DNA of 57,985 nucleotides from Sharpea azabuensis DSM 18934 (lineage in GTDB: Bacteria > Bacillota_I > Bacilli_A > Erysipelotrichales > Coprobacillaceae), in NCBI RefSeq assembly GCF_000702165.1, contig NZ_JNKU01000011.1, positions 1 through 57,985 on the forward strand, written 5' to 3'. Positions 1 through 57,985 of this stretch are shown here, piece after piece. A program made the position numbers and the translations under genes. Position 1 is the stretch's first letter, and each line of letters begins with the position of its first letter. The notes beneath the pieces are model-generated. The model did no database searches and was not told the origin of the DNA. It was given only the letters and a program-made list of their open reading frames with translations.

Positions 1-147
1 GAGAAATTGATAGATGCAGGAACGCTCATTTATGTTAATATGGTTATAGTTTATAGGCTTATCTCCATTCTATGTTTTTTTGGTCACTCACATAGTAGCA
101 TAGATAATTCCTATGAACTTTTCATGTGTTGCACTTGTTATGATAAT

Positions 148-846
148 TTATCTACAAATAAAATCATTATAGGTGTTTTGAAATTTTTTGGTTTGTCCAC
201 GTTGTATTGATACTTCTAAATTGTTTTTTAACGTGACCTTACCATTCTGGATCTTTTTAATTTCATTGAGATTAATGATATAGGAACGATTGACGCGATA
301 GAAATAAAAGGCAAGATCTTTGATAACATGGTACATGCTTATTCTCGTTTTATATGGATCAGGACATCCCTTTGTATAGATATAGCAATAATGTTTAAAT
401 GACTCGATATAAATGATATCGCTTTGTTGGATTGTAATAGCATGTCCTTTATCACTTATGATCAGTTCCTTTTTGTTTAACTTTATTAAGTCAAGCAGAT
501 CATGTAAGCTATCATTGAGTTCAATATGCATATACTCTTTTCTTATGAAGCTATAGGGATGAACTTTAAAAGTATCAAATACAAGTTCATTATGTGTAGT
601 TATAAAAATAACTTTAGAATTTGGATGCATTTTAAGGTATTCATTAGCAAAATCTATTCCGCTTTGTTCGGGTAAATCAATATCTAATAATAAAATATCA
701 AAGTTATCTGTGGATAAATGAATCTGATTTGGTGAATAAAATGTTTGTATTTCTAAATGATCATTTAAATAATGATCTGATTTGATACATTCAACAATCT
801 TATTTAAATCTTCATTATTATCTTCCAGTACACAACATCTCATCAT
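148..846 (-). CDS. LytTR-family response regulator
   Basis: 232-residue two-domain regulator of the AgrA/LytR type. An N-terminal receiver (about residues 1-120) has the acidic pair E8/D9 and a phospho-acceptor aspartate at D55 in LLLDIDLPE. A C-terminal LytTR DNA-binding domain (about 130-230) contains the typical FYRVNRSYIINLNEI segment. Start is the first of two adjacent ATGs, with a GGAGAG-type ribosome site 9 bases upstream. It is divergent from the ABC exporter cassette at 1477, so by analogy with agr/com/bacteriocin loci it probably controls that cassette (inference). A partner histidine kinase is not visible; one could lie beyond the left edge. The region is AT-rich compared with the rest of the window, suggesting acquisition. 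Confidence 0.9.
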   Translation of the reverse strand: MMRCCVLEDNNEDLNKIVECIKSDHYLNDHLEIQTFYSPNQIHLSTDNFDILLLDIDLPEQSGIDFANEYLKMHPNSKVIFITTHNELVFDTFKVHPYSFIRKEYMHIELNDSLHDLLDLIKLNKKELIISDKGHAITIQQSDIIYIESFKHYCYIYTKGCPDPYKTRISMYHVIKDLAFYFYRVNRSYIINLNEIKKIQNGKVTLKNNLEVSIQRGQTKKFQNTYNDFICR

Positions 847-1476
847 CTTTCTTCTCTCCCTAAAATTACATCAGTTAAATATTGAACTATGTTTAAAGTA
901 AACATAGTTCATTTTACTAGGAATACAAAATGCCATTGGTCAGACATAAGTCGTAATTCTTACTTTCGTATCTTAGCAATACATAGTCCACATTCCTATT
1001 TTCAATAAAGAAGTTCATGGAAATCAAAGGAAAATCGTTATCATGATTCTTTTATGGAGTATACTATATCACACATTGTAAATGATAAACAACTCGATTA
1101 TTTGCACAGGAAGCAATCATCAAGAAGCTATTTATACGCTATTAAAAGAAGCGATTATCCTATTTGCCTATTTCAATATCCTAAAATGCACTTTATGCTC
1201 ATTAAAATACATTTCAGGACATAGTTATTAAATGCATTGATGCATATGTTAGGATGTAAATGTAGCTAAAATATGGATATTGTTGTTTTGGGTATGAATA
1301 ACTTATGAACTGCTTATAGCAAAAAAAGAAAATTGTTGAACGTCATGCAATTAATGAATGTGTAAAAATGCAAGTTAGTGTAGTAAATGTCATAGGATAT
1401 TATGAATGCAAACACTATTAATAAAGGGAGAATACTTAAGAATCATGCAGCTATAGTACCAAACAGTTAGAATGAA
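847..1476. other. 630-base gene-free divergent region
   Basis: No convincing gene. It holds the dyad at 884-910, a poor promoter-like pair before the ABC cassette (TTAGTG at 1375, TATTAT at 1398, 17 apart) and CAGTTA-type words at about 872 and 1464 that resemble LytTR/AgrA half-sites. A 48-codon open frame starting near 1081 has no ribosome site and no recognisable family; it could be a decayed gene remnant. Confidence 0.5.
884..910. promoter_or_regulatory. Perfect 12-bp inverted repeat upstream of the response regulator
   Basis: GAACTATGTTTA, three bases, then TAAACATAGTTC: a perfect dyad 38 bases upstream of the regulator start. There is no T-run on either side, so an operator is more likely than a terminator. 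What binds it is unknown. Confidence 0.6.
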
Positions 1477-1500
1477 ATGGAGGATGAGTGTATTGAGATT

Positions 1501-2331
1501 ATGATTAAACAAATTAAAATTGAAATAAAGAACTCAATAAATCAGATTGAGTTCAAATTTGTATTTGCAGCTATTCTTTTTGTAAGTTTAATGAGTATCA
1601 TTCTGAATTGTTATCATGACTATGGTCAAAATATTTTATATATCAAATCATATATTGATAATTCTATGTATGTCAGTATTAAAGCTAGGGCAATTGTCAA
1701 CATTTTTGAGTATTTATCGCCTCTTCTTGTGATGATTATTTATTCTTCAAACAAGTGGAAAGAAGAAAAAAATGGCATGCAAGCAATGGTCATCACACGA
1801 ATAAGCAAGAAAGATTATTATTTATCTAAGTTTATTGCGAATTTTATTATCGTTTTTAGTGTTGTTTTGTTTTCAGGATTAGTTAATCTGTTGATTACTT
1901 ATATTGTATATCCAACTGTTGGCTTTGATAATCGATGGGGTATACCTGTCTATGATCTTATTCAAAGATATGATAAAAAAATATTATTTGACTTTCTAAG
2001 AATTCAATATCCATTGCTCTATATATTGTCCAAAAATATACTCACTAGTCTTTTTCTAGCAACAATTTCCAATATTCCCTATGCTCTGAGTTTTATTAAA
2101 CCATTTAAGAATATGGAATTTATTCAAATAGCTATTATGACATTTATTGGAATGGCAATTATTAGTATCATTGGCATCATTTTCAATATGAATTGGTTAA
2201 ATTATATTTCCTATATGGGGATTGATGTAGATGTATCCCTCTTTAGTGTTTGTATGTCAATCCTATTATTAAATGTGGTAGAAATCTTTATTTTGATCAA
2301 GGGAATGAAGAAATATGAATCGATTCATTAA
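1501..2331 (+). CDS. ABC-2-like membrane permease subunit 1
   Basis: Integral membrane protein of about 276 residues, first gene of the exporter cassette. A short basic amphipathic N-terminus (MIKQIKIEIKNSINQ) precedes a first hydrophobic helix, an outside loop, and about five further hydrophobic segments, as in ABC-2 type transporters. An in-frame ATG at 1477 overlaps the GGAGG ribosome site, so it is unlikely to be the start; 1501 is the next in-frame ATG, though the spacing of 17 bases is long and a nearer non-ATG start (ATT at 1492) cannot be excluded. The 3' end overlaps the next gene by 17 bases. The exported substrate is unknown. Confidence 0.7.
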   Translation: MIKQIKIEIKNSINQIEFKFVFAAILFVSLMSIILNCYHDYGQNILYIKSYIDNSMYVSIKARAIVNIFEYLSPLLVMIIYSSNKWKEEKNGMQAMVITRISKKDYYLSKFIANFIIVFSVVLFSGLVNLLITYIVYPTVGFDNRWGIPVYDLIQRYDKKILFDFLRIQYPLLYILSKNILTSLFLATISNIPYALSFIKPFKNMEFIQIAIMTFIGMAIISIIGIIFNMNWLNYISYMGIDVDVSLFSVCMSILLLNVVEIFILIKGMKKYESIH

Positions 2332-2980
2332 TAAAAGTCAAATCAATAACTATTTGTTTATCGTAATAGTGGAATTAGTGATTTTATTTATGTTTAAAGG
2401 ATCAGTCAATACGAATAATATCATGGTGAATACTTTTTCCATTATCATTATTGTTGTTTTTATTATTCCTGTAGTACTGTCATATTTTTCTACTGACATC
2501 TTACCAATATTTAATAATATGATTGTGCCGAGATTTCATACAAAGAAAAGACTTTTTTCTTTTATTATGGGAAAAATGATTTTGGACGCATTTACAATAA
2601 CATGTGCATTATTGTTACCATTGCATGTTATTTCTGCCTTGATTTATCACATAGATTTCTTTCTGATCATGCGCTATTACCTTAGCTTCTTTATAACTAT
2701 TATGATGATTTGCATGATATATATTATTGTACATATCAGAGTAAGAAATAAAACGATATCAATTATCATAACTTATTGCTTAAGTAACATTACTAATTTG
2801 TTAAGTGGCTTGTTGAGAGAAAGGCGCATTCCTAATTTAGTAGCACTTATGCTTTTCGAATATGAGAATAAGACTGTCCTCATTGTTTCTATATTATTAT
2901 TCATCATGCTATTAACAGCTCTTTTATATAGAACTATTGATCAATTTGAAATGTTAGGAGAATCTAAGCATGTACTATAA
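2315..2980 (+). CDS. ABC exporter membrane subunit 2
   Basis: 221-residue polytopic protein with about six hydrophobic helices. It starts inside the end of the preceding gene and ends inside the start of the following one, so the cassette is translationally coupled. No family motif is recognisable by eye. The assignment as a permease component rests on hydrophobicity and on its place next to the ATPase at 3766. It may form a heteromeric channel with its two neighbours. Confidence 0.6.
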   Translation: MNRFINKSQINNYLFIVIVELVILFMFKGSVNTNNIMVNTFSIIIIVVFIIPVVLSYFSTDILPIFNNMIVPRFHTKKRLFSFIMGKMILDAFTITCALLLPLHVISALIYHIDFFLIMRYYLSFFITIMMICMIYIIVHIRVRNKTISIIITYCLSNITNLLSGLLRERRIPNLVALMLFEYENKTVLIVSILLFIMLLTALLYRTIDQFEMLGESKHVL

Positions 2981-3776
2981 ATTCATCACAAAGAATAAAG
3001 GAATATTGATAAAAATCATCGCTCTCATAGCTTTGTCTTTTATACTGAAATATATCAGTCATAGAAATTTTCTACCTGATAGTCTATTGGGCACATATCA
3101 AATGTATATGGGAGGGACTTTTTTAGAAGAGAGTACATCCATTCTTCAAATCATTTCATTATTGTTGATATCTGTCTTGTTCATCTATTTCATACCCTAT
3201 GAAATTGTTAAGGAAATAAAAGAAAATGAAATCTATATAAAATACAGATTTGAAAAAAATACGAAAATCCTTTTATTTTTTGCTATAAAGAATGTGTTTT
3301 ACTCATTATTCTACCAGCTTATTCAAATACTCATCATTGCTTTTATAACATTCCAATTTCATCCTATTCAAATAATTGGAGGTGAATTGATTAAACTGCT
3401 TATAACATCAACTATGCAGCTATTAATTATATTATTCATAAGTGAATTCTTTCTTTATTACATGAAATTTGAAATTGGTATGGTTCTTTCATTACTCGTC
3501 ATTGTAAGTCCAATTATTATAACAGGGATAGTCTTTCATAATTCTCCATCTTATTTAGAACTTTGTAAGTATATCCCGTTTAATCATGGTAACTACAATT
3601 ACTATTATGTTTCTAAATATACCTTTTATGGTACGTCAATAACTTATTCTGTATTTCCTCATTATAAATATGTTTTTTCTTTTATATGTCAGATGATTGA
3701 GTTAGTGATAAGTGTTGTTGGATTAATGTGCATTATCAATAGAAAAGATTTATTAGGAGAAAATTATGAAAATTAG
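2970..3776 (+). CDS. ABC exporter membrane subunit 3
   Basis: 268-residue integral membrane protein with about six predicted helices and a large outside loop near residues 40-60. The start ATG overlaps the end of subunit 2 and the end overlaps the start of the ATPase by 11 bases. Its general shape (N-terminal helix, outside loop, cytoplasmic linker rich in K and E, then helices) fits ABC-2 permeases of bacteriocin-immunity or peptide-export type. Sequence alone does not give the substrate. Confidence 0.6.
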   Translation: MYYKFITKNKGILIKIIALIALSFILKYISHRNFLPDSLLGTYQMYMGGTFLEESTSILQIISLLLISVLFIYFIPYEIVKEIKENEIYIKYRFEKNTKILLFFAIKNVFYSLFYQLIQILIIAFITFQFHPIQIIGGELIKLLITSTMQLLIILFISEFFLYYMKFEIGMVLSLLVIVSPIIITGIVFHNSPSYLELCKYIPFNHGNYNYYYVSKYTFYGTSITYSVFPHYKYVFSFICQMIELVISVVGLMCIINRKDLLGENYEN

Positions 3777-4410
3777 TGTAAAAGATGTTACTAGAGAAAT
3801 CAAAGGAAATATCATTTTAAATAATATAAATTTAGAATTTGAAAGTGGGAAAATATATTGTCTATGTGGCCATAATGGATCAGGCAAGACTATGTTGTTG
3901 CGTGCAATCGCAGGATTGATTCGCATTGATCAAGGGGAAATTAGTATTGATCATAAAATATTACATAAAGATATGGATTATCCACCTGAAATGGGATTAA
4001 TCATTGAAACACCTTCATTCTTTAAATACTATACGGGGATGGAAAATTTGCTGTATTTAGCAGAAATAAGAGATAAAATTTCCAAACAGGATATTATAGA
4101 GACATTAAAACGTGTAGGCTTAGATCCTCATGATCAAAGAACCGTGGCTAAATACTCACTTGGCATGAAGCAAAGATTAGCAATTGCACAAGCCATTATG
4201 GAGAAACCTGACCTCATATTACTAGATGAGCCAACAAATGCACTAGATCAAGATGCTATTATTCAATTCAAGAATATTATAACTGAAGAAAAGAGACGCA
4301 ATGCTTGTATTATTATTGCTACTCATAATCAACAAGATATTGATGAGTTATTTGATGAAAAGATTTATTTGAATTCTGGAAAAGTAGAAAGAGTTGAGAA
4401 AAATGACTAG
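3766..4410 (+). CDS. ABC transporter ATP-binding protein
   Basis: 214-residue nucleotide-binding subunit. Walker A GHNGSGKT is at residues 35-42, the signature SLGMKQR begins near 131, and Walker B with the catalytic glutamate (LILLDEP) is at about 150-156, followed by the switch histidine in ATHNQ. The length and divergent signature match the short ATPases of CcmA/BcrA type that power ABC-2 exporters of antibiotics, bacteriocins or lipids. It would drive the three membrane proteins encoded immediately upstream. Confidence 0.9.
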   Translation: MKISVKDVTREIKGNIILNNINLEFESGKIYCLCGHNGSGKTMLLRAIAGLIRIDQGEISIDHKILHKDMDYPPEMGLIIETPSFFKYYTGMENLLYLAEIRDKISKQDIIETLKRVGLDPHDQRTVAKYSLGMKQRLAIAQAIMEKPDLILLDEPTNALDQDAIIQFKNIITEEKRRNACIIIATHNQQDIDELFDEKIYLNSGKVERVEKND

Positions 4411-5098
4411 AAACACGAAAATATATTTTTTAACTCTTTTCATTTTCATAAGTGCAACTATTGGATATGCATTAGCAACAAAACATTCTTTTACTGGAGA
4501 ATATCATTTACGTCAAATCAAAAAACAATACCATCTTGATCATTTCATATATTCTGATGATGAAGATAGCTTATACTTTGATGATTCAATAAATACTCTT
4601 GATGAATTAGAGAAACATAGTGATTTAATTGTTAAAGTTCGATCATTAAATAATAGTGAATTATTTCTTAATAGTGTAAAGACACCTGTTAAAATCCTCG
4701 ATGTTTATAAGACAAAAAATCATTTAGAGAAAGGTGATCTGATCTATATTCAAGAACCAGTATCCATCTCTTATCAAAAAGGTATGGAAAATATGACTTC
4801 AATTAGAGGATATGTTTTGATGAATGATCATCAGGAATATTTATTATTTCTCAAACATCTAGATAAAGTGAAAGGATACAAATATAAGAAGAGTGAAGAA
4901 ATGACTTATATTCCAGTGTCAACACGATTTAGTAAATACTGTAAAGAGGAGTTACCTCTATTTATTGAATCAAAGCGGATTGAGGAGGGAGAAATCCACT
5001 ATCGTGACTTTAAAGATGCATCAGCGATTTTCATAAAAAGTGATGAGTTAAAACAATATCAATCCATTTCATTACTGGTTTATGATAAATATCAATAA
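4403..5098 (+). CDS. Secreted or membrane-anchored protein of the ABC cassette
   Basis: About 231 residues. A basic N-terminus and hydrophobic core end in YALATK, which could be a signal-peptidase I site (A-L-A) or a membrane anchor; there is no lipobox cysteine. The rest is hydrophilic and predicted outside the membrane. A central segment (TPVKILDVYKTKNHLEKGDLI) resembles small beta-rich domains seen in some Gram-positive exported proteins, but I cannot name the family. The ATG at 4403 overlaps the ATPase stop by 8 bases; an upstream TTG at 4394 is a less likely start. It may be an accessory or immunity protein of the exporter (inference). Confidence 0.65.
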   Translation: MTRNTKIYFLTLFIFISATIGYALATKHSFTGEYHLRQIKKQYHLDHFIYSDDEDSLYFDDSINTLDELEKHSDLIVKVRSLNNSELFLNSVKTPVKILDVYKTKNHLEKGDLIYIQEPVSISYQKGMENMTSIRGYVLMNDHQEYLLFLKHLDKVKGYKYKKSEEMTYIPVSTRFSKYCKEELPLFIESKRIEEGEIHYRDFKDASAIFIKSDELKQYQSISLLVYDKYQ

Positions 5099-5247
5099 AG
5101 TCAATTTTAAACATATTTTGATAACAAGAATCTTCATCATTCATCCTCTGATGATAAGTAAAGCGTTTTCTTTCTAAATAAAATAAGTGAAAATATATGA
5201 TTAGGCTAAATTAATATATGACTAATTGTATTTTATCAAAAAATATG

Positions 5248-5276
5248 TTGACAATAGTGAATGTGCGTTCTATTAT
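5248..5276 (+). promoter_or_regulatory. Promoter of the T-box leader
   Basis: TTGACA at 5248 and TATTAT at 5271 with a 17-base spacer. Transcription would begin near 5283 and produce a leader of about 300 bases. Confidence 0.85.
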
Positions 5277-5282
5277 ATGGTC

Positions 5283-5536
5283 GTTGAATAACTCAAGTAA
5301 ATTCTTTGAAGGGAATAAGTTATTTGTGTAAGACAGGATAGAGAGCTAGCGGTTGGTGGAAGCTAGTTTGCAGCACAAACAATATCATCTCTGAGAAGCA
5401 GGCTGAAAGAAGTAAGCTGTGCCGGTTTTCTACCGTTAACAAGAAAGTGTATGATAGTACACGCTGAGTGCTAGGATAACTAGAATAAGGATGGTACCGC
5501 GATTGTAAGTCGTTCCTTGATAGGAGCGGCTTTTTT
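5283..5536 (+). promoter_or_regulatory. T-box riboswitch, isoleucine specifier (AUC)
   Basis: Classical T-box leader. Stem I carries AGAGAG (from 5339) and GGTTGGTGGAAGC (from 5351). The specifier is AUC at 5384-5386, followed by the usual A and the UCUCU that closes the stem. The T-box itself, AAGGATGGTACCGCG, is at 5487-5501; its UGGU pairs with the ACCA end of a tRNA with discriminator A, as tRNA-Ile has. The terminator stem is 5509-5530 with six Ts. Uncharged tRNA-Ile should stabilise the antiterminator and turn on the transporter at 5589. Reading the specifier as Ile is by alignment to known leaders such as tyrS. Confidence 0.93.
5509..5536 (+). terminator. T-box leader terminator
   Basis: GTCGTTCCT, four-base loop, AGGAGCGGC, then TTTTTT. 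Its 5' arm lies just after the T-box, so it is mutually exclusive with the antiterminator. Confidence 0.88.
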
Positions 5537-5588
5537 GTACTCATATACAATAGGGGTCAGAGTATTCAATAATAGGGGGTAAATATTT

Positions 5589-6620
5589 ATGAAGTTCTTG
5601 CAAAAAGTATCAAAATTTCTAGCTGACTACACAGTCTGGGTTGTCATTGCGATTGCTGTATTCGCATTCTTCCTTCCTCAGATGATGGCATGGGTGAATT
5701 TATCTATGTTCTATGATTTTGTGGGTAATAAGTTTACTGTGCAGTCATTAATCATCGGTGTGATCATGTTCTCAATGGGTCTTTCTCTGACAACAGAAGA
5801 CTTCAAGATTCTTGCTAAACGTCCATTTGATATCTGTATTGGTGCAGCAGCACAATATTTGATTATGCCATTTAGTGCTTATTTCTTCTCACGTCTTTTA
5901 CATCTTTCACCAGCACTTTCTCTTGGCTTGATTCTTGTTGGCTGCTGTCCTGGTGGTGTTTCATCAAATGTCATGTCATACCTTTGTGGTGGTGATGTTG
6001 CTTTCTCAGTTGGTATGACAACTGCTTCAACAATTCTTTCACCAGTGATGACACCATTCATGGTAGCTTTGCTTGCCGGCGGGGCAACTATTAAGATTCA
6101 GGCTTTCCCAATGTTTGTTTCCATCATTGAAACAGTGCTCTTACCAGTTGCTGTTGGTTTCTTCTTAAATTATAAGCTTGGTAGAAACAAAGTATTCCAG
6201 GAAGTACAGAAAGTTATGCCAGGTGTTGCTGTTCTTGGCTTAGCAGCTGTTGTTGGTGGGGTTATGTCATCACAGGGTAAAGCTTTCATCACTTCTGGTG
6301 TTGTTGTCTTTGTCGCAGTCTTCTTACATAACTTTGTTGGTTATTGCTTAGGCTATCTTGCTGGCGTGCTTACAGGTATGAGTACACCTAAGAGAAGAAC
6401 AATCTCTATTGAAGTTGGTATGCAGAATGCCGGCCTTGCTACAAACCTTGCGACTTCTACAGCACAGTTTGCGACAATGCCACAGGCAACAATCATTGCC
6501 GCTGTCTCATGTGTATGGCACTCTATCTCAGGTACGCTTATCGCTGCTTTCTTCGCTCATCTTGATAAAGCTAAAGAAGCTAAGGCTGAAAGTGAAGAAA
6601 CAGTTGCTGCAAAAGCATAA
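5589..6620 (+). CDS. BASS-family (bile acid:Na+ symporter-like) transporter
   Basis: 343 residues with about ten hydrophobic helices. Family hallmarks include the GCCPGGVSSNVMSYLCGGD segment (about residues 117-135) and the second-half helix crossover region EVGMQNAGLATNLA. Bacterial BASS proteins carry organic acids such as pantoate or pyruvate, and plant members carry 2-keto acids. The isoleucine T-box upstream makes a branched-chain keto acid or another isoleucine precursor a reasonable substrate (inference). Start ATG has a GGGGG-type ribosome site. The C-terminus is a charged, K/E/A-rich tail. Confidence 0.9.
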   Translation: MKFLQKVSKFLADYTVWVVIAIAVFAFFLPQMMAWVNLSMFYDFVGNKFTVQSLIIGVIMFSMGLSLTTEDFKILAKRPFDICIGAAAQYLIMPFSAYFFSRLLHLSPALSLGLILVGCCPGGVSSNVMSYLCGGDVAFSVGMTTASTILSPVMTPFMVALLAGGATIKIQAFPMFVSIIETVLLPVAVGFFLNYKLGRNKVFQEVQKVMPGVAVLGLAAVVGGVMSSQGKAFITSGVVVFVAVFLHNFVGYCLGYLAGVLTGMSTPKRRTISIEVGMQNAGLATNLATSTAQFATMPQATIIAAVSCVWHSISGTLIAAFFAHLDKAKEAKAESEETVAAKA

Positions 6621-6629
6621 TTTATTAAA

Positions 6630-6667
6630 GGATATCCATCTGATTGCAGGGGTGGATACCCTTTTTT
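6630..6667 (+). terminator. Terminator between BASS transporter and amidohydrolase
   Basis: GGATATCCA and TGGATACCC form a stem with one mismatch, followed by six Ts. It would leave the following gene at reduced expression from the T-box promoter. Confidence 0.7.
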
Positions 6668-6682
6668 AAAGGGAGGATGGCT

Positions 6683-7468
6683 ATGAAAATCGCAATGTAC
6701 CAGATGTATAATGAAGGTAATATACATGACAATCTCAAAAAGAGCTTATCAGCTATTGAAGAAGCGGCAAATCATCAAGCTGATCTCATTCTCTTTCCTG
6801 AAGTATTCCTAACGGAATTCTTTCCCCAATATAAAGACAAAGATGTTACGCATTATGCATTAACCTTAGATTCACCCATTGTAAAAGCTTATTGTCAGGC
6901 GGCTAAAGAATATCATATCAGTGTTGTACCTAATATTTATCTTAAGGAAGATGCTGCATGTTATGATGCTAGTCTTTTTATTAATCAAGAGGGAGAAATA
7001 CAAGGTGTACAAAAGATGGTCCATGTTGGTGATGCAAAGTGGTTTCATGAATCAGCCTATTACACACCATCAAATGATGGTTTTCATGTCTTTGAAACAC
7101 CACTTGGCAAGATTGGGATTGTGGTATGTTTTGATCGGCATTTTCCTGAAAGCATCCGCACTGAAGCCTTAAAGGGAGCTAAGCTTATTCTTGTCCCAAC
7201 AGTCAATACCAAGCAGGAAGATATGGAGCTTTTTGAGCAGGAAATGCGTGTGCAGGCTTTCCAGAATTCTGTCTTTATCGCAATGTGTAATAGAGTGGGT
7301 AAAGAAGATGCAATGGACTTTGCAGGTGAATCTCTTGTGGTTGATTACAAAGGTACAACCTTGATCAAAGGCAGTGATTATCAGGAACTTCTTTATTGCG
7401 ATCTTGATCTGAATGCAATCAAGAAACAGGCTTATCTTAGTCTAAGAAGAACCTCTTTCTATCTTTAG
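6683..7468 (+). CDS. Carbon-nitrogen hydrolase (nitrilase superfamily)
   Basis: 261-residue cytosolic amidase with the complete catalytic triad of the superfamily: E40 (LFPEVF), K111 (QKMVH) and C149 (VVCFDRHFPE). It is closest in feel to the N-carbamoylputrescine amidase / beta-ureidopropionase / omega-amidase branches, which cannot be separated by eye. Start ATG 6683 is 6 bases after GGGAGG; the open frame extends further upstream but without a ribosome site. It lies 63 bases behind the T-box-controlled transporter, so the pair may take up and deaminate or decarbamoylate a related compound, though a terminator intervenes. Confidence 0.88.
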   Translation: MKIAMYQMYNEGNIHDNLKKSLSAIEEAANHQADLILFPEVFLTEFFPQYKDKDVTHYALTLDSPIVKAYCQAAKEYHISVVPNIYLKEDAACYDASLFINQEGEIQGVQKMVHVGDAKWFHESAYYTPSNDGFHVFETPLGKIGIVVCFDRHFPESIRTEALKGAKLILVPTVNTKQEDMELFEQEMRVQAFQNSVFIAMCNRVGKEDAMDFAGESLVVDYKGTTLIKGSDYQELLYCDLDLNAIKKQAYLSLRRTSFYL

Positions 7469-7494
7469 ATGATGAACTTTCATCATCTTTTTTT
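7468..7494 (+). terminator. Terminator after amidohydrolase
   Basis: GATGATGAA, CT, TTCATCATC, then seven Ts; a perfect 9-bp stem that begins at the stop codon. Confidence 0.88.
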
Positions 7495-7547
7495 GTTTTC
7501 CTTGTCTTTTATCGACATTTCGGTAAACTGTAGTCGAGGTGTATGAC

Positions 7548-8696
7548 ATGCAAAAATATCAAAAATATATTCCTATGGCGATTGTTGGCTTTGTTTTCTA
7601 TCTTGCTATACTCTATTGGAAGAGCTTTGTAGCGCTAGTAGGGTCTATTATAAAAGCATCGAGTGCGATGATCATTGGTTTGTTGATGGCTTATGTTGTC
7701 AATATCTTGATGATTCAATTTGAAAAGCTTTATCAATATATTTTTAAAAAGAAATATCAAAAAGCAAAAAGACCACTCTGTATCATTCTCTCATATCTAA
7801 GTGTTGTGCTACTTTTTGCTTTACTTGTATCTATTATTGTGCCACAGATTATTGATGCAACAGAACTTCTCTTGAAAAATAGTTTTAAGGCCTTATCGCC
7901 TTATCTCAACGACTTATCAAAATATCCCCAGCTCAAGAGCTTTATTACCCCAATTGAGACCTTCTTAAGCGACTTAAGCAAAGGTTCATTATCTTCGACA
8001 AGTACGGATATGTTGAAGCATCTCTTTACCGGAGCTTCAGGTTTGCTTTCCAATATGACGAAAGTATTGTCATCGATAGCTGGCATTGTGGCAACACTCT
8101 TTTTTGGCTTTATGTTTTCCCTTTATTTGCTTGGCTCAAAGGAAACACTTTTAGCTCAGCTTAATCGTGTCTTAAAAACCTATTTGCCTAAAGCTTATCC
8201 AACAATAAGTTATGTTGCCCATGTTTTTAATGAATCCATTAAGAATTTTGTGATTGGGCAAGTGACTGAAGCACTTATTATTGGGGTGCTTGCGGCATTG
8301 GGATGCACTATTCTGCGTTTCCCCTATGCCTTGATGGTTGGGGCCATTATTGGGACAACGGCACTCATTCCTGTCCTTGGCGCCTATCTAGGTGCACTTG
8401 TTTCAGCTTTTCTTATTTTTACTATTTCCCCAGTCAAAGCCATACAGTTCCTGATCTTTATTGTTATTCTTCAGCAGTTTGAAGACAATCTGATCTATCC
8501 AAGAGTTGTAGGAACATCGCTTGGCTTACCTGGTATCTGGGTGCTTGCTTCTATTACGGTATTTGGTGGTGTTTTTGGTTTTGGTGGTGTCATCTTTGGT
8601 GTCCCAATCACTAGCGCCCTTTATACATTGTTACGTAATGACTTACATAGACGCATGAAGCAGCGTCGTAAAGAGGTGATGACAAGTGAAGAATGA
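7548..8696 (+). CDS. AI-2E family transporter (PF01594-type permease)
   Basis: About 382 residues with roughly eight hydrophobic helices. The N-terminal pair is followed by a basic loop, a long amphipathic outside region (about 105-175), and the diagnostic C-terminal block with ALIGVL, GTTALIPVLGAYLGA and DNLIYPRVVG. The family includes AI-2 exporter TqsA and Na+/H+ antiporters; the substrate here is unknown. ATG 7548 is 6 bases after GAGGTG; a GTG at 7539 overlaps that site. The gene overlaps the MATE transporter that follows by 11 bases. Confidence 0.88.
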   Translation: MQKYQKYIPMAIVGFVFYLAILYWKSFVALVGSIIKASSAMIIGLLMAYVVNILMIQFEKLYQYIFKKKYQKAKRPLCIILSYLSVVLLFALLVSIIVPQIIDATELLLKNSFKALSPYLNDLSKYPQLKSFITPIETFLSDLSKGSLSSTSTDMLKHLFTGASGLLSNMTKVLSSIAGIVATLFFGFMFSLYLLGSKETLLAQLNRVLKTYLPKAYPTISYVAHVFNESIKNFVIGQVTEALIIGVLAALGCTILRFPYALMVGAIIGTTALIPVLGAYLGALVSAFLIFTISPVKAIQFLIFIVILQQFEDNLIYPRVVGTSLGLPGIWVLASITVFGGVFGFGGVIFGVPITSALYTLLRNDLHRRMKQRRKEVMTSEE

Positions 8697-10017
8697 TCTT
8701 ATTGAAGGCCATGTTGGCAAATCTATTCTTTATTTCACAATCCCCTTATTAATAGGTAACTTCTTTCAGTTACTTTATAATACCGTTGATTCCTATGTTG
8801 TCGGAAATTATGTTTCACCCGATGCCCTGGCAGCCGTAGGGCAATCAACGCCCATTATTAATGTTATTGTCGGTGCATTTCTAGGTTTATCAACTGGGGC
8901 AGGTGTTGTCATTTCACAGTACTATGGTGCTAAAGATGACAAGCATATGAGCCTGGCTGTTCATTCTGCTGCTGCATTGACTTTAGTGCTTTGCATGATC
9001 TTTACGATTATCGGTATTCTTGTCGCAAGACCAATTCTTGAACTTATTCGTTCACCACAATCAATAATGCCCCTTGCAACACTGTATTTGAAAATCTATT
9101 TTTATGGTGTCAGCTTTGTATTGATCTATAATATGGGTTCAGGTATTCTGCGTGCTATTGGGGATTCTAAAAGACCACTTTATTATCTGGCTATCAGTTC
9201 ACTCGCAAATGTCATTTTTGACTTTGTCTTTGTACTCTACTTACATCTTGGTGTTGCCGGTGTTGCCTATGGGACATTGATATCTCAAGGTCTAAGTGCT
9301 TTATTTGTCGTGGTGAGATTGTTAAGAGTAAAGGCGAATTATCGTATAAACGTCTCGCAAATACATTTCAATCGTCATATGACAAAGAGAATTATTCAAA
9401 TAGGTGTACCAACAGCTATACAGAACTGTATTGTTTCCTTCTCCAATGTCTGGTCAACATCCTATATTAACCGCTTTGGGGCAAATGCCGTAGCCGGTTA
9501 TGCCGCTTATACAAAGATTGATCAATTTGTGATTTTACCTGTTCAGTCATTCTCACTCGCCATTACGACATTTGTCGGTCAGAATGTTGGGGCAAAGAAG
9601 TATGAGCGTGTTAAGAAAGGTATTCGTCAAACTCTGATTATGAATGAAATAATAGCTTTCTTATTCATGGTTGTCCTCTTCTTCTTTGGGCATCGCATAA
9701 TTGGCTTATTCACAAAACAGCCAGAAGTTATTGAGAGCGGCTTCTTAATGGCTAAGGTGATGTGTGCTGGCTATATTGTCATCCCAATCACAAATATTTT
9801 AGCCGGTGCATTAAGAGGTGTGGGTATTTCTAAGATTCCAATGTATACGATGGTTGGATGCTATGTCGTTATTCGTCAGATCTATCTGGCAATAGCTTAT
9901 CACTTTGTTCATTCTATTGTTGTTGTGTATCTCGGCTGGCCACTAACATGGGTGATTTGTGCCATCTTGCTTGTTGTCTACTTTAAGAAAGCAAACTGGC
10001 TAGCTCACCATCAATAA
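8686..10017 (+). CDS. MATE family multidrug/cation efflux transporter
   Basis: 443 residues, about 12 transmembrane helices in two related halves. The N-terminal IPLLIGNFFQLLYNTVDSYVVG and the central IGVPTAIQNCIVS repeat motif are typical of MatE (PF01554) proteins of the DinF/NorM type. GTG is the start: AGAGGTGAT lies about 6 bases upstream and the family N-terminus begins right there. The start lies inside the upstream gene, so the two are coupled. Likely exports cationic drugs or metabolites using Na+ or H+. Confidence 0.92.
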   Translation: MKNDLIEGHVGKSILYFTIPLLIGNFFQLLYNTVDSYVVGNYVSPDALAAVGQSTPIINVIVGAFLGLSTGAGVVISQYYGAKDDKHMSLAVHSAAALTLVLCMIFTIIGILVARPILELIRSPQSIMPLATLYLKIYFYGVSFVLIYNMGSGILRAIGDSKRPLYYLAISSLANVIFDFVFVLYLHLGVAGVAYGTLISQGLSALFVVVRLLRVKANYRINVSQIHFNRHMTKRIIQIGVPTAIQNCIVSFSNVWSTSYINRFGANAVAGYAAYTKIDQFVILPVQSFSLAITTFVGQNVGAKKYERVKKGIRQTLIMNEIIAFLFMVVLFFFGHRIIGLFTKQPEVIESGFLMAKVMCAGYIVIPITNILAGALRGVGISKIPMYTMVGCYVVIRQIYLAIAYHFVHSIVVVYLGWPLTWVICAILLVVYFKKANWLAHHQ

Positions 10018-10033
10018 ATAGAAAGCATAATGA

Positions 10034-10062
10034 TTGACCGCAATCTAATAAATTTCTATACT
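10034..10062 (+). promoter_or_regulatory. Promoter of trxA
   Basis: TTGACC at 10034 and TATACT at 10057 with 17 bases between; followed by GAGAGG ribosome site. Confidence 0.8.
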
Positions 10063-10096
10063 GTAGTTGTAAAAGAAAAAAGAGAGGTAAAAATAT

Positions 10097-10414
10097 ATGA
10101 GTAAAATTATTAATGCAAGCGAATTTCCAACAGAAGTACTTAATGCGAGTGTACCAGTATTAGTTGACTTCTATGCAGACTGGTGTGGTCCATGTAAGAT
10201 GATGTCACCAGCTTTAGACAAGATTTCTGAAGAATATGCTGGTAAGGCAAAGGTCGTTAAAATCAATGTCGATGAAAACCCTGAAGTCGCACAGCAGTAT
10301 GGTGTTATGTCTATTCCTAACTTTAAGTTCTTCAAGGGTGGACAGGTTGTTGATGAAGCACTTGGTGCTATGCCAGCAACAGCTCTTACAAATAAACTTG
10401 ATCAGTTATTATAA
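10097..10414 (+). CDS. trxA: Thioredoxin
   Basis: 105 residues, full length for the family. The redox site W29-C-G-P-C33 lies after the DFYADWC strand, and the cis-proline motif SIPNF is present near residue 75. Reduces disulfides in cytosolic proteins and recycles thiol peroxidases. It stands alone between a strong promoter and a terminator, next to a glutathione-peroxidase-like gene that, in bacteria without glutathione, usually takes its electrons from thioredoxin. Confidence 0.97.
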   Translation: MSKIINASEFPTEVLNASVPVLVDFYADWCGPCKMMSPALDKISEEYAGKAKVVKINVDENPEVAQQYGVMSIPNFKFFKGGQVVDEALGAMPATALTNKLDQLL

Positions 10415-10421
10415 TGCAAGG

Positions 10422-10449
10422 GATATTGGTGAAAGCCAATATCTTTTTT
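10422..10449 (+). terminator. Terminator of trxA
   Basis: GATATTGG, six-base loop, CCAATATC, then six Ts. Confidence 0.88.
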
Positions 10450-10475
10450 GTTCATATAAATTGTACAAAACTAAG

Positions 10476-10503
10476 TTGACAACAATATAAATAGTGCTAA
10501 AAT
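10476..10503 (+). promoter_or_regulatory. Promoter of the peroxidase gene
   Basis: TTGACA at 10476 and TAAAAT at 10498, spacer 16 bases. Confidence 0.75.
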
Positions 10504-10527
10504 AATAAGTGAAATGGAGGTCATTAT

Positions 10528-11073
10528 ATGAGTCAATTCTATACATATTCAGTTCCAGCAGCTAATGGTGAAGAAAAATCAATGGAGGATTTTAAAGGTA
10601 AGGTCGTTCTTGTTGTCAACACAGCAACTGGCTGTGGCTTTACACCACAATATAAGGATCTTGAAAGCATCTATGAGACATATCATGATCAAGGTCTTGA
10701 GATTCTTGATATCCCTTGTAATCAGTTTGCCGGGCAGACACCAGGAACAGATGAAGAAATTCATGAATTCTGCACACTTAAATATAATACACAGTTCCCA
10801 CAGATGAAAAAGAGTGATGTCAATGGTGAAAATGAATTATCACTCTATACCTATTTGAAAAGTCAGCAGGCATTTAAAGGCTTCGGTAATAGTGCAAAAG
10901 CTTTAGCTATGCGTGTTATGCTTAAGAAGATTGATAAGGATTATAAGAATAATCCTAATATTAAATGGAACTTCACTAAGTTCTTAGTCAATAGAGATGG
11001 TGAAGTTGTTGGTCGTTTTGAACCAACGGCTAACATGAAGAGTGTAGAAGAAGCTGTTGCTGCATTAATTTAA
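10528..11073 (+). CDS. Glutathione peroxidase-family thiol peroxidase
   Basis: 181 residues. The peroxidatic cysteine C36 sits in NTATGCGFTPQY, where animal enzymes have selenocysteine, with the partner glutamine in CNQFAGQ and the tryptophan in KWNFTKFLV. Bacterial members are usually thioredoxin-dependent peroxidases that remove hydrogen and lipid peroxides. ATG follows ATGGAGG at good spacing. It has its own promoter and terminator directly after trxA, which makes the pair a small redox-defence unit. Confidence 0.93.
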   Translation: MSQFYTYSVPAANGEEKSMEDFKGKVVLVVNTATGCGFTPQYKDLESIYETYHDQGLEILDIPCNQFAGQTPGTDEEIHEFCTLKYNTQFPQMKKSDVNGENELSLYTYLKSQQAFKGFGNSAKALAMRVMLKKIDKDYKNNPNIKWNFTKFLVNRDGEVVGRFEPTANMKSVEEAVAALI

Positions 11074-11091
11074 CTCCCTAGGGAGTTTTTT
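11072..11091 (+). terminator. Terminator of the peroxidase gene
   Basis: AACTCC, CTAG, GGAGTT and a T-run starting in the stop codon; short but G/C-clamped. Confidence 0.75.
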
Positions 11092-11209
11092 CTTTTGCAT
11101 TCTTCCCTAAAGGTATAACATAGTATATATAGATAAATCTTTACCGCAGGTTAATATAGATTTTACATTGATGTTGTAGAATGTGTTTACTATGGGAGGG
11201 ATATTGATA

Positions 11210-13228
11210 ATGAAAGAATATATGGATAACCGTGAGCTTTCCTGGCTCAAATTTAATGATCGTGTATTAAAACAGGCAAATGACAACATGGTGCCTTTAG
11301 CGGAGAAGATGAACTTTGTGTCTATCTACCAGACAAACTTGGATGAATTCTTTAGAGTACGTCTTGGTTTTCTTTATGACCAGATGCTGTTTTATCCAGC
11401 CATGATTGATAATAAGAGTGAGATGACAGCTGAAGAACAGCTGAAAGCTTGTTTCACAAAGATTAGACGTCTCAATCATAAGAAAGATAGCTATTATCAG
11501 AAAATTATGAATGAGCTCTTAGAATACAATGTTAAACTGGATACTTTTGATGAAATTGACAATAAGGATGATAAGCGCTTGCTAGAAAACTATTTTGATC
11601 GAGAAATCATGCCACTGCTTTCACCACTTGTTGTCTCTAAGCGTACGCCATTTCCATTTATGAATAATGGTGAACTTTTTATTGCAGCTCAGCTGACAAG
11701 CCATAAGGGGAAGAGAAAGCTAGGTATCGTTTCTCTTGCGAATGTGATGGATGAACGCTTAATGGAACTTCCAGTCACAAGAAGTCATTATATCTTAGTT
11801 GAAGAGCTTGTTGCTTCACAGCTATCAAAGCTCTTTAAGAAATATAAGGTGGAAAAATCATCCGTCATCAGATGTACAAGAAGTGCAGATATTGATGAAG
11901 ATGATATCATTGAAGGCAATAGTTATCGTGAAATTATGGAGAAGCTGATTAAGGAAAGACGCCATCTTCATCCGGTTCGCTTAGAATATACAGAAGGACT
12001 TGAAGATATTGAAATCTCCATGATCACAAAATTCCTTGATCTTGATGAAAGACAGGCCTTTATCAGTGCTTCCCCACTTGATTTCTCTTTCTTTGGCAAA
12101 TTGCGTGATGTTTTAAAGATTGCCCATCCAGAGCTCTTCTATACACCATTGCCACCAAAGAAATCACCACTTGTTAATGACAAGAAACCAATGCTTGAAC
12201 AAGTGATGAATCATGATATTATGCTGGCTTATCCTTATAATTCAATGGATTCCTTCTTACGAATGCTTGATGAAGCAGCTGTTGATGAACGTGTTGTTTC
12301 TATTAAAATGACACTCTACCGTGTAGCGAAGAATTCAAGGGTTGTTAATGCCTTAATTAAAGCAGCAGAAAATGGCAAGGAAGTGATTGTGCTTGTTGAA
12401 CTGCGTGCACGTTTTGATGAAGAGAATAATATTGGTCAATCAAAGGCCTTGGAGAAAGCTGGCTGTACGGTTATTTATGGGCTAGAGGGCTATAAAGTCC
12501 ATAGTAAGCTATGCCTGATTACTCTAAAGGAAGACCATATTCAGTATATCAGTCAGATTGGTACAGGAAACTATAATGAAAAGACAAGTAAGTTCTATAC
12601 GGATCTCTCTTTAATGACAGCACGTAATGAAATTGGTGAAGAAGTCAATGATATCTTTACCCATCTCCTACAAGGGGAAACTGAGCATCATACCAATTAC
12701 TTATTTGTTTCACCACATTGTATGCTTGATCATATCTTTAAAAAGATTGATGAACAGATTGCCTTGGCAAAAGAAGGCAAGGATGCCTATGTTGGCTTTA
12801 AGTGCAATTCTGTGACAAGTAAGCCAATGATTGAAAAGCTTATTGAAGCAAGCCAGGCTGGTGTTCATATTGATATGGTTGTTAGAGGTATTTGTTGTAT
12901 TGTGCCAGGTGTTAAGGACTATACGGATCATATTCGCGTGATTTCTATTGTCGGTCGTTATCTTGAACATTCTCGTATTTATATCTTTGGTCGTACAAGT
13001 CCTGATGTCTATATTTCTTCAGCTGACTTAATGACAAGAAACCTGGAACGTCGCGTGGAAGTGGCTGCACCTCTTCTTGATGAACGTATTCGCAATCAAG
13101 TCATTACAATGTTCAATGCTTACTTCAAAGACAATGTGAAAGCTTGTGAACTGTTAAGTGATCGTAGCTATAAACGTGTCAAAAATAAAGAACCTAAATT
13201 TAATGTGCAAGAATATTTTTTGAAATAA
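11210..13228 (+). CDS. ppk: Polyphosphate kinase 1
   Basis: 672 residues, close to the usual 680-720. The N-terminal motif NRELSWLKFNDRVLKQA is diagnostic, and both phospholipase-D-like active-site histidine motifs are seen: YKVHSKLCLI and EHSRIYIF. The enzyme reversibly polymerises the gamma-phosphate of ATP into inorganic polyphosphate. ATG 11210 follows GGGAGGG by 9 bases; the frame is open upstream to a GTG at 11183 without a ribosome site. It ends immediately before the phosphofructokinase ribosome site, so the two are probably co-transcribed. Confidence 0.95.
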   Translation: MKEYMDNRELSWLKFNDRVLKQANDNMVPLAEKMNFVSIYQTNLDEFFRVRLGFLYDQMLFYPAMIDNKSEMTAEEQLKACFTKIRRLNHKKDSYYQKIMNELLEYNVKLDTFDEIDNKDDKRLLENYFDREIMPLLSPLVVSKRTPFPFMNNGELFIAAQLTSHKGKRKLGIVSLANVMDERLMELPVTRSHYILVEELVASQLSKLFKKYKVEKSSVIRCTRSADIDEDDIIEGNSYREIMEKLIKERRHLHPVRLEYTEGLEDIEISMITKFLDLDERQAFISASPLDFSFFGKLRDVLKIAHPELFYTPLPPKKSPLVNDKKPMLEQVMNHDIMLAYPYNSMDSFLRMLDEAAVDERVVSIKMTLYRVAKNSRVVNALIKAAENGKEVIVLVELRARFDEENNIGQSKALEKAGCTVIYGLEGYKVHSKLCLITLKEDHIQYISQIGTGNYNEKTSKFYTDLSLMTARNEIGEEVNDIFTHLLQGETEHHTNYLFVSPHCMLDHIFKKIDEQIALAKEGKDAYVGFKCNSVTSKPMIEKLIEASQAGVHIDMVVRGICCIVPGVKDYTDHIRVISIVGRYLEHSRIYIFGRTSPDVYISSADLMTRNLERRVEVAAPLLDERIRNQVITMFNAYFKDNVKACELLSDRSYKRVKNKEPKFNVQEYFLK

Positions 13229-13243
13229 TTGGAGGTGTGCTTT

Positions 13244-14314
13244 ATGCGTGTAGGTATTCTTACAAGTGGAGGGGATTGTCAGGCTCTTAATGCTACAATG
13301 CGAGGTTTGGCAAAGACGCTCTATGCGAATGTGAAAGATTTGGAAATTATTGGTTTCAAGAATGGTTATAAGGGATTGATGTATGAAGATTATATCAAGA
13401 TGAAACCAAGTGATTTCTCTGGTATCATTGCTCAGGGAGGCACAATTCTTGGCTCTTCTCGCTGTCCTTTTAAAATGATGCGTGTTGTTGAGGATGGTTT
13501 TGATAAGGTTAAGGCGATGAAACGTACTTATAAAAAACTCAATCTTGATGCACTCGCTGTACTAGGTGGTAATGGCTCACTCAAGACTGCCAATCTCTTG
13601 GCTCAGGAAGGTCTTAATGTTATTGGTTTACCTAAAACTATTGATAATGATACATATGGAACAGATTATACATTTGGTTTTTCTAGTGCTATTGAAGTAG
13701 CAACAAGATATCTTGATGAAATCCATACTACAGCTGCATCCCATGGCCGTGTCTTTATTGTTGAAGTTATGGGCCATAAGGTTGGTCATATTACACTTGC
13801 TGCCGGTCTAGCAACGGGCTGTGAAATCATTCTCTTACCAGAAATTCCTTACGATCTTAAGAATATTGAAAAGAAAATCAAACAGCGTAAAGCACAGGGC
13901 AAGAACTTTACCGTTATTGCCTGCTCAGAGGGCGCTTTGACAAAAGAAGAAGCGACACTTTCAAAGAAGAAATATAAGGCCTTGGTAGCAAGCCGTGAAG
14001 GTCGTTCTGTTGTTGAATATATTGCCAAAGACTTAGCAAAGGATATGCCTGAATTAGAAATCCGTACATCAGTTATAGGCCACTCACAGCGTGGTGGTGC
14101 ACCAGATGCCTATGACCGTACGATTTCTACGCGGTTTGGTATCGAAGGCGCTCGTCTCATTATGAATCGTAGCTTTGGACAGCTTGTCGTCTTAAAGCAG
14201 GGAGAAGTGGGATCCATTCCACTAGAAGATACTGCAGGTAAACTGAAATATGTTGATCCAGCAGGAAAGCCTGTCCAGAATGCTAAACTGATGGGTGTAT
14301 GTTTTGGTGATTAA
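13244..14314 (+). CDS. 6-phosphofructokinase family protein
   Basis: 356 residues, PfkA fold. The phosphate loop is TSGGDCQALN, the catalytic loop is PKTIDND (about residues 130-136) and the sugar-phosphate segments are present. E. coli PfkA has GGDGS and PGTIDND; here the equivalents are GGNGS (108-112) and PKTIDND. The lysine is shared with PPi-dependent and actinobacterial ATP-dependent enzymes, while the glycine after GGN argues for ATP. The Asp to Asn change touches a Mg-nucleotide residue, so donor preference is uncertain. ATG 13244 follows GGAGGTG; co-transcribed with ppk. Confidence 0.88.
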   Translation: MRVGILTSGGDCQALNATMRGLAKTLYANVKDLEIIGFKNGYKGLMYEDYIKMKPSDFSGIIAQGGTILGSSRCPFKMMRVVEDGFDKVKAMKRTYKKLNLDALAVLGGNGSLKTANLLAQEGLNVIGLPKTIDNDTYGTDYTFGFSSAIEVATRYLDEIHTTAASHGRVFIVEVMGHKVGHITLAAGLATGCEIILLPEIPYDLKNIEKKIKQRKAQGKNFTVIACSEGALTKEEATLSKKKYKALVASREGRSVVEYIAKDLAKDMPELEIRTSVIGHSQRGGAPDAYDRTISTRFGIEGARLIMNRSFGQLVVLKQGEVGSIPLEDTAGKLKYVDPAGKPVQNAKLMGVCFGD

Positions 14315-14338
14315 GAGCGTATGATGCGCTCTTTTTCT
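14313..14338 (+). terminator. Terminator after phosphofructokinase
   Basis: AAGAGCG, seven-base loop, CGCTCTT, then Ts; starts in the stop codon. Confidence 0.85.
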
Positions 14339-14387
14339 TTGCCTGCTTTCTCTTTCTTTCTTATAATAGAGATAGGTGGTGAGAAAG

Positions 14388-15647
14388 ATGGAAGAGAATA
14401 CATATCTAGAATTCAAACGACAGTATACTGATAATATTAAAAAGGAAATTGTCTCATTTCTTAATGCTGGTGGGGGGAAGATTATTATTGGTGTTGATGA
14501 TGAGGGAAGAGTTGTTGGCGTTGAAGATCTCGATGACTGCATGCTTCGTATTATCAATTCAGTCAGAGGCATATCCCCTGATGCGATGAGTTTTGTATCT
14601 GTTCAGCCGGTTGTCAAGGCAGGCAAGACATGCATTGAGGTCGTCATTGAAGTGGGAACAAATCGCCCTTATTATTTACGTAAAGCGGGCATGACATCAC
14701 GTGGTGTCTATATGCGCATTGGTCCAAGCTGTCAGCCAATGAGTCAGGAAAGCATCATGAAGATGATTGAGGACTATGGTGTAGGTCACTTTGAAGAAAA
14801 CCGCTCGCTAGAACAAAAGCTCACTTTTCATACTTTAAACAAGAAGATGGCTAAGATGAATATGCCTTTTGATCGTGATATCTTGTTGAATATGCGTATT
14901 CTTGATGATGTTGACCAGTATACCAATCTTGGTCTCTTATTAAGTGACCAAAATCCCTTTACGACAAAAGCTGTCTATATTCAATCATCATCCCAGACAG
15001 ATCTTGATTCAAGACGTGAATTTACAGGATCCTTGTTGAAACAGTTAGATGATGCCTTTCAATATCTTTCTTCCTACAACAAAGATCATGCCTATCCTGA
15101 TTTAGCTTTATGGGAAGTTTTAACTAATATGTTTATCCATCGTGATTATACAAAACGTGGCTCCAACTATATCTATATCTATAATGATCACATGGAATTT
15201 CGTAGCCGTGGTCAGCTAATTGATGGGATTTCCCTTGAAACGGTGCGGGTGGGCTTTAGTGAGAGTCGTAATCGCTATCTTGCCGAATTCTTCTATCATC
15301 TTCAACTAACTGATAGCTATGGGACAGGCATTCATAAGATTTTAGATGGATTTGATGATGACCACGAACCGCTCTTTGTGGAAGTGCCAGGAGAGTTTGT
15401 CGTAACGCTCTATAATATGCATTTTTCGCCAAATAAGAAAGGCCGAGAGGATAATGATAATGGTGAGGAAAAGTTGCTTGTTTATCTTAAGAAGCATCCA
15501 TTTATTACGCGGCTGAAATGTGAACAGATCCTGGATTGTGGTCCAACGAAATCTTACCGTGTCCTTTCACGTCTGGTTGAAAAGGGAAAGGTCAAGAAAA
15601 TAGGGAATGGCCGCAATACGAAATATGCCTTAAAAAATGAACGTTGA
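14388..15647 (+). CDS. AlbA_2/Schlafen-type ATP-binding transcriptional regulator
   Basis: About 419 residues. The N-terminal AlbA_2 (divergent AAA_4) domain begins EENTYLEFKRQYTDN and contains the FLNAGGGKIIIGVDDEG motif (about 25-45). A GHKL-like ATPase segment follows with WEVLTNMFIHRDY and GIHKILDGF, then a C-terminal winged-helix-like part (RLKCEQILDCGPTKSYRVLSRLVEKGKV). Such proteins are widespread in Firmicutes and are usually called ATP-binding or putative transcriptional regulators; targets are mostly unknown. ATG 14388 follows AGGTGG. A TATAAT at 14362 may belong to a promoter very close to the start. Confidence 0.85.
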   Translation: MEENTYLEFKRQYTDNIKKEIVSFLNAGGGKIIIGVDDEGRVVGVEDLDDCMLRIINSVRGISPDAMSFVSVQPVVKAGKTCIEVVIEVGTNRPYYLRKAGMTSRGVYMRIGPSCQPMSQESIMKMIEDYGVGHFEENRSLEQKLTFHTLNKKMAKMNMPFDRDILLNMRILDDVDQYTNLGLLLSDQNPFTTKAVYIQSSSQTDLDSRREFTGSLLKQLDDAFQYLSSYNKDHAYPDLALWEVLTNMFIHRDYTKRGSNYIYIYNDHMEFRSRGQLIDGISLETVRVGFSESRNRYLAEFFYHLQLTDSYGTGIHKILDGFDDDHEPLFVEVPGEFVVTLYNMHFSPNKKGREDNDNGEEKLLVYLKKHPFITRLKCEQILDCGPTKSYRVLSRLVEKGKVKKIGNGRNTKYALKNER

Positions 15648-15672
15648 AAAGTTTACGCGTTCGTATTATGAT
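15644..15672 (+). promoter_or_regulatory. Promoter of the patatin-like gene
   Basis: TTGAAA at 15644 (overlapping the preceding stop codon) and TATGAT at 15667, 17 bases apart. Confidence 0.7.
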
Positions 15673-15692
15673 AGCCAAAAGAGGTGATGAAG

Positions 15693-16607
15693 ATGAAAGA
15701 AAAAGTCTATGCAAAAATCAACCAGTTACCTCGTGGCAAGGCATCTCAAAATATTACTGAGGGTTGTCTTGTTTTAGAAGGTGGTGCTTTTCGTGGTCTT
15801 TATACCCAGGGCGTGCTTGATGCTTTAATGGAAGCAGATATCAATATGCAATGTGTGATTGGTGTTTCAGCTGGAGCAATGAGTGGCTTAGGCTATTTGG
15901 CCGGTCAAATTGGCCGCTCTGCCCGCATTAATCTACGTAATCGCCATAATTCGGCTTATGTTGGCATTGAGGCCTATAAGAATAATGGAGGGATTATTGG
16001 CTTTGACTTTGTTCTGGATAAGGTTAATGATGTGGATCCCATTGACTTAGAAGCCCTGCGTGATGAAAGAAGACGTTTTGTCACTGTGGCAACCAATTGT
16101 AAGACAGGTAAGCCAACCTATTTTGAAAAGGGCAAAGTCAATTTAAATAAAGCAATTCAGGCTTCAGCATCCATGCCCTATGTCAGTCAAATGGTCTATA
16201 TTGATGGGGAACCTTATTTAGATGGTGGCTGCTCAGATCATATTCCTTATAAATGGGCACTGAAGGAAGGCTATGAGAATATTATTGTCGTCAAGACAAG
16301 AACCCATGCCTATCGTAAAGATCTAACGGACCGTCATCCTCTTTATACACGCTTTGCCTACCGTCATTATCCAGCCTTTGCGAATACGCTTATTCAAAGC
16401 GATGCGGCATACAATGTTGATCTTGACCAGCTTGATCGTCTCGAAGAAGAGGGGAGAGTCTTTGTCTTTACCCCAAGCAAAGATCTAGGTGTATCACGAG
16501 TTGAAGGAGATATGGATAAGCTAGGCGAGATGTATTATCTTGGCTTGTTTGATGCCAAAAGGCGTATTGATGAGCTTAAGGCTTATTTACAGCGAAAGGA
16601 AAAGTAA
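15693..16607 (+). CDS. Patatin-like phospholipase
   Basis: About 304 residues. The oxyanion-hole motif GGAFRG (30-35), nucleophile elbow GVSAG with serine near 59, and the catalytic DGG (in LDGGCSDH) form the Ser-Asp dyad of patatin lipases. The family hydrolyses phospholipid acyl chains; this type (YjjU-like) lacks a signal peptide and is cytosolic. ATG 15693 follows AGAGGTGAT; two upstream alternatives overlap that site. It runs directly into the cation antiporter gene, whose ribosome site lies in its last codons. Confidence 0.9.
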   Translation: MKEKVYAKINQLPRGKASQNITEGCLVLEGGAFRGLYTQGVLDALMEADINMQCVIGVSAGAMSGLGYLAGQIGRSARINLRNRHNSAYVGIEAYKNNGGIIGFDFVLDKVNDVDPIDLEALRDERRRFVTVATNCKTGKPTYFEKGKVNLNKAIQASASMPYVSQMVYIDGEPYLDGGCSDHIPYKWALKEGYENIIVVKTRTHAYRKDLTDRHPLYTRFAYRHYPAFANTLIQSDAAYNVDLDQLDRLEEEGRVFVFTPSKDLGVSRVEGDMDKLGEMYYLGLFDAKRRIDELKAYLQRKEK

Positions 16608-16611
16608 ATAT

Positions 16612-17553
16612 ATGGAAATCATTATAAATATTGGAATACTCGCCATCGGTTTTTTGATGCTGATTAAAGGAGCGGATTGGCTTGTCTCAGGCGCAAGTGG
16701 CATTGCCAACAAGCTTGGTATTCCTTCTCTTGTCATCGGATTAACAATCGTTGCCATGGGAACAAGTGCACCAGAAGCAGCGGTATCCATCACATCAGCC
16801 TTCAAGCATAGTGCGGATATTGCAATTGGTAATGTATTAGGTTCGAATATCCTGAATATTTTAGTTATCCTTGGCATTACTTCTATCATCACACCACTTG
16901 CCTTGAAGAAAAATACCATCAATTACGAAATACCATTTTTAATTGCTATTTCAATCATACTTCCTGTTTTAGGTTTAAGAAAACAGAAGCTGGTTCTCAC
17001 TGATGGGATTATTCTGACTGTGCTATTCATCGCTTATTTAAGCTATCTCTTCTTTATGACAAAGAATGGCTTGATTGAGGAAGAGGATGAAGGGCCTATT
17101 CAGGAAAGAAATATTGCAGTGCTATTATTAATGACGGTTGTGGGTATTGCCGTTGTTGTGATTGGGAGTAACTTTGCGGTTGATGGAGCAAGCAATATTG
17201 CGAGAATACTTGGTGTAAGTGAACGTGTTATTGGCTTGACAATTGTTGCCCTTGGGACATCGCTACCTGAACTTGTCACATCTTTGACGGCTGCTAAGAA
17301 AGGTTCGGCGGATATTGCCATTGGTAATATTGTTGGTTCCAATATCTTCAATATTCTCTTTATTCTTGGCTTATCATCATTGATCACACCAATTGCCTAT
17401 CAGCCTCAATTCTTTGTCGATTCAATCATGGCCATTGCAGCAACAGTAATATTAGCCTTACTTGTACTCAATAAGGATCATAAGCTGAAACGTTATGGTG
17501 GTATTGCCATGCTCGTTGTTTATAGTATTTATCTGATTTATTTATTGAAGTAG
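16612..17553 (+). CDS. CaCA-family Ca2+/cation antiporter (YrbG type)
   Basis: 313 residues with ten hydrophobic helices in two inverted halves. Both alpha repeats are present: GTSAPE followed by IGNVLGSNILNI in the first half, GTSLPE followed by IGNIVGSNIFNI in the second. These acidic residues coordinate Ca2+ and Na+ or H+. The protein would export calcium across the cytoplasmic membrane. It starts 4 bases after the patatin stop with AAAGGAAAA as ribosome site, so it is in the same operon. Confidence 0.92.
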   Translation: MEIIINIGILAIGFLMLIKGADWLVSGASGIANKLGIPSLVIGLTIVAMGTSAPEAAVSITSAFKHSADIAIGNVLGSNILNILVILGITSIITPLALKKNTINYEIPFLIAISIILPVLGLRKQKLVLTDGIILTVLFIAYLSYLFFMTKNGLIEEEDEGPIQERNIAVLLLMTVVGIAVVVIGSNFAVDGASNIARILGVSERVIGLTIVALGTSLPELVTSLTAAKKGSADIAIGNIVGSNIFNILFILGLSSLITPIAYQPQFFVDSIMAIAATVILALLVLNKDHKLKRYGGIAMLVVYSIYLIYLLK

Positions 17554-17575
17554 GTCATATCGACCTGCTTTTTTT
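17550..17575 (+). terminator. Terminator after the cation antiporter
   Basis: GTAGGTC, five-base loop, GACCTGC and seven Ts. Confidence 0.85.
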
Positions 17576-17621
17576 CAATGTAAGTGCTTTTCTTTCGCTA
17601 TATATCATGTTATCATTATTC

Positions 17622-17638
17622 ATGAAAATAAATTTCGT
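17622..17638. promoter_or_regulatory. Possible RpiR operator in its own leader
   Basis: ATGAAAATAAATTTCGT contains GAAA-N5-TTTC, just upstream of the GGAGGG ribosome site of the regulator. It shares its TTTCGT half with the larger dyad before fruK. Autoregulation is inferred. Confidence 0.4.
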
Positions 17639-17650
17639 GGAGGGATAAAC

Positions 17651-18502
17651 ATGAGTGATCAATTAACGGTAATGGATCATATTTCTGTCATGTATGACCA
17701 GTTTTTTGATTCAGAAAAGAAGATTGCGAAATATATACTGAATAATCATAAAAAAGTTGTTGATATGACTGTATCAGAACTTGCCAAAGAAAGTGATGTT
17801 TCAGAAGCGTCCGTTTCAAGATTCTGTAAGCGCATTGGTGTCAAGGGCTTTCATCAGCTGAAGATTGGACTTGCCAAAGAAATGGTAGAAACTTATGGCG
17901 AAGGCAATATCTCAAACGATATCAGCTGTGATAATATTGGCCAGTCTTTACAAAATATTCTGGCGAATAAAATAGAAGAACTCAAGCAGACAGTGAATAT
18001 GATTGATCCAAAAGAGTTTGAATCATTGCTTAAGGCTATCTTACATGCAAGAGCTGTTCAAATTGTTGCGGTAGGCAATACTATTCCGGTTGCAATTGAT
18101 GGTGCCTTTAAGCTTAATGAACTCGGTATACCAACAACAGCGGGCACGATTTGGGAAACGCAGCTTTCCTATACACATACCTTAGGTCAAAAAGATGTTC
18201 TGATTGCAATATCGAATTCTGGTGAATCGAATAAAGTTGTTGAAGCTGTTGAAATTGCGAATAAGAATGGCGCAACTACAATTGGCATTACCAATAATCC
18301 ACATTCTGCTATTGGTGATCAGGTGACTTATCATATTACAACAGCATCACGTGAAAAACTCTTTCTTGATGAATTCTGTTTCAGTCGTGTTTCGGCAACG
18401 ACTGTGATGGAAATTATTTTCTTGTTTTTAACTGTGATGATACCTGATTCACATAAGCGAATGGCCACATGTGAAGAAATGTTTGCGGTTGATAAACGTT
18501 AA
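17651..18502 (+). CDS. MurR/RpiR-family sugar-phosphate regulator
   Basis: 283 residues: N-terminal HTH_6 domain (about 1-80) with the helix-turn-helix SELAKESDVSEASVSRFCKRIG, and a C-terminal SIS sugar-phosphate-binding domain (about 120-255) with ISNSGESNKVVEA. Binds DNA in response to phosphosugars. Placement 100 bases before fruK-fruA, with dyads on both sides, suggests it controls fructose uptake with fructose-1-phosphate or a related sugar phosphate as signal (inference). The usual regulator of fruKA in Firmicutes is a DeoR-type FruR, so an RpiR member here is a variation. Confidence 0.92.
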   Translation: MSDQLTVMDHISVMYDQFFDSEKKIAKYILNNHKKVVDMTVSELAKESDVSEASVSRFCKRIGVKGFHQLKIGLAKEMVETYGEGNISNDISCDNIGQSLQNILANKIEELKQTVNMIDPKEFESLLKAILHARAVQIVAVGNTIPVAIDGAFKLNELGIPTTAGTIWETQLSYTHTLGQKDVLIAISNSGESNKVVEAVEIANKNGATTIGITNNPHSAIGDQVTYHITTASREKLFLDEFCFSRVSATTVMEIIFLFLTVMIPDSHKRMATCEEMFAVDKR

Positions 18503-18503
18503 T

Positions 18504-18551
18504 CTTTCATTATATGAAAGTAATTTTCGTGAATATGATATTGACGAAAAT
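18504..18551. promoter_or_regulatory. Two operator-like dyads before fruK
   Basis: CTTTCAT-TAT-ATGAAAG at 18504-18520 and ATTTTCGT-N13-ACGAAAAT at 18523-18551. The second overlaps the -35 element of the fruK promoter, a good position for a repressor. Likely bound by the RpiR protein encoded just upstream. Confidence 0.6.
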
Positions 18552-18569
18552 ATAACGTCGTTATAAAAT
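18541..18569 (+). promoter_or_regulatory. Promoter of fruK-fruA
   Basis: TTGACG at 18541 and TAAAAT at 18564, spacer 17 bases. Confidence 0.82.
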
Positions 18570-18602
18570 GAAGATAGAATATAGCGGAAAGGAAAAAGAA
18601 AA

Positions 18603-19517
18603 ATGATTTACACAGTTACTTTTAATCCTGCTTTAGACTATGTGATCAGTGTCGATCACTTTCAAACAGGTGTCGTGAATCGTGTCAACGAAGAACATAT
18701 CTTCGTAGGGGGTAAGGGCATTAATGTGTCCTTTATCTTGAAAGAACTTGGTTACTCTACAAAGGCTTTAGGATTTACTGCGGGCTTTACTGGTGAAAAG
18801 GTTAAGGCTGGCGTGAAGGAAATGGGCGTTGATGGCGACTTCATTGATGTCGAAGAAGGCATGAGCAGAATTAATGTCAAGCTTAGAAGTGATGAAGAAA
18901 CAGAAATCAATGGCATGGGGCCTAAAATTACTGAATCTGATCTTTATAAGCTCTTTGCGAAACTTGATAAGATGGGCAAGAGTGATGTGCTTGTTTTATC
19001 AGGATCTATTCCATCATGTGTACCTAACAATATCTATGAAACTATTTTAGAAAAACTTGCCAGCAAGAATATCTATGCGGTTGTGGATGCAACAGGACAG
19101 TTACTTGTGAATGTACTGAAGTATAAGCCATTCCTAATTAAGCCAAATAATTTCGAAATTGAAGATATCTTTAATGTGAAATTACAAGGTGAAGAAGATA
19201 TCGTGAAATATGCGAAAAAGCTTCAGGAAATGGGCGCAAGAAATGTCCTTGTATCATTAGCTGGAGATGGTAGTCTTCTTGTTGATGAAAATGGTGAAAC
19301 ACATCGTATGGGTGTTTGCAAGGGTAAAGTAAAGAATTCCGTTGGTGCTGGTGATTCAATGGTAGCTGGCTTTATTGCCGGATACTTAAAGAATGGGGAC
19401 TATGAAGAAGCACTTGAACTTGGTACTGCAAGTGGTGGTGCGACTGCATTTAGTGATTCACTCGCTACAAAAGATTTTATTTATGAAAATTTGAGAAATT
19501 TAAGGGGAAACAAATAA
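18603..19517 (+). CDS. fruK: 1-phosphofructokinase
   Basis: 304-residue PfkB/ribokinase-fold kinase. The N-terminus MIYTVTFNPALDYVI with GGKGINVS (about 38-45) and the C-terminal anion-hole motif VGAGDSMVAGF, with the catalytic aspartate, are typical of FruK/LacC enzymes. It phosphorylates fructose-1-phosphate to fructose-1,6-bisphosphate. The assignment as FruK rather than tagatose-6-phosphate kinase rests on fruA, which starts one base after its stop. The regulator upstream is of RpiR type. Confidence 0.93.
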   Translation: MIYTVTFNPALDYVISVDHFQTGVVNRVNEEHIFVGGKGINVSFILKELGYSTKALGFTAGFTGEKVKAGVKEMGVDGDFIDVEEGMSRINVKLRSDEETEINGMGPKITESDLYKLFAKLDKMGKSDVLVLSGSIPSCVPNNIYETILEKLASKNIYAVVDATGQLLVNVLKYKPFLIKPNNFEIEDIFNVKLQGEEDIVKYAKKLQEMGARNVLVSLAGDGSLLVDENGETHRMGVCKGKVKNSVGAGDSMVAGFIAGYLKNGDYEEALELGTASGGATAFSDSLATKDFIYENLRNLRGNK

Positions 19518-19518
19518 T

Positions 19519-21426
19519 ATGAAAATCACAGAACTATTGGATGTTCGTGCGATTGACTTAAATGTTTCAGTTGCTAGTAAAGATGAAGCAATTGATCACT
19601 TAGTTGATCTTATGGACAAGTCAGGTAAGATTTCAGATAAAGCTGCTTATAAGAAAGGTATTCTTGCCCGTGAAGCACAGACTTCAACAGGCATTGGTGA
19701 AGGCATTGCTATTCCACATGCTCAGGTTGCAGCAGTAAAAAAAGCTGGACTTGCTTCAATGACAGTACCTGCAGGTGTTGATTATGATTCTTTAGATGGT
19801 CAGCCTGCTAAATTATTCTTCATGATTGCTGCACCAGAAGGTGCTGGTAATGTGCATTTACAGGCACTTGCAAAGTTATCAATGCTTTTAATGAATGAAG
19901 AATTCAGAACAAGATTAATGGCTGCTAAAACACCTGAAGAATTCTTAAGCATCATTGATGATGAAGAAAGCAAGAGAGATGCTGAAGAAGCAGCAGAGAA
20001 GGCTAAAGAAGCCAAGCAGGCAACAGGCTATAAGGTCTTAGCTGTCACAGCATGTCCTACAGGTATTGCTCATACATTCATGGCGGCTGAAAATTTAACA
20101 AAAGCTGGGGAAGCTATGGGTTATCCACTTAAGGCTGAAACAAATGGCTCTGAAGGTGTTGGCAATGCTTTAACAGCTGAAGAAATTGCTGCAGCTGATG
20201 GTATTATTATTGCAGCTGACAAGAATGTCGAAATGGCACGTTTTGACGGTAAGCCTTTAATTTCCGTACCTGTTACTGAAGGAATCAGACATCCTGAAGA
20301 ATTAATCAACAAGATCAGAAATGGTCAGGCTCCAATCTATCATGCTGAAGAAGGTGCAAGTGCCTCAACAGGTTCTTCTACAGCTCAGGGCTTCTATAAG
20401 CACTTAATGAATGGTGTATCACATATGCTTCCATTCGTTGTTGCTGGTGGTATATTAATTGCCATTGCCTTCTTAGTTGATGATAAGAATGCTGGTGCAA
20501 ACTTCGGTTCATCTACACCGTTAGCTGCCTGGTTCAAGGCTATTGGTGGTGTTGCCTTTGATATGATGTTACCAATCTTATCTGGTTTTATTGCAATGTC
20601 TATCGCTGATAGACCAGGTCTTGCAGTTGGTTTCGTTGGTGGCTTACTTGCGAAGAGCGGTGCCACATTTGCTGATCCATTCGCTACAAAGATTTCTGCT
20701 ACTCCAGGTTTCTTGGGTGCACTTCTTTATGGCTTTGTTGCTGGCTGGATTATTCTCTTATTAAAGAAAGCTTTAAAAGGCTTACCTAAGTCACTTGAAG
20801 GCGTTAAGCCAATCCTTCTCTATCCATTATTGGGTGTTGCCTTAATGGGTGTATTTGCTTCAGCTGTTAACCCAATTATGGGTATCATCAATGGTGGTTT
20901 AACATCATTCTTAAATGGTTTAGGTCAGTATGGTATTATTCTTGGTATTGTTGCTGGTGGTATGATGTCTATTGATATGGGTGGTCCTTTCAACAAGGCT
21001 GCTTATGTTACAGCTACAGGCTTACTTGCTTCAGGCAACTATACATTAATGGCATCAGTTATGGCTGGTGGTATGGTTCCACCTCTTGTTATCGCTTTAT
21101 CAACAACATTCTTTAAAGATAAATGGACTGAAGAAGAACGTAATGCTGGTTTAGTAAACTATGTTATGGGCTTATCATTCATTTCAGAAGGCGCTATTCC
21201 ATTTGCGGCTAATGACCCAGTTCATGTTATTCCTTCATGTGTTCTTGGTTCAGCAATTGCTGGTGGTTTATCAATGGCTTTCAATTGTACATTAAGAGCA
21301 CCACATGGTGGTATCTTCGTTATTGCTACAATTGGTAACTGGCCAATGTATCTTGCATCTATCGCTATTGGTTCAATCGTTGGTGCAGTTGTTCTTTCAT
21401 TCTGGAAGAAACCTTTAGAAAAATAA
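19519..21426 (+). CDS. fruA: PTS fructose transporter, fused EIIABC
   Basis: 635 residues with all three parts in one chain. EIIA (about 1-145) has the phospho-histidine H67 in GIAIPHAQ. EIIB (about 170-270) has the phospho-cysteine C179 in VTACPTGIAHTFMAAE. EIIC (about 290-630) is the polytopic membrane part with GGPFNKAAYV and SFISEGAIPFAANDP. The two linkers are rich in A, E and K. It imports fructose as fructose-1-phosphate, the substrate of FruK encoded immediately before it. Confidence 0.97.
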   Translation: MKITELLDVRAIDLNVSVASKDEAIDHLVDLMDKSGKISDKAAYKKGILAREAQTSTGIGEGIAIPHAQVAAVKKAGLASMTVPAGVDYDSLDGQPAKLFFMIAAPEGAGNVHLQALAKLSMLLMNEEFRTRLMAAKTPEEFLSIIDDEESKRDAEEAAEKAKEAKQATGYKVLAVTACPTGIAHTFMAAENLTKAGEAMGYPLKAETNGSEGVGNALTAEEIAAADGIIIAADKNVEMARFDGKPLISVPVTEGIRHPEELINKIRNGQAPIYHAEEGASASTGSSTAQGFYKHLMNGVSHMLPFVVAGGILIAIAFLVDDKNAGANFGSSTPLAAWFKAIGGVAFDMMLPILSGFIAMSIADRPGLAVGFVGGLLAKSGATFADPFATKISATPGFLGALLYGFVAGWIILLLKKALKGLPKSLEGVKPILLYPLLGVALMGVFASAVNPIMGIINGGLTSFLNGLGQYGIILGIVAGGMMSIDMGGPFNKAAYVTATGLLASGNYTLMASVMAGGMVPPLVIALSTTFFKDKWTEEERNAGLVNYVMGLSFISEGAIPFAANDPVHVIPSCVLGSAIAGGLSMAFNCTLRAPHGGIFVIATIGNWPMYLASIAIGSIVGAVVLSFWKKPLEK

Positions 21427-21432
21427 TCATGA

Positions 21433-21459
21433 GAAGTGTCTTCGGGCACTTCTTTTTTT
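21433..21459 (+). terminator. Terminator of the fructose operon
   Basis: GAAGTGTC, TTCG tetraloop, GGCACTTC and seven Ts. Confidence 0.87.
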
Positions 21460-21460
21460 C

Positions 21461-21488
21461 TAGACAAGTTCTATGAAATCTATACAAT
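21461..21488 (+). promoter_or_regulatory. Possible promoter of the MFS gene
   Basis: TAGACA at 21461 and TACAAT at 21483 with 16 bases between; each matches consensus at five of six positions. Confidence 0.5.
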
Positions 21489-21506
21489 AAGCCTAGGGAG
21501 GGACTT

Positions 21507-22673
21507 ATGCATAAACATACATATCGTAATAGCTATCTGGCTTATTTTCTAGTTTATAATTTTTATTATCTTTCATGGGCGATGTTTTCATGCCTGATTT
21601 CGGTTTATTTAATGGGGAAGGGCTATAAGGCAGCTGATGTTTCATTGGTTGTATCGATTTCTTATTTGACTTCACTTATTGCCCAGCCATTTGTGGGAGA
21701 GCTGAGTGACCGTTATTCAGTGAAGAAGGTCAATGTCATATCATTAATTCTCGCCATGATTGGTTCAGCACTCTTTGTCTTTTCGCAAAACCTGATCCTT
21801 ATTACCATTAACTACGCTCTTGTTTTAACGGTTATGAACAGTATTTGCCCGGCAATGGAGAAGATTGCAACAGCTTCACCTTATCGCTATGGCAAGATTC
21901 GTATATGGGGAACAATCGGCTATGCGATTGGTACCCAGATGGCTGGCTTGCTTTATGATTTCATTGCCCCTAGTGCCATCTTCGTGGCTTGTATCATCAC
22001 GATTGCTTTAGCCATTGTTGGCTTACTTGGAACACATCCTCATATTGATACGGTTGCTAATGCGGATCATGATGTACGTACGAGGGATTTATTTGTTAAT
22101 AAGAAATATCTTATCTATCTTATTATTACGGGCTTGTTCTTTGGGGTAAGCTCACTTGGTAATACTTATATTCCATCAATGCTGACACATGATGGACTTT
22201 CGACATCCTTTGCTTCGACATTGTTAAGCGTAGCGGTTGTCTGTGAAGCACCATTAGTATTCTTCTCATATACATTTATGGACAAGCTTTCCAACAAGAC
22301 GCTGATTGTCATAGCCTATATCATGATGCTGATGCAATATGGCATCTACGCCTTTGACACAACATTATCATTAAAAGTCATTGCCACATTTATTGGCAAG
22401 CATCCAGCGGGAATGTTATTAACAATGATTAATCTTAAGGTTGTCTTTACCATTGTTGATAAGCACCAGCAAATCACAGCCCTGGCTTTTATTCAGACAA
22501 TGCGCAATCTCTCATCAATTGTCTTTACGAATATTGGTGGTCATCTTCTTGATGCTACAAGCTATACCACAATGTATCGTGTTTGCTTAATGATATTAAT
22601 CATTGGAATGATTATTGTCATCTTTTATCGTATTCCTAGTGGAAAAAACACAAGACTCTTTAGAAAGGTATAA
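21507..22673 (+). CDS. MFS transporter
   Basis: 388 residues with 12 hydrophobic helices. The loop between helices 2 and 3 carries GELSDRYSVKKV, the major facilitator motif A. The N-terminal SYLAYFLVYNFYYLSWAMF resembles the LacY/NupG-like or MFS_1_like groups for sugars or nucleosides, but no substrate can be assigned. ATG follows GGGAGGG. The gene is bounded by the fru terminator and its own terminator, so it is monocistronic. Confidence 0.85.
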   Translation: MHKHTYRNSYLAYFLVYNFYYLSWAMFSCLISVYLMGKGYKAADVSLVVSISYLTSLIAQPFVGELSDRYSVKKVNVISLILAMIGSALFVFSQNLILITINYALVLTVMNSICPAMEKIATASPYRYGKIRIWGTIGYAIGTQMAGLLYDFIAPSAIFVACIITIALAIVGLLGTHPHIDTVANADHDVRTRDLFVNKKYLIYLIITGLFFGVSSLGNTYIPSMLTHDGLSTSFASTLLSVAVVCEAPLVFFSYTFMDKLSNKTLIVIAYIMMLMQYGIYAFDTTLSLKVIATFIGKHPAGMLLTMINLKVVFTIVDKHQQITALAFIQTMRNLSSIVFTNIGGHLLDATSYTTMYRVCLMILIIGMIIVIFYRIPSGKNTRLFRKV

Positions 22674-22693
22674 AGCAATCTTTATACCTTTTT
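22665..22693 (+). terminator. Terminator after the MFS gene
   Basis: AAGGTATAAAG, CAAT, CTTTATACCTT, then Ts; perfect 11-bp stem overlapping the stop codon. Confidence 0.88.
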
Positions 22694-22716
22694 CTTATGG
22701 ATAATGAGAAAAAGAG

Positions 22717-22744
22717 TTGTAATTTTGTTGAAAAAGCCTATAAT
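22717..22744 (+). promoter_or_regulatory. Promoter of the NSS transporter gene
   Basis: TTGTAA at 22717 and TATAAT at 22739, spacer 16 bases. Confidence 0.7.
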
Positions 22745-22810
22745 AAATAGGCATTTATTATTGTATGAACATTAATACAATAATGAAAAAATTTGTTTAG
22801 GAGTTTATTT

Positions 22811-24169
22811 ATGAAAGAAAGAAGTAAATTTTCCGGGAAGCTTGGATTTGTCTTAGCAGCTGCAGGGAGTGCTGTTGGCCTAGGGAATATCTGGCGCTTT
22901 CCTTATCTTGCTGCCAAGTATGGTGGAGGTATTTTCTTGTTGATTTATCTCATTCTTGTCTCAACGTTTGGCTATGCAATGATTATGAGTGAATCAGCCA
23001 TTGGTCGTATGACAAGGAAATCACCTGTTGGTGCCTTCCAGTTCTTTGGCAAAAGCCTGCCCTTAAAATTTGGTGGCTGGATTAATGCCATTATTCCAAT
23101 GCTGATTGTGCCTTACTATTCTGTTATTGGGGGCTGGGTCTGTAAGTATCTCTATGAATATGCTGTAGGGCATGTTCATCAGGTGGCAAGTGATACTTAT
23201 TTTTCTACATTTATTAAAGATGGCTGGAATGTTGAATTATTCTTTATCATCTTCTGTTTGATCACATTAGTGATTATCTTTGGTGGTGTACAGAATGGTA
23301 TTGAGAAAGTGTCTAAGATCATGATGCCCGTTCTTGTATTGTTAGCTGTTATTGTTGCTGTCTATTCCGTTACGCGTCCTGGAGCATTAGCCGGTGTGAA
23401 GTACTTTTTGATTCCTAATTTTAAGAACTTTTCACTCATGACGCTTGTTACAGCAATGGGACAGATGTTCTATTCCTTATCCATTGCGATGGGTATTTTG
23501 ATTACTTTTGGTAGCTATATGAAAAAGGAATTTGATATTGAATCAGCAACATCCAATGTGGAAGTCTTTGATACAGTCATTGCGATTCTTGCCGGCTTAA
23601 TGATTATTCCTGCAGTCTTTGCCTTCTCGAATGGAAATGCCAAGGCATTAGGGGCAGGTCCTTCGCTCATGTTTATTACCTTGCCAAAAGTCTTTGACTC
23701 CATGGGAGCAGGAGGATTCGCTGGTGTCGCATTCTTCTTACTTGTCTTGCTTGCTGCCTTGACGTCTTCAATTGCCTTGACGGAGTCTGCTGTATCCACA
23801 TTTGAAGATGAATTAGGCTGGGACCGTAAGAAATCAACAGTCTTAATGGGTGTCATTATGATCGCTTTAGGTACGCTTTCATCACTTGGCTTTGGTCCAT
23901 TGCATTTTATCAGTATTCTTGGTATGGATTTCTTAGATTTCTTTGACTTCCTGACGAATTCTGTGATGATGCCTATAGCTGCATTATCTATATGCTTCTT
24001 GGTGACAAGAGTTATTGGTATTGAAAAGATCAGTGCTGAAATAGAACACTCATCAAAGTTTAAGAGAAAGAAGATTTATGTCTTGATGATGAAATATATT
24101 GCGCCTATCTTTATTATCGTTATTTTGATTAGTTCAGTATTAAATGTCTTAGGTATAATTTCAATGTAA
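22811..24169 (+). CDS. Neurotransmitter:sodium symporter (NSS/SNF) family transporter
   Basis: About 452 residues. The unwound first helix with the sodium and substrate site is clear: LGFVLAAAGSAVGLGNIWRF. About 11-12 helices follow, with the EFDIE loop and the ALTSSIALTE segment of helix 8. Bacterial members (LeuT, TnaT, MhsT) import amino acids with Na+. ATG 22811 follows TAGGAG; an in-frame start at 22793 has no ribosome site. Sodium coupling matches the sodium or proton pump function of the Rnf complex encoded later in the window. Confidence 0.93.
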   Translation: MKERSKFSGKLGFVLAAAGSAVGLGNIWRFPYLAAKYGGGIFLLIYLILVSTFGYAMIMSESAIGRMTRKSPVGAFQFFGKSLPLKFGGWINAIIPMLIVPYYSVIGGWVCKYLYEYAVGHVHQVASDTYFSTFIKDGWNVELFFIIFCLITLVIIFGGVQNGIEKVSKIMMPVLVLLAVIVAVYSVTRPGALAGVKYFLIPNFKNFSLMTLVTAMGQMFYSLSIAMGILITFGSYMKKEFDIESATSNVEVFDTVIAILAGLMIIPAVFAFSNGNAKALGAGPSLMFITLPKVFDSMGAGGFAGVAFFLLVLLAALTSSIALTESAVSTFEDELGWDRKKSTVLMGVIMIALGTLSSLGFGPLHFISILGMDFLDFFDFLTNSVMMPIAALSICFLVTRVIGIEKISAEIEHSSKFKRKKIYVLMMKYIAPIFIIVILISSVLNVLGIISM

Positions 24170-24197
24170 AAAGTATGGCTTAACAACCATACTTTTT
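24168..24197. terminator. Bidirectional terminator
   Basis: AAAAAGTATGG, eight-base loop, CCATACTTTTT. It has A-run and T-run on opposite sides and separates the convergent NSS and pentapeptide genes. Confidence 0.88.
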
Positions 24198-24818
24198 CTA
24201 TTCTTTCATATGTACTCCAAGTAATCCAACTAGAAGAACAGCCTGCTCTTCATTAATGATTGCACCGCGTAGATCCTGCAGGTTAATACGAATACCTTCA
24301 ATCGCACAGCTTGACACATCAATATCGTTAAGTGAAGAATGAAGAAATTCACTTCTTCTTAATTGACAATCTGAGAATTCTGTATTTTTGAAAGTGCATT
24401 CGCTTAGATAGGCTTCGGATAGATCACATGCTTCAAAGCTCACAGTGCGCAGCTGTGTTCTTGCAAGATTCATATAATTTTCTTTACAGTTCTCAAAGGC
24501 TACATATTCTAGTAAGCAGTTGTCAAAAGCTGTACCAATCATCTTACAATCAATAAATGTACAACGCCTTAATAGCGTATTGTCAAAGGATATATTGGAG
24601 AGATCACAATTGACAAAGACAACTTCAATAAAATGACAATTGTGAAACTGATCATTGCTGAGATTCATCTTAGTAAGAATACAATGGGTAAAATCAGTTG
24701 CATCTATTTCCAGGTAATCAAAGTCATCATCGTCAAAAGCAACATTTTGCATAGTCTCCTGGCTTTTAAAGAGACTATAGGAAGGTGTGAGTTTTTCGGT
24801 AATCAAATATTTGTTCAT
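24198..24818 (-). CDS. Pentapeptide-repeat protein
   Basis: 206 residues. From about residue 40 to 185 the chain follows the A(D/N)LXX-type five-residue period with F or L at the central position (for example FTHCILTKMNLSNDQF, CTFIDCKMIGTAF, CTFKNTEFSDCQL). This makes a right-handed quadrilateral beta helix as in Qnr and MfpA. Those act on DNA gyrase, but most family members have no known role. The many cysteines in repeat corners are notable. Nothing in the neighbourhood suggests a target. Confidence 0.88.
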   Translation of the reverse strand: MNKYLITEKLTPSYSLFKSQETMQNVAFDDDDFDYLEIDATDFTHCILTKMNLSNDQFHNCHFIEVVFVNCDLSNISFDNTLLRRCTFIDCKMIGTAFDNCLLEYVAFENCKENYMNLARTQLRTVSFEACDLSEAYLSECTFKNTEFSDCQLRRSEFLHSSLNDIDVSSCAIEGIRINLQDLRGAIINEEQAVLLVGLLGVHMKE

Positions 24819-24868
24819 AAACTTATTATAATATAGTCAGAAAGAGATGAAAATAGTGATTATTAAGT

Positions 24869-24897
24869 TTGACATGACTAACATTTTGTGGTATATT
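24869..24897 (+). promoter_or_regulatory. Consensus promoter with no gene behind it
   Basis: TTGACA at 24869 and TATATT at 24892 with exactly 17 bases between. It points into a stretch without any open reading frame of size and ends at a terminator 63 bases on. Confidence 0.78.
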
Positions 24898-24903
24898 CTA
24901 ATC

Positions 24904-24985
24904 AGTTAGTAAATGCTAACTATAACCTCTCATAAAATTACACATACACTTGAATGAATAGAGCTACCCTGGCTCTGTTTTTTCT
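24904..24985 (+). ncRNA. Candidate orphan small RNA of about 80 nt
   Basis: The predicted transcript begins with a 6-bp hairpin (AGTTAG, TAAATG loop, CTAACT, 24904-24921), continues as a 38-base unpaired AC-rich linker and ends in the stem AGAGC/GCTCT with six Ts (24960-24983). The only reading frame, 14 codons from the ATG at 24913, has no ribosome site. It matches no RNA family I know. It lies between the pentapeptide gene and the tRNA cluster. Confidence 0.5.
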
Positions 24986-25006
24986 TTTACCACAAGAAAA
25001 AAGGTG

Positions 25007-25035
25007 TTGACGTGAATAGGTGAAAATGGTATATT
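25007..25035 (+). promoter_or_regulatory. Promoter of the first tRNA unit
   Basis: TTGACG at 25007 and TATATT at 25030, spacer 17; the -10 region and following bases (25027-25047) are repeated before the second unit. Confidence 0.85.
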
Positions 25036-25054
25036 ATACGAGCAGTCAGTTGAT

Positions 25055-25131
<77 letters not shown>

Positions 25132-25146
25132 TTTCTTTTATAACAT

Positions 25147-25222
25147 GGGGCTTTAGCTCAGCTGGGAGAGCGCCTGCTTTGCACGCAGGAGGTCAGCGGT
25201 TCGATCCCGCTAAGCTCCACCA
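25147..25222 (+). tRNA. tRNA-Ala (TGC), copy 1
   Basis: 76 nt with encoded CCA. Acceptor GGGGCTT pairs with AAGCTCC (one G-U); anticodon TGC in GCTTTGCACGC; T-arm GGTTCGATCCC. Separated from tRNA-Ile by 15 bases. Confidence 0.97.
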
Positions 25223-25235
25223 TAAAGAATGTGAG

Positions 25236-25259
25236 GAAGTACGAAGTGCTTCTTTTTTT
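25236..25259 (+). terminator. Terminator of the first tRNA unit
   Basis: GAAGTAC, GAA, GTGCTTC, seven Ts. An identical copy follows the second tRNA-Ala. Confidence 0.85.
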
Positions 25260-25293
25260 ATTATTTATGGGATTAAAAAACTTATATTTCTTA

Positions 25294-25322
25294 TTGACGG
25301 ATGAATGTCCTGGTGGTATATT
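25294..25322 (+). promoter_or_regulatory. Promoter of the second tRNA unit
   Basis: TTGACG at 25294 and TATATT at 25317, spacer 17. Confidence 0.85.
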
Positions 25323-25342
25323 ATACGAGCAGTCTTAAAGAC

Positions 25343-25419
<77 letters not shown>

Positions 25420-25437
25420 TTAATTGATGCGAGAAAT

Positions 25438-25514
<77 letters not shown>

Positions 25515-25529
25515 TTTCTTTTATAACAT

Positions 25530-25605
25530 GGGGCTTTAGCTCAGCTGGGAGAGCGCCTGCTTTGCACGCAGGAGGTCAGCGGTTCGATCCCGCTAAGCTC
25601 CACCA
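25530..25605 (+). tRNA. tRNA-Ala (TGC), copy 2
   Basis: Identical to the first tRNA-Ala, with the same 15-base spacer before it and the same tail and terminator after it. Confidence 0.97.
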
Positions 25606-25618
25606 TAAAGAATGTGAG

Positions 25619-25642
25619 GAAGTACGAAGTGCTTCTTTTTTT
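25619..25642 (+). terminator. Terminator of the second tRNA unit
   Basis: Copy of the first: GAAGTAC, GAA, GTGCTTC, seven Ts. Confidence 0.85.
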
Positions 25643-25660
25643 AATATCTGGAGGTGGCTT

Positions 25661-25810
25661 ATGATTTTTGTGTCATTATTCTTATTCTTTGTCTTTTTGA
25701 GCTTATTGTTTGCACTCGTAAAAGGCATTATTCGTATTACTCTTGGCTTGCTTTTCTCACCTCTATTGTTGTTATTTGTAATCTTTATTATCTATGCATT
25801 AGTTTCATAA
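25661..25810 (+). CDS. Small hydrophobic membrane protein (49 residues)
   Basis: Starts MIFVSLFLFFVFLSLLF after a good TGGAGGTGG ribosome site. Almost the whole protein is two hydrophobic helices joined by KGIIRI. It follows the tRNA terminator by about 20 bases and ends at a strong terminator, so it may depend on read-through or on a promoter I cannot see. I do not recognise a family. A longer frame open upstream into the tRNA gene is not plausible as coding. Confidence 0.6.
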   Translation: MIFVSLFLFFVFLSLLFALVKGIIRITLGLLFSPLLLLFVIFIIYALVS

Positions 25811-25845
25811 AAAGGCTTAGGATTTTTTTCCTAAGCCTTTTTAAA
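25811..25845. terminator. Bidirectional terminator
   Basis: AAAGGCTTAGGA, six-T loop, TCCTAAGCCTTT. Serves the small membrane protein on the plus strand and the aminotransferase on the minus strand, whose last codons are inside it. Confidence 0.88.
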
Positions 25846-27003
25846 TAGATCTGTTTGTCCCATTAGTTCACTTGCATGAGCAATGCAATCATCATTTTGG
25901 ACAAGAGCCATTCTGACAAATCCTTTGCCATGTTTTCCAAATGCTGAGCCTGGGACGACAAGTACACCCGTCTTGTTGAAGAGATCATAGGTAAATTGTT
26001 CATCATCTTGATGATAATGGTCAGGTATTTTTGCCCAGACAAACATGGATCCCTTAGGAACATCAATATCCCAGCCGATTTCCTTGAATCTTTCAAGCAA
26101 GAAGTCACGGCGATGACGATAGGCTTCTCTTGTTGTTTCAACGCATGACTGATCGCTTGTGATAGCAGTGATTGCTGCTTTTTGAATAGGAATGAACATG
26201 CCGTAATCGAGATTGGATTTGAGTGTTTTAATGAGGCTGATAATCTCTGCATTACCAATCGCAAAGCCCACTCGTGCTCCAGCCATGCCATAAGTCTTTG
26301 ATAATGAGTTGAATTCAATACCAATATCCTTAGCACCTTCATATTCTAGAAAACTATGACCAACCCCTTCAAACAATAATTCACTATAGGCATTATCATG
26401 AAGAACGAGAATATCATACTTTTTCGCAAAGGCAATAAGCTTGTGATAAAAGTCTTCATTAGCAATTGCACATGTTGGGTTATTAGGATAGGAAACAATC
26501 ATGAGCTTAGCTTTTTTGGCATCATCAGGATTGATGGCATCAAAGTCAATGAGATAGTCGTTTTCTTTAAGCAAAGGCATGTAGACAACTTTTGCGCCTG
26601 CTAAGAGCGGTCCATCTCTGAAAATAGGATAACATGGATCTGGTACGAGAATGACATCACCATCATCAACAAGCGTCATAGCCAGATGGGATAAGCCTTC
26701 CTGTGAGCCGAGTAAGCTTGTCATTTCACTTTTACCATCGATGTCAACGTGATAACGACGTTTATACCATTGTTGTACGGCATCCTGTAATTCAGGCAAG
26801 TCAGTAATCGCATAGATATAGTTTTTGGGATTGCTTGCTTCCTTACTTAAGGTATCTAGAATGGCCTGGTGAGGTGGGATGTTTGGAGCCCCGATGCTTA
26901 GATCAATGACCTCTTTACCTTCTTTTAGTCTTTTAGTACGCATATGAGCGAGTGTGGTGAAAATACTTTCACCAAATAGATTCATTCGATTTGATTTATA
27001 CAC
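25831..27003 (-). CDS. PLP-dependent aminotransferase, class I fold
   Basis: About 390 residues. The PLP lysine is in SLSKTYGMAGARVG, the N-terminal IDLSIGAPNIPP and the middle YPNNPT and DNAYSE motifs are in place. It resembles the DapL/PatA/AlaT group of Firmicutes that act on amino acids such as alanine, aspartate or LL-diaminopimelate; substrate cannot be fixed. The frame opens at a TTG at 27045, but a GAGGAAG ribosome site lies inside it; a GTG at 27003 (giving VYKSNRMNLFGESIF) fits both that site and the family N-terminus best. Confidence 0.88.
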   Translation of the reverse strand: MYKSNRMNLFGESIFTTLAHMRTKRLKEGKEVIDLSIGAPNIPPHQAILDTLSKEASNPKNYIYAITDLPELQDAVQQWYKRRYHVDIDGKSEMTSLLGSQEGLSHLAMTLVDDGDVILVPDPCYPIFRDGPLLAGAKVVYMPLLKENDYLIDFDAINPDDAKKAKLMIVSYPNNPTCAIANEDFYHKLIAFAKKYDILVLHDNAYSELLFEGVGHSFLEYEGAKDIGIEFNSLSKTYGMAGARVGFAIGNAEIISLIKTLKSNLDYGMFIPIQKAAITAITSDQSCVETTREAYRHRRDFLLERFKEIGWDIDVPKGSMFVWAKIPDHYHQDDEQFTYDLFNKTGVLVVPGSAFGKHGKGFVRMALVQNDDCIAHASELMGQTDLFKKA

Positions 27004-27160
27004 ACATTTCACTTCCTCTTCTTTTATTTCATTATTATCTTGCAATTATCATAAAAAAGCAAAATAAAATTTATTAAATAATTCGGATAATGGTATTTTT
27101 ATTGGAAACAATTTAAGAATTTGATAAAATTTATGTATCTATTTTTAAGGAGGACATGTT

Positions 27161-27820
27161 ATGCGTGTATTAATAGTTTCATCAAATAGCCATCTTCAAT
27201 CGCATCTCACACAAGAAATAAAAGTCTTCCTCCCTGAAACAGTCGTTGATTGTTTCAGTCACTTATCATCCTATCAAAGAAGTGAAATGAACTACCACCT
27301 TGCATTTCTTGATTTAGCGGATGATGAAGAACTCTTCTTTGCCTGCCGATTATTGAAAGTAGGCGGGACAAAGAGCGTTATTATAAGAAAAGGATGTTTC
27401 TCCAATCTCTATCGGACATGGGAAGCCGATTATTTTCTTAATCCTGACCTTGATCTTTATGAATTGCGTCATATTCTTGCTGCAGTCAATAACAAGCTGT
27501 TGCATGCTGTTCCTTTATCTACAGCCCTAGGTAAAGTGAAGATTAATCCGCGAAGCATTATTGAGATTGTGAAACATGATGGCCAATCTACTTTCTATAC
27601 TACAAATAACCATCTAGATGTCAGTACCCATCACTTAAATAAATTCTTACAGACCAATCCCTGTATTGTATTGCGTGTTAATCGCAGTCAATATATTAAT
27701 TTGCATTATATTGAAAGAAGAAAGGGGAGAACGCTTTATCTCTATAATGGACATATTGCGAAAATTTCCAACAAGTTTATTCAAGAAAACATATTCTTTT
27801 TAGATGTGTATAAGAATTGA
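27161..27820 (+). CDS. LytTR-domain protein with degenerate receiver
   Basis: 219 residues. The C-terminal LytTR DNA-binding domain (about 120-215) has SIIEIVKHDG, VLRVNRSQYINLHYI and the closing basic segment. The N-terminal 110 residues have receiver-like layout, but the acidic pair after the first strand is replaced by SSN, and the conserved lysine near strand 5 is missing (YFLNPDL). One aspartate in AFLDLADDE could be a remnant of the phospho site. It probably works without classical phosphorylation. ATG follows AAGGAGG. No kinase gene is adjacent. Confidence 0.85.
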   Translation: MRVLIVSSNSHLQSHLTQEIKVFLPETVVDCFSHLSSYQRSEMNYHLAFLDLADDEELFFACRLLKVGGTKSVIIRKGCFSNLYRTWEADYFLNPDLDLYELRHILAAVNNKLLHAVPLSTALGKVKINPRSIIEIVKHDGQSTFYTTNNHLDVSTHHLNKFLQTNPCIVLRVNRSQYINLHYIERRKGRTLYLYNGHIAKISNKFIQENIFFLDVYKN

Positions 27821-27822
27821 CA

Positions 27823-27851
27823 TTGTCAAAAGCCATATTACATGGTAATAT
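27823..27851 (+). promoter_or_regulatory. Promoter of the ZTP riboswitch and purine locus
   Basis: TTGTCA at 27823 and TAATAT at 27846, spacer 17 bases; puts the start near 27858, at the first base-paired element of the riboswitch. Confidence 0.7.
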
Positions 27852-27855
27852 ACTC

Positions 27856-27955
27856 GTGTCATACGACTGACGGAAGTGGAGTTTACCACAGGGAGTATTG
27901 ATTGTTGAAGAGCCGACCGTCTGGGCCACCCCCAGGACGATTGAGCTCTTTTTTT
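27856..27955 (+). promoter_or_regulatory. ZTP (pfl) riboswitch
   Basis: The two conserved halves of the pfl motif are present: CGACTGACGG with GTGGA...ACCAC and GGGAGT (27864-27896), and the second half GCCGACCGTCTGGGC (27912-27926). The expression platform is a terminator: AAGAGC pairs with GCTCTT around CGTCTGGG/CCCAGGACG, then seven Ts, which would trap the ligand-binding half. ZTP binding frees transcription. Location before fhs and purine genes is the standard context for this class. Confidence 0.93.
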
Positions 27956-27995
27956 GGTTTTAACGAAAGTGTTTAGTCGTTCTATAGAATTGTAT

Positions 27996-28001
27996 TATAA
28001 T
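27996..28001 (+). promoter_or_regulatory. Possible second -10 element downstream of the riboswitch
   Basis: TATAAT at 27996 lies between the riboswitch terminator and fhs, with only a poor -35 (TTTAGT at 27972, spacer 18). If active it would give riboswitch-independent basal transcription. Confidence 0.3.
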
Positions 28002-28028
28002 GGGAATGAAAAAAGGATAGGTGAGATT

Positions 28029-29699
28029 ATGTTAACAGATGTTGAAATTGCACAAAGTACAGAAATGGAAAACATTAAAGATGTCGCAAGTCGTATTGGT
28101 CTTAGTGAAGATGACTTAGAACTCTATGGTAAGTATAAAGCTAAGATTTCCCTGGATACTATTAAAAAAGTTGAAAATAATAAAGATGGTAAACTGATTC
28201 TTGTGACAGCAATTAATCCAACACCTGCTGGTGAAGGTAAGACAACAACAATGATTGGTTTATCACAGGCCATGCATTTACTCAACAAGAAGTCAATTGT
28301 TGCCATGCGTGAGCCTAGCTTAGGTCCTTGCTTTGGTATTAAAGGTGGGGCAGCTGGGGGAGGATATGCCCAGGTTGTACCAATGGAAGATATCAATTTG
28401 CACTTTACTGGTGATATTCATGCCATTACGACAGCTAATAACTTAATTGCCGCGATGCTTGATAATTCTATCCAGCAAGGCAATCTCCTCAATATTGATA
28501 CAAGACAGATTGTCTGGAAACGTTGTGTGGATTTAAATGACCGTGCTTTAAGACATATTGTTGTTGGTCTGGGTGGTAAGGCTAATGGTGTTCCTCGTGA
28601 AGATGGTTTCGATATCTCTGTTGCCAGTGAAGTCATGGGTGTGCTCTGTCTTGCAACAAGCCTTCATGATTTAAAGAGCCGTATTGCCCGCATGATTGTG
28701 GCTTATAATATGGATGGTGAACCAGTCACTGTTGATGACTTACATGCTACAGGTGCTGTTACACTGTTATTAAAAGATGCCATCAAGCCAAATCTTGTTC
28801 AGACTCTTGATCATACGCCAGTCTTTGTCCATGGTGGTCCATTCGCTAATATTGCTCATGGCTGTAATTCCGTCATGGCTACAAAGCTCGCTTTAAAGCT
28901 AGGTGATTATGCGATTACTGAAGCTGGTTTTGGGGCTGACTTAGGGGCTGAAAAATTCCTTGATATTAAGTGCCGTCAAGCTTCACTTCATCCTGATGCG
29001 GTTGTCATTGTTGCAACAATCAGAGCCTTAAAGATGCATGGTGGTGTGAATAAGAAGGACTTAGCTGAGGAAAATCTTGAAGCACTAGAAAAAGGTATTG
29101 AAAATTTAAAGAAACACATTGAAAACATTGGTAAGTTTGGTTTACCATCAGTAGTAGCCATCAATGCTTTCCCAACAGATACACATGCTGAACTAGAACT
29201 GTTGAAGCAGAAGGTTGAAGAAATGGGTGTTGAGGTTGCTATTTCAGAAGTATGGGCTAAAGGTGGAGAAGGCGGCATTGATCTTGCCAACAAGCTCTTA
29301 AACCTTCTTGAAACAAAAGAATCACATTATCATCCTATTTATGAACTTGACTGTTCCATTGAAGATAAACTGAGAACAATTGCACAGGAAATCTATGGGG
29401 CTGATGATATCATTCTGACAAAGAAAGTCATTAATAAAATCAAGAAATATACAGCCCAGGGTTTAGATCATTTACCAATCTGTATTGCCAAAACACAATA
29501 CTCACTTTCTGATGATCCAACATTGCTTGGAAGACCTCATGGCTTTAAAGTCACAATTTCTGATCTTATTCCAAATACTGGTTCAGGTTTCTTAGTTGCG
29601 ATTGCTGGTAGTATCATGCGTATGCCTGGTTTACCAAAGCAGCCAGCAGCTAATAATATGGATATTGATGAGAATGGAAAGATTGTTGGGCTATTCTAA
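28029..29699 (+). CDS. fhs: Formate--tetrahydrofolate ligase
   Basis: 556 residues, standard length. The ATP-binding P-loop [11 protein letters not shown] is at about 65-75, followed by the family blocks [23 protein letters not shown] and [10 protein letters not shown]. It joins formate to THF using ATP and makes 10-formyl-THF, the one-carbon donor for purine synthesis steps GAR and AICAR transformylation. ATG 28029 follows AGGTGAG; the frame is open 75 bases upstream into the riboswitch terminator and that part is not coding. Confidence 0.97.
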
Positions 29700-29719
29700 T
29701 CTGAAAGGACTTACGTTTT

Positions 29720-31192
29720 ATGAAAGTAATTGATTTACTTGAAGGGCTGAATTATACGCTTGTTCAAGGATCACTTGATGGGGATGTTGAAGATATTGTC
29801 TTCGATTCCCGCAAAGCAAACAATACCAATCTCTTTATTGCCATGAAGGGGGCTAATGTCGATAGTCATCAATTTATCCCACAAGTTATTGAACAGGGCT
29901 GTAAAGTGATTGTTGTAGAAGAAGATGTAGATGTCACAAAGGATGTCACACTCATTAAGGTGGAAGCCTCACGCCAGGCGCTAGCCTATATGTCAGCTGC
30001 GCTCTTCCATCATCCTGCACGCGAAATGTGCGTCATTGGTATTACAGGTACAAAAGGTAAAACAACGACAGCACATATGATTTCTGCCATTCTTGAAGCA
30101 GCAGGAAAGCGTGTTGGAGTGATTGGGACAAGTGGCATTGAATATGCCGGTAAGGTTGAAAAGACTAATAATACAACACCAGAATCCTATGAATTACAAC
30201 AGACATTTAGAAAAATGGTAGATGCTGGGGTTAAATATCTGGTGATGGAATGTTCTTCCCAGGGCTTTAAGATGCATCGTACTGATGGCATTGTATTTGA
30301 TTATGGTTTATTCACAAATATTGAACCCGATCATATTGGTCCTCATGAACATAAAGACTTTAATGAATATAAATATTATAAGAGCCGTATCTTTGCCCAA
30401 AGCAAACAGGGCCTCATCAATATGGATGCTGATTATGCGGATGAGTTAAAGGATGGTGCAGCTTGCCCAATGACAACCTTTGCGATTGATCGTGATGCAA
30501 CATATCGTGCAAGCAATATGCATTATGTGCGTGAAGCGGACTTTGTTGGAGTAGAATTCAATGTCACAGGACAATGCCATCTAGATGTCAAGCTTGCCCT
30601 GCCTGGCAAATACAATGTCTATAATGCGCTATGTGCCATTGCCTTATGTGACATGCTGGGAATTGATGAAAATGCGATTCTTGAAGCATTGAAGAAAGTG
30701 GCAGTTGCTGGACGTATGGAAATTGCCTTTAGTAATAAAGACATGACTGTTATTGTCGACTATGCCCATAATGCCTTAGCGATGGAATCACTTCTTGATA
30801 CACTCAGACAATATCAGCCTCATCGACTTGTGGTTGTCTTTGGCTGTGGTGGCAATCGTTCAAAAGAGAGACGTTATGGCATGGGAGAAGTGGCAGCTAA
30901 GAAGGCTGATTTTTCCATCCTGACTGCCGATAACTCACGTTTTGAAAAAACGACAGATATTATTCAAGATATCAAGAGTACGTTAGTACCTCTTGGTGGG
31001 CAATATATGGAAATTGATGATCGCTTAGAAGCGATTGAATATGCATTAAGTCATCATGAAAAAGGTGACATGATTGCGATTATTGGTAAGGGTAATGAAG
31101 ATTATAACGATGTAAATGGTGTCAAAACACACTTTTCAGATAGAGAAGCTGTTGACGAAGCTGTCAAGAAATATCACTTGGAAAATTCATAG
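29720..31192 (+). CDS. murE: MurE-type UDP-MurNAc-tripeptide ligase
   Basis: 490 residues with the three Mur-ligase domains: N-terminal UDP-binding part (VFDSRKA), ATP P-loop GTKGKTTT (110-117), the carbamoylated-lysine region YYKSRIF, and the C-terminal amino-acid-binding domain. The specificity motif is DNSR (404-407): the arginine resembles the DNPR of meso-diaminopimelate-adding enzymes, with P changed to S, and differs from DNPA/DDPN of lysine adders. It lies 20 bases after fhs and 11 bases before purE, inside a purine locus. It could be the housekeeping MurE or a paralogue; the window cannot decide. Confidence 0.9.
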   Translation: MKVIDLLEGLNYTLVQGSLDGDVEDIVFDSRKANNTNLFIAMKGANVDSHQFIPQVIEQGCKVIVVEEDVDVTKDVTLIKVEASRQALAYMSAALFHHPAREMCVIGITGTKGKTTTAHMISAILEAAGKRVGVIGTSGIEYAGKVEKTNNTTPESYELQQTFRKMVDAGVKYLVMECSSQGFKMHRTDGIVFDYGLFTNIEPDHIGPHEHKDFNEYKYYKSRIFAQSKQGLINMDADYADELKDGAACPMTTFAIDRDATYRASNMHYVREADFVGVEFNVTGQCHLDVKLALPGKYNVYNALCAIALCDMLGIDENAILEALKKVAVAGRMEIAFSNKDMTVIVDYAHNALAMESLLDTLRQYQPHRLVVVFGCGGNRSKERRYGMGEVAAKKADFSILTADNSRFEKTTDIIQDIKSTLVPLGGQYMEIDDRLEAIEYALSHHEKGDMIAIIGKGNEDYNDVNGVKTHFSDREAVDEAVKKYHLENS

Positions 31193-31203
31193 GGGGTAAA
31201 CGA

Positions 31204-31689
31204 ATGAAAGCTGCAGTGATTATGGGATCTGCAAGTGATGCATCCAAGGTAGAAGGATGTATCCAGATTCTCAAAGATTTTGGTGTTGAAGTCAGTGTGA
31301 GAGCACTATCAGCACATCGTGCTCATGAGGCATTAAGCCAGTTTGTAGAAGAATGCAATAATGACGGTACAGAAGTCATTATAACTGCCGCAGGTATGGC
31401 AGCAGCCCTGCCAGGGGTTGTCGCAAGCCAGACAGTATTGCCTGTTATTGGTGTGCCAATTGCAGGAAGCAATTTAGATGGGATGGATGCTTTATTATCA
31501 ATTGTTCAGATGCCAAGCGGTATCCCTGTGGCAACAGTTGCGATTAATGGTGGTAAGAATGCAGCTTATTTAGCTTTACAGATTATGGCGAATAAGCATG
31601 CAAGCCTTAAAGAACAATTGTTGGCACATCGCAAACAGATGAATGAAGCTTGTCTTAAGACAAATGAAGAAATTTCTAAAAAGTATTAA
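31204..31689 (+). CDS. purE: N5-CAIR mutase / AIR carboxylase
   Basis: 161 residues with the PurE core: GSASD, SAHRAHEAL and SIVQMPSGIPVATVAI. Two positions differ from the common class I enzyme: AHLPG is AALPG (H lost), and the terminal motif reads GGKNAAYLALQI, closer to the PKNAALLA of class II enzymes that carboxylate AIR directly with CO2. No purK, the partner of class I enzymes, is in the window. Which class it belongs to is open. Next gene purC follows after 32 bases. Confidence 0.92.
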   Translation: MKAAVIMGSASDASKVEGCIQILKDFGVEVSVRALSAHRAHEALSQFVEECNNDGTEVIITAAGMAAALPGVVASQTVLPVIGVPIAGSNLDGMDALLSIVQMPSGIPVATVAINGGKNAAYLALQIMANKHASLKEQLLAHRKQMNEACLKTNEEISKKY

Positions 31690-31721
31690 TTTAACCAGGA
31701 GCCAAAAGGAGAGAGAAGACA

Positions 31722-32432
31722 ATGGAAAAAGGTAAATTATTATATGATGGAAAAGCTAAACAGGTTTATGCGACTGACAAAGATGATGAAATCATCATGC
31801 ACTACAAAGATGATGCAACTGCAGGTAATGGAGTAAAACATGATCAGTTTGCAGGCAAGGGTGTCTTAAACCATACCATTTCAGGTATTATCTTTGATAT
31901 GTTGACTGAAGCTGGTATTAAGACACACTTAATCAAGAAGCTTGATGATCGTGATGACTTAGTCAAGAAAGTAGAAATCTTCCCATTAGAAGTTATTGTT
32001 CGTAATATTACAACAGGTTCTTTCTGTAAGCGTACAGGCTGCAAAGAAGGCTTAGTTTTAGATAAACCAATCTTTGAAATCTCATATAAGAATGATGAAT
32101 ATGGTGATCCATTAATCAATGAAGATCATGCACGTGCAATGGGCTTATGTACAGAAGAAGAATATGAAGAAATTAAGAAAGAAACATTAAAGATTAACGA
32201 ACTCTTAAAAGAATTCTTCCTTTCATTAAATTTAAAGCTTGTTGACTTCAAGATTGAATTTGGTAAGGACAAGGATGGCAATATCTTATTAGCTGATGAA
32301 ATTTCACCAGATTCATGCCGTTTATGGGATGTTAATACAAATCAGAAATATGACAAAGATGTCTTCAGACAGGATATTGGTGATCTTATTGAAACATATA
32401 AAGCAGTTTTAGCGAGAATGCAGAATAAATAG
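31722..32432 (+). CDS. purC: SAICAR synthetase
   Basis: 236 residues, full length. Family blocks: LLYDGKAKQVYAT, DDATAGNGVKHDQFAGKG, the signature EVIVRNITTGS and the aspartate-binding DEISPDSCRLWD. Couples aspartate to CAIR using ATP. GGAGAGAG ribosome site before ATG; purM begins 9 bases after the stop. Confidence 0.97.
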   Translation: MEKGKLLYDGKAKQVYATDKDDEIIMHYKDDATAGNGVKHDQFAGKGVLNHTISGIIFDMLTEAGIKTHLIKKLDDRDDLVKKVEIFPLEVIVRNITTGSFCKRTGCKEGLVLDKPIFEISYKNDEYGDPLINEDHARAMGLCTEEEYEEIKKETLKINELLKEFFLSLNLKLVDFKIEFGKDKDGNILLADEISPDSCRLWDVNTNQKYDKDVFRQDIGDLIETYKAVLARMQNK

Positions 32433-32441
32433 GAGAGACAC

Positions 32442-33467
32442 ATGGATTACAAAAAAGCAGGTGTTGATATTGAAGCTGGTTATCAATCAGTGGAATTAAT
32501 GAAAAAATATGTCAAAGAAACAATGCGTCCAGAAGTCTTAGGTGGACTTGGTGGTTTTGCTGGTGCTTTTGATTTAAGCGCAATTAAAAACTACAAGAAT
32601 CCTGTTCTTCTTTCTGGTACGGATGGCTGTGGAACAAAGGTTAAGTTAGCGTTCGTGATGGACAAGCATGATACAATTGGTATTGATGCAGTGGCTATGT
32701 GTGTCAACGATATTGCATGTGCTGGTGGTGAACCACTTTTCTTCCTCGACTACATTGCTTGTGGAAAGAATTATCCAGAAAAGATTGCCACAATTGTCAA
32801 GGGTGTTGCAGAAGGATGCAAACAGTCTGAATGTGCACTTATTGGTGGTGAAACAGCTGAACATCCAGGCTTAATGCCAGAAAATGATTATGATTTAGCT
32901 GGTTTTGCGGTTGGTGTTGTGGAAAAGGATGAAATCATTGATGGTTCAACTATTACTGAAGGGGATGTTCTTCTTGGCATTGCTTCAACAGGTGTACATT
33001 CTAATGGCTTCTCACTTGTCAGAAAAGTGTTTGATATGAGCGAGGAATCATTAAATACGTATTATGATGAACTTGGCAAGACACTTGGTGAAGCCTTATT
33101 AGCTCCAACACGCATTTATGTAAAAGGCTTAAAGGCTTTAAAGAACAATGGTATCAAGGTGAAGGGCTGCTCACATATTACGGGTGGTGGATTCTTTGAA
33201 AATGTTCCAAGAATGCTTCCTGAACATGCGCATGCCTACATTCATAAGGGCAGCTATGAAGTGCCTGCAATCTTTAAACTGATTGCGAAAAACGGTCAGG
33301 TTGAAGAAAACATGATGTACAATACTTTCAATATGGGTATTGGGATGGTGCTTGCTTTAAAGAAGGAAGATGTAGAAAAAGCACAGCAACTATTAGCACA
33401 AACGGGTGATCAGAGCTTTGTGATTGGAGAAATCAAACAGGGTGACAAGGGAGTCACTTTATGCTAA
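32442..33467 (+). CDS. purM: AIR synthetase (phosphoribosylformylglycinamidine cyclo-ligase)
   Basis: 341 residues. The N-terminal DYKKAGVDIEAG, the SGTDGCGTK ATP segment, ALIGGETAEHPG and GCSHITGGGFFENVPRM blocks are all typical. Closes the imidazole ring of FGAM in an ATP-dependent step. The 3' end overlaps purN by 7 bases, showing translational coupling. Confidence 0.97.
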   Translation: MDYKKAGVDIEAGYQSVELMKKYVKETMRPEVLGGLGGFAGAFDLSAIKNYKNPVLLSGTDGCGTKVKLAFVMDKHDTIGIDAVAMCVNDIACAGGEPLFFLDYIACGKNYPEKIATIVKGVAEGCKQSECALIGGETAEHPGLMPENDYDLAGFAVGVVEKDEIIDGSTITEGDVLLGIASTGVHSNGFSLVRKVFDMSEESLNTYYDELGKTLGEALLAPTRIYVKGLKALKNNGIKVKGCSHITGGGFFENVPRMLPEHAHAYIHKGSYEVPAIFKLIAKNGQVEENMMYNTFNMGIGMVLALKKEDVEKAQQLLAQTGDQSFVIGEIKQGDKGVTLC

Positions 33468-34054
33468 ATATTGCGGTCTGTATCTCTGGAGGGGGTACAG
33501 ACCTTCAAAGCGTCATTGATGCCTGTGAGAGAGGGGAAATCAATGGGGCGATTAAGCTTGTCATTTCCAATCGTAAAAATGCTTATGGTTTAACGCGTGC
33601 GAGAAATCATGGGATTAAAGCTGAAGTGATCCGTGATGAAGATGCTATCTTAGAAAGATTTGCCCAGGAGAAAATTGATCTCATTGTTTTAGCTGGCTAT
33701 CTTGCTATTGTTGGGGAAAAAACCATTCAGACATATCGTAATCGCATTATCAATATTCATCCATCGCTTATTCCAAGTTTCTGTGGTCCGGGCATGTATG
33801 GCATGCATGTTCATAATGCTGTCTATAAGCGTGGGGTAAGATATTCTGGCTGTACGGTGCATTTTGTCACCGAAGATGTGGATGCAGGTCCAATCATTTT
33901 ACAGCAGGCTGTTGATATTTATGATGTGAAGTCTCCTGAAGAAATTCAGGAAAGAGTTTTAGAAGAAGAACATAAGATTTTACCAAAAGCAGTGCAGTTA
34001 TTCTGTGATGGTAAATTAAAAGTTGTTGATGAAAGGGTGGAAATCGAAGAATGA
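33461..34054 (+). CDS. purN: GAR transformylase (10-formyl-THF dependent)
   Basis: 197 residues. The catalytic N-H-D set is visible: IINIHPSLIPSF carries the asparagine and histidine, VTEDVDAGPII the aspartate. The N-terminal VCISGGGTDLQSVI binds the phosphoribosyl group. Uses the 10-formyl-THF produced by Fhs, encoded at the head of the same locus. Overlaps purH by 4 bases. Confidence 0.96.
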   Translation: MLNIAVCISGGGTDLQSVIDACERGEINGAIKLVISNRKNAYGLTRARNHGIKAEVIRDEDAILERFAQEKIDLIVLAGYLAIVGEKTIQTYRNRIINIHPSLIPSFCGPGMYGMHVHNAVYKRGVRYSGCTVHFVTEDVDAGPIILQQAVDIYDVKSPEEIQERVLEEEHKILPKAVQLFCDGKLKVVDERVEIEE

Positions 34055-34632
34055 AACGTGCATTAGTCTCAGTAACTGATAAAACAGGGGTCGTTGATTT
34101 TGCGAAAGGATTAGAAGCATTGGGCTTTGAAGTTGTTTCAACAGGAGGCACATTGAAGGCGCTTAAAGATGGTGGTGTAAAGGCTATTGGTATTGAAGAA
34201 GTGACTGGTTTTCCAGAAATTCTTGATGGCAGAGTTAAAACACTGCATCCAAAAGTTCATGGCGGCTTGCTTTATAAACGTGATAATCCTGAACATGTCA
34301 AGACAATTGAAGAAATGGATATCCATCCTATTGATTTAGTATGTTGTAATCTTTATGCCTTTGATAAGGCTTTAGAGAAGGGTGCTGACTTACCTGAAAT
34401 GGTTGAGAATATTGATATTGGTGGTCCTTCTATGATTCGTTCAGCAGCTAAGAATTTTAAGGATGTCTTGATTGTGACAGAACCAAATGATTATCAAGCA
34501 GTCTTAGATGCCATTAAGAATCACAATGATGATTTTAAATTGAGAATGTGTCTTGCCTATAAGGCATATAGTAAGACAGCTGCATATGATACAATGATTT
34601 CTCATTACTTTGAGACACAATTAGAAAAGTAG
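34051..34632 (+). CDS. purH: Stand-alone IMP cyclohydrolase domain of PurH
   Basis: 193 residues, against about 510 for bifunctional PurH. The whole N-terminal MGS-like cyclohydrolase domain is present and well conserved: ALVSVTDKTG, STGGTLKAL, TGFPEILDGRVKTLHPKVHGG, IDLVCCNLYAF and ENIDIGGPSMIRSAAKNF. The AICAR transformylase domain is absent, the stop is clean, and purD starts 9 bases later, so this is a designed short gene and not an obvious recent frameshift. AICAR formylation must be done by a separate protein encoded elsewhere. Confidence 0.93.
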   Translation: MKRALVSVTDKTGVVDFAKGLEALGFEVVSTGGTLKALKDGGVKAIGIEEVTGFPEILDGRVKTLHPKVHGGLLYKRDNPEHVKTIEEMDIHPIDLVCCNLYAFDKALEKGADLPEMVENIDIGGPSMIRSAAKNFKDVLIVTEPNDYQAVLDAIKNHNDDFKLRMCLAYKAYSKTAAYDTMISHYFETQLEK

Positions 34633-34640
34633 GTGACGAT

Positions 34641-35894
34641 ATGAAAGTACTTGTCATTGGTAGCGGGGGAAGAGAACATGCCATCGCATGGTCCCTTGTC
34701 AAAAGCGATAAAGTAGATCAACTCTATGCATGGCCAGGCAATCCTGGCATTGCCCAAATTGGTGAATGTGTTGAAGGGAGCGTAGAAGACCTAGATGGCA
34801 TTCTTGCTTTCGTTGAAGCACATGATATTGATTTGACTGTCATTGGTCCTGAAGTGCCTCTTTGCATGGGCTTGGCTGATAAGCTGGAAAATGCCGGTCA
34901 TAAGGTTTTTGGACCACGTCAGAAAGCAGCCACACTGGAAGGCTCAAAAGCTTTCTCTAAAGACTTCATGGCGCGTCACAATATTCCTACAGCTAAGTAT
35001 GAAGAAGTGACTGAGCTAAGCGATGCTTATGAAAAGCTTAGTGAATTTAGCTATCCAGTTGTTATTAAGGCGGATGGTCTAGCAGCTGGCAAGGGTGTTG
35101 TCATTGCGGAAAATGAAACTGTTGCCAAGGAAACACTCAAAGAAATGCTTTCGGGAGAAATTCTTGGTGGTGCTGGTAAGAAGGTTGTGATTGAGGAATT
35201 CTTGAAGGGCTTTGAATGTTCGCTCTTATGCTTTACAGATGGACAGACCATTGTCCCAATGGTTTCAGCCAAGGATCATAAGCAGATCTATGATAATAAT
35301 AAGGGACCTAATACAGGTGGTATGGGTAGTGTTTCACCAAATCCATTCCTTCAAGAAGAAGTTGAAGCCACTTTTAGAAAAGATATTCTTGATCCTTTCA
35401 TGAAGGGCTTAGCAGAAGATCAGATGGATTATCGTGGTGTTGTTTTTATCGGCTTGATGGTTGATCAAGGCAAGGCGAAAGTCCTTGAATTCAATGTCCG
35501 TTTTGGTGATCCAGAAACACAGGCCATCTTAATGCGCTTAGATAGTGACCTCTTTGATATTATGTGGGCTTGTGCTAATAAGAAGCTTAAGGATGTCGAA
35601 GTTAAGTGGAGCAATGATACTGTCACTTGTGTTGTTCTTGCAAGCGGTGGCTATCCAGGAAGCTATGAAAAGGGCAAAGTGATTACCGGCCTAGATCAGT
35701 TAGATGATGATATTGTTGTCTTCCATGCTGGAACAGCATTGAAAGATGGTCAGCTTGTGACAAATGGTGGACGTGTTCTCAATATCTGTAATAAAGGTAA
35801 AGATTTAACGTCGACAAGAGAAAAAGTTTATCAGGCAATTGAAAAGATTCATTTTGATGGTATGTACTGTCGAAAAGATATTGGTTTACATTAG
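34641..35894 (+). CDS. purD: GAR synthetase (phosphoribosylamine--glycine ligase)
   Basis: 417 residues, ATP-grasp enzyme. N-terminal VIGSGGREHAIAW, ATP-grasp blocks ADGLAAGKGVV and the KDHKQIYDNNKGPNTGGMGS signature, and VLEFNVRFGDPETQ metal site are intact. Joins glycine to phosphoribosylamine. purF, which supplies phosphoribosylamine, is not in the window. Confidence 0.97.
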   Translation: MKVLVIGSGGREHAIAWSLVKSDKVDQLYAWPGNPGIAQIGECVEGSVEDLDGILAFVEAHDIDLTVIGPEVPLCMGLADKLENAGHKVFGPRQKAATLEGSKAFSKDFMARHNIPTAKYEEVTELSDAYEKLSEFSYPVVIKADGLAAGKGVVIAENETVAKETLKEMLSGEILGGAGKKVVIEEFLKGFECSLLCFTDGQTIVPMVSAKDHKQIYDNNKGPNTGGMGSVSPNPFLQEEVEATFRKDILDPFMKGLAEDQMDYRGVVFIGLMVDQGKAKVLEFNVRFGDPETQAILMRLDSDLFDIMWACANKKLKDVEVKWSNDTVTCVVLASGGYPGSYEKGKVITGLDQLDDDIVVFHAGTALKDGQLVTNGGRVLNICNKGKDLTSTREKVYQAIEKIHFDGMYCRKDIGLH

Positions 35895-35905
35895 AGGAGG
35901 ACAGT

Positions 35906-38900
35906 ATGAATAAAGTCTATCGTGTCTATGTTGTCAAAAGAAAAGAAAATGCGGTTGAAGCGAAAGAAATCAGACATAATCTTCGTCATCAGTTAATGAT
36001 GGAGAATGTTGATGATGTTATTGTGGTGAATCGCTATGATCTTCAGGGCATTAGTGAAGAAGTTTTAAAGAAGGGGATTCATACCATTTTATCAGAACCA
36101 ATGGTTGATGATGTCTATTTAGAAGATTATCCAGTCCCTGATGATTATCATGTCTTCGCCATTGAATATTTACCAGGACAGTATGATGTTCGTGCAGACT
36201 TCGCAGAACAATGCTTCCAGCTCTTAACGGAAGAAAAGGGTGTTAAGGTCAGATGTGCGCGCTTATATGTGGTTAAGGGTGTTAGCGATGAAGATATTCC
36301 AGCGATTGAAAATTATCTGATTAACCCAGTTGATTCACGTCTTGCATCGCTTGCTAAGCCTGAGAGTCTTGATGATGCCAATATTGACATCAAGCCAGTC
36401 CCTATTATTGAAGGCTTTACCAACTTCTCAAAGGAAGAGCTAGAACACTACTTAGCACAAAATGGTATGGCGATGAACTATGATGATTTAAAGGTCACAC
36501 AGGATTATTTCAAGGATGAAGAAAAACGTGATCCAACGGAAACAGAACTTAAGGTTCTTGATACATACTGGTCTGATCATTGTCGTCATACAACATTCTC
36601 AACAGTTATCACTGATATTGACATTGAGAATGGCACATTCAAGGAAATATTAGAAAAAGATATTGAAAATTATAAGGCAAGTCGTCATCTTGTTTATGGT
36701 ATTCATACTGATCGTCCTTTGACATTAATGGATTTAGGTACAATTGGCATGAAGGAATTACGTAAACGTGGTTATCTTGATGACATGGAAGTATCTGAAG
36801 AAATTAATGCCTGCTCGGTTGAACTAACTGTGCATACGGATGAAGGCTATGAGGATTGGTTATTGATGTTTAAGAATGAAACACATAACCATCCTACTGA
36901 AATTGAACCATTTGGTGGTGCAGCGACATGTCTTGGCGGCTGTATTCGTGACCCACTTTCAGGTCGTGCCTATGTTTATCAGTCAATGCGTATTACGGGT
37001 GCCGGTGATCCACGTACACCTATTCGTGATACTATGCCAGGCAAGCTTCCACAGCGCAAGATCTGTCGTGAAGCAGCAGCCGGTTTTTCAAGCTACGGTA
37101 ACCAGATTGGCTTAACAACAGGCTATGTTCATGAAATCTATGATGAAGGCTATCTTGCGAAACGTATGGAACTTGGTGCCGTTGTGGCGGCTGCACCTAA
37201 GAAACAGGTCAAGCGCCTTGAACCTCAGCCAGGTCAGATTGTCCTTTTGATAGGTGGACGTACTGGCCGTGATGGTATCGGTGGGGCAACAGGTTCTTCT
37301 AAGAAACATGAACTTAAAACAACAGAAACAGCAGGCGCGGAAGTCCAAAAAGGTAATCCAGTTGAAGAGCGCAAGATTCAGCGCTTATTCAGAAATCCTG
37401 AATTCTCTGAAAAGATTGTCAGATGTAATGACTTTGGTGCTGGTGGTGTCTCTGTCGCTATTGGTGAATTAGCTGATGGTCTGAATATCCATCTTGATGC
37501 GGTATTGAAGAAATATGAAGGCTTGACAGGTACGGAGCTTGCAATTTCTGAATCTCAGGAACGTATGGCCATTGTCATCAATAAAGAAGATCAGGCCTAT
37601 ATGATGCAAGCTTGCAAGGATGAGAACTTGGAAGTTGTGGAAGTGGCAGAAGTGACAAAAGAACCACGTCTTGTCATGCACTATATGGGCAAGACAATTG
37701 TTGATATCAGTCGTGCTTTCCTCAACAAGAATGGCGCAAAGCGTTATCAGGCTATTCATGTGGCATCTCCTGACTTTGAAAACTTGCCATTCTATCCTGA
37801 AGCCGCTAAGAACTTTAGAGAAACCGTTGCGGATGATTTAAGCTCATTATCAGTTGCCTCACAAAAAGGCTTGGTTGAACGTTTTGACTCATCCATTGGC
37901 AATGGCACAGTTCTTTCACCATATGGTGGTAAGACACTTAGAACAGAAACAGAAGGGATGGCTGGTCTGATCCCTGTCTTAAATAAAGAAACAACAACAT
38001 GTTCACTCTTTGCCTATGGTTATAATCCAAAGATTACGGAATGGTCTCCATACCATGGTGCCATTCATGCAGTTGTTGAATCGGTTGCGAAGATTGTTGC
38101 CATGGGTGGTAACTGGCATAAGATTCGTTTCAGTTTCCAGGAATTCTTTGAAAGACTTGGCAATGATCCTAAGCGCTGGGGCAAGCCATTTGCGGCTCTT
38201 CTTGGGGCATATCGTGCTCAGGAAGAATTATTATTGCCTTCGATTGGTGGTAAGGATTCCATGTCAGGTTCATTTGAAGACTTAGATGTGCCTCCTACAT
38301 TTGTATCCTTTGCGATTACTGGCGCGGATACAAGTGATGTGATCACTCCTGAATTAAAAGCAGGCAATCATGTCTTAGCAGAATTCATGCTGCCAAAAGA
38401 TGCATATCATGTTTATGATTTTGTCGCTTTAAGAAAGACATATGATACGATTCATGCCTTAATGCAAGAAGGCAAGATTAAAGCTGCTTATACGATCAAG
38501 GATGGTGGCTTGATTGAGGCCATCTTCAAGAGTGCCTTTGGTAATGAAATTGGCGTTGAGATTAATGAAGAATTAACCCTTAATGACTTACTCGCTAAGA
38601 ATTATGGTCATATTCTTGTGGAAGTTGAAGATGAAGATGTTATTAAGCCATTTAATAATGTCCGCCTTATCGGTAAGACAAATGAGAGTGCCCAGGTAAA
38701 CTATAGAGGTGAAAGTGTAAGCTTGAATGAAGCTTATGAATGGAATACAAAACCTCTTGATGATGTCTATCCAACAACAGCCAAAGCACCAACACAGGAT
38801 ATCAAGGTTGCCAATTGTCATGAACGCACAAAGCTTCATGCCGATAAGCAATATGATGAAGTTAAGGTTGTCATTCCAACATTCCCAGGAACAAACTGTG

Positions 38901-39664
38901 AATATGATTCAGCTCGTGCCTTTAGAAGAGCAGGGGCTACACCTCGCATAGTGCTTATTCGCAATAAGACCGAAGAAGATATCAAGAAGAGTGTTGCAGA
39001 ACTTGTAGAAGCTATTCATGAAAGTCAGATCATCATGTTCCCTGGTGGTTTCTCAGCATCTGATGAACCTGAAGGATCAGGTAAATTCATTGCGACCGTC
39101 TTACGTAATCCTCAAGTCAAAGAAGCCATTGATGATTTAATGGATCATCGTGAAGGCTTGATTATAGGTATCTGTAATGGATTCCAGGCCCTGATTAAGA
39201 CTGGCTTACTGCCTACTGGCCATATTCGTGATATGGATGAAAATGATGCGACACTGACATTCAACACAATTCATCGTCACGTCTCACAAATGGTTCATAC
39301 AAGAATTGGCAGTGTGAAGTCACCTTGGTTAAGATATGTTGAAGTAGGTGATGAACATGTGATTCCAGTATCCCATGGGGAAGGACGCTTTGTCGCTCCA
39401 AAGGAAGTATTGGATGAATTAATCGCTAATGGTCAGGTTGCCTTCCAGTATGTGGATGAAAAAGGTGAAGTTACAATGGAATTTCCATATAATCCAAATG
39501 GTTCAATGTATGCGATTGAAGGTATTGTTTCTAAAGATGGTCGTGTACTTGGTAAGATGGGGCATTCTGAACGTCAGGGTGAAAATCGTAACTTAAACAT
39601 CTATGGCGAAATGGATCAGAAATTATTTGAAGCTGGTGTAGCTTATTTTAAGAAGGAGCAATAG
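35906..39664 (+). CDS. purL: FGAM synthetase, single-chain PurL with glutaminase domain
   Basis: 1252 residues. An N-terminal PurS-like part is followed by two tandem AIRS-type ATPase halves (DTYWSDHCRHTTF, KNETHNHPTEIEPFGGAATCLGG, GGKDSMSGSF) and, from about residue 990, a class I glutaminase domain with PTFPGTNCE, MFPGGFS and the nucleophile cysteine in IGICNGFQ. This is the fused type also seen in proteobacteria and some Clostridia and Erysipelotrichia, not the PurS-PurQ-PurL trio of Bacillus. No separate purQ or purS is present, as expected. Confidence 0.97.
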   Translation: MNKVYRVYVVKRKENAVEAKEIRHNLRHQLMMENVDDVIVVNRYDLQGISEEVLKKGIHTILSEPMVDDVYLEDYPVPDDYHVFAIEYLPGQYDVRADFAEQCFQLLTEEKGVKVRCARLYVVKGVSDEDIPAIENYLINPVDSRLASLAKPESLDDANIDIKPVPIIEGFTNFSKEELEHYLAQNGMAMNYDDLKVTQDYFKDEEKRDPTETELKVLDTYWSDHCRHTTFSTVITDIDIENGTFKEILEKDIENYKASRHLVYGIHTDRPLTLMDLGTIGMKELRKRGYLDDMEVSEEINACSVELTVHTDEGYEDWLLMFKNETHNHPTEIEPFGGAATCLGGCIRDPLSGRAYVYQSMRITGAGDPRTPIRDTMPGKLPQRKICREAAAGFSSYGNQIGLTTGYVHEIYDEGYLAKRMELGAVVAAAPKKQVKRLEPQPGQIVLLIGGRTGRDGIGGATGSSKKHELKTTETAGAEVQKGNPVEERKIQRLFRNPEFSEKIVRCNDFGAGGVSVAIGELADGLNIHLDAVLKKYEGLTGTELAISESQERMAIVINKEDQAYMMQACKDENLEVVEVAEVTKEPRLVMHYMGKTIVDISRAFLNKNGAKRYQAIHVASPDFENLPFYPEAAKNFRETVADDLSSLSVASQKGLVERFDSSIGNGTVLSPYGGKTLRTETEGMAGLIPVLNKETTTCSLFAYGYNPKITEWSPYHGAIHAVVESVAKIVAMGGNWHKIRFSFQEFFERLGNDPKRWGKPFAALLGAYRAQEELLLPSIGGKDSMSGSFEDLDVPPTFVSFAITGADTSDVITPELKAGNHVLAEFMLPKDAYHVYDFVALRKTYDTIHALMQEGKIKAAYTIKDGGLIEAIFKSAFGNEIGVEINEELTLNDLLAKNYGHILVEVEDEDVIKPFNNVRLIGKTNESAQVNYRGESVSLNEAYEWNTKPLDDVYPTTAKAPTQDIKVANCHERTKLHADKQYDEVKVVIPTFPGTNCEYDSARAFRRAGATPRIVLIRNKTEEDIKKSVAELVEAIHESQIIMFPGGFSASDEPEGSGKFIATVLRNPQVKEAIDDLMDHREGLIIGICNGFQALIKTGLLPTGHIRDMDENDATLTFNTIHRHVSQMVHTRIGSVKSPWLRYVEVGDEHVIPVSHGEGRFVAPKEVLDELIANGQVAFQYVDEKGEVTMEFPYNPNGSMYAIEGIVSKDGRVLGKMGHSERQGENRNLNIYGEMDQKLFEAGVAYFKKEQ

Positions 39665-39665
39665 A

Positions 39666-41048
39666 ATGGAAAAGCTAGAATTTGAAAGCAAGACGCTAAG
39701 CCCACTTGATGGCCGTTATGGTCAAATCAAGGATGCTTTAGGCGATTATTTCTCTGAATATGCATTGGTGAAGTATCGTGTACATGTAGAAATACAATGG
39801 CTCAAGTATTTAAGAGACCATATTGATACAAAAGTCATGCAAGAAGCGAAAAAGAGAGACTGGAGCGGGGTGTTGGCTATCGATACTGACTTCAGTGAAG
39901 ACTCTTATAAACGCATCAAGGAAATTGAAGCCACAACAAGACATGATGTTAAGGCTGTTGAATATTTCATTGATGAAAAGCTGAGGGAACTAGGCTTTGA
40001 ACATCTTGAATCCTTTGTCCATATTGGCTGTACATCAGAAGATATCAACAATACATCCTATGGCTGTATGATTCGTGATGGCTTGAAGAATGTCTGGTTG
40101 CCAGCTGCCAAAGCTTTTGCGAAACATATTGATGAAATAGCCATCAAGGATGCCGATATTCCAATGCTTGCCCATACCCATGGTCAGCCAGCCACACCTA
40201 CAACAGTGGGTAAGGAATTCAAAGTCTATGCTTATCGTTTCAAGAGCTCTATTGAAAATATCGAAAACATCCAGATCAAGGCTAAATTCAATGGGGCAAC
40301 AGGTAACTATTCTGCTATCTCTGTACCATTCCCAGAAATCAACTGGGAAGAAGAAAACAAGGACTTTGTTGAAAACTATCTTGGTCTGACATTCAATCCA
40401 TTTACAACCCAGATTGAATCCCATGACTATACTTGTCATATTCTTGATGGTATTCGACATTTCAATAATGTCTTAATGGATTTAGATGTGGATATGTGGC
40501 TATATATCTCAATGGAATACTTCAAGCAGATTACCGTTGCTGGAGAAGTAGGCTCATCAACAATGCCTCATAAAGTCAATCCAATCAGATTTGAGAATTC
40601 CGAAGCAAATGCCGATTTCTCAAATAATATCTGTGTTGCCTTAAGCAACAAGCTCCCTAAATCAAGAATGCAGAGAGACCTCTCTGATTCTTCTAGCCAG
40701 CGTAATCTTGGCTTAGCTTTTGGCTATAGCTTGCAGGCTATTAATGAAACAACAGCTGGTCTTGCAAAATGCGTAGTCAATGAGACTAAGTTAGCAGAAG
40801 ATCTCAATGAAAAATGGGAAGTCTTAGCTGAACCTATCCAGACAATGCTTAGAAAATATGGTATTGCGGATGCCTATGATCAGTTAAAGGCCTTAACACG
40901 TGGCAAGAATATTTCTAAGGAAGCTATTTTGGAATTTGCGCAGTCACTTGAAGTATTAAGTGATGAAGATCGTGCGACACTTGTCAATATGACACCAGCA
41001 AGCTATATTGGCTATGCATCTCAAATTGCCAAGAAACCATTATATTAA
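39666..41048 (+). CDS. purB: Adenylosuccinate lyase
   Basis: 460 residues, fumarase/aspartase superfamily. The signature loop GEVGSSTMPHKVNPIRFEN with its catalytic serine, the general-acid histidine region LAHTHGQPATPT and the TSEDINN segment are present. Acts twice in purine synthesis: SAICAR to AICAR and adenylosuccinate to AMP. It resembles the longer E. coli-like type (about 456 residues). Last gene of the purine locus, one base after purL. Confidence 0.97.
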   Translation: MEKLEFESKTLSPLDGRYGQIKDALGDYFSEYALVKYRVHVEIQWLKYLRDHIDTKVMQEAKKRDWSGVLAIDTDFSEDSYKRIKEIEATTRHDVKAVEYFIDEKLRELGFEHLESFVHIGCTSEDINNTSYGCMIRDGLKNVWLPAAKAFAKHIDEIAIKDADIPMLAHTHGQPATPTTVGKEFKVYAYRFKSSIENIENIQIKAKFNGATGNYSAISVPFPEINWEEENKDFVENYLGLTFNPFTTQIESHDYTCHILDGIRHFNNVLMDLDVDMWLYISMEYFKQITVAGEVGSSTMPHKVNPIRFENSEANADFSNNICVALSNKLPKSRMQRDLSDSSSQRNLGLAFGYSLQAINETTAGLAKCVVNETKLAEDLNEKWEVLAEPIQTMLRKYGIADAYDQLKALTRGKNISKEAILEFAQSLEVLSDEDRATLVNMTPASYIGYASQIAKKPLY

Positions 41049-41054
41049 AAATAG

Positions 41055-41080
41055 GCTCATGGATGACCATGAGCTTTTTT
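41055..41080 (+). terminator. Terminator of the purine locus
   Basis: GCTCATGG, ATGA, CCATGAGC and six Ts. Confidence 0.9.
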
Positions 41081-41086
41081 GGTGGC

Positions 41087-41116
41087 TTGTGTTTTATAAG
41101 ACTTTCGATATATAAT
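41087..41116 (+). promoter_or_regulatory. Possible promoter of the TetR gene
   Basis: TTGTGT at 41087 and TATAAT at 41111, spacer 18. Confidence 0.55.
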
Positions 41117-41133
41117 AGAACAAGGTGATTTTG

Positions 41134-41676
41134 ATGGATGATACAAGATATATATTTGCACAGGCAATTAAGGAATTATTAAAAACACAGGAACTTGATA
41201 AAATTACAGTTACTGATATTGTTAAGAAAGCTGGTATGACAAGACAGACGTTCTATCGTCATTTCAGTGATAAATATGATTTAGTGAACTGGTATTTTGA
41301 AAGACTTGCGGATAAGAGTTTCTATCAGATTGGGGCACAGGAGACGCTCTTTGAAGGTTTGACAAAGAAGTTTGAATTCATTTTAAATGATCAGACATTT
41401 TTTGCCGCAGCATTCAAGAGTAAGGATTATAACAATGTCGAAAACTATGATTATCATTGTATTCTTGCCTTCTACAAAGATATTTTGAAAAAGAAACTGC
41501 AAGGTCCAATTCCTGAAGACTTGGAATTCTTGCTTGAAATGTATTGTCATGCCTCAATCACAATGACAGTCGAATGGGCGATTAGTGGCATGAAGATGGC
41601 ACCAAAAGAGTTAGCAGCACTACTAATAGAAGCATTACCACCTAAGCTAGAATACTATCTCCAGCATCTCAAATAA
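41134..41676 (+). CDS. TetR-family transcriptional regulator
   Basis: 180 residues. The N-terminal helix-turn-helix ITVTDIVKKAGMTRQTFYRHFSDKYDLV (about 25-52) is typical, and the C-terminal part looks like the TetR_C_8 type found in DhaS-like activators. Ligand and targets are unknown. It follows the purB terminator and is expressed alone; ATG 41134 follows AAGGTGAT. Confidence 0.88.
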   Translation: MDDTRYIFAQAIKELLKTQELDKITVTDIVKKAGMTRQTFYRHFSDKYDLVNWYFERLADKSFYQIGAQETLFEGLTKKFEFILNDQTFFAAAFKSKDYNNVENYDYHCILAFYKDILKKKLQGPIPEDLEFLLEMYCHASITMTVEWAISGMKMAPKELAALLIEALPPKLEYYLQHLK

Positions 41677-41755
41677 CATCTTCTCACATATTTACATGTA
41701 ACCTCTTTACATTAACAAGATTATGTTAATATTATTAATGAATATTCCCATTCTC

Positions 41756-41784
41756 TTTACAAGCATAAGGCAAATGTGTATAGT
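41756..41784 (+). promoter_or_regulatory. Promoter of the 55-residue protein gene
   Basis: TTTACA at 41756 and TATAGT at 41779, spacer 17; ribosome site AAGGAGGT follows at 41800. Confidence 0.7.
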
Positions 41785-41814
41785 ATGGGTGTATTCAATA
41801 AGGAGGTTATTTCA

Positions 41815-41982
41815 ATGTTGAACTACAAAGAAATCGTTAGAAAATCAAATGAATCTTACAATAAATTTTTCAAGGACTTACAGTCTAAACCAAGCGTAAA
41901 GGATTATAATGATATCGAAATTGATGTTGCAAATATGCAGGATATCATTGCTGAAAAAGCAAAAAATTATCATAAACGCTAA
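41815..41982 (+). CDS. Small charged protein (55 residues), unknown function
   Basis: MLNYKEIVRKSNESYNKFF... contains no hydrophobic segment and looks helical and soluble, rich in K, N and D. It has a good promoter, a near-perfect AAGGAGGT ribosome site and its own terminator, so it is very probably expressed. I do not recognise the family. The upstream region (41700-41755) holds ATTAAC/GTTAAT inverted words. Confidence 0.7.
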   Translation: MLNYKEIVRKSNESYNKFFKDLQSKPSVKDYNDIEIDVANMQDIIAEKAKNYHKR

Positions 41983-41987
41983 AAGCG

Positions 41988-42015
41988 GAGCTGTCTTAAT
42001 GACAGCTCTTTTTTT
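41988..42015 (+). terminator. Terminator of the 55-residue protein gene
   Basis: GAGCTGTC, TTAAT, GACAGCTC and seven Ts. Confidence 0.9.
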
Positions 42016-42030
42016 AACAATTGTACATTA

Positions 42031-42057
42031 AAAAACTCAGGATTTATTGATCCTGAG
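42031..42057 (-). terminator. Terminator of the 87-residue protein gene (minus)
   Basis: On the minus strand CTCAGGAT, six bases, ATCCTGAG and five or more Ts. The stem includes the stop codon. Confidence 0.82.
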
Positions 42058-42307
42058 GATGGAAATCAAGATAGTAGGCATAGTCTACAAGCCACATATT
42101 ATCACCATAGCCCATACCTACTGGTATCGCATGATGTGGTACATCATAAGCCATATGTTCATAAATCTTTTCAAGATTGAAGTGTCCATTGGAGAGATGG
42201 TCATAATCTATGACATAGACAAAGAAGTCCTCATAATAACACTCAACCATATCATATTTGATATCATTATCATCATAATATACACTTTGTACAACACGTT
42301 TTTCCAT
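42044..42307 (-). CDS. Small acidic tyrosine-rich protein (87 residues), unknown function
   Basis: MEKRVVQSVYYDDNDIKYDMV... is strongly acidic with many Y and H and no membrane segment. ATG 42307 is preceded by AGGGTGAT at good spacing; earlier in-frame GTG and ATG codons overlap that site. Its own terminator supports it over the frame open on the plus strand. No family recognised. Confidence 0.6.
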   Translation of the reverse strand: MEKRVVQSVYYDDNDIKYDMVECYYEDFFVYVIDYDHLSNGHFNLEKIYEHMAYDVPHHAIPVGMGYGDNMWLVDYAYYLDFHPQDQ

Positions 42308-42390
42308 TTTCATCACCCTTAACTAGTTTAATACAAAGAAGCAAATATGAAAAGAATAATGCGAAAGTGACACTTCGTAAAATGTGTAAC

Positions 42391-42427
42391 TTCAAGTTAA
42401 AATGTGAGAATGTTATAATATTCACAT
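42391..42427 (+). promoter_or_regulatory. Promoter of fucO with flanking dyad
   Basis: TTCAAG at 42391 and TATAAT at 42414, spacer 17. The -10 box sits inside ATGTGA (42402) and TCACAT (42422), a perfect 6-bp dyad with 14 bases between. The word TAAAATGTG occurs twice just upstream, about two helical turns apart. The binding factor is unknown. Confidence 0.6.
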
Positions 42428-42455
42428 AAGAAAGATAGAAAAAAGGAGAAAGAAA

Positions 42456-43607
42456 ATGGCAAACAGAATTGTATTAAACACTGTATCTTATCACGGAAAA
42501 GGTGCTATTGAAGAAATCCCAAATATCATAAAAACAGCGGGATATAAGAAAATTTTTGTATCAACAGATAGTGGCTTAGTAAAAGCTGGTGTATCATCTT
42601 TAGTAACTGATTTACTTGAAAAGAATGATATTCCTTATGCATTATTCTCAGATGTAAAACCTAACCCAACAATTGAAAACGTTCAGGCAGGGGTTAAGGC
42701 ATTCAAGGAATCTGGTGCTGATGCGATTGTCGCAATTGGTGGTGGATCTGCTCAGGATACTGCAAAAGCTATCGGTATTATTATTACTAACCCTGAATTT
42801 GCGGACGTTAAGTCTCTTGAAGGTGTAGCTCCTACAAAGAACCATGCTGTACCTACTATCGCTGTTCCTACAACAGCTGGTACTGCTGCTGAAGTTACTA
42901 TTAACTATGTCATTACTGATACAGAAAAAGAAAGAAAGTTCGTCTGTGTCGATGAACATGATATTCCAATGTATGCAGTTGTTGACCCACAGATGATGAT
43001 GAGCATGCCTGAAGCATTAACTGCTTCTACAGGTATGGATGCCTTAACACATGCGATTGAAGGTTATACAACTAAAGCTGCCTGGGAAATGACAGATATG
43101 TTCCATCTTGAAGCTATCAAGCTTATTGCAGAAAACTTACGTGGCGCTGTTAAGAAAGATCCTAAGGCGAAGGAAAATATGGCTTTAGCACAATATGTTG
43201 CAGGTATGGGCTTCTCAAATGTTGGCTTAGGTATTGCCCATTCTATCGCGCATACATTCTCAGCACACTATGACACACCTCATGGTGTAGCATGTGCCGT
43301 TATGCTTCCGGTTGTTATGGAGTTCAACAAAGAATATACTGGTGAAAAATTCAGAGAAATTGCCCGTGCGATGGGTGTTAAGGGCGTTGATGAAATGAGT
43401 CAGGAAGAATATCGTCAGGCCGCTATCGATGCTGTTAAACAGCTTGGTAAAGATGTTGGTATTCCAGATTATATCAATGGCTTAAAAGAAGAAGATGTTG
43501 AGCAGCTCGCTAAGGATTCAGCAGCTGATGCATGCGCACCAGGCAATCCAAGAGATGCAACAATGGATGACTTTAGAGCATTAATTAGAAAAGTTATGCC
43601 TCGTTAA
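42456..43607 (+). CDS. fucO: Iron-containing alcohol dehydrogenase, lactaldehyde reductase type
   Basis: 383 residues, colinear with E. coli FucO including LEGVAPT, IPTTAGTAAEVTINYVIT-like block and NPRDAT. The metal ligands D195, H199, H262 and H276 are present, as is the NAD-binding GGGSAQD. FucO reduces L-lactaldehyde to 1,2-propanediol with NADH during fucose or rhamnose use. No fucose or rhamnose genes are nearby, so the physiological substrate could also be another small aldehyde. Stands alone between its own promoter and terminator. Confidence 0.9.
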   Translation: MANRIVLNTVSYHGKGAIEEIPNIIKTAGYKKIFVSTDSGLVKAGVSSLVTDLLEKNDIPYALFSDVKPNPTIENVQAGVKAFKESGADAIVAIGGGSAQDTAKAIGIIITNPEFADVKSLEGVAPTKNHAVPTIAVPTTAGTAAEVTINYVITDTEKERKFVCVDEHDIPMYAVVDPQMMMSMPEALTASTGMDALTHAIEGYTTKAAWEMTDMFHLEAIKLIAENLRGAVKKDPKAKENMALAQYVAGMGFSNVGLGIAHSIAHTFSAHYDTPHGVACAVMLPVVMEFNKEYTGEKFREIARAMGVKGVDEMSQEEYRQAAIDAVKQLGKDVGIPDYINGLKEEDVEQLAKDSAADACAPGNPRDATMDDFRALIRKVMPR

Positions 43608-43620
43608 TGACAAACAATAG

Positions 43621-43645
43621 GACTAGCAGATTGCTAGTCTTTTTG
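43621..43645 (+). terminator. Terminator of fucO
   Basis: GACTAGCA, GAT, TGCTAGTC and six Ts. Confidence 0.87.
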
Positions 43646-43709
43646 TATGCAGGTAAGTCAAATGGAATTTTATGAAAATATTAAGAAATGGTGAACTCGC
43701 TTTCTCTAT

Positions 43710-43738
43710 TTTACACATAAAGGGATATTTGCTATAAT
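43710..43738 (+). promoter_or_regulatory. Promoter of the CorC/HlyC-type gene
   Basis: TTTACA at 43710 and TATAAT at 43733, spacer 17. Confidence 0.82.
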
Positions 43739-43780
43739 TGTGGAGAAAAAGAATTTTAAATAAAGGAGATATATTTTATT

Positions 43781-45067
43781 TTGGACTCGAGTCAAATATC
43801 AATGTTAGTGCTTTTCATTATTTTAATAGGCTTATCTGCATTCTATTCATCTGCTGAGACGGCTTTTATGTCTGTCAGCAAGATTAGAATCAAAACAAGA
43901 GCAGAAGATGACAGTGATCCTAAACAGGCACGTGCTCAGATTGTGGATGAGCTCTTACAAGATTCTGATAAGCTTTTAAGCACGATTCTTGTTGGTAACA
44001 ATATTGTCAATACAGCAGCTTCAGCTTTGACAACATCATTTGTGATTAGCTTCTTAGGTAATCAGGGAATCGGTGTGGCTATTGCGACAGGTGTTGTAAC
44101 ATTAGTTATTCTTGTTTTTGGGGAAATTACACCGAAAACAATGGCAAGCAATTCGGCTGAGTCCATTTCTCTTGCAACATGTAAGATTTTACGTGCGAAT
44201 CGCCTATTATTTACACCTGTTGTAGTCCTTCTTACAGCTATATCAAGAGGGATTATCAAGCTCTTAGGTGATCAAAAAGATCAAGGACCAACAATGACTG
44301 AAGATGATTTAAAAACAATTGTGAATGTCAGCCATGAAGAAGGTGTTCTTGAGGATGAAGAAAAAGAAATGTTGCATAATGTCTTTGAATTTGGTGATAC
44401 AGAAATCAGAGAAATCATGACACCACGTATAAAAGTAACATTTGTTGAAGATGATGTGACTTATGATGAATTAATGAACGTCCTTAGAATAAACCAGTTT
44501 TCACGTATTCCTGTTCATTCTGATGATTTGGATAGATTTATTGGTGTCCTGAACGTTAAGGATTTATTGATGGCTTTAGGTGTTGATCGTGAGAACTTTA
44601 GAATTAAAAGCTATATGCGTCAGCCTTTCTTTGTTTATGAGTTTAATCCTATTAATGATGTCTTTGCTAAAATGCGTAAAGAACATGTCTCACTCGCTAT
44701 TGTTCTTGATGAATATGGCATTATGAGCGGTATTGTCTCAATGGAGGATATTGTTGAGGAAATCGTTGGGGAAATTGATGATGAATATGATGAGGATTCA
44801 TCAAAGGTTATTCATGAAATTGGTGATCATAAGTATATACTGGATGGTTCGGTAGACATAGATGAAGTCAATGAAACATGTGGGACAAACTTTGTGACAG
44901 AAGACTTTGAATCGATTGGTGGCTTAGTGCTCGGTGAAGTCAATGGAACACCTCAGGCTGGAGAAAAGGTTACCATTGATCATTGTGAATTCACAATACG
45001 TAAAGTAGCCAATAACCGTATTACAGAGTTAGTATTAGAAATTCAGCAAGAGAAGGACGAAGAATAG
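43781..45067 (+). CDS. CNNM/CorC-HlyC-type membrane protein with CBS pair
   Basis: 428 residues. A DUF21/CNNM membrane domain (about 1-190) opens with LSAFYSSAETAFMSVSKIR, two CBS domains follow (about 205-325) with EIMTPRIKV and DEYGIMSGIVSMEDIVEEIVGEI, and a CorC_HlyC domain (about 345-425) ends the chain. Family members are linked to Mg2+ or cobalt export; the older name hemolysin is misleading. Start is TTG: the family N-terminus begins exactly here and AAAGGAGAT lies 12 bases upstream, slightly far. Confidence 0.92.
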   Translation: MDSSQISMLVLFIILIGLSAFYSSAETAFMSVSKIRIKTRAEDDSDPKQARAQIVDELLQDSDKLLSTILVGNNIVNTAASALTTSFVISFLGNQGIGVAIATGVVTLVILVFGEITPKTMASNSAESISLATCKILRANRLLFTPVVVLLTAISRGIIKLLGDQKDQGPTMTEDDLKTIVNVSHEEGVLEDEEKEMLHNVFEFGDTEIREIMTPRIKVTFVEDDVTYDELMNVLRINQFSRIPVHSDDLDRFIGVLNVKDLLMALGVDRENFRIKSYMRQPFFVYEFNPINDVFAKMRKEHVSLAIVLDEYGIMSGIVSMEDIVEEIVGEIDDEYDEDSSKVIHEIGDHKYILDGSVDIDEVNETCGTNFVTEDFESIGGLVLGEVNGTPQAGEKVTIDHCEFTIRKVANNRITELVLEIQQEKDEE

Positions 45068-45083
45068 TTCTTCTTTTGTTTTT
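45059..45083 (+). terminator. Weak terminator after the CNNM gene
   Basis: GAAGAA, TAG, TTCTTC then TTTTGTTTTT; A/T-rich stem, moderate strength. Confidence 0.55.
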
Positions 45084-45154
45084 CATAAAATATTTCTTTA
45101 TGATGAAAAAATGTGGTATAGTCATGAAGGAAAAGAACGTTATAGGAGGAAGTT

Positions 45155-46465
45155 ATGCGTATCGAAAGAGTGACAATAAAAGGATTAGGTATTAATGGAG
45201 AAGGTATCTGCTATATCAGAAAGAAGATCTGTTTCGTCAATCAGGGGCTTGTAGGTGATGAGGTGGATATACAGATTGACAAGGAAGAAAGACGTTATAT
45301 GCTTGGTCATATTGTCAAATTCTATAAGAAGTCATCTCAGCGCATTCCTTCACCTTGCCGTGAATCTCGAAACTGCCAGGGCTGTGCCTTTATGCATATG
45401 CGCTATAATGATCAATTAAATTATAAGCGAGAGATGATTAAAGAATCGCTTATGAAATATACGGATATTGATCTTGATACAATCAATCTAAAGCCTGTCA
45501 TTGAGTCAAGTGAACCAACTGGCTATCGCCATGAAATTGGATTCCCAATTGGCTATTATAAGGGCAAGCTTGCCATTGGGGTTTATCAGCGTGGTAATCG
45601 CTATTTTACATTTATGAATCATTGCTTCTTACAGACAGATATCATCAACAACACCTTAGTTGCAATAGAAGATATTTTAAATAAATATAACTGTCATGAT
45701 TACAATGACCGTATGCAAAGAGGTCTACGTTTTATCATGGTTAAGCAAGTAGAAGACTCATTATCAATTGTCTTTATAACAGGTACGGATGGTATTAAGC
45801 AGCTTGTAACGGATGAGATTGAGAAACTCCCATATGTATCAAGTGTCTATTATAGTATCAATACAGCAAAATATCAGGAATTTGAAGAAAAAGGCTATAA
45901 GCGTATTTATGGCGAGCATTTACAGACATATCATTTTAAAGAACATGAATACAGCTTATCAATCAAGAGTGATATATTAGAAAACCCTGTCATGGACTTA
46001 AAGCTTTTGGAAGTTCTCAAGCGCTTGATAAAAAAAGAGGATTTATTGCTTTCATTATATGCGGGTAATGGCATTATTGAGTCTGAACTTGATAATGATA
46101 CCATCGCTCTTGAGGTTGAGAGCTGGCATGTAGAAGATGCCAATAGAAATGCCCTTCAGAATGGCATGATGAATAAGATGTTTGCGAAGGGGGATGTTGT
46201 TGAAGAATTCACTTATCAAAGCAAGAAGAATGACTTTGACACATTGCTCATTCATTTAAATAAAGAAGTTCTTGATGAAGATTTACAAGAATCCATCATC
46301 AAATCACTTATTCCTTCAATTATCTTTATTAGTGACAATGTTGCTTCTGCCGCTAAAACAATAACAGCATTATCAAAGCGCTATAAGCTTGATGAATATG
46401 TAGCTCTTGATAGTGAACCTTATACAGCAAGAGTAAGATCTGTTGTAAAACTTGTCAGAAAGTAG
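45155..46465 (+). CDS. RlmD/RumA-like protein, catalytically degenerate
   Basis: 436 residues with the architecture of class RumA uracil-C5 RNA methyltransferases: N-terminal TRAM domain (about 1-60) and the [4Fe-4S] cysteines C68, C74, C77 and C157. The methyltransferase half is eroded. The AdoMet motif DLYCGTGT is LYAGNGI (301-307), DPPRxG is replaced by IHLNK (366-370), and the catalytic SCNP is SDNV (393-396), so the nucleophilic cysteine is aspartate. The HxE general-base motif is also missing. RNA binding without methylation is the likely residual role (inference). Good AGGAGG ribosome site; no frameshift. Confidence 0.85.
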   Translation: MRIERVTIKGLGINGEGICYIRKKICFVNQGLVGDEVDIQIDKEERRYMLGHIVKFYKKSSQRIPSPCRESRNCQGCAFMHMRYNDQLNYKREMIKESLMKYTDIDLDTINLKPVIESSEPTGYRHEIGFPIGYYKGKLAIGVYQRGNRYFTFMNHCFLQTDIINNTLVAIEDILNKYNCHDYNDRMQRGLRFIMVKQVEDSLSIVFITGTDGIKQLVTDEIEKLPYVSSVYYSINTAKYQEFEEKGYKRIYGEHLQTYHFKEHEYSLSIKSDILENPVMDLKLLEVLKRLIKKEDLLLSLYAGNGIIESELDNDTIALEVESWHVEDANRNALQNGMMNKMFAKGDVVEEFTYQSKKNDFDTLLIHLNKEVLDEDLQESIIKSLIPSIIFISDNVASAAKTITALSKRYKLDEYVALDSEPYTARVRSVVKLVRK

Positions 46466-46466
46466 T

Positions 46467-46492
46467 ACCGGTAGCGTAAGCTATCGGTTTTT
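46467..46492 (+). terminator. Terminator after the RlmD-like gene
   Basis: ACCGGTAGC, GTAA, GCTATCGGT and a T-run; strong stem with one G-T pair. Confidence 0.83.
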
Positions 46493-46507
46493 GTTGGGAG
46501 GGATTTT

Positions 46508-47443
46508 ATGACGAATGTATTAATAGTGATTGGCTTTGCGATTGTGATTGTATTATTAATTATGAATCTCATGAAAAAAGATCACACCCGAGAACTCTCA
46601 AGAATCGAAAAGGGGATTGAAGACAATACCCGTACTTTACTTGAAGATAAAGCCAATAAAGAAGCTTATGAAAAAAGTTTTGCAATGATTTTGTCGGAAA
46701 CAATGAAAACCAGGGAATATCTTGGTGTTTCTGATGCTAAACTTAGTCGTATTGCAACGAGCGTTAATGCAATGAATAATATTATGGTTAATAATAAAAA
46801 GCGTGGGAATTTTGGTGAATATACGCTTTATCATTTATTATCCATCTATTTAGGTGAAAGTGATGCAATCTATGAAACACAATTTCGCTTTAACAATGGT
46901 AAAATTGCTGATGCAGTGCTGCATATTCCAGGTAGCGACAGAGTGCTTGCAATTGATAGCAAGTTTCCGGTTGAAAACTATGCCCGTCTAGATGATGCAC
47001 AAAATCATGATGCTAAAGGGGCATTTCGTAGAGATGTAAAGAAGCATATACATGATATTGCTTCAAAATACATTGGGGAAGAGACGCTAGAAGAAGCCAT
47101 TATGTTTATTCCTAGTGAAGCTATCTACCTCTATATTTGTCAGGAAGAGAGTTCTCTTATCGATGAAGCCTATAAAGCACATGTACTGATAACCTCACCT
47201 TCTACTTTGATGGGAGTCGCTTTTACATTAATCAATATTACAAAGGATTTCAAACGTTCACAAAATCTTCAACGTGTTGAAAAAGAAATTGTTGCTTTAA
47301 AAGAAAATAGCGATCGAATGCGTGATCGCTATGAGCGAGTTGAAAATACGTTGCAGACATTATTAAAACAGTATCGTGAATTAGGTATTTCGGTGCATAA
47401 GATTGATGAACGTATTGGTCAGATTTATGATGGAGAAGATTAG
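46508..47443 (+). CDS. rmuC: RmuC-family DNA recombination protein
   Basis: 311 residues, shorter than the 400-500 of typical RmuC because the N-terminal coiled coil is brief. An N-terminal membrane helix (about 4-20) precedes a helical stretch and the RmuC core with KKRGNFGEYTLYHLL, LAIDSKFPVENYARL and FIPSEAIYLYI. RmuC limits inversions at short inverted repeats and has a PD-(D/E)XK-like nuclease fold. It ends at a terminator. Confidence 0.93.
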   Translation: MTNVLIVIGFAIVIVLLIMNLMKKDHTRELSRIEKGIEDNTRTLLEDKANKEAYEKSFAMILSETMKTREYLGVSDAKLSRIATSVNAMNNIMVNNKKRGNFGEYTLYHLLSIYLGESDAIYETQFRFNNGKIADAVLHIPGSDRVLAIDSKFPVENYARLDDAQNHDAKGAFRRDVKKHIHDIASKYIGEETLEEAIMFIPSEAIYLYICQEESSLIDEAYKAHVLITSPSTLMGVAFTLINITKDFKRSQNLQRVEKEIVALKENSDRMRDRYERVENTLQTLLKQYRELGISVHKIDERIGQIYDGED

Positions 47444-47455
47444 CTTCTCCTTTTT
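47432..47455 (+). terminator. Terminator of rmuC
   Basis: GGAGAAG, ATTAG, CTTCTCC and five Ts; overlaps the last codons. Confidence 0.85.
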
Positions 47456-47486
47456 CATTGTGAAAAATATATCTTTATGAAAACCC

Positions 47487-47514
47487 TTACAATTAACAAT
47501 TTCAATGCTATAAT
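47487..47514 (+). promoter_or_regulatory. Promoter of the rnf operon
   Basis: TTACAA at 47487 and TATAAT at 47509, spacer 16; AGGAGGGGG ribosome site of rnfC follows. Confidence 0.68.
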
Positions 47515-47543
47515 AATATTTGTAGTGTAAAGGAGGGGGTTGT

Positions 47544-48848
47544 ATGGGATTGTTTACCGGCAAGGGACGAGCACATCTTGCAGGCCATAAAGACTTGACT
47601 ATGCATGGTGAAATTGCCCAATGTCCTGTTGGTGATACGATTGCCATTCCATTAGTAAATGGAACTGCGACCGATTTTGAAGTACTTGTAAAAGAAGGAG
47701 ATCATGTAAAGATTGGCAGCCTTTTAGCTGTACGCAAGAGCATGTATGTTCCACTCTATGCATCTGTTTCAGGTGTTGTCAAAGGGGTGGAGAAACGCAT
47801 GCACGCAACTAAGCGTCAGCAGAACCATATCATCATAGCTAATGATCATCTAGATGAGAAAATAAAAGTTATTGATATCAAAGATCCAGATCACATGACA
47901 CAAGAAAATATTGTTGATGCAATCAAGCAGCTTGGTATTGTCGGTATGGGTGGTTCTGGGTTTCCAACCTATAAGAAATATGAAGGGGTCAAAGATGTTG
48001 ATACCATTATTATTAATGGTGTTGAATGCGAACCTTATATTACTAGTGATTACCATGAAATGATGCTTCAAACAAAAGCTTTATTTGATGGTGCTGAATT
48101 TTTTAGAAAAGCAGCTAGTGCTAAGTGTGCAATTATTGCGATTAAGGTTGGCAAACCAGAATTGTATGCTCGATTGCAAGCAATGGCGAAAAGTTATGAA
48201 CATATTTCAGTTACACAAGTACCTGATGTCTATCCGATGGGATGGGAACGCCTGTTGATTGAAACAGTTACAAAACGTACTTATGACCGCTTACCAAGTG
48301 AAGCCCATGTCATTGTTGATAATGCCGCCAGTGCAATCAGCTTGAGTAATGGTATTCGTAGTGGTATGCCAGTGATTGAGCGACTTGTTACAGTAAGTGG
48401 TAACGGTATTAAATATCCAACAAATATTAGAGTAAGAGTTGGAACACCAGTTCATGAGATTATTGAAGCTATTGGTGGCTATATTGCCGATGGTGAGGGT
48501 TATGTGCTTGCTGGTGGACCGATGATGGGGCGTTCAATTACCAATGATCAGTTCGTTATTTCTGAATATATGAATGCGATTACGGTTCTTAAAAAGCAGG
48601 AAGAACATACTTTTGCATGCTTAAAATGTGGTGAGTGCACTTTGCATTGTCCAATGCATCTCCAGCCTGTGCGTATAATGCAGGCAGAAAAGGCAAATGA
48701 TAGTGATTTATTAGGAAAACTTGATGTCATGCGCTGTGTTGAGTGTGGCATGTGTTCTTATATCTGCCCAAGCAAAATCGAAGTCACAGACTTTGTTGCT
48801 AAAGGGAAACGTCGTTATGGTCTGACATTAAGGAGGAAAAAAGCATGA
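47544..48848 (+). CDS. rnfC: Rnf complex subunit C
   Basis: 434 residues. The NADH/flavin-binding core has GMGGSGFPTYKKY and GVECEPYITSD. Near the C-terminus are two [4Fe-4S] motifs, with cysteines at about 359, 362, 365, 369 and 398, 401, 404, 408. RnfC accepts or donates electrons at NAD(H) on the cytoplasmic side of the ferredoxin:NAD+ oxidoreductase. There is no long C-terminal alanine-rich extension as in proteobacteria. The ATG of rnfD overlaps its stop codon. Confidence 0.95.
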   Translation: MGLFTGKGRAHLAGHKDLTMHGEIAQCPVGDTIAIPLVNGTATDFEVLVKEGDHVKIGSLLAVRKSMYVPLYASVSGVVKGVEKRMHATKRQQNHIIIANDHLDEKIKVIDIKDPDHMTQENIVDAIKQLGIVGMGGSGFPTYKKYEGVKDVDTIIINGVECEPYITSDYHEMMLQTKALFDGAEFFRKAASAKCAIIAIKVGKPELYARLQAMAKSYEHISVTQVPDVYPMGWERLLIETVTKRTYDRLPSEAHVIVDNAASAISLSNGIRSGMPVIERLVTVSGNGIKYPTNIRVRVGTPVHEIIEAIGGYIADGEGYVLAGGPMMGRSITNDQFVISEYMNAITVLKKQEEHTFACLKCGECTLHCPMHLQPVRIMQAEKANDSDLLGKLDVMRCVECGMCSYICPSKIEVTDFVAKGKRRYGLTLRRKKA

Positions 48849-49948
48849 TTATTAAAATGAAACGAACAACACCTGCCTATCGTCAGCCACAATCTACGAC
48901 TACAATCATGCGTGATTTGCTGATTGCAGAAGTAACACTTGCGATTGCTTCTATTCTTATGCAGGTTTATCGTCATAATATTAACTATGGCCTCAAAGCA
49001 TTTGGAATGTACATTATGGCCATCTTGACAGCTCTTATAACAGAAGGCGTCTGGGCATGGATTCATCAAAAGCCTATGAAAAGCATTATCACTGATTCTT
49101 TCTGCCTTAATACGCCCATCATTTTTACCCTTACCTTACCAATTGGGACACCATATTATGTGGTTGTGATCGGGGCTTTTATTGCTACATTCTTTGGTAA
49201 GCTTGTCTATGGGGGATTTGGCCAGAACATCTTTAATCCGGCTCTTGTCGGACGTGTTGTCGTACATCTTTCATTTGCTTCAAAGCTGACAAATAGTCTT
49301 TCTCTTATTGATGCTTCAACATCACCAACACCAGCAACTGCGCTTGCTAAAACGAATTGGTTTGGCACATCAGCATTCCCTTATTCACTTAAGGATTTAC
49401 TACTTGGCATGCATGATGGGGCATTGGGTGAGGGCTTAATCATCCTTTTGGTTATTATTGGTGTCATATTAGCACTGCGCCATGTCTATGATCCACGTAT
49501 TACTCTTGGCTATCTTGGCAGTGTTGCTTTATTTGCCTTGGTAAGTGGGCTTGTATTAGGCATTAATCCATTTGTGAATTGTGCACGTCATCTTATGCTT
49601 GGTGGTCTGATGATCGGGGCAATCTTGATGGCGACCGATCCTGTTACTTCCCCAAGTTCACCACTTGGCAAAATCATTTATGGTATTTCTTTAGGCTTCT
49701 TAACTTTGCTTATTCGCTTGAAAGCCAATTATCCTGAAGGTGTTCTTTTTTCAATCTTGATTATGAATATGCTGACACCTTGGATTGATTCACTTATCCT
49801 TGGTAGAACAAGTGAACATCATTCAAAACAAATCGCAATCATTCTTATTATGTTATGTATTGGCATGGGGACTATTGGTGGCATCAGCACTACCCTTCAG
49901 CCACAAAAACAAAGTGAAGTAGGTGAGTTCTATGAAGCTCATTGTTAA
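48845..49948 (+). CDS. rnfD: Rnf complex subunit D
   Basis: 367 residues with about ten membrane helices. The covalent FMN site is probably the threonine in TPATALA (about residue 160), corresponding to the SGAT-like motif of RnfD/NqrB. Together with RnfA, E and G it forms the ion-pumping membrane sector. It overlaps rnfC by 4 bases and rnfG by 17. Confidence 0.94.
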   Translation: MIIKMKRTTPAYRQPQSTTTIMRDLLIAEVTLAIASILMQVYRHNINYGLKAFGMYIMAILTALITEGVWAWIHQKPMKSIITDSFCLNTPIIFTLTLPIGTPYYVVVIGAFIATFFGKLVYGGFGQNIFNPALVGRVVVHLSFASKLTNSLSLIDASTSPTPATALAKTNWFGTSAFPYSLKDLLLGMHDGALGEGLIILLVIIGVILALRHVYDPRITLGYLGSVALFALVSGLVLGINPFVNCARHLMLGGLMIGAILMATDPVTSPSSPLGKIIYGISLGFLTLLIRLKANYPEGVLFSILIMNMLTPWIDSLILGRTSEHHSKQIAIILIMLCIGMGTIGGISTTLQPQKQSEVGEFYEAHC

Positions 49949-50453
49949 ACTGACAATCTTTCTTGCCTTAGTTGCTGGCTTATCAGCTGGGGCTATGAGT
50001 TATGTCTTTAATCTTACAAATCCAATCATTACAAATGCCCAAAAAGAAGCTGAAACAAAGCAGCTCAATGCAATTTATAAAGAAAGTACATTCAAATCTA
50101 TATCATTCAATCATAAAACTTATAATCTCATTGAAAATATCTATGAAGCTAAAAAAGGTGAGCAGCTAGAAGGATATGTCTATAAGATTTCTACACCTGG
50201 ATATGGTGGCAATATTGTTTATCTTGTTGCACTTGATCAAAGTGGGAAGTATTTAGGCTATTCACCTATTGATGTTACAACGGAAACAAGTGGCTTTGGC
50301 AGCCGTGTTGGTACGAAGGAAATGGCTGATCACATCGATAAGAAAAAGATTGGTGCTGGGATTGATACACTTTCTGGAGCAACGATCTCTTCTAAAGCAG
50401 TCGTCAAGGGCATCAATCAGGCCACAGCTCATTATCAAAAGAATTATCAGTAA
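49932..50453 (+). CDS. rnfG: Rnf complex subunit G
   Basis: About 173 residues. One N-terminal membrane helix is followed by an outside FMN-binding domain; the covalent flavin threonine is in LSGATISSKAVV. ATG 49932 is preceded by AGTAGGTGAG; the frame opens at a GTG at 49923 that overlaps the ribosome site. Transfers electrons outside the membrane between RnfD and the other redox centres. Confidence 0.94.
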   Translation: MKLIVKLTIFLALVAGLSAGAMSYVFNLTNPIITNAQKEAETKQLNAIYKESTFKSISFNHKTYNLIENIYEAKKGEQLEGYVYKISTPGYGGNIVYLVALDQSGKYLGYSPIDVTTETSGFGSRVGTKEMADHIDKKKIGAGIDTLSGATISSKAVVKGINQATAHYQKNYQ

Positions 50454-50464
50454 GGAGGGAGAAC

Positions 50465-51133
50465 ATGAAAAAGCTTAAAATATTAACTAATGGCATTTGT
50501 AAAGAAAATCCTATCTTTGTCATGATGCTAGGAATGTGTTCTTCTCTTGCCATATCAACCTCATTAACTAATGCGATTGGAATGGGAATGGCAGTAACAG
50601 CTGTATTAGTTGCCAGCAATTTCATTATTTCATTATTGCGTAAAATCATCCCTGATGAGATCCGTATACCTGTCTTTATCATTATTATTGCCACGCTTGT
50701 AAAATGCGTGCAGCTCTTAATGAATGCCTATACACCTTCACTTTATACAAGTCTTGGTGTCTTTATCCCTTTGATTGTTGTCAATTGTATTATTCTTGGT
50801 CGTGCAGAAAGCTTTGCGAGTAAGAATAAGCCACTTGATTCAGTTCTTGATGGACTAGGCATGGGGATTGGCTATACGTTAGCAGTATTCATTATTGCTT
50901 TCTTTAGACAAATTATTGGTACGGGTGGCTTGTCCTTCTATAATCCGTTTAATAGTACACAGGTTTTCTTTGATCTCCATTTGTTTGATGAATATGCTAT
51001 ATCTTTATTTAAGTTGCCTGCAGGAGCTTTCTTAACACTTGGCTGTATTCTTGCTTTTATTAATAATCGCAAGATGAAAAAGGCCCTGAAAGTTGATCAG
51101 CAACTTGATAAGAAGGGAAGTGTGAAAAAATGA
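50465..51133 (+). CDS. rnfE: Rnf complex subunit E
   Basis: 222 residues, six hydrophobic helices, RnfA/RnfE/NqrDE family. Motifs GMCSSLAIST, VPLIVVNCIILGRAESFA-like block and GTGGLSFYN are visible. With RnfA it forms the inverted pair that holds the intramembrane iron-sulfur centre. Overlaps rnfA by 4 bases; AAGGAGG ribosome site. Confidence 0.94.
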   Translation: MKKLKILTNGICKENPIFVMMLGMCSSLAISTSLTNAIGMGMAVTAVLVASNFIISLLRKIIPDEIRIPVFIIIIATLVKCVQLLMNAYTPSLYTSLGVFIPLIVVNCIILGRAESFASKNKPLDSVLDGLGMGIGYTLAVFIIAFFRQIIGTGGLSFYNPFNSTQVFFDLHLFDEYAISLFKLPAGAFLTLGCILAFINNRKMKKALKVDQQLDKKGSVKK

Positions 51134-51705
51134 TGAAGCTATTTGGACTTTTTATCGCCTTGACATTTGTTAATAATGTTGTCTTATCAAAGTTCTATGC
51201 AATCTGCCCGCTCATGGGCTTATCAAAGAATCCTAAGAATGCACTGAATATGGGCATTGCTGTTATCTTTGTCATTTTCCTATCTTCAATTATTACTTGG
51301 TTGCTCTATTATTATGTTCTTGTGCCATTAAAGATTACTTATATGGACCTAATTACATTTATTCTTGTCATTGCATCATTAGTACAATTTCTTGAAATGT
51401 TCTTAAAGAAAACGAGTCCTGATATCTATAAATCAATGGGTGTCTATCTTCCTTTAATTACCACGAACTGTGCTGTATTAGGTGTAGCGTTGGATAATAT
51501 TACTGCTAACTATAATCTGATAGAAGCAGCTGTGGCAGGCATTGCTGTGCCATTAGGCTTCTTGATTGTCATTTATATCTTTGCGACGATTCGTCAGAGA
51601 CTTGAGATAGCTGATGTCCCTACATCATTCAAAGGAGCACCAATTGCTCTTATTACTGCCGGTATCATGGCTTGTGCAATTATGGGAATTGCAGGTGTTG
51701 TCTGA
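51130..51705 (+). CDS. rnfA: Rnf complex subunit A
   Basis: 191 residues, six helices, homologous to RnfE. FVNNVVLSKFYAICPLMGLSKN and ITTNCAVLGVALDN carry the membrane cysteines that bind the [2Fe-2S] centre between RnfA and RnfE. Its stop codon overlaps the ATG of the small Cys-rich protein, an unusual neighbour at the place where rnfB normally follows. Confidence 0.95.
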   Translation: MMKLFGLFIALTFVNNVVLSKFYAICPLMGLSKNPKNALNMGIAVIFVIFLSSIITWLLYYYVLVPLKITYMDLITFILVIASLVQFLEMFLKKTSPDIYKSMGVYLPLITTNCAVLGVALDNITANYNLIEAAVAGIAVPLGFLIVIYIFATIRQRLEIADVPTSFKGAPIALITAGIMACAIMGIAGVV

Positions 51706-51872
51706 TGGTATATGCAATAATCTGGTTTGCGATTCTTGTTTGTGTCTATATCGGTACATATTTATTAAATAGACATACAAAAAAGCCTGATGACTGTAAG
51801 ACGGATTTTACTGCCTGTCAGGGGTGTGCAAATATTGCTTGTGGACATTATAAAGAAGGTGAAATGAAATGA
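51705..51872 (+). CDS. Small Cys-rich membrane protein inside the rnf operon
   Basis: 55 residues: one membrane helix (about 3-21) and a cytosolic tail with C31, C38, C41, C46 and H48. The helix-plus-cysteine layout resembles the FeoB-associated Cys-rich membrane protein family (PF12669-like), a loose comparison. The ATG overlaps the rnfA stop (TGATG) and its own stop overlaps the rnfB start (ATGA), so it is translated as part of the operon. The cysteine set could bind an iron-sulfur cluster; perhaps it makes up for part of the missing RnfB domain (inference). Confidence 0.75.
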   Translation: MVYAIIWFAILVCVYIGTYLLNRHTKKPDDCKTDFTACQGCANIACGHYKEGEMK

Positions 51873-52174
51873 ATGCAGTGATTGCTTTAATGATCATAGG
51901 TGGCGTACTAGGCATGATGCTTGGCATTGCCCATAAATATCTTAAGGTTGAAGTTGATCAGCGAATTGATGTTGTAACTGATAAATTGCCTGGTGTCAAC
52001 TGTGGTGGATGTGGTTATCCTGGATGTCATGGATTGGCTGAAGCGCTCGTAGAAGGGGAGGTGCAAACACCTAATAAATGTGTGGTAGCATCTTCGATTG
52101 CTAAGAAAGAGATTGCTGACTACTTAAATACAACACCGGGTCCTGATGGCAAATGCCTTCAAATTAAATGTTAG
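51869..52174 (+). CDS. rnfB: Short RnfB lacking the ferredoxin domain
   Basis: 101 residues; RnfB usually has 180 to over 300. The N-terminal membrane helix (about 3-22) and the first cluster domain are intact with C45, C48, C53 and C71 in NCGGCGYPGCHGLAEALVEG...C. The ferredoxin-like domain with two further [4Fe-4S] clusters that should follow is absent. Two extra cysteines (C96, C101) end the chain. The stop is followed 5 bases later by a terminator, and there is no downstream frame carrying the lost part. Confidence 0.88.
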   Translation: MNAVIALMIIGGVLGMMLGIAHKYLKVEVDQRIDVVTDKLPGVNCGGCGYPGCHGLAEALVEGEVQTPNKCVVASSIAKKEIADYLNTTPGPDGKCLQIKC

Positions 52175-52179
52175 TAGAA

Positions 52180-52207
52180 AAGAGGATGTCAAAACATCCT
52201 CTTTTAA
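52180..52207 (+). terminator. Terminator of the rnf operon
   Basis: AAGAGGATGT, CAAA, ACATCCTCTT and a short T-run. Confidence 0.85.
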
Positions 52208-52209
52208 AA

Positions 52210-52240
52210 TAGAAAAAAGGATTTGGTTACCCAAATCCTT
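52210..52240 (-). terminator. Terminator of the cell-wall hydrolase gene (minus)
   Basis: On the minus strand AAGGATTTGG, GTAA, CCAAATCCTT, then TTTT; faces the rnf terminator. Confidence 0.83.
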
Positions 52241-52245
52241 AAGAA

Positions 52246-53430
52246 TTACCATAATCTTCTAGCGTTATGATAGTTTTTGCTATAATAACCAGTTAATGAA
52301 GAAACCTGTACAGGCTTACCAGTAGATGGAGCATGAACGAACTGATTACCACCAATATAGATACCAACGTGATGTACTGGTGAACCAAATGTAATAATAT
52401 CACCTGGCTGTAACTGGCTTCTATCAACAGCTCTACCAGCTGATGCAAAAGCACCTGATGTTAAACGTCCAACATTAACGCCAGCATTATTTAATGCCCA
52501 GCTTACTAAACCAGAACAGTCAAAACGGTTAGGTCCAGCTGCGCCCCATAAATACATGCAGCCCTGTTTGCTTAAAGCAAGTGAGACAACTTTCGCGCCA
52601 ACAGAACTATTTCCACTTAAGGCAACAGTTGTTTTCTGTACTTCAGACTTGCTGACAGTAGCTTTTGTAGTTGCTTCCTGAATGGCAGCCATATTGCTTG
52701 CGATTAATGTGATTGAGTCTGTATTTGACTGTAAAGCTTTCTTGCTTTCTTCAAGTGATGTCTTAGCACCACTGATCTTCTGATAAAGAACAGCTTTATC
52801 ATTTTCAGCAGTAGTCTTAGAAGTTTCTAAGGCTTTCTTAGATGTTGTAAGTGTTTCTTGCTGTGTCTTTAACTGTGCTTCTTTTGTCTTGATCTGATTA
52901 ATTAAATCTTCATCAGATTCTTTAATGTCAGCTAGGGCAGAAACTCTTGAGAAGAAATCTGTCATGCTCTTAGCACCAAAGATATAACTTACGTTAACTT
53001 TTGAATTAACGTTGGACTGGTTGGCATAGATTCTTTCTTTGAGTTTTTCTTTGCTTGCTTCAATATCTTTTTGTGTCTGTTCGATTGAAGCAGTGACATC
53101 CTTGATTTGTGTTTCATAGCTTGCAATCTGTTTGTCTAAATCGTCAATCTTTTTAACGATTGCATTAATGCTATCTTCACTTGATGAAATTGTATTACTT
53201 GCAGCATCAATATTCTTTTTGAGATCTGCATTTTTGTTTTTTAAATAGGCATTAAATTCTTTACAAGTTTTCTTGTTAGCTACTGTTAATGAGCTAGATG
53301 AACATAATGTATAATATTGTTTTTCTTTACCACTAAAATTTTCTGCTTTTGCTTCTTTTACTGAACCTGCGGCTAAAGGGAATACCATTGCTGAGGCTAG
53401 AACTAGACCAATAATTTTATTCTTCTTCAA
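52246..53430 (-). CDS. PcsB/CwlO-like secreted NlpC/P60 peptidoglycan hydrolase
   Basis: About 394 residues. A signal peptide (MKKNKIIGLVLASAMVFPLAAG, site near AKA-E) is followed by a long coiled coil (about 45-260, repeated KK/DL/EEL heptads) and a C-terminal NlpC/P60 domain (about 280-394). The catalytic cysteine is in FDCSGLV and the histidines are in HHVGIYIG and FVHAPS. Cleaves peptide stems in the cell wall during growth or division, usually activated by FtsEX. The start is TTG: AAGGAG lies 9 bases upstream and the ATG in between is out of frame. Confidence 0.9.
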   Translation of the reverse strand: MKKNKIIGLVLASAMVFPLAAGSVKEAKAENFSGKEKQYYTLCSSSSLTVANKKTCKEFNAYLKNKNADLKKNIDAASNTISSSEDSINAIVKKIDDLDKQIASYETQIKDVTASIEQTQKDIEASKEKLKERIYANQSNVNSKVNVSYIFGAKSMTDFFSRVSALADIKESDEDLINQIKTKEAQLKTQQETLTTSKKALETSKTTAENDKAVLYQKISGAKTSLEESKKALQSNTDSITLIASNMAAIQEATTKATVSKSEVQKTTVALSGNSSVGAKVVSLALSKQGCMYLWGAAGPNRFDCSGLVSWALNNAGVNVGRLTSGAFASAGRAVDRSQLQPGDIITFGSPVHHVGIYIGGNQFVHAPSTGKPVQVSSLTGYYSKNYHNARRLW

Positions 53431-53464
53431 ACATATCAACTCCTTACGCGCTTCATTATAACAT

Positions 53465-53508
53465 AAATCTTAAGAAAATTAAGAAATTTCTTAAGATTTT
53501 AAGATTTC
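53465..53508. promoter_or_regulatory. CTTAAG-rich palindromic control region
   Basis: Four TCTTAA words on the minus strand, including the perfect palindrome TTAAGAAATTTCTTAA (53479-53494) and longer imperfect arms. It lies just upstream of a TATAAT (minus, about 53455) that has no good -35, which suggests an activator-dependent promoter for the cell-wall hydrolase. Confidence 0.5.
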
Positions 53509-53528
53509 ACATAATTCACATAATCATG

Positions 53529-54845
53529 CTATCTTCTAAGACCTTTAGGAAAGAGGTTTTTAATGGCATTACTTTCTTTATAAAAGGAAAGGGGATATCC
53601 ATCTACAAGTATGCCTCCAAAACCTTTACCATTACATGCTGGCAATGCTTCACCATGAATCCATTTTTTGATTTCTTCACTGTCATTTGGAAAATCATAA
53701 TAGTGTTTGAAATCCTCTTTCTTAAGGCTGAGGGCAAGCGAGTAGCTTGGAATGAAGTAGTTTTTACGCACTTCACCTAAATAAAGACCACGACGTAATA
53801 TTTGAATTTTGCCTAGATCAGGGAATTGGGGCATGATCTTATAAATATGGCCATTATTTTCATAGAGATGATCAGGGACATTGACATTAAGGTTATCTTG
53901 ATAGAACTTAGTAACTATATTTAATGCCTCATGACTTATTTTTGGCTTGATTGATTTATATTTATGTTTGTCCTCATCATCACACTTTTTCAGTAAAGCC
54001 ATAAACTGACCTTCACCTTGATAACGATGTGGATAACAACGAATAGCTTCAGGCATATCTACTCCCTCACTCATGCCACCTTGATGATCAAGAGGCATTA
54101 ATTCCATAGGATAATGCTCTAAGGCATAGCGTACATTATCTTCATTTTCTTCAATAGAATAAGTGCAGGTAGAATACATTAACAGTCCACCGGGCTTTAA
54201 TAGCTTATAAGCAGTATCAATAAGTCTTTTTTGAATCAAGGCACATTCTTTTACTTTTTCAAGACTCCAAGTCTCTTTTGCAAGGTCTTTTGATCGAAAC
54301 ATGCCTTCACCTGAGCATGGTGCATCAAGAATGATCTTGTCAAAAAAGCCAGGAAGAATCTTTTCAAATCTTTTAGGATCTGTTGAAGTCACAATGGCTT
54401 GTTCTATGGCAAAGCGTTCGATATTTTCACTCAAGACTTTAGCACGGGATAAATTGATATCATTCGCTATTAATAAGCCTTGCTTACCAAGCTTATTTGC
54501 AACCATGCAGCTTTTTCCACCAGGAGCAGCACACATATCTAAGACATAATCGTTTTCTTCAATAGGTAGTTTTTCGGCAACAAGCATGGCACTTGGTTCC
54601 TGGATATAGTAGAGCCCAGCTAGAAAATAGGGTGAACGTCCTGGATGATAGTGCTTCTCATCATAATAATAACCTGCTGATACATAGGGATGCTTTGTAA
54701 TAAATTGTTGATTGAGGATGTTCTTGGCATTCTCTTTTCTAAGATTTAGATATAATGCTTTAACATCATCTTTTTTTAATGCTTCGGCAAAGTTTTCATA
54801 ATCATCTTTTAAAAGCATTTGCATTCTTTCTTGAAATTCTCTCAT
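53529..54845 (-). CDS. RsmF/YebU-type rRNA (cytosine-5) methyltransferase
   Basis: About 438 residues, NSUN/RsmB-F family. AdoMet motif I is DMCAAPGGKS, with both catalytic cysteines in APCSGEGMF and STCTYS. A C-terminal RsmF-like RNA-binding part (about 280-438) follows. It probably methylates 16S rRNA. ATG 54845 (MREFQERMQMLL) fits the family start and has GGTGAT before it; the frame extends 12 codons further to 54881 without a ribosome site. Confidence 0.92.
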   Translation of the reverse strand: MREFQERMQMLLKDDYENFAEALKKDDVKALYLNLRKENAKNILNQQFITKHPYVSAGYYYDEKHYHPGRSPYFLAGLYYIQEPSAMLVAEKLPIEENDYVLDMCAAPGGKSCMVANKLGKQGLLIANDINLSRAKVLSENIERFAIEQAIVTSTDPKRFEKILPGFFDKIILDAPCSGEGMFRSKDLAKETWSLEKVKECALIQKRLIDTAYKLLKPGGLLMYSTCTYSIEENEDNVRYALEHYPMELMPLDHQGGMSEGVDMPEAIRCYPHRYQGEGQFMALLKKCDDEDKHKYKSIKPKISHEALNIVTKFYQDNLNVNVPDHLYENNGHIYKIMPQFPDLGKIQILRRGLYLGEVRKNYFIPSYSLALSLKKEDFKHYYDFPNDSEEIKKWIHGEALPACNGKGFGGILVDGYPLSFYKESNAIKNLFPKGLRR

Positions 54846-54911
54846 ATTATCACCGTCATCATTATACATATTTTCTTTCATATGCCAAATAAATATATTA
54901 GTAAAATATGA

Positions 54912-54925
54912 TAGATATATATCTA
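54912..54925. promoter_or_regulatory. 14-bp palindrome between divergent genes
   Basis: TAGATATATATCTA, a perfect palindrome in the intergenic space between the methyltransferase and the V-ATPase-like gene. Possibly an operator; low complexity makes it weak. Confidence 0.35.
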
Positions 54926-55002
54926 ATGTATTTACGATATTTACGCTTGACTAATGAAATAATGAGGAGTTAAATAATTACGTTTAGAAGGAAGGTAGAC
55001 AT

Positions 55003-56310
55003 ATGGCAGTTATCGAAACGAAGATTCTTAACCTTGTCTTCCCTAAGGAAAACCTTATGGAAGTCTTAGATATTTTGGATCATTCAGAGTTTTATCATCC
55101 TATCCCTTCAAGTCAGCTTGCACATGAACTTAAGGATGTTCATACCCTTACACCTACAAGAGACTATGAAGATTTGCAAAGGGAAGTTGTTGATAGTGCA
55201 AAAAGATTACATCTAGACTTAAATGCAGAATTAAGTCCTGATATTTCAGTGGACTTAGAAGCGACAAAAAAATATTTAAATGATATCAATGCACAGATTG
55301 ATGAAATAGATAAGATCAAAGAAAACATTCTTCATGATTTAAATGAGAATAAAGAAGTTATTGAATTCTTAAACAAATGTACAACAAAGAATATCAATGT
55401 TGAAGATCTGATGAATGCAAATTATCTTACTGTACGCTTTGGTTCTTTAGACAATAGTCAGATGGATAATCTCAAGTATTATTTAGAACGACCTTTTGTT
55501 TATGATTTCTTAAAGAAAGGTGCAAAAGAGACTTGGCTCTATTATATTGCGACAAATAAAGATATTGGTGAAATCGATAATATCTTTGGTGCATTGAATT
55601 TTAAAAAGATTGAAATGCCTAAGATTGTCCATGGCACAAATACAGATGCACTTAATGCACTAAATGAACAAAAGAATGCAATGGATGAATATATCATTCA
55701 TATGGATGGCAAACTTGATCTTATCAAAGATAAAGAAACATTAAAATTACAGAAGCTTTATGCGACAGCTTTACATTTAGATAAGCTTGAACAGGAAAAA
55801 GAGTATGTCTTAGATTTGTTGACAAAGTATTCTTTATCGGGATTTATCACAACAAATCATATTCCAGCATTCAAGCAGTTATTTAAGAATATTAATGACA
55901 TGAACTTTACAGAATTGCCAACAGATGCAATTACTGACCAGAAGCTTGAAGTGCCTACAGAAACAAATAACGCAGGTGTGCTCAAAGATTTCGAAGCTCT
56001 TTCACATCCGGAAGCAGGAAAGCGTGATGTAACACTTGGTTACGCTATTCTCTGTAATGCAGTCTTTGCTTTATGCTTTGGTGATTTTGGCTTAGCTCTT
56101 GTGCTTCTTGCTCTTGCCTTGAAAAAGAACAATAAGATGCTTTTATCACTTGCGATTGCAAGCTTTGTAGGAGCATTCTTATATGGAAAGGTGTTCTATT
56201 ACTGGTCATTTACACCAACAATTATTCCTATACATGTAGTTGTACGTCTATTTGCGGGATTAGTTGTACTTGTTGTTGGCAAGTTTGTTCTTGATGCATG
56301 TAAACGTTAA
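55003..56310 (+). CDS. V-type ATPase subunit I-like protein with shortened membrane domain
   Basis: 435 residues versus about 650 for subunit I (NtpI). The first 340 residues match the cytosolic part in layout: MAVIETKILNLVFPKENL opening, a helical coiled region (about 70-130), a second long helix (about 215-260) and SGFITTNHIPAFKQL. Only about three hydrophobic helices follow (345-430), starting with FALCFGDFGLALVLL, reminiscent of the FGDxGYG helix of subunit I, where seven or eight would be expected. No other V-ATPase genes are in the window. The stop is clean and 16 bases before the insertion sequence, so truncation by the element is not evident. Confidence 0.7.
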   Translation: MAVIETKILNLVFPKENLMEVLDILDHSEFYHPIPSSQLAHELKDVHTLTPTRDYEDLQREVVDSAKRLHLDLNAELSPDISVDLEATKKYLNDINAQIDEIDKIKENILHDLNENKEVIEFLNKCTTKNINVEDLMNANYLTVRFGSLDNSQMDNLKYYLERPFVYDFLKKGAKETWLYYIATNKDIGEIDNIFGALNFKKIEMPKIVHGTNTDALNALNEQKNAMDEYIIHMDGKLDLIKDKETLKLQKLYATALHLDKLEQEKEYVLDLLTKYSLSGFITTNHIPAFKQLFKNINDMNFTELPTDAITDQKLEVPTETNNAGVLKDFEALSHPEAGKRDVTLGYAILCNAVFALCFGDFGLALVLLALALKKNNKMLLSLAIASFVGAFLYGKVFYYWSFTPTIIPIHVVVRLFAGLVVLVVGKFVLDACKR

Positions 56311-56372
56311 ACGGTGGATATGATATGATCCCTATCAAGTAGACAGAGAAAATATCCAAAACAACTACCAAG

Positions 56373-56403
56373 CAAGGTCAATTAGATTTGGCCTTGTTTT
56401 TTT
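56373..56403 (+). terminator. Plus-strand terminator inside the IS end
   Basis: CAAGGTC, ten-base loop, GGCCTTG and seven Ts. It would stop transcription from the V-ATPase-like gene and shield the element. Confidence 0.72.
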
Positions 56404-57420
56404 ATTGTTGTGCTTGCGCCTGATGTTTTGCTTTGCTCTTCTCAATCCCTTCCCAGAATCGTTCTATTCTTCTGTTTGGTGCAATTGGATACTGTTCTGG
56501 TGTAACTGCAGTCAGTGCTTCCTGTCTTACCTGATTTGCAGTCTTCCCATGAAAACGTTTCTGTGGATATCTATAGATATAGTATTCATATGTCCTGTAA
56601 ATGATATCTGCAGCTTCTTCATACGCAAATAGAACCCTGGCCATATCCTTGATGAATCCCTGAAAGGATTCTACTGGTCCGTCATCGATACAATGGCCAA
56701 CCCGTGACATGGATTGTGTCAGTCCGTCATTCTCAAGCATCCTGGAAAATACCTTGCGTGTGTATTGAAATCCTCTGTCGCTGTGCAGGAGCGGAGTAGC
56801 TCCCTGATTCAAGGTGATGGCCATGAAGTATGTATCATTGACCAGTTTGGTATCGTTTCTTCTGCTGACGACAACGCCAACCGGATATCGGTCATACAGG
56901 TCAAGGATCGTGCTGACATATAATTTATCACCAGCGTATTTCAGTTCGGTTATGTCGGTACCCCATCTCAGATTCGTTGCTTCGGCATTGAAATCCCAAT
57001 CCAGTACGTTATCCTTTGTTTCCTGTAATTGGAATGACGCCGGCCAATGCGGAAATGAGATTCTATGCCATTGACGGCCATGATGCGATAGATACGCTTG
57101 CGATTATACTTCACATCACTGTTATTATTGAGCGCATAGGTCATCTTCTGATAGCCAAACAGGCTGTTGTTTTCATCGGCAATGGCCCGCATGAGGGGAA
57201 GTATCCTTGCATCTTCTATGTCCACTCTGGATGGCTTGCGATGGATCCATTTATAATAGGATGCCCTGGATATTCCAGCCAGCTGACACAGATACTGTAT
57301 GGAACACTGTTCGTCACTGCTCGTTGTTTGAATTGATTCATAAATCCATGTCTTTATCTTATGCCGCAGTGCTGGCTGAGCAATCTTCGGCGCATTCTCT
57401 ATCGCCCCCTCCCTAATTCG
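56402..57420 (-). pseudogene. IS3-family transposase orfB, frameshifted
   Basis: The frame is open from about 57420 down to 56968, covering the HTH_21 region (SIQYLCQLAGISRASYYKW, then LFGYQKMTYALNNN). At about 57035 the reading shifts: NVLDWDFNAEATNLRWGTDITE with the first catalytic aspartate continues in another frame into LLHSDRGFQY (second aspartate) and DDGPVESFQGFIKD (glutamate) and ends at 56402. All three DDE residues survive but in two frames. There is no ATG at the start; orfB of this family is normally made by programmed frameshift from orfA. Confidence 0.82.
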
Positions 57421-57985
57421 CTGAGTTTTTTTAAGAACATGACCTCTATTTCTTTTCGTCTCAGTTCTTCCTTCAGTCGTTTGTTTTCCCTTTCCAGTCT
57501 TTCCATGTCAGTAAGGTCTTCCTCTGCCTTGCGATGTCCGCGGTTGTCATTCAGGCCATCTGTTCCCTGCCTGTCATATTTGCGTACCCATGAATAGACC
57601 TGGGAATAGCTGCAGCCATATTTTGCGGCTGTTTCTTTATAATTGCAATCATGATTTATGCAGTACTGAACGATCTCCATTCTTTCTTCTTTTGTTGTTT
57701 TCTTTCTGCCATATAGACCTCCGGATGGGGACAATAATCCCTCTGCTCTATATGGTTATTATACCGCTTGATCCATTGAACGATGACTGTTTTACTGGAA
57801 ATATTGTATTTTGTTGCCAGTTCGTCCGGTGACAGTCCGTTCTGTACATAATCCTGAACGACCATTTCTTTGAATTCTTTTGAGTAAGATGAATTTCTTT
57901 CTTTAGGCTTGAGAGCTTCTTGCCCGTTAGCTTTATAGAGATTCGACCATTCACGTATTCTGTTGTCACCATTTTTCCCCATATC
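57399..57985 (-). pseudogene. IS3-family transposase orfA, frameshifted and partial
   Basis: Two helix-turn-helix parts in different frames. The upstream part (57656-57985, running off the edge) has YSKEFKEMVVQDYVQNGLS and LATKYNISSKTVIVQWIKRY. Near 57735, after YNNHIEQRDY, the proper continuation GGLYGRKKTTKEERMEIV is found in the other frame and runs to 57399 through a leucine-zipper-like helix (LERENKRLKEELRRKEIE). A one-base loss or two-base gain explains the break. The final part overlaps the open orfB frame as expected. Confidence 0.8.

Follow-up and report, generated by a model that had tools for sequence, protein, structure and literature searches.

The window analysed here, a 57,985-nucleotide stretch of Sharpea azabuensis DSM 18934 (contig NZ_JNKU01000011.1), carries a set of rnf genes on its forward strand. 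Open reading frames and profile matches give the order rnfC-D-G-E-A-sCys-B, in which sCys is a small gene of no described family; an earlier note, made from the sequence alone, had read the same order. The product of rnfC (47544..48848, 434 aa) has an NADH/FMN domain, an SLBB domain and two [4Fe-4S] motifs, exceeds the TIGR01945 cut-off with 351 bits and matches Complex1_51K, RnfC_N and Fer4. RnfD (48845..49948, 367 aa) matches PF03116 and scores 207.4 bits against TIGR01946 (cut-off 207.05), and the FMN-binding RnfG (49923..50453, 176 aa), with an SGAT motif within LSGATISS, matches PF04205 FMN_bind (E 3e-12) and reaches 90.9 bits for TIGR01947, under the cut-off of 102. RnfE (50465..51133, 222 aa; TIGR01948, 243 bits) and RnfA (51130..51705, 191 aa; TIGR01943, 230.5 bits) each keep both cluster cysteines, within MLGMC and VVNC in alignments of RnfE to 7zc6_E and 9eri_E and within AICP/ICPLMG and TTNC in an alignment of RnfA to 9eri_A, so that the RnfA/RnfE [2Fe-2S] site has its full set of four cysteines. 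With sCys (51705..51872, 55 aa) and rnfB (51869..52174, 101 aa) the set is complete: all six subunits of the Rnf complex are encoded together, RnfG and RnfB matching below their NCBIfam cut-offs.

The earlier note placed a stop/start overlap at every junction. Overlaps of 1–4 bp do join C/D, E/A, A/sCys and sCys/B, whereas rnfD and rnfG overlap by 26 bp (17 bp counted from an in-frame ATG) and an 11-bp gap separates rnfG from rnfE. A hairpin at 52178..52205 on the same strand, with a 12-bp stem, a 4-nt loop and a T run at its end (CTCTTTTAAAA; −17.6 kcal/mol, z −4.75), is likely the terminator. Further downstream, positions 55003–56310 hold a 435-aa open reading frame that by eye resembles V-type ATP synthase subunit I and has no Pfam match; fragments of an IS-type transposase (56402–57982) follow it at the contig end.

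The RnfB of the window is essentially a membrane helix followed by a single-cluster FeS (B8) domain. Its sole Pfam match is PF04060 FeS (E 1e-13, residues 40–72), it aligns to residues 8–92 of the 274-aa Clostridium tetanomorphum RnfB and to residues 12–94 of the 333-aa Acetobacterium woodii RnfB, and its 62.1 bits against TIGR01944 fall below the NCBIfam cut-off of 68.7. The reading frame ends after the FeS domain, and no C-terminal ferredoxin domain carrying at least two clusters follows, which bears out the earlier description of this RnfB as a helix and a first four-cysteine site alone. Because rnfB ends at 52174 and the hairpin begins at 52178, the gene truly stops there. PF04060 occurs once in the genome assembly (91 contigs, rated 100% complete), which excludes the full-length second rnfB that the earlier note had considered. 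We recognised no stand-alone polyferredoxin or RnfB tail that could replace the missing domain among the genome's Fer4 matches whose reading frames were read; by reading, these are PPOX-Fer4 proteins, a glycyl-radical activase, sulfite reductase subunits, hydrogenases and NADH-type proteins, an aldo-keto reductase, a PreA-like protein, a NosR-like membrane protein and a small single-[4Fe-4S] ferredoxin (locus L166). The nearest named relative, Sharpea porci, has a 95% identical RnfB (L040), and the four-cysteine motif of the FeS domain is present in 103 of 103 short RnfBs scanned. A structure model of the window's RnfB was of low confidence (pLDDT 66), and a fold search of the PDB with it returned no matches.

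The small protein read from the ATG at 51705 has 55 residues (66 if translation begins at an alternative TTG at 51672) and is a small membrane protein made of one N-terminal helix and a cysteine tail. The earlier note had listed its single helix and C31, C38, C41, C46 and H48, all of which are present, arranged as C31-x6-C38-x2-C41-x4-C46; an additional C13 lies inside the helix. Across the class the protein ranges from 35 to 80 residues. Across 20 diverse sequences only C38, C41 and C46 never vary; C31 is not universal, a fourth, upstream cysteine being found in 71 of 90, and H48 is not conserved, a histidine occurring in the four residues that follow the cysteine core in 49 of 94 relatives. 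The core is C-x2-C-x4-C in 81 of these 94, with x5 in 7 and x3 in 2, and further short variants occur in the smallest genomes; cysteine number and spacing also differ in G301, G432 and G529. Even in genomes of 0.8–0.9 Mb, where it has about 35–40 residues, sCys keeps at least three cysteines. Lysines and arginines average 2.3 after the helix and 0.46 before it, a positive charge on the C-terminal side from which we infer that the cysteine tail is probably cytoplasmic, like that of RnfB.

The C-x2-C-x4-C core has the spacing of the first three cysteines in the FeS domain of RnfB. A profile of sCys aligned to RnfB with an hhalign probability of 89% and to FeoB-associated Cys-rich proteins with one of 93%; helix and cysteine composition may explain both. 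No NCBIfam family covered any of 16 sCys members, no Pfam family matched them over its cut-off, and a profile search of the PDB with sCys gave no match. A Pfam match to WCOR413 was below the cut-off and was set aside as probably reflecting helix similarity only.

We surveyed 245 genomes of the order for places matching PF04060, scoring sCys as linked when it lay within 700 bp. Among the 150 places listed, 99 have an open frame of 88–150 aa and 15 one of 260–298 aa, the others being mostly longer and different proteins; sCys was linked at 90 of the 99 short RnfBs and at none of the 15 long ones. Three of the nine short entries with no nearby sCys match are not true short RnfBs or cannot be judged: one (G076) runs off a contig end and belongs to a long-type operon without sCys (L009), one (G126:C58) represents only part of a longer protein (L162), and one (G238:C97) sits at a contig start. 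The genomes of the other six (G020, G097, G102, G127, G182 and G203) each contain an sCys match, which in G020 lies 226 bp from RnfB and in G102 within the operon itself (L161). A match to the small reading frame in 166 of the 245 order genomes, and in 118 of 392 genomes sampled across the phylum, excludes chance.

In the 392-genome phylum sample, all sCys matches fall within the class Bacilli in the GTDB sense, which takes in Erysipelotrichales and Acholeplasmatales relatives. The usual order across the many families read is C-D-G-E-A-sCys-B with an RnfB near 90–120 aa, so the arrangement of rnfA, small gene and short rnfB that the earlier note proposed to look for in relatives occurs in the order and across the class. 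PF02508, which covers RnfA/RnfE and NqrD/NqrE, is found in 134 genomes and the initial sCys profile in 118, with an overlap of 114. Of the 20 PF02508 genomes lacking an initial sCys match, six then gained one by inspection or with a wider profile. A divergent one-helix cysteine-containing frame lies between rnfA and rnfB in G443 and G457, and a version of 35–40 residues occupies that place in G399, G432 and G529. The operon of G351, without sCys, was the lone apparent exception, which predicted an unlinked copy; the wider profile then found one (E 1e-7), between genes for a phosphomutase and a uracil-DNA glycosylase, neighbours of the same kind as those of an unlinked copy in G508. Unlinked copies in two families (L229 and L106) both lie between these two genes, and the shared neighbours suggest one old relocation. 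Nine further genomes keep sCys away from their short-RnfB operon (G376, G410, G429, G436, G507, G517, G519, G525 and G563). The final count is sCys in 120 of 134 PF02508 genomes, with RnfB length checked in part of the 120; related genomes share ancestry, and such counts are not independent observations.

The 14 PF02508 genomes without sCys comprise four with a long RnfB (G025, G027, G029 and G455) and ten without a PF04060 RnfB (G260, G298, G333, G338, G377, G404, G459, G472, G570 and G496), of which the one opened, G459, carries an NQR operon. sCys thus follows Rnf with a short RnfB, not NQR or Rnf with a long RnfB, and it is kept wherever the short-RnfB subtype was found. Four genomes have an sCys match and no PF02508 match; three of these matches (E about 0.005) look spurious. 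The fourth (G437, L126 6151–6387) looks real, a gene resembling sCys in a genome with no match to RnfA/E or RnfB, possibly a relic or the product of an incomplete assembly.

Some loci depart from this scheme. In two genomes of one family (f19) RnfB has 183–187 aa, in which two FeS domains of the PF04060 type stand in tandem and a Fer4 domain is absent (L097 5625–6188, L117 5282–5833); their operons retain sCys, and this form is another way of extending a short RnfB. Family f9 genomes have two or even three Rnf operons with a short RnfB, several of these genomes also an NQR operon, together with extra unlinked proteins resembling sCys, some with further cysteines (L136–L140, L224, L225, L093, L095, L112 and L141). 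At L137, L140, L224 and L225 the RnfG open frames span about 630–670 aa, three times the usual length.

This distribution disposes of one rival account of the window, namely that a frameshift, premature stop or assembly error recently truncated RnfB and that the small frame is spurious. The earlier note had allowed for a truncation confined to this isolate. The same short form occurs at about 100 of the places listed for the order and across the class, the hairpin stands directly past the stop and the cysteine motif of the small frame is conserved; we consider a recent truncation refuted.

A tree of RnfA and RnfE unites every short-RnfB locus of the class in a single clade (SH-aLRT 99), next to which a long-RnfB locus from Acholeplasmataceae is placed with weak support. 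Outside this clade, on the side of A. woodii and C. tetanomorphum, lie the order's long-RnfB operons; the tree was built by a quick method and its support at the fork of the long-RnfB operons is weak. A single clade implies, most simply, one old origin of the short form together with sCys. For the same reason, sCys could serve any feature of the clade and not necessarily the missing RnfB domain. Across 75 loci the divergence of sCys tracks that of RnfA best (0.43), ahead of RnfB (0.20) and RnfE (0.17), and a distance test over 38 loci showed no partial correlation of sCys with RnfB. Residues of RnfA and RnfE that separate short from long Rnf amounted to only two uninformative positions, both in RnfE, and four loci in which sCys has lost its first cysteine showed no pattern of compensating RnfB cysteines.

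The complexes of A. woodii and C. tetanomorphum share with the window the six subunits, the gene order C-D-G-E-A-B, the [2Fe-2S] cysteines of RnfA/E and an RnfB helix with an FeS domain; the window differs in that its RnfB ends after that domain and that sCys stands between A and B. Structurally characterised RnfBs hold three to eight [4Fe-4S] clusters (PMC11889175, PMC12174285). Ferredoxin reduces their C-terminal clusters, and the electron then moves on to the mobile B8 domain (PMC11889175, PMC12174285); in A. woodii this domain, residues 30–100, is the part that attaches to RnfA/E and hands the electron over (PMC11889175). Extra subunits of a single Rnf lineage have a precedent in RnfH of Azotobacter vinelandii Rnf1, described as an additional, cofactor-free subunit that has no homologue in other complexes (PMC12174285).

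We put at about even odds a reading in which the class Bacilli has a subtype of the Rnf ferredoxin:NAD+ pump with a minimal electron-entry module and sCys as an accessory subunit. Soluble ferredoxin, here of the single-[4Fe-4S] type, would reduce the FeS domain of RnfB directly, without a polyferredoxin wire, and this domain would then reduce the RnfA/RnfE [2Fe-2S] cluster as in other Rnf complexes. sCys would sit beside RnfA and RnfB in stoichiometric amount, its tail holding a metal or Fe-S centre that might help ferredoxin or the FeS domain to dock, or relay the electron. The absence of C-terminal clusters, of a second RnfB and of a recognised stand-alone polyferredoxin supports the earlier proposal that electron entry into Rnf is reduced here, and that sCys is a subunit is favoured by its place in the operon, by frames that overlap those of its neighbours and by its strict retention. 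Against this reading count the varying number and spacing of the sCys cysteines, uncommon in a fixed electron-relay cluster, the divergence of sCys, which follows RnfA most, its presence without Rnf in G437 and a profile likeness to FeoB-associated proteins about as good as that to RnfB. A redox centre contributed in trans by the small protein, as the earlier note suggested, is possible; the observed spacing range (C-x2-C-x2 to x5-C, with an optional fourth cysteine) fits loose metal handling and a relay cluster equally. We are doubtful of the stronger version, in which sCys would be a redox-active Fe-S protein and the seventh subunit of a class-wide Rnf subtype, standing in for the polyferredoxin arm jointly with the minimal RnfB, so that ferredoxin would enter through two membrane-tethered single-cluster domains.

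As a close rival, sCys may be a maturation or iron-delivery factor that loads the RnfA/E [2Fe-2S] or the RnfB [4Fe-4S] cluster, much as NqrM does for NQR, and stays outside the electron path; we hold this plausible, at roughly one chance in three. NqrM (PF04400/DUF539), a small membrane-bound protein linked to the homologous NQR pump, has one helix plus cysteines, the same architecture as sCys. NQR is reported to depend on NqrM for its intramembrane cluster (PMC12174285). A chaperone would accord with cysteine spacing that varies and with copies that have left the operon. A divergence that tracks RnfA most also speaks for a maturation role, and so does the weak profile similarity to FeoB-associated Cys-rich proteins (PF12669), which likewise have one helix, a basic stretch and a cysteine cluster. 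Among 16 sCys members, 5 match PF12669 at E ≤ 1, the strongest at 0.0013; none passes the curated cut-off, and the window's protein has no match. The FeoB-associated proteins, however, mostly space their cysteines as C-x3-C-x2-C and are encoded next to feoB (PMC8749426), whereas sCys genes adjoin rnfA/rnfB or unrelated genes, and sCys genomes carry separate PF12669 genes. NqrM itself matches none of the 16 members at E ≤ 1, and sCys differs from it in operon position and in being tied to short-RnfB Rnf rather than NQR. sCys is missing from the long-RnfB Rnf and NQR operons of the class, even though the intramembrane cluster cysteines are the same in those NQR operons that were opened, and loading of such clusters apparently does without it. 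NqrM was found in 0 of 39 genomes, an absence that weighs little because no NQR-bearing control genome gave a match either; NQR-type operons (B-C-D-E-F; L209–L223) lie in class Bacilli genomes in which no NqrM was detected, again with no positive control. A purely structural or zinc-binding peptide that stabilises the shortened RnfB tether, with no redox or Fe-S role, would agree with a tiny, variable tail and with a frame overlapping both rnfA and rnfB, but we judge it improbable, since three or more cysteines are strictly kept, the smallest genomes included.

Searches of open-access papers for short RnfB, for Rnf in Erysipelotrichia or Mollicutes and for Cys-rich small proteins yielded no description of this arrangement. 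Passages on Rnf in papers on Peloplasma and Izemoplasma report the complex and make no comment on RnfB length. For Peloplasma aerotolerans, the published rnf gene list skips one locus number between its last two genes (PMC11122141), which would correspond to sCys. Annotation may miss the gene, which belongs to no Pfam or NCBIfam family, and the short RnfB also falls under the NCBI RnfB cut-off. The short-RnfB pattern is far more general than the earlier note supposed, and many of the species that have it are gut anaerobes. In recent cryo-EM structures, ferredoxin docks on the C-terminal clusters of RnfB. The constant presence of sCys where the arm is missing suggests that a component of this well-studied energy-conserving pump has gone unrecognised, and a whole bacterial class that runs Rnf without those clusters allows a direct test of what ferredoxin entry requires at a minimum and of whether the B8 domain is enough by itself.
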